A stretch of DNA of 15,917 bases from an uncultured Faecalibacterium sp. (GTDB lineage: Bacteria > Bacillota > Clostridia > Oscillospirales > Ruminococcaceae), in assembly GCA_934561485.1 (NCBI GenBank), contig CAKTGS010000044.1, positions 1-15,917 on the forward strand. Direction: 5' to 3'. The notes beneath the pieces were generated by a model. It did no database searches and was not told where the DNA came from. It worked only from the letters and a program-made list of their open reading frames with translations. A program made the position numbers and the translations under genes. Shown here in pieces: positions 1-15,917 of this stretch. Each line of letters opens with the position of its first letter. Position 1 is the stretch's first letter.

Positions 1-354
1 AAGATTCTGGTGATTGCGGACGGTGCTGCTTTTGGTCCGGAGATGGACAGAGTGCTGCAGTTGGTGCAGACAAGAGAGAATCTGGCACTCTATTTGCCAG
101 AATCTTTTGAATGGCTGGTATTATCTTCTGGGATCCTGAAAGACACAGAGGTTGCACAGATTTTGCAAACAGCATTCGACTATATCGAAAGCAAGGACTA
201 TTTCAGCTGGGAACGTTACTTTACGGCACTTCTGACGGAGAAAACGGCTGGAACCTATCTGAATTATACCAAGAAAACACTGAACGAGGCCTATCTGAAG
301 GATGGCGTGAAGAACACGATTCTGGGGCAGATGCAGAAAGTTGAATTGAAATAA
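1..354 (+). CDS. Unrecognised protein, C-terminal part (gene cut by window start)
   Basis: The reading frame is open from the first base of the window to a TAA at 352-354, giving about 117 residues of a protein whose start lies upstream. I do not recognise the family. The visible part begins with a hydrophobic strand followed by a small turn (KILVIADGAAFG), has a LPESFEWLVL stretch near residue 35, and ends in a charged helical region rich in Lys, Thr and Tyr (around residues 70-117). No membrane segment is visible. The gene runs in the same direction as the pRiA4b ORF-3-like gene 18 bp downstream, so the two may be co-transcribed. Base composition is clearly more AT-rich than the M81/PTS locus to the right, which suggests a different history. 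A GTG at 10-12 could be read as a start, but the open frame upstream and the lack of a ribosome binding site argue for a truncated longer gene. Confidence 0.6.
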   Translation, partial: KILVIADGAAFGPEMDRVLQLVQTRENLALYLPESFEWLVLSSGILKDTEVAQILQTAFDYIESKDYFSWERYFTALLTEKTAGTYLNYTKKTLNEAYLKDGVKNTILGQMQKVELK

Positions 355-372
355 AAAGAAAGAGAAATCGTA

Positions 373-798
373 ATGAGGACGCAGTATACATTAAAGGTTT
401 ATCCGGCAGGACTTGGGCGCAGCGTATACAGAACGATAACCATCTGTGGTATGGATACACTGGATCAGCTCTGCATGGCGATTTTGAGTGCATTTGATTT
501 TACGGCAGAGCATCTGTATGAATTTTGCATGGATAACAAGATGTACAGCGAAAACTGCTACCGATTCAATCCAATGGAAGTTGACCTGTTTGACGAAGAT
601 GATGCAGAGGGAACCGATATTGCATTGGATGAACTGGGGCTGGTTGAAGGGCAGAAATTCTCGCTCCACTACGACTTCGGCGATGATTGGATGTTTGCCA
701 TCCGTGTGATGAAAATAGAAGAAGTAAAAAGGCATCACAAGCCGATGCTGCTCAGTGCAAAAGGAAGTGTTGAACAGTACCCGGAGGGAGAAGAGTGA
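373..798 (+). CDS. Plasmid pRiA4b ORF-3-like family protein
   Basis: The product is 141 residues and matches the PRiA4_ORF3-like domain (Pfam PF07929), a small alpha/beta domain whose biochemical role is not established. The N-terminal strand (residues 4-24, ending in RTITI) leads to a helix with the conserved feature of Leu/Phe-rich packing (residues 28-52). The hallmark HYDFGDDW motif lies at residues 99-106, followed by the strand MFAIRV. The C-terminus ends with EQYPEGEE, resembling the usual family ending (EQYP followed by acidic residues), so the protein is probably complete. The ATG at 373 follows a weak purine-rich site (AAAGAAAGAG). It lies 18 bp after the upstream gene in the same direction. 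Such genes are common on plasmids and in accessory regions of Clostridia. The stop is only 16 bp before the intergenic repeat at 815. Family assignment is firm; function is unknown. Confidence 0.8.
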   Translation: MRTQYTLKVYPAGLGRSVYRTITICGMDTLDQLCMAILSAFDFTAEHLYEFCMDNKMYSENCYRFNPMEVDLFDEDDAEGTDIALDELGLVEGQKFSLHYDFGDDWMFAIRVMKIEEVKRHHKPMLLSAKGSVEQYPEGEE

Positions 799-814
799 TC
801 CCGAACGCTCTGCG

Positions 815-849
815 ATTTTGGCACCCGCCCAGGCTGCTATCAAAAATCC
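815..849 (+). repeat. Intergenic direct repeat, copy A
   Basis: A 35-bp stretch that recurs at 14852-14886 in the same orientation with 31 of 35 bases identical. The first 16 bases (starting ATTTTGGCACCCGCCC) are perfect, and the four mismatches are in the second half. Each copy sits just after the stop codon of a plus-strand gene and is followed within about 60-90 bp by a strong hairpin terminator. Together the copies bracket the whole M81/PTS locus. It may be a genome-wide intergenic repeat family of this organism, or a scar of insertion; the sequence alone cannot decide. Confidence 0.7.
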
Positions 850-908
850 CCGCAAGTAATTGCGTGAGAGCTTGAGAGTGTGCGGATAAAAAGCACCAAA
901 AAAGCATC

Positions 909-950
909 AAAGCCCCTCGGTTTCCGTTACAGGAAGCCGAGGGGCTTTTT
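909..950. terminator. Bidirectional rho-independent terminator
   Basis: Perfect 12-bp arms at 909-920 and 937-948 (AAAGCCCCTCGG and its complement) are extended inward by a T-G wobble and a TTCC/GGAA helix, leaving the six-base loop GTTACA. On the plus strand the hairpin ends in TTTTT and serves the 1-798 genes. On the minus strand it is followed by a T-rich run (complement of 895-908) and serves the M81 gene that ends at 999. The remaining spacer 850-908 holds only a small CGCAA/TTGCG hairpin at 851-864. Confidence 0.9.
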
Positions 951-998
951 GCTGCCTTTGTGGGTCAGTTATAGGAAGAACCGGCAAACGGTGCAGGA

Positions 999-2441
999 TC
1001 AGATATCGTCAATCGGGAACATGGGGCGCATGATGCGCTTGAAGGGAATCAGACGGGTGTCCTGCGGGGTGGCACCATCGGTCAGGGACATCACGCACAG
1101 GGCACCTGCGGCTTTGAGCTCCGGATGGATATAACCCTGCTTGACTACGATGATGTCAAAGTTCTTCCAATCCACGCCGCAGGCGTTCAGCTGGTGCTCC
1201 TCCACAAAGGAGTGGTTGTTGTCGGTGATCGTCAGCACCAGCGGGGTGCCCTCTACGGCAACGGTCACCAGCGGGCCGTAGCTGCCATCCTCGCCGTACA
1301 TATGGGTGCCCTCCTGTGTGCCTTTGTACAGCACCCGCAGGGTCAGCGGCACCGGGGCAGACAGTGCATCAAAGCCCATGCCGACAGAAGTATTCGTCAC
1401 GGTGTCAATGGGCAGGCTGAGCAGAGTATGGCAGAGCTTTGCATCGTGAATGGCGGCAAACAGTACCTTTTTGTGCAAATCCGGCACGGCCAGCACCTGA
1501 CGCAGGATAAAGGTGTTGGCACCCTGAGCACCGCTGGTCACGTTGTCGCCGGAATCGGTGATGAAGGCCGGCTTGTCCGGGCAGTCCAGCGCCATGCGCA
1601 GAGCTTCATCCGGCTGGGCGGTAGTGCCAGTGTAGTGGAATTCGTGACGCTTGCTCCACACAAAAGCGGCCAGCTCATCGGCCTTTTGCTCAGCATAGGT
1701 GCGGTCAAATCCGGTGGCGGGGACCACCACCACGCCGCAGCCTGCCTCCGGGCAGTCGTGCCTCAGGTAGCCTACATGCCAGCTGGCGCTGAGGATGCGG
1801 GGGTCTTTTTCCATCTCGTCCATGTACTGGTTGAAGGAACGCACCGGTTCGTCAACGGAGACGCTCTGCTCGCCGCCCAGAATCAGCGGCAGCTTGCGGT
1901 ATACCGGCGTGATGTTCTGGCGGTGGCGAATCAGCTCGATCAGGGTGCGGCAGGTGCGCTGTACGGTCTGGGCAATGTCGGTGTGGGGAGCTTCGCGGTA
2001 GCTGCGGATGAAGGTGGTGTTCTCCACATACTCCTTGGTCAGGTTGCCGTGGGGGTCGCAGGAGACAGCCAGCGGCATGTAGGAGCCGATGATCTGCCGG
2101 ATGGCGGCTACCAGATGGTGCTCGCCGGAGCCGATCTCTTCCACATAGCTGGCACCGTGCAGATGCAGATAGATGCCGTCCAGATCCTGCAGGTTGTCGC
2201 GCACAGCGTTCAGGATGGTCTGCTCGATGTAGTCAAAGCAGGTCTTTTTCATCACACCGCTGCAGGCGGCGTCTGCACAGATCACGGGCACCAATTCAAT
2301 GTCCGGGTCGTTGAACACGTCTCCCAGCTGCATGTGGCTCAGTGCATCCCGGCCATAGGAGATAGCCACGTTGGGCAGGTCGCACTTCATATCCACGTGT
2401 TCGTTGGCTTCCAGCTGAAATTTTGCAACAAGGATCTTCAT
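999..2441 (-). CDS. M81 family (MlrC-like) metallopeptidase, left-arm copy 1
   Basis: The product is 480 residues, the usual length for family M81 (N-terminal DUF1485/MlrC_N, PF07364; C-terminal MlrC_C, PF07171). The founding member, MlrC, is a zinc enzyme that hydrolyses linearised microcystin; other members have few known substrates. Likely metal and active-site residues are visible: E11 in LEANE, H93 and H95 in HLHGA, D129 and H131 in CDPHGN, and H153 in SYREAPHTD. The C-terminal domain starts near the DSGDN motif. This copy alone has GSGEHH (E107) where the other three have GSGDHH. The ATG at 2441 follows an AGAGGA site on the minus strand and overlaps the stop of the GH1 relic as ATGA. 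It is the second gene of a minus-strand operon with the M81 gene at 2677-4128. No signal peptide is seen, so it should be cytoplasmic. The substrate is unknown. Confidence 0.9.
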   Translation of the reverse strand: MKILVAKFQLEANEHVDMKCDLPNVAISYGRDALSHMQLGDVFNDPDIELVPVICADAACSGVMKKTCFDYIEQTILNAVRDNLQDLDGIYLHLHGASYVEEIGSGEHHLVAAIRQIIGSYMPLAVSCDPHGNLTKEYVENTTFIRSYREAPHTDIAQTVQRTCRTLIELIRHRQNITPVYRKLPLILGGEQSVSVDEPVRSFNQYMDEMEKDPRILSASWHVGYLRHDCPEAGCGVVVVPATGFDRTYAEQKADELAAFVWSKRHEFHYTGTTAQPDEALRMALDCPDKPAFITDSGDNVTSGAQGANTFILRQVLAVPDLHKKVLFAAIHDAKLCHTLLSLPIDTVTNTSVGMGFDALSAPVPLTLRVLYKGTQEGTHMYGEDGSYGPLVTVAVEGTPLVLTITDNNHSFVEEHQLNACGVDWKNFDIIVVKQGYIHPELKAAGALCVMSLTDGATPQDTRLIPFKRIMRPMFPIDDI

Positions 2442-2668
2442 GCTTTTTCCTCTTCTTTCTGATAGATTTTGATTAGGTTCTTGAACCGGTAAGAACTCTT
2501 TTTGGGGGTGCGCTTGTTGTCGTGGTCAAAGTCCACACGCGCAAAGCCGCAGCGCTTCTCGCAGCTGTTGACCCGGCTGTACAGGTCCGTGGTGGTAGAC
2601 CATGCGTAGCAGCTCAGCGCGTTGCAGCCCTCTTTTTTCGGCTCTTTGGTGCCCGGCGCGATCTCCAC
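2438..2668 (-). pseudogene. Relic of a GH1 6-phospho-beta-glycosidase gene
   Basis: Read on the minus strand, this stretch encodes 76 codons matching two separate parts of the intact GH1 protein at 9274-10695. About ten residues equal to 223-232 ([10 protein letters not shown]) are fused directly to residues from about 408 to the C-terminus. The rest, including both catalytic glutamates, is missing. The 3' part is close to 90% identical in DNA by eye to 10498-10670. Key aromatic and glycine residues have decayed: the intact [11 protein letters not shown] segment reads SRVNSCEKRCG here. A 3-base insertion also replaces Met by two Thr. The stop (TGA) overlaps the ATG of the downstream M81 gene. 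It begins 8 bp after the stop of the upstream M81 gene, the same relative place as the intact GH1 gene after its M81 gene. It has no start codon and cannot encode a GH1 enzyme. It accounts for the whole gap between the two M81 genes. Confidence 0.9.
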
Positions 2669-2676
2669 TTGCTTTT

Positions 2677-4128
2677 TTAGATATCGTCCACCGGGAACAT
2701 GGGGCGCATGATGCGCTTGAAGGGCAGGCGGCGGGTATCCTGCAGGGTAGCGCCATCGGTCAGGGACATCACGCACAGCGCGCCCTGCTGCATCGGCTCC
2801 GGGAAGGCGTAGCCGGTTTTGACGACCACTACATCGTAATCCATCCAGTCCACCCCGGCGGCAAGGGCCTGATGCCGTTCCACAAAGGGGTGGTTCGTGT
2901 CGGTGACGATGATGTCAATGGGCAGGCCCTGCACCGATACGGTGGCGCAGCCGCCAAAGTCGCCGTGCTCGGCAAACAGGATGGTGCCCTCCTGGCGGCC
3001 CAGATGCCGCAGGGTCACGGTGAGAGGTACCGGCTCGGTCAGGGCATCCAGTCCCATGCCAAGGGTCAGGGCCAAGGTGTCGCCAATGGCATGGCCGGCC
3101 AGCAGGGTATAGGCGGCGGTGTCCTGAATGGCGGAAAACAGTACCCGCTTGCCCTGCAGGGCTTCGGGTTTGGCCAGCACCTGCCGCAGCACCCAGGTGT
3201 TGGCACCCATGGCACCGCTGGTGGTGTTGTCGCCGGAATCGGTGAGGAAGGCAGGTTTGCCGGTACAGTGCAGCGCGGTCTGCAGGGCCTCGTCCGGCTC
3301 CTGGGTCAGGCCGGTGTAGTGGAACTCATGGCGGCGGTCCCACACAAAGGCAGCCAGCTCATCGGCTTTCTGCTCCGCATAGGGGCGGAACTCGTTGGAA
3401 GAGGGCACTACCACGATGCCGCATCCGGCCACATCGGTATCGTGGCGGATGTAGCCCACATGCCAGCTGGCGCTGAGGATGCGGTCATCCTTTTCCATCT
3501 CATCCATGTACTGATTGATGGAGCGCACCGGCTCATCGGCGGAGACGCTTTGCTCACCGCCCAGAATCAGCGGCAGCTTGCGGTACACCGGGGTGATATT
3601 GCGGCGATGCTCCAGCAGCTCCAGCAGGTGAGAGCAGACAAGGTGAATCGTCTGCTCCACATCGGTATGGGGCGATTCACGGTAGCTGCGGATGAGGGTA
3701 GTACCCTCCACATATTCCTTGCACAGGTTGCCGTGGGGGTCGCATACCACAGCAATGGGCATGTAAGGGCCCACGATGCGGCGTACTTCCTTTAAGATAT
3801 GGTGGTCGCCGGAGCCGATGCCCTCCACCTCACTGGCACCGTGCAGGTGCAGGTAAATGCCGTCCAGCTCAGAAAGATGATCCCGCACGGTCTGCAGGAT
3901 GGTGGACTCAATGTAATCAAAGGCGGTGCGCTTCATCACGCCATTGGAAGCTGCATTGGCGTCCAGTGCCGGTACAAGGGTCACATCGGGGCGGTCAAAC
4001 ACATCCCCCAGCTGCAGGTGTGCAATGCAGTCCTGCCCGAAGTGCAGGCTGACATCATTCAGATCGCACTTTTTGGGGATGTTCTCGTTGGCCTCCAGAA
4101 TGAAGCGTGCAACAAGGATATGAAACAT
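2677..4128 (-). CDS. M81 family (MlrC-like) metallopeptidase, left-arm copy 2
   Basis: The product is 483 residues when started at the ATG at 4128, which has an excellent AGGAGG site (complement of 4137-4142) eight bases upstream. A longer frame from 4158 has no such site. Probable zinc and catalytic residues are E12, H94/H96 in HLHGA, D108-H109-H110 in GSGDHH, D130/H132 in CDPHGN, and H154 in SYRESPHTD. The DSGDNTTSG motif marks the C-terminal MlrC_C domain. It is predicted to be a cytoplasmic zinc hydrolase acting on an amide or peptide bond; the substrate is unknown. It is the first gene of the minus-strand operon under the promoter at 4182-4210, and is divergent from the GntR gene. Its last 24 residues (from [11 protein letters not shown]) are identical to those of the right-arm copy at 7787-9232. 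The last 60 codon-region bases before the stop differ by only one or two changes, whereas its N-terminus is closer to the 999-2441 copy. Confidence 0.9.
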   Translation of the reverse strand: MFHILVARFILEANENIPKKCDLNDVSLHFGQDCIAHLQLGDVFDRPDVTLVPALDANAASNGVMKRTAFDYIESTILQTVRDHLSELDGIYLHLHGASEVEGIGSGDHHILKEVRRIVGPYMPIAVVCDPHGNLCKEYVEGTTLIRSYRESPHTDVEQTIHLVCSHLLELLEHRRNITPVYRKLPLILGGEQSVSADEPVRSINQYMDEMEKDDRILSASWHVGYIRHDTDVAGCGIVVVPSSNEFRPYAEQKADELAAFVWDRRHEFHYTGLTQEPDEALQTALHCTGKPAFLTDSGDNTTSGAMGANTWVLRQVLAKPEALQGKRVLFSAIQDTAAYTLLAGHAIGDTLALTLGMGLDALTEPVPLTVTLRHLGRQEGTILFAEHGDFGGCATVSVQGLPIDIIVTDTNHPFVERHQALAAGVDWMDYDVVVVKTGYAFPEPMQQGALCVMSLTDGATLQDTRRLPFKRIMRPMFPVDDI

Positions 4129-4181
4129 ACAATATACCTCCTGAAACAAGCGGATCACGGTGGAAAAAGTTTCTATAAGAT

Positions 4182-4210
4182 ATTATAATACAATATAAGA
4201 CAACTTGCAA
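4182..4210 (-). promoter_or_regulatory. Sigma-A promoter of the left-arm M81 operon
   Basis: On the minus strand, TTGCAA (4205-4210) and a perfect TATAAT (complement of 4182-4187) are separated by 17 bp. Transcription would start near 4174, giving a leader of about 45 bases before the ATG at 4128. It is the best promoter-like match in the divergent spacer 4129-4313. Confidence 0.75.
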
Positions 4211-4253
4211 TAGACCCCGGACAAAATTTGCCGCTGAAAGACTGGATTTTACC

Positions 4254-4265
4254 ACACAATTGTGT
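4254..4265. promoter_or_regulatory. 12-bp palindrome, candidate operator in divergent spacer
   Basis: ACACAATTGTGT is a perfect palindrome lying between the divergent M81 and GntR genes. It overlaps the predicted -35 of the GntR promoter and lies about 45 bp upstream of the -35 of the M81 promoter. Its position suits autoregulation by the GntR/UTRA protein, which binds DNA as a dimer. This is inference from position and symmetry only. Confidence 0.45.
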
Positions 4266-4287
4266 TATGCTCATATTGGATTATAAA
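4260..4287 (+). promoter_or_regulatory. Probable promoter of the GntR-DeoR operon
   Basis: TTGTGT at 4260-4265 and TATAAA at 4282-4287 are separated by 16 bp, placing the start near 4294, about 20 bases before the GntR ATG. The -35 is weak and overlaps the palindrome at 4254-4265, as expected for a repressible promoter. Confidence 0.5.
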
Positions 4288-4313
4288 ATGTATGTCTTTG
4301 GAGGAAAAACGAT

Positions 4314-5069
4314 ATGCTGGTGCCGGACAGCGCGACCCCGCTTTATCTGCAGCTGAAAGAGATCCTGCGGCAGGAGATCCTTTCCGGCAGCCGCCGGGAG
4401 GGCGACAAGCTTTCCACTGAGAACGAACTGGTGGAACAATATAAGGTAAGCCGCATCACGGTGCGGCGTGCCGTGGAGGAGCTGTGCAAGGAAGGACTGG
4501 TGGTGCGCCACCCGGGCAAGGGCACTTTTGTGACCGGGGTGGTGATGCGCAATGACCTGAATGAGCCACGCGGCTGGACCGAAAATGCCATCGCCAACGG
4601 GTACAGGCCCTCCACTGTGTGCACAGAGCTGGGCATGGTGCCCGGCGCCGAGGTGTGCCGTCTGTTCGAGCTGAAGCAGGGTGAGAAACGCTACTGCCGT
4701 GCCCGGCGGGTGCGTGCACTGAACGGCAAGCCCGCTGTGTATGAGATCGACTACTTTCCGCCGCAGGATGCGGAGTTCTTGACAAAAGAGCTGCTGAACG
4801 GGTCGGTGTTCCGGCTGCTGCGGCAGTGGAAAAAGCTGCGGGTCATCCGGGAAAAGGAGACCATCATCCGGGTGCGGTATGCCGATGCGGAAACGGCGGC
4901 GGCACTGGGCCTTGCCAAGGGTCGGCCGGTGGTGTACACCCGTACCTGCTATCTGGACGGCAAAGACCGGGTGGTGCTGCTGAACGAGCAATACATTGAC
5001 AGTGAACGTTATATGATCCGCACCGGCGGGCACGAGCTGCGGCTGGACGAAGCGGAAGAAAACGGGTAA
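4314..5069 (+). CDS. GntR family (HutC/UTRA) transcriptional regulator
   Basis: The product is 251 residues, the normal length for the HutC/FarR subfamily. Residues 7-73 form the GntR winged helix: PLYLQLKEILRQEI opens the domain, the recognition helix is in SRITVRRAVEEL (46-57), and the wing ends at GKGTFV (68-73). Residues from about 95 to 240 form the UTRA effector-binding domain, with the typical ending of a strand containing VYTRTCYLDG followed by E-QYIDSERY. In this subfamily the effector is often a sugar phosphate or small metabolite, and binding releases DNA. The ATG at 4314 has a GGAGG site at 4300-4304. It is divergent from the left-arm M81 operon and leads the DeoR gene by 63 bp, so it may control the left operon, itself, or the PTS operon. 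The effector cannot be read from the sequence. Confidence 0.92.
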   Translation: MLVPDSATPLYLQLKEILRQEILSGSRREGDKLSTENELVEQYKVSRITVRRAVEELCKEGLVVRHPGKGTFVTGVVMRNDLNEPRGWTENAIANGYRPSTVCTELGMVPGAEVCRLFELKQGEKRYCRARRVRALNGKPAVYEIDYFPPQDAEFLTKELLNGSVFRLLRQWKKLRVIREKETIIRVRYADAETAAALGLAKGRPVVYTRTCYLDGKDRVVLLNEQYIDSERYMIRTGGHELRLDEAEENG

Positions 5070-5132
5070 GAAAACAGGAAAACGAAACAACAGTGTAAGA
5101 GGGGCCATGGGGCGGCCCGGTGAGGAAATGCT

Positions 5133-5894
5133 ATGAACGCGATCGAACGAAAACGCTATATTCTGGGCGAGCTGCAGCGCAACGGCAGCGTGGTGATCAC
5201 TGACCTGGCGGAACGTATTCAGGTGTCCTCCATGACCATCCGGCGGGATCTGAATGCGATGGCTGAGGATGGCATGGTCACGCTGGAACACGGCGGTGCG
5301 GTGCTGAATAACGGCTCATTGTTTGAGTGCAATATCAGCTTTAAAAATGAGATCAATGTGGCCGAAAAGCGGCGCATCGCAGCCAAGTGTCTGGAGTATA
5401 TCAACGAGGGCGACTCTGTTTTTCTGGACGCGGGTACGACCCCCAACGAACTGGCGGCACTGCTGCGCAGCAAGCGCAACATCAGCGTACTGACCCACTC
5501 GCTGCTGGTGGCCAATACGACCGCCACCATGCGGAATATCAAGCTTATCATGTGCCCAGGCGAGTTCCGTGAGAATTCTATGGCCTTTCTGGGCCCGCTG
5601 ACCGATGACTTTATCCAGCAGTTCCAGATCGACACCCTGTTCCTCTCCTTGGAGGGCATTGATCTGCGCGATGGCCTCTCGGTGGTGGACGTGCAGGATG
5701 GACACAGCAAAACAGTGCTGGTGAAAAAAGCCAAGCGGGTGATCTGCATGGCCGATCACAGCAAGTTCAACAAGTCGTTCTTCTACAAGATCGCGCCCAT
5801 TGCGGATGTGGACCTGGTGGTCGCGGACGATGGTCTGGACGAGGCCACCCAGGAACTGTTCCGGCAGAACAACATCCCGCTGGTGCTGGCCTGA
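5133..5894 (+). CDS. DeoR family transcriptional regulator
   Basis: The product is 253 residues, the usual DeoR length. The N-terminal winged helix (residues 3-57) contains the family signature around the second helix (VSSMTIRRDLNAM, 31-43) and the wing VTLEHGGAVL. The C-terminal DeoRC sensor domain (about 75-235) has the phosphosugar-binding FLDAGTT motif at 98-103, and later SLEGID and MADHSKF, both typical. These proteins usually repress sugar PTS and catabolic operons and respond to a phosphorylated sugar. The ATG at 5133 follows GAGGAA at 5122-5127. The gene is co-directional with the GntR gene and followed by a terminator. It lies directly upstream of the PTS operon, whose promoter region carries repeated RTAACA boxes that could be its binding sites. 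Family is certain; the target is inferred from position. Confidence 0.93.
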   Translation: MNAIERKRYILGELQRNGSVVITDLAERIQVSSMTIRRDLNAMAEDGMVTLEHGGAVLNNGSLFECNISFKNEINVAEKRRIAAKCLEYINEGDSVFLDAGTTPNELAALLRSKRNISVLTHSLLVANTTATMRNIKLIMCPGEFRENSMAFLGPLTDDFIQQFQIDTLFLSLEGIDLRDGLSVVDVQDGHSKTVLVKKAKRVICMADHSKFNKSFFYKIAPIADVDLVVADDGLDEATQELFRQNNIPLVLA

Positions 5895-5929
5895 GAACGA
5901 TCAAATCCAAAAGTAACATAAAGTAACAT

Positions 5930-5988
5930 AAAAAGAATGGGTTTTCCAATGAAAATGTTATTTTTCGGCGGAAGATCCATTCTTTTTT
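5930..5988 (+). terminator. Rho-independent terminator after the DeoR gene
   Basis: Arms AAAAAGAATGG (5930-5940) and its complement (5977-5987) pair over 11 bp, extended by seven pairs including two wobbles (GTTTTCC with GGAAGAT). The loop is about 22 bases, and the 3' arm runs into T6 (5983-5988). It isolates the regulator operon from the PTS operon. Confidence 0.75.
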
Positions 5989-6093
5989 GCGAAAATAGGT
6001 CAAAAGATTGGTAAAAGTGATGCAAAACTCGGATTTTCGTTTGTCTAAAGTAACAAATAATAACATTTATGAATAAAATATAACAAAAACCAA

Positions 6094-6121
6094 TTGACTT
6101 TGACCCGGAATGTGATACAAT
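6094..6121 (+). promoter_or_regulatory. Sigma-A promoter of the PTS/M81/GH1 operon
   Basis: TTGACT (6094-6099) and TACAAT (6116-6121) are separated by 16 bp, with an extended -10 element (TG at 6113-6114, one base before the hexamer). Transcription should start near 6128, leaving a leader of about 145 bases before the EIIBC ATG. Confidence 0.8.
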
Positions 6122-6132
6122 GTAGAAAAGAC

Positions 6133-6247
6133 GATGAACGGTTAAAACTCAACGAAATTCTGAGGGTTTTCGCTGCGGCCGAGCGGTGAGAATATTTCAC
6201 GGCTGTTCATCACGTGAAGTGTAAAATGTGACGTTTTGTAACATTTT
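6133..6247 (+). promoter_or_regulatory. Structured 5' leader of the PTS operon
   Basis: The untranslated leader can fold. GATGAAC (6133-6139) pairs with GTTCATC (6205-6211) and encloses an AAAACTC/GAGGGTTTT hairpin (6144-6170) and a GTGA/TCAC hairpin around 6186-6200. Downstream, AAAATGT (6223-6229) pairs with ACATTTT (6241-6247), just ahead of the GGGAGG site at 6259-6264. No known riboswitch or BglG/LicT-type RAT sequence is recognised, and no terminator is evident. A regulatory role is possible but unproven. Confidence 0.35.
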
Positions 6248-6273
6248 GCGGTACGAAAGGGAGGTATTTACTC

Positions 6274-7656
6274 ATGGGCAAATATACAAAGATGTCCCAG
6301 GAAGTCCTGGAGAAGGTCGGCGGACTGAGCAACATCACCTTCGTTGAGCGCTGTGCAACACGGCTGCGCATCCATTACGCCAGCAAGTCCAAGGTGGATG
6401 TGGAAGCCATCAAGGGCATTGAACATGTCGTGGGCGTTGTGGACAAGACCGGCCAGGTGCAGGTCATCATCGGACCGGAAGTCAACGATGCGTTCAACGA
6501 TTTCCTGGAGGTTTCCGGCTGGAAACCCACCGATGACCGTCCCACGGTCGTGGAGGAAGAGCCTGAAAAGAAGGGCTTTATGTACTGGGTCACGAAGTTC
6601 GGTAATTTCAGCGCAGCTGTCTTTATGCCGATCGTACCCGCTCTGATCACCGGCGGCCTGATCCTTGCCATCAAGAACCTGCTGGTCAACTACCTTGGCA
6701 TGAGCACCGACAGCGGCACCGCAAAGGTCTGCCTGGCTATCTTCAGCGCCGGCTTCTCCATGCTGCCCGTCTGGATCGGCTACACCATGGCCAACAAGCT
6801 CAAGATGGAGCCTATCATGGGCGCGTTCCTGGGCGCTGTCCTCGTCAGCAGCTCCATCAGCGGCGTTGAGGGTCTGGATTTCTTCGGCATCCCCATCCCC
6901 ACCGTGGAATACACCTCCAGCGTGCTGCCCATCGTCATGGGCATCATCCTGATGTACTGGGTGGATAAGCTGCTCAAAAAGATCATCCCCGAGATGGTGC
7001 GCTACTTCTTAAAGCCGCTGCTCACCATGTTGATCGTTGTTCCCATTACGCTGATCGTCCTCGGACCCATCGGCACCGAGCTCAGCGGTGTGGTCGGCAA
7101 TGCTCTTCAGGCATTCTTTAGCGCAGCAAGTGTGATTGCAACTCCTGTCTGCTCTGTTATCTACCCCTATCTGGTCATGCTGGGCCTGGACAAGGCCATC
7201 ACTCCCATCATGGTGGAAGGCATCTCCAGCATCGGTTACGACCTGGTTGTTATGCCGATGGGCTTTATCTCCAACCTGGCAGTCGGCGGCAGCGCACTGG
7301 CTGTTGCCATGCACCTCAAGGATAAGGGCCGCAAGGGCATGATCGCTTCCTTCGGTGTTACCGCACTGTGCGGCGTTACCGAGCCTGCTTTCTACGGCTC
7401 CCTGATCATGCGTCCCCGTGTGCTGGTGGGCACTGCCATCGGCGCTGCAGCCGGCGGTCTGATCGCAGGCATCTTCCAGCTGAAGAACTACGTTGTGGGC
7501 GGCTGCCCGGGCTTCCTGTCCCTGCTGTTCTTCCTGCCTTCTGACGGTTCCATGGGCAACATGATCGTGGCGCTGGCCTCCGGCATCGTGACCGTGGTCG
7601 TGGCGTTCATCGCCTGCACCGTCATCCTCAAAAAGGCATACAAAGAGGACGTCTGA
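6274..7656 (+). CDS. PTS transporter EIIBC, glucose/beta-glucoside superfamily
   Basis: The product is 460 residues with an N-terminal EIIB domain (about 1-90) and a membrane EIIC domain (about 108-455). C27 in ERCATRLRI is the expected phosphorylated cysteine of the C-TRLR motif. EIIC shows around ten hydrophobic segments and the conserved GVTEPAFYG motif at 367-375, whose Glu is part of the sugar site. No EIIA domain is present, so phosphate must come from an EIIA encoded elsewhere. The role is uptake and 6-phosphorylation of a sugar, most likely a beta-glycoside because a phospho-beta-glycosidase lies in the same operon. The ATG at 6274 has a strong GGGAGG site nine bases upstream. It is the first gene of the operon, behind the promoter at 6094-6121. 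A linker of charged residues (EEEPEKK, near 93-99) joins the domains. A trehalose- or N-acetylmuramate-type specificity cannot be excluded. Confidence 0.92.
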   Translation: MGKYTKMSQEVLEKVGGLSNITFVERCATRLRIHYASKSKVDVEAIKGIEHVVGVVDKTGQVQVIIGPEVNDAFNDFLEVSGWKPTDDRPTVVEEEPEKKGFMYWVTKFGNFSAAVFMPIVPALITGGLILAIKNLLVNYLGMSTDSGTAKVCLAIFSAGFSMLPVWIGYTMANKLKMEPIMGAFLGAVLVSSSISGVEGLDFFGIPIPTVEYTSSVLPIVMGIILMYWVDKLLKKIIPEMVRYFLKPLLTMLIVVPITLIVLGPIGTELSGVVGNALQAFFSAASVIATPVCSVIYPYLVMLGLDKAITPIMVEGISSIGYDLVVMPMGFISNLAVGGSALAVAMHLKDKGRKGMIASFGVTALCGVTEPAFYGSLIMRPRVLVGTAIGAAAGGLIAGIFQLKNYVVGGCPGFLSLLFFLPSDGSMGNMIVALASGIVTVVVAFIACTVILKKAYKEDV

Positions 7657-7671
7657 TCCCTGTTTAGTCTT

Positions 7672-7701
7672 TTGACATTCACAGCCATAATTTCATCATA
7701 A
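7672..7701 (+). promoter_or_regulatory. Possible internal promoter before the third M81 gene
   Basis: A perfect -35 hexamer TTGACA (7672-7677) lies just after the EIIBC stop, but the best -10 is poor (TCATAA at 7696-7701, 18-bp spacer). It could give extra transcription of the M81-GH1 part of the operon. The call is weak. Confidence 0.3.
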
Positions 7702-7707
7702 AGCAAA

Positions 7708-7754
7708 GCACATTGATGCCTGTCGCCGCTACGGCGGCGGGCATCAACGTGTGC
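7708..7754 (+). repeat. Long intercistronic hairpin between EIIBC and M81
   Basis: A 35-base segment (7713-7747) forms a 16-bp stem with a three-base loop (CTA), including two T-G wobbles. GCACA (7708-7712) and TGTGC (7750-7754) add five outer pairs across a two-base bulge. The 3' side is not followed by a T-run, so it does not look like a plus-strand terminator. It may protect or punctuate the mRNA between the transporter and enzyme genes. Confidence 0.6.
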
Positions 7755-7786
7755 CTGGGCTTCTTTAGAGAGGAGGGAGAACTGCT

Positions 7787-10695
<2,909 letters not shown>

Positions 10696-10696
10696 C

Positions 10697-11812
10697 ATGG
10701 AAGCCACAGGCCAAGGTTCCCCCAAAAAGCCGGGCTGCATCCGCCATGGCATGGACGTGGTGCTGGACTTTATTGCCGGCTGTGTTTCGCCGGTGATCCC
10801 GGTGCTGCTGGCATCCGGCCTGATCGCTGCGGTGCTCAGTGTCTGCGTGAACTTTTTTGGCATGGACACCGGCAGCGGCACCGCCGTGGTGCTTAGCGCG
10901 GTTAAGGATGCGGGATTCTACTTCCTGCCCATTTTTCTGGGCTTTTCCACCGGAAACAAGCTGGGCATCAACGGCTATCTGGGTGCGCTGCTGGGCGGTG
11001 TGCTGGTGTACAGCACCATCAACGGGGCACAGGGACTCAGCTTTCTGGGGCTGGCCATCTACCCCACCACTTACAACTCCACCGTGATCCCGGTGATCCT
11101 GGGCGTGCTGTTTGAGGCAGCTGTATATAAGCTGCTGGACAAGGTGCTGCCTGGCACGGTCAAACCGTTTCTGCTGCCGCTGCTCACCGTGCTGGCGGCG
11201 GTGCCGGTCACTCTGCTGTTTCTGGGCCCTCTGGGTACCGTGCTCAGCGGATGGCTTACCGGCGGCGTGATGTGGGTGAGCGATACCTTTGGTGCCTGGG
11301 CCGTGGGCCTGTACGCTATGATCAATCCGGTGTGCGTGATGTTCGGTCTGGACAAGGCCATCACGCCGCCTATCCTCACATCCATTGCCGCCAATGGTTA
11401 CGAGACGCTGTTCCTTCCGGGCAGTGTGGCATCCAATACCGCTGTGGGCGGTGCGGCATTGGCCGTGTGGTTCAAAAGCCGGAACGCCAAACTCAAAAAT
11501 ACGGCGGGCCCGGCGGGTACCACCGCGATCCTGGGCATCACGGAACCGGCACTGTTCGGCGTGTGTGTGCCTTATAAGCGCCCGCTGGCTGCGGCCATGC
11601 TGGGCGGCGGAATCGGCGGACTGTTCGGCGGCTTTGTGCAGCTCAAGCAGTATGCAATCATCACCCCGGGATTGTGTGCCCTGCCGGGATACATCGGCCC
11701 GGACGGCAGCCTGACCAATCTGCTGCTGGCACTGGCCACCATCTGCATTTCGGTAAGCAGCGCGTTTGTTCTGACTCTGTTGTTCTCCGCAAAGCAGACT
11801 TATGAAAGCTGA
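10697..11812 (+). CDS. Stand-alone PTS EIIC membrane subunit
   Basis: The product is 371 residues and consists of an EIIC domain only. After a short hydrophilic start (MEATGQGSPKKPG) come about ten hydrophobic segments. The motif GITEPALFG at 280-288 is the sugar-site Glu-Pro motif. It is clearly paralogous to the EIIC half of the EIIBC protein: for example both have GM-T-SGTA, then NKL, LGPxGT-LSG and GLDKAITP. No EIIB or EIIA domain is present, so it presumably needs the EIIB of the 6274-7656 protein (or another) and an external EIIA. An AGGAGA site lies within the end of GH1, and the ATG follows the GH1 TAA after a single base, indicating translational coupling. It might widen substrate range or form a mixed transporter with EIIBC. 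It is missing from the left arm. Confidence 0.88.
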   Translation: MEATGQGSPKKPGCIRHGMDVVLDFIAGCVSPVIPVLLASGLIAAVLSVCVNFFGMDTGSGTAVVLSAVKDAGFYFLPIFLGFSTGNKLGINGYLGALLGGVLVYSTINGAQGLSFLGLAIYPTTYNSTVIPVILGVLFEAAVYKLLDKVLPGTVKPFLLPLLTVLAAVPVTLLFLGPLGTVLSGWLTGGVMWVSDTFGAWAVGLYAMINPVCVMFGLDKAITPPILTSIAANGYETLFLPGSVASNTAVGGAALAVWFKSRNAKLKNTAGPAGTTAILGITEPALFGVCVPYKRPLAAAMLGGGIGGLFGGFVQLKQYAIITPGLCALPGYIGPDGSLTNLLLALATICISVSSAFVLTLLFSAKQTYES

Positions 11813-11825
11813 AAAGGAGAATGAC

Positions 11826-11867
11826 ATGAAAAACAGGATCAAAGGGCTGGCGGTGCAGTTTGTGTAA
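11826..11867 (+). other. 13-codon open frame with strong ribosome binding site
   Basis: AAGGAGA (11814-11820) is followed five bases later by ATG and the frame MKNRIKGLAVQFV, then TAA. The segment LAVQFV resembles the start of the M81 protein at 7787 (VLVAQFV), so this could be the relic of an M81 start, a leader peptide, or chance. The rest of the spacer to 11931 contains only the ribosome binding site of the next gene (AAAGGAGA, 11915-11922). Confidence 0.3.
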
Positions 11868-11931
11868 AAAAGCAGCCTGCCCGGTTGCGGACTGACGGCG
11901 GAAACGGTACAATAAAAGGAGAATAACAACG

Positions 11932-13374
11932 ATGAAGATCCTGGTTGGCGAATTTATCACGGAATCCAATGCGAACATCCCGCAGAAATGCGAGATCAGC
12001 AATTACAAGATGCTTTTTGGTGATGACTGCATTCAGGCACTGCATGTGGCGGATGTGTTTGAGCAGGCCGGTTTTGAGCTGATCCCCTCGGTGGTGGCAG
12101 ATGCCGGTGCCGCGGGTGTGATCAAAAAAGACACCTTTGATTACATCGAATCCTGCTTCGTGCGCACGGTCAAAGAGCACATCCACGAGATCGATGGAAT
12201 GTTCTTGATGCTGCACGGTGCCAGCGAGGTGGAGGGCATCGGCTCCGGCGACCACCACATCCTGGCCGAGATCCGCAAGGTGGTAGGCCCGTATCTGCCC
12301 ATCTTTGTGGTGTGCGACCCCCACGGCAACCTGTGCAAGGAGTATGCCGAGGCTACGACCCTGATCCGCAGCTATCGCGAGTCGCCCCACACCGACAGCA
12401 TTGACACCATGCGTAAAGTAGCCGCCATGCTGTGCGACTTTATGAACGACCGCCAGAACATCCACTCGGTGTACCGCAAGCTGCCGCTGATCCTGGGCGG
12501 CGAGCAGAGCGTTTCCGGTGACGAGCCGGTGCGCTCCATCAACGAGTATATGGACAAGCTGGAACAGGACCCCCATATCCGCAGCGTGAGCTGGCATGTG
12601 GGCTATATCCGCCACGACACGCCGGTGGCCGGCTGCGGCATCATCGTGGTGCCCCAGACCGAAGCCGACCTGCACTATGCGGAGGAAGCCGCCGACTGGC
12701 TGGCTGTCTATGTCTGGAACAAACGCCGTGAGTTCCACTACACCGGCCTGACGGCTGCTCCGGACAAGGCTTTGCAGATGGCTTTGGAGTTTGAGGGCAA
12801 GCCTGCTTTCATCACAGACTCCGGCGACAACGTGACCAGCGGTGCCACCGGCTGGAACACCTATATCCTGCGGCAGGTGCTGGCCGAAAAAGATCTGAAA
12901 AAGAAGATCCTGTTTGCCAACATCTGCGACCCCGTTGTCTACCAGAAGCTTGCGCAGCTGGAGATTGGCGCAAAGACCCACCTGCATCTGGGTGTGGACC
13001 ACGATGAGATGTCCCGCCCAGTGGAGCTGGATGTGACGGTGAAGGCAAAGGGCACTCTGCGCGGTTACCTGCATCATCCCCACGATGCCGTGTACGGCTA
13101 CTCGGTGGCGGTATCGGTGGACGGCCTGCCGCTGGATATCAATGTGGCAAGCACCCGTCAGACGATGTGCGAAGAGCATCAGTTCGTGGGTGCCGGGCTG
13201 GACTGGGACGCATACGATGTGATCGTGGTCAAGCAGGGCTATATCTTCCCGGAGCTGAAGGAAAAGGCTGCGTTCTCGGTCATGTCCCTGACGCAGGGCG
13301 CTACCCCGCAGGATACCCGGATCATTCCCTTCAAGCAGATCATGCGTCCCATGTACCCCATTGACGAGATCTGA
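11932..13374 (+). CDS. M81 family (MlrC-like) metallopeptidase, right-arm copy 2
   Basis: The product is 480 residues, full length for M81. E11 in TESNANIP, H95 in MLHGA, D107-H108-H109 in GSGDHH, D129/H131 in CDPHGN and H153 in SYRESPHTD are the likely metal or catalytic residues. M93 replaces the first His of the HLHGA motif found in the other three copies, a difference near the active site. DSGDNVTSG marks the C-terminal domain. The ATG at 11932 has AAAGGAGA nine bases upstream. It is fifth in the PTS operon, 119 bp after EIIC and 50 bp before the M24 gene. Its C-terminus (ATPQDTR-IPFK, ending IDEI) pairs with the left-arm copy at 999-2441, which occupies the mirror position. The paralogues may act on related parts of one substrate or have diverged in specificity; nothing here shows which. 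Confidence 0.9.
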   Translation: MKILVGEFITESNANIPQKCEISNYKMLFGDDCIQALHVADVFEQAGFELIPSVVADAGAAGVIKKDTFDYIESCFVRTVKEHIHEIDGMFLMLHGASEVEGIGSGDHHILAEIRKVVGPYLPIFVVCDPHGNLCKEYAEATTLIRSYRESPHTDSIDTMRKVAAMLCDFMNDRQNIHSVYRKLPLILGGEQSVSGDEPVRSINEYMDKLEQDPHIRSVSWHVGYIRHDTPVAGCGIIVVPQTEADLHYAEEAADWLAVYVWNKRREFHYTGLTAAPDKALQMALEFEGKPAFITDSGDNVTSGATGWNTYILRQVLAEKDLKKKILFANICDPVVYQKLAQLEIGAKTHLHLGVDHDEMSRPVELDVTVKAKGTLRGYLHHPHDAVYGYSVAVSVDGLPLDINVASTRQTMCEEHQFVGAGLDWDAYDVIVVKQGYIFPELKEKAAFSVMSLTQGATPQDTRIIPFKQIMRPMYPIDEI

Positions 13375-13424
13375 AACCGGCCGCAGGCCAAACACAAGAA
13401 ATCAAGAGCGAGAGGTGTAAGAAA

Positions 13425-14813
13425 ATGAAACAGTACGATATCCGCCTGGCTAAGGTGCCGCAGCCGCCCAAGGACTGCACCGGAGAGCCGGTAATGCTGA
13501 CCGATGCCACCATTCAGGAGCGCCTTGACAAGGTGCTGCAGGGCATGAAGGCCCACGGTTTTGAGCAGCTGGTAGTGTACGGCGATGCCGAGCACTGCGG
13601 CAATTTCCAGTATCTGATGGGCTATTTCACCCGCTTTGAAGAGTCGCTGCTGGTGCTGGATGCCAACGGTACTGCTCACTTTGTGCTGGGCAACGAGAAC
13701 CTGAACAAGGCGTCCAAAGCCCGTATCCCGGGGCAGGCCGTGCATGTTTCGCTCTTCTCGCTGCCCAACCAGCCCAACCGTGCCGACAAGCCGCTGCGCA
13801 CCCTGCTGGAGGAGGCAGGCATTGCGCCGGGCCGCCGCATCGGCATTGCAGGCTGGAAGCATTTTACCAGTCCGGTGGAGAACAACGAAAAACTGTTTGA
13901 CATTCCGGCCTTTATTCTGGACGCCATCCGTTCCATTACCGGCGGCGATGAGAACCTGTTCAATGCCGGAGACCTGTTCCTGGGTGAAGGCGGTGCCCGC
14001 ACCACCAACAACGCCAACGAGATCGCCCATTACGAATATGGCGCTGCACTGGCTTCGGACGGTGTGCTGGATGCCATGGATCTTCTGGCTCCCGGTGTGC
14101 CGGAGACTGCACTGGGTGCTCAGCTCAACCGGCAGGGCCAGCACAACAGCATCGTGACCATTGCCGCCAGCGGTCCGCGCTTCATCAAGGGCAATATGTT
14201 CCCCACCCAGAACACGGTCAAGGTGGGCGATACCATTTCGCTGACCGTTGGCTACCCGGGCGGCTCTTCCAGTCGCGCGGCCTATGCAGTGCACGATGCT
14301 TCGGAGCTGCCGCAGGGCGCACAGGACTATGTGGAAAAGGTGGCTGCACCTTATTTTGCCGCTTACACCCGCTGGCTGGAGGAGATCCATGTGGGTATGA
14401 GCGGCGGTGAGATGTTCGATAAGGTGGAAGAGATCCTGCCCCGTGCGACTTACGGCTGGTCGCTCTGCCCGGGCCATCTGGTGGCTGAGGAAGAGTGGCT
14501 CTGCTCCCCGATCTATGAGCACTCCACCGAGGTGCTGCGCAGCGGCATGATGCTGCAGATCGATATAATCCCCTCGGTGCCGGGCTACGGCGGCAGCTGT
14601 GCCGAGAGCACCGTGGTGCTGGCTGACGAAGCGCTGAAGGAGCAGATCCGCCAGCAGTACCCGGAGATGTGGCAGCGGATGCAGGTGCGCCGGGAGTACA
14701 TCATCCAGCAGCTGGGCATCCAACTTTCAGAGGATGTTCTGCCCATGTGCGGCACGGTAGCCTACCTGCGGCCCTACCTGCTGGATAAGGACATGGCCTT
14801 TGTGAGCCGCTGA
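13425..14813 (+). CDS. M24/creatinase-fold protein with altered metal site
   Basis: The product is 462 residues. A creatinase_N-like domain (about 25-175) precedes a pita-bread M24 domain (about 195-430), as in Xaa-Pro peptidases. Standard M24 enzymes bind two metals through Asp, Asp, His, Glu, Glu. Here the first Asp position is T274 (in GDTISLTVG), the second falls in the Ser-rich loop 281-283, and the first Glu is D380 (LQIDIIP). H351 (CPGH) and E394 (GSCAES) remain. It may therefore be a metal-independent hydrolase, as creatinase is, or a non-peptidase member; creatinase cleaves a C-N bond. The ATG at 13425 follows a GAGAGGTG site. It is the last gene of the operon, 50 bp after an M81 gene, and ends at the second repeat and terminator. 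The family is clear, the activity is not. Confidence 0.85.
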   Translation: MKQYDIRLAKVPQPPKDCTGEPVMLTDATIQERLDKVLQGMKAHGFEQLVVYGDAEHCGNFQYLMGYFTRFEESLLVLDANGTAHFVLGNENLNKASKARIPGQAVHVSLFSLPNQPNRADKPLRTLLEEAGIAPGRRIGIAGWKHFTSPVENNEKLFDIPAFILDAIRSITGGDENLFNAGDLFLGEGGARTTNNANEIAHYEYGAALASDGVLDAMDLLAPGVPETALGAQLNRQGQHNSIVTIAASGPRFIKGNMFPTQNTVKVGDTISLTVGYPGGSSSRAAYAVHDASELPQGAQDYVEKVAAPYFAAYTRWLEEIHVGMSGGEMFDKVEEILPRATYGWSLCPGHLVAEEEWLCSPIYEHSTEVLRSGMMLQIDIIPSVPGYGGSCAESTVVLADEALKEQIRQQYPEMWQRMQVRREYIIQQLGIQLSEDVLPMCGTVAYLRPYLLDKDMAFVSR

Positions 14814-14851
14814 GTTTCTCAACATCCATGGATGCCTTTGAGTACGCTATA

Positions 14852-14886
14852 ATTTTGGCACCCGCCCGGGCTGCGATCTGAAATCC
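14852..14886 (+). repeat. Intergenic direct repeat, copy B
   Basis: Partner of the repeat at 815-849: 31 of 35 bases identical, with the first 16 perfect. It lies 38 bp after the stop of the M24 gene and before the terminator at 14931. A perfect 12-bp palindrome, CATCCATGGATG (14823-14834), lies just upstream and has no counterpart at copy A. Confidence 0.7.
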
Positions 14887-14930
14887 AAGAAGATAGTGAC
14901 TTTTCAAAGGTATAAGACAACGTAAAAAAT

Positions 14931-14980
14931 AAACCAAGCCCTTTGGCCTCTGTAACGGAAGCCAAAGGGCTTGGTTTGTT
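14931..14980. terminator. Bidirectional rho-independent terminator
   Basis: Perfect 17-bp arms at 14931-14947 and 14961-14977 flank a 13-base loop. Plus-strand readout ends in TTTGTTTT. Minus-strand readout ends in TTTATTTTTT, serving the convergent histidine kinase gene. The loop contains CTGTAACGGAA (14950-14960), the reverse complement of TTCCGTTACAG in the terminator at 909-950, so the two terminators look related but with the loop inverted. Confidence 0.9.
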
Positions 14981-14996
14981 TTCAGAGAAAAGGGTT

Positions 14997-15917
14997 TTAG
15001 AGCTTCGTTGATTGCTGCGTTGGCAGCTCCACCGCGATGGTTGTGCCCTTGTCTGAGCTTTTCTCCACCCAAACGGAGCCGCCGTGAAGATCAGCAATCT
15101 CCCACACCAGAGAAAGCCCCAGTCCCGCGCCGCCGTACTCGCGGCTGCGGGACTTGTCTACTCGGAAGAAAGGATGAAAAATGCTCCGCTGATACGCATC
15201 CGGGATGCCGCAGCCTGTGTCGGAAACGCAAATGGTGCACTTTTCCTGCTTCTGCGCAAGCTCGACCCACACCGAGCCGCCGGGGCGGTTGTATTTGATG
15301 GCGTTCTCCGTCAGGTTGAAGAGCAGACGGTAGATCAGCGCATCGCTGCCGGTCAGGGCGGCATCGCCCTCTGCTTCCAGTGTGATGTTTCGCTTCTCCG
15401 CCAGCGGCGCAAGATCTGTAAAGATCTCCTCGACCATGGGGGCGAGCTGGATCCGCTCATTCCGCGTCACCTGCCGCAGATTGCTCATCTCCAGCAGGGT
15501 CTTGGTCATCCGGGTCAGCCGCTCCGTCTGCTCCCGCAGAAGGGCGAGAAACTCTGCCGTCTCCGGCTGCGTATCAGGATGCTCTGCGGAAAACAGCTCC
15601 AGCTGCGCCTGCATCAGCGCCAGCGGCGTGCGCAGCTCGTGGGCAGCGTTGCCGGTGAACTGCCGCTGGGCGGTAAAGGCGTTGTTCAGCCGCTCCAGCA
15701 TCTGGTTGAACGAGCGGCTCAGCTGCCGGAACTCCGAAATGGCGTCTTCATCGATCCTCATATCGGCAAGATTGTTCAGCTGCACCTGCTCCACCTGCGA
15801 GGCAAAGCTGCGCAGGGGCTTGAGGGCGCGTCCGCTGACAAAATAGGCGAGGATGCCGCTGAGCAGCGTTACCGCCGCCGTGATGTACCAGTTGGTGGTG
15901 CGGAAGCGCCCCTGCAC
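14997..15917 (-). CDS. Sensor histidine kinase, C-terminal part (cut by window end)
   Basis: The minus-strand frame is open from the window edge to TAA at 14997-14999, giving 306 residues; the N-terminal sensor part lies beyond the window. A membrane helix (about 11-28) is followed by a HAMP domain (about 30-85). The HisKA domain carries the phospho-acceptor H93 in HELRTPL. The ATP-binding domain shows the N box (NLTENAIKY, N205), the G1 box DTGCGIP (D233) and the G2 box GGAGLGLSL (262-270). This is an EnvZ/OmpR-partner class membrane kinase that autophosphorylates and passes phosphate to a response regulator, probably encoded next to it outside the window. It converges on the M24 gene and shares the terminator at 14931-14980. 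Nothing ties it to the PTS/M81 locus. The signal it senses cannot be seen. Confidence 0.93.
   Translation of the reverse strand: MQGRFRTTNWYITAAVTLLSGILAYFVSGRALKPLRSFASQVEQVQLNNLADMRIDEDAISEFRQLSRSFNQMLERLNNAFTAQRQFTGNAAHELRTPLALMQAQLELFSAEHPDTQPETAEFLALLREQTERLTRMTKTLLEMSNLRQVTRNERIQLAPMVEEIFTDLAPLAEKRNITLEAEGDAALTGSDALIYRLLFNLTENAIKYNRPGGSVWVELAQKQEKCTICVSDTGCGIPDAYQRSIFHPFFRVDKSRSREYGGAGLGLSLVWEIADLHGGSVWVEKSSDKGTTIAVELPTQQSTKL

Follow-up and report, generated by a model that had tools for sequence, protein, structure and literature searches.

The question raised by this locus of a probable gut bacterium is what the short stretch between two neighboring genes of the M81 (MlrC-like) metallopeptidase family represents, and whether it records the inverted duplication of a whole gene cluster. 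The window, i.e., the whole stretch of 15,917 nucleotides analyzed here, is organized as two divergent arms. The left arm, encoded on the minus strand, consists of M2 (2677..4128; ATG at 4128, with a GTG frame that reaches 4158), the stretch in question (2438-2673) and M1 (999..2441; PF07364 with an E value of 7.1e-73, PF07171). The right arm, encoded on the plus strand, consists of a GntR/UTRA regulator (4314..5069; PF00392, PF07702), a DeoR-type regulator (5133..5894; PF00455, PF08220), a beta-glucoside-like PTS EIIBC (6274..7656; PF02378, PF00367), M3 (7787..9232), an intact GH1 gene (9274..10695; PF00232, E 2.4e-139), a second PTS EIIC located between GH1 and M4 (10697..11812; PF02378), M4 (11932..13374) and an M24-family gene (13425-14813). 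Both M81 Pfam domains (PF07364 and PF07171) were found in all four M genes, whose products are predicted members of the M81 family; the solved relatives of M2, the only one of the four that was searched, are 3iuu and 7ylq. The best NCBIfam model for the EIIBC was TIGR01995 (beta-glucoside PTS), with a score under the curated cut-off, and the top models for the intact GH1 were 6-phospho-beta-galactosidase and beta-glucosidase, all likewise under their curated cut-offs. The second EIIC displayed no EIIB domain by Pfam.

We confirmed that 2438-2673 is a genuine GH1 remnant, left by a second gene copy besides the intact one nearby. Pairwise alignment of the reverse complement of 2430-2780 to 9120-10720, the check proposed in the preliminary description, revealed DNA similarity beyond chance in two pieces. 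Piece B (2471..2638, minus strand; GH1 residues 408 to approximately 463, with weaker protein similarity continuing to the end) matched 10495-10659 with 150 of 168 identities (89%), 3 gap bases and an E value of 1e-61, and piece A (2634..2673, minus strand; residues 223-232) matched 9934-9974 with 38 of 41 identities (93%; E 3e-12), in agreement with the earlier claim that the gap between the M81 genes encodes two joined GH1 fragments on the opposite strand. At the inner joint between the two pieces, which contains an A-rich stretch, 525 bp (175 codons) of GH1 are absent and the reading frame is preserved, while at the outer joint roughly 700 bp are absent from just past the M81 stop into GH1; one codon is inserted relative to the intact gene. 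The remnant contains an open frame of 76 codons (2438..2668, minus strand; GTG start possible at 2668) whose TGA overlaps the ATG of M1 (ATGA, 2438-2441), and the Pfam Glyco_hydro_1 profile matched this frame (E 5.5e-07, profile positions 395-449). Approximately 66 of the 473 GH1 residues are matched, with residues 1-222 and 233-407 missing, which is too little for a working enzyme. The closest sequence to the remnant was the window's own GH1, with 44 of 56 residues identical (the inserted codon not counted) compared to at most 38 of 56 for 120 GH1 relatives among the matches listed.

The fragment lies directly behind an M81 gene, as had been pointed out, just as the intact GH1 does, and the end of M2 (2673..2780, minus strand) is near-identical to the end of M3 (106 of 108 positions, 98%, compared to 9129-9236). 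This shared order of M81 followed by GH1, the tails that are 98% identical and the GH1 pieces at 89% and 93% are what would be seen if an inverted copy of the right arm (M81-GH1-EIIC-M81) had arisen on the left and had subsequently lost GH1 and EIIC, as the preliminary description proposed. However, DNA identity over the whole genes was 72.8% for M2-M3 and 64.4% for M1-M4, and M1 and M2 turned out to have relatives of their own elsewhere. In M81 trees built from full-length sequences (37 rows) and from the variable parts only (33 rows, without four further rows in which the cutting motif was absent), the four genes fell into four separate clades and the left genes did not group with the right ones. 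M1 grouped with the M1 of Collinsella (support 91/93 for full length and 99/95 for variable parts), M2 with P0121, P0139 and P0140 (100/99), M3 with P0154, P0219, P0235 and the Collinsella M3 (100/100), and M4 with the Collinsella M4 (100/99). A first tree of 63 rows, which joined M2 and M3 (99/98), was set aside; it contained the hybrid row P0137, an M2-like front joined to an M3-like back, and removal of P0137 and 25 other rows yielded the 37-row tree.

The arrangement in Collinsella sp. An2 (L002/L075), where a divergent M1 faces DeoR-EIIBC-M3-GH1-M4-M24, also speaks against copying of the whole arm. This cluster is similar to the window in gene order and in protein identity (52-76% across seven genes, with a syntenic DeoR at 52%), but no M2, GH1 remnant, GntR or second EIIC was seen in it; GntR was also absent among the listed non-overlapping matches in 20 loci (some of them overlapping). 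As the Collinsella M1 occupies the same divergent place, M1 is an older neighbor. With M1 to M4 each placed in a different clade next to genes from other organisms, the left arm does not represent an inverted duplicate. Self-comparison of the window detected no trace of an EIIC in the left arm (E 1e-3), and the gap between GH1 and M4 in Collinsella is only about 100 bp, leaving no room for a second EIIC, so that the supposed EIIC loss on the left is not supported either. Whole-arm duplication was thus rejected on the basis of the M81 trees and the Collinsella synteny, and we attach very little probability to it; what survives of that proposal is the decayed GH1 copy that follows an M81 gene on the opposite strand. 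This corrects the history of the locus: the remnant is real, the arms are not duplicates, and, because duplication did not involve the M81 genes along with GH1, the remnant cannot serve as evidence that M81 was selectively retained.

The explanation that we consider probable is that the stretch is the pseudogene remnant of a second GH1 within an M2-GH1-M1 unit with independent M81 genes, produced by copying between the arms and subsequent deletions. A second GH1 gene would have stood between M2 and M1 in an intact minus-strand unit, flanked by M81 genes that are old independent members of the family and were not derived from those of the right arm. Remnant and right-arm GH1 would share recent ancestry, most simply via exchange at the conserved M81 ends, putatively by gene conversion. 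Inactivation of the left copy would then be due to two deletions, one of about 700 bp from just past the M81 stop into GH1 and one of 525 bp inside GH1, of which the latter would have occurred before the window and P0241 (see below) diverged, and what remains would be drifting. L003, L005 and Holdemania likewise have a GH1 gene after an M81 gene on the same strand, which makes an old M2-GH1-M1 unit plausible; among 12 loci, 31 genomes, 35 genomes and 394 genomes of the order, none was found in which a complete GH1 gene separates M2 from M1. Similar to a bacterial GH1 pseudogene or remnant (PF00232), the stretch is a truncated, internally deleted and apparently drifting copy near an intact paralogue, but unlike an ordinary pseudogene its frame is open, it occurs in a second source and its end overlaps the start of the next gene. 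Overall, we regard it as a fairly ordinary gene remnant that comes with evidence of exchange between the arms.

That evidence was obtained from 44 diagnostic columns at which three relatives of the M3 clade agree on one residue and two relatives of the M2 clade agree on another. Forty of these columns precede residue 446, and the window's M3 has the residue of its own clade at every one of them, whereas all four columns beyond it show the M2-type residue (Fisher p value 7e-6), i.e., M2-type states occur at 4/4 tail columns and 0/40 body columns, the short-tract pattern of gene conversion. Paralogues within a chromosome are generally known to undergo gene conversion, and the likeness lies in an M3 end that carries M2-clade residues over a short stretch; the difference is that it is deduced here from a few diagnostic residues, with neither the event nor strains predating it seen. 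We read the M3 tail as a probable conversion from M2 to M3, a signal derived from four residues in comparison with five relatives and whose direction is not firm. Two of the four tail states (C450 and D462) are also present in M1, and M2 displays M3-type residues at nine of the 40 body columns, which could reflect exchange in the other direction or convergence. At four-fold sites in the body, the window paralogues shared 63-73% compared to 51-56% expected from codon use; synonymous identity was judged weak as proof of conversion, since M2-M3 was just somewhat above the other pairs. The window GH1 was not placed firmly in the GH1 tree and did not group there with GH1 proteins seemingly linked to M3 relatives. 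The GH1 gene may thus have moved from left to right together with the tail, or it may have been copied from right to left, and the donor arm is a matter of inference.

An alternative explanation is that a single event pasted an M3 tail with a GH1 piece, possibly already broken, behind M2, in which case the left GH1 would never have been intact. A near-identical M81 tail followed directly by GH1 pieces is what such an event would leave, and the A-rich stretch at the inner joint also speaks for it. However, the residues of the tail look native to M2, which makes M3 the recipient and thus points in the opposite direction (with the reservation on direction given above), and the remnant covers GH1 practically to its end and meets M1 in the manner of a neighboring gene. 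We therefore consider a one-step paste unlikely and retain the reading of a once intact second GH1.

A search with the 76-aa remnant frame returned five proteins (P0241-P0245). P0241 (76 aa; found on four contigs, the longest of 16,536 bases) was 88% identical to the remnant, with nine residue differences of 76, and shares with it the inner joint and the inserted codon. The inner joint common to the window and P0241 indicates that the inner deletion predates the split of these lineages. The start of P0241 coincides with the remnant's GTG, and the outer joint falls outside the P0241 protein, so that it is not comparable. P0242 (77 aa) resembles the remnant at its start and intact GH1 at its end, and looks like a hybrid of the two; P0243-P0245 end in intact GH1 sequence.

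Compared to the intact GH1, the remnant carries 17 substitutions over 56 codons, 12 of them nonsynonymous. The pairwise dN/dS was 0.56 rather than 1, a value that includes the constrained intact branch and is based on few changes (56 codons). Eleven of the changes hit residues on which the intact GH1 and three outgroup genes, from Collinsella, Holdemania and an Erysipelotrichaceae MAG, agree (alignment read by eye), with W replaced by R twice and Y by C three times, which fits drift. An inner deletion and an insertion that both keep the frame are expected from free drift only part of the time and count against it. The frame is still open in both the window and P0241; approximately 6% (6.15%) of all single changes in the intact GH1 stretch create a stop, so that 17 random changes would leave no stop in about one of three cases, and the open frame is weak evidence that we did not accept as proof of function. 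The remnant is most likely a leftover without enzyme function. Sixteen of the 17 changes (2471-2638) are transitions, and 10 AT-to-GC changes were counted against 6 GC-to-AT changes, although these are few events; AT-to-GC is the less usual direction of change in bacteria.

M2, the remnant and M1 are probably carried on one transcript. A sigma-70-like site (4210-4182; 10 of 12 positions matching) precedes M2, and the region contains four such sites compared to a mean of 1.6 in shuffled sequences. The remnant could have been kept as a short translated cistron that carries ribosomes from M2 to M1 via the ATGA overlap, for which the open frame and its overlap with the M1 start would be suitable and to which P0241, with its frame open despite nine residue differences of 76, lends mild support. 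A GAGG motif that lies 7 bases ahead of the M1 ATG allows, like the overlap, for a role in the translation of M1, but it could serve M1 without any translation of the remnant, while no ribosome-binding motif was seen by eye ahead of the GTG. As the residues of the remnant appear to drift at conserved places and an open frame is not rare when roughly 6% of single changes make a stop, we consider a translated link improbable and prefer a drifting leftover of the second GH1.

Using 40-column blocks, an identity of at least 85% and an 8-point lead, the 120 M81 relatives of M2 among the matches listed were divided into 32 hybrids of window-type paralogues, 7 pure proteins and 81 that belonged to other lineages or were partial. 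The 32 hybrids (among P0126-P0186, P0233 and P0237) combined M2/M3, M3/M1, M4/M3, M4/M2 and others, some with more than one switch, and about three quarters switched near the conserved middle (block labels read by eye), a region in which M2 and M3 are identical over runs of 35 and 45 bases. Member counts ranged from 1 to 56 for the hybrids and from 1 to 1518 for the 7 pure proteins (P0121, 993; P0154, 1518; P0167, 782). Assembly error is a cheaper explanation of these hybrids than real recombination between the arms. A far-reaching interpretation would take the inverted M81 arms as an active recombination system in which exchanges among M1-M4 generate hybrid M81 proteins, exchanges within inverted pairs also flip the regulators lying between them, and GH1 copies travel from arm to arm as passengers, with the remnant as a translated link between M2 and M1; the 32 hybrids among the 120 proteins listed and P0242 can be cited in its favor, but both could stem from misassembly at shared stretches, and we consider this interpretation improbable. 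If exchange between the arms is confirmed, the locus would be handy for studying exchange between inverted paralogues and would call for caution with hybrid M81 sequences from metagenome collections. Three M2-type proteins of 445 aa (P0123, P0124 and P0125) have internal in-frame gaps, and an M81 gene of Faecalibacterium longum (L012, 9158-10551) gave two adjoining matches (query residues 15-226 and 227-480), perhaps due to a frameshift.

In wider searches, plasmids gave no relative or nothing useful, scans of viral contigs gave no relative, Rfam and tRNA searches gave nothing useful, two other genomes of the genus of Collinsella An2 gave short matches only, and among the 394 genomes of the order short weak matches were found in 11. 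A literature search restricted to titles and the openings of abstracts returned nothing on this locus. In the phage collection, one record matched, and only in the histidine kinase stretch: positions 15022-15915 are 88% identical to part of ‘Bacteriophage sp.’ MT836032.1, which stems from human fecal samples. Two prokaryote genomes that belong to one genus (G417 and G386) also carry this histidine kinase gene, at 87-88% identity, whereas the M1-M2 DNA gave no match in the former and one 31-base match in the latter. Its occurrence in two prokaryote genomes suggests that MT836032.1 may hold bacterial DNA.
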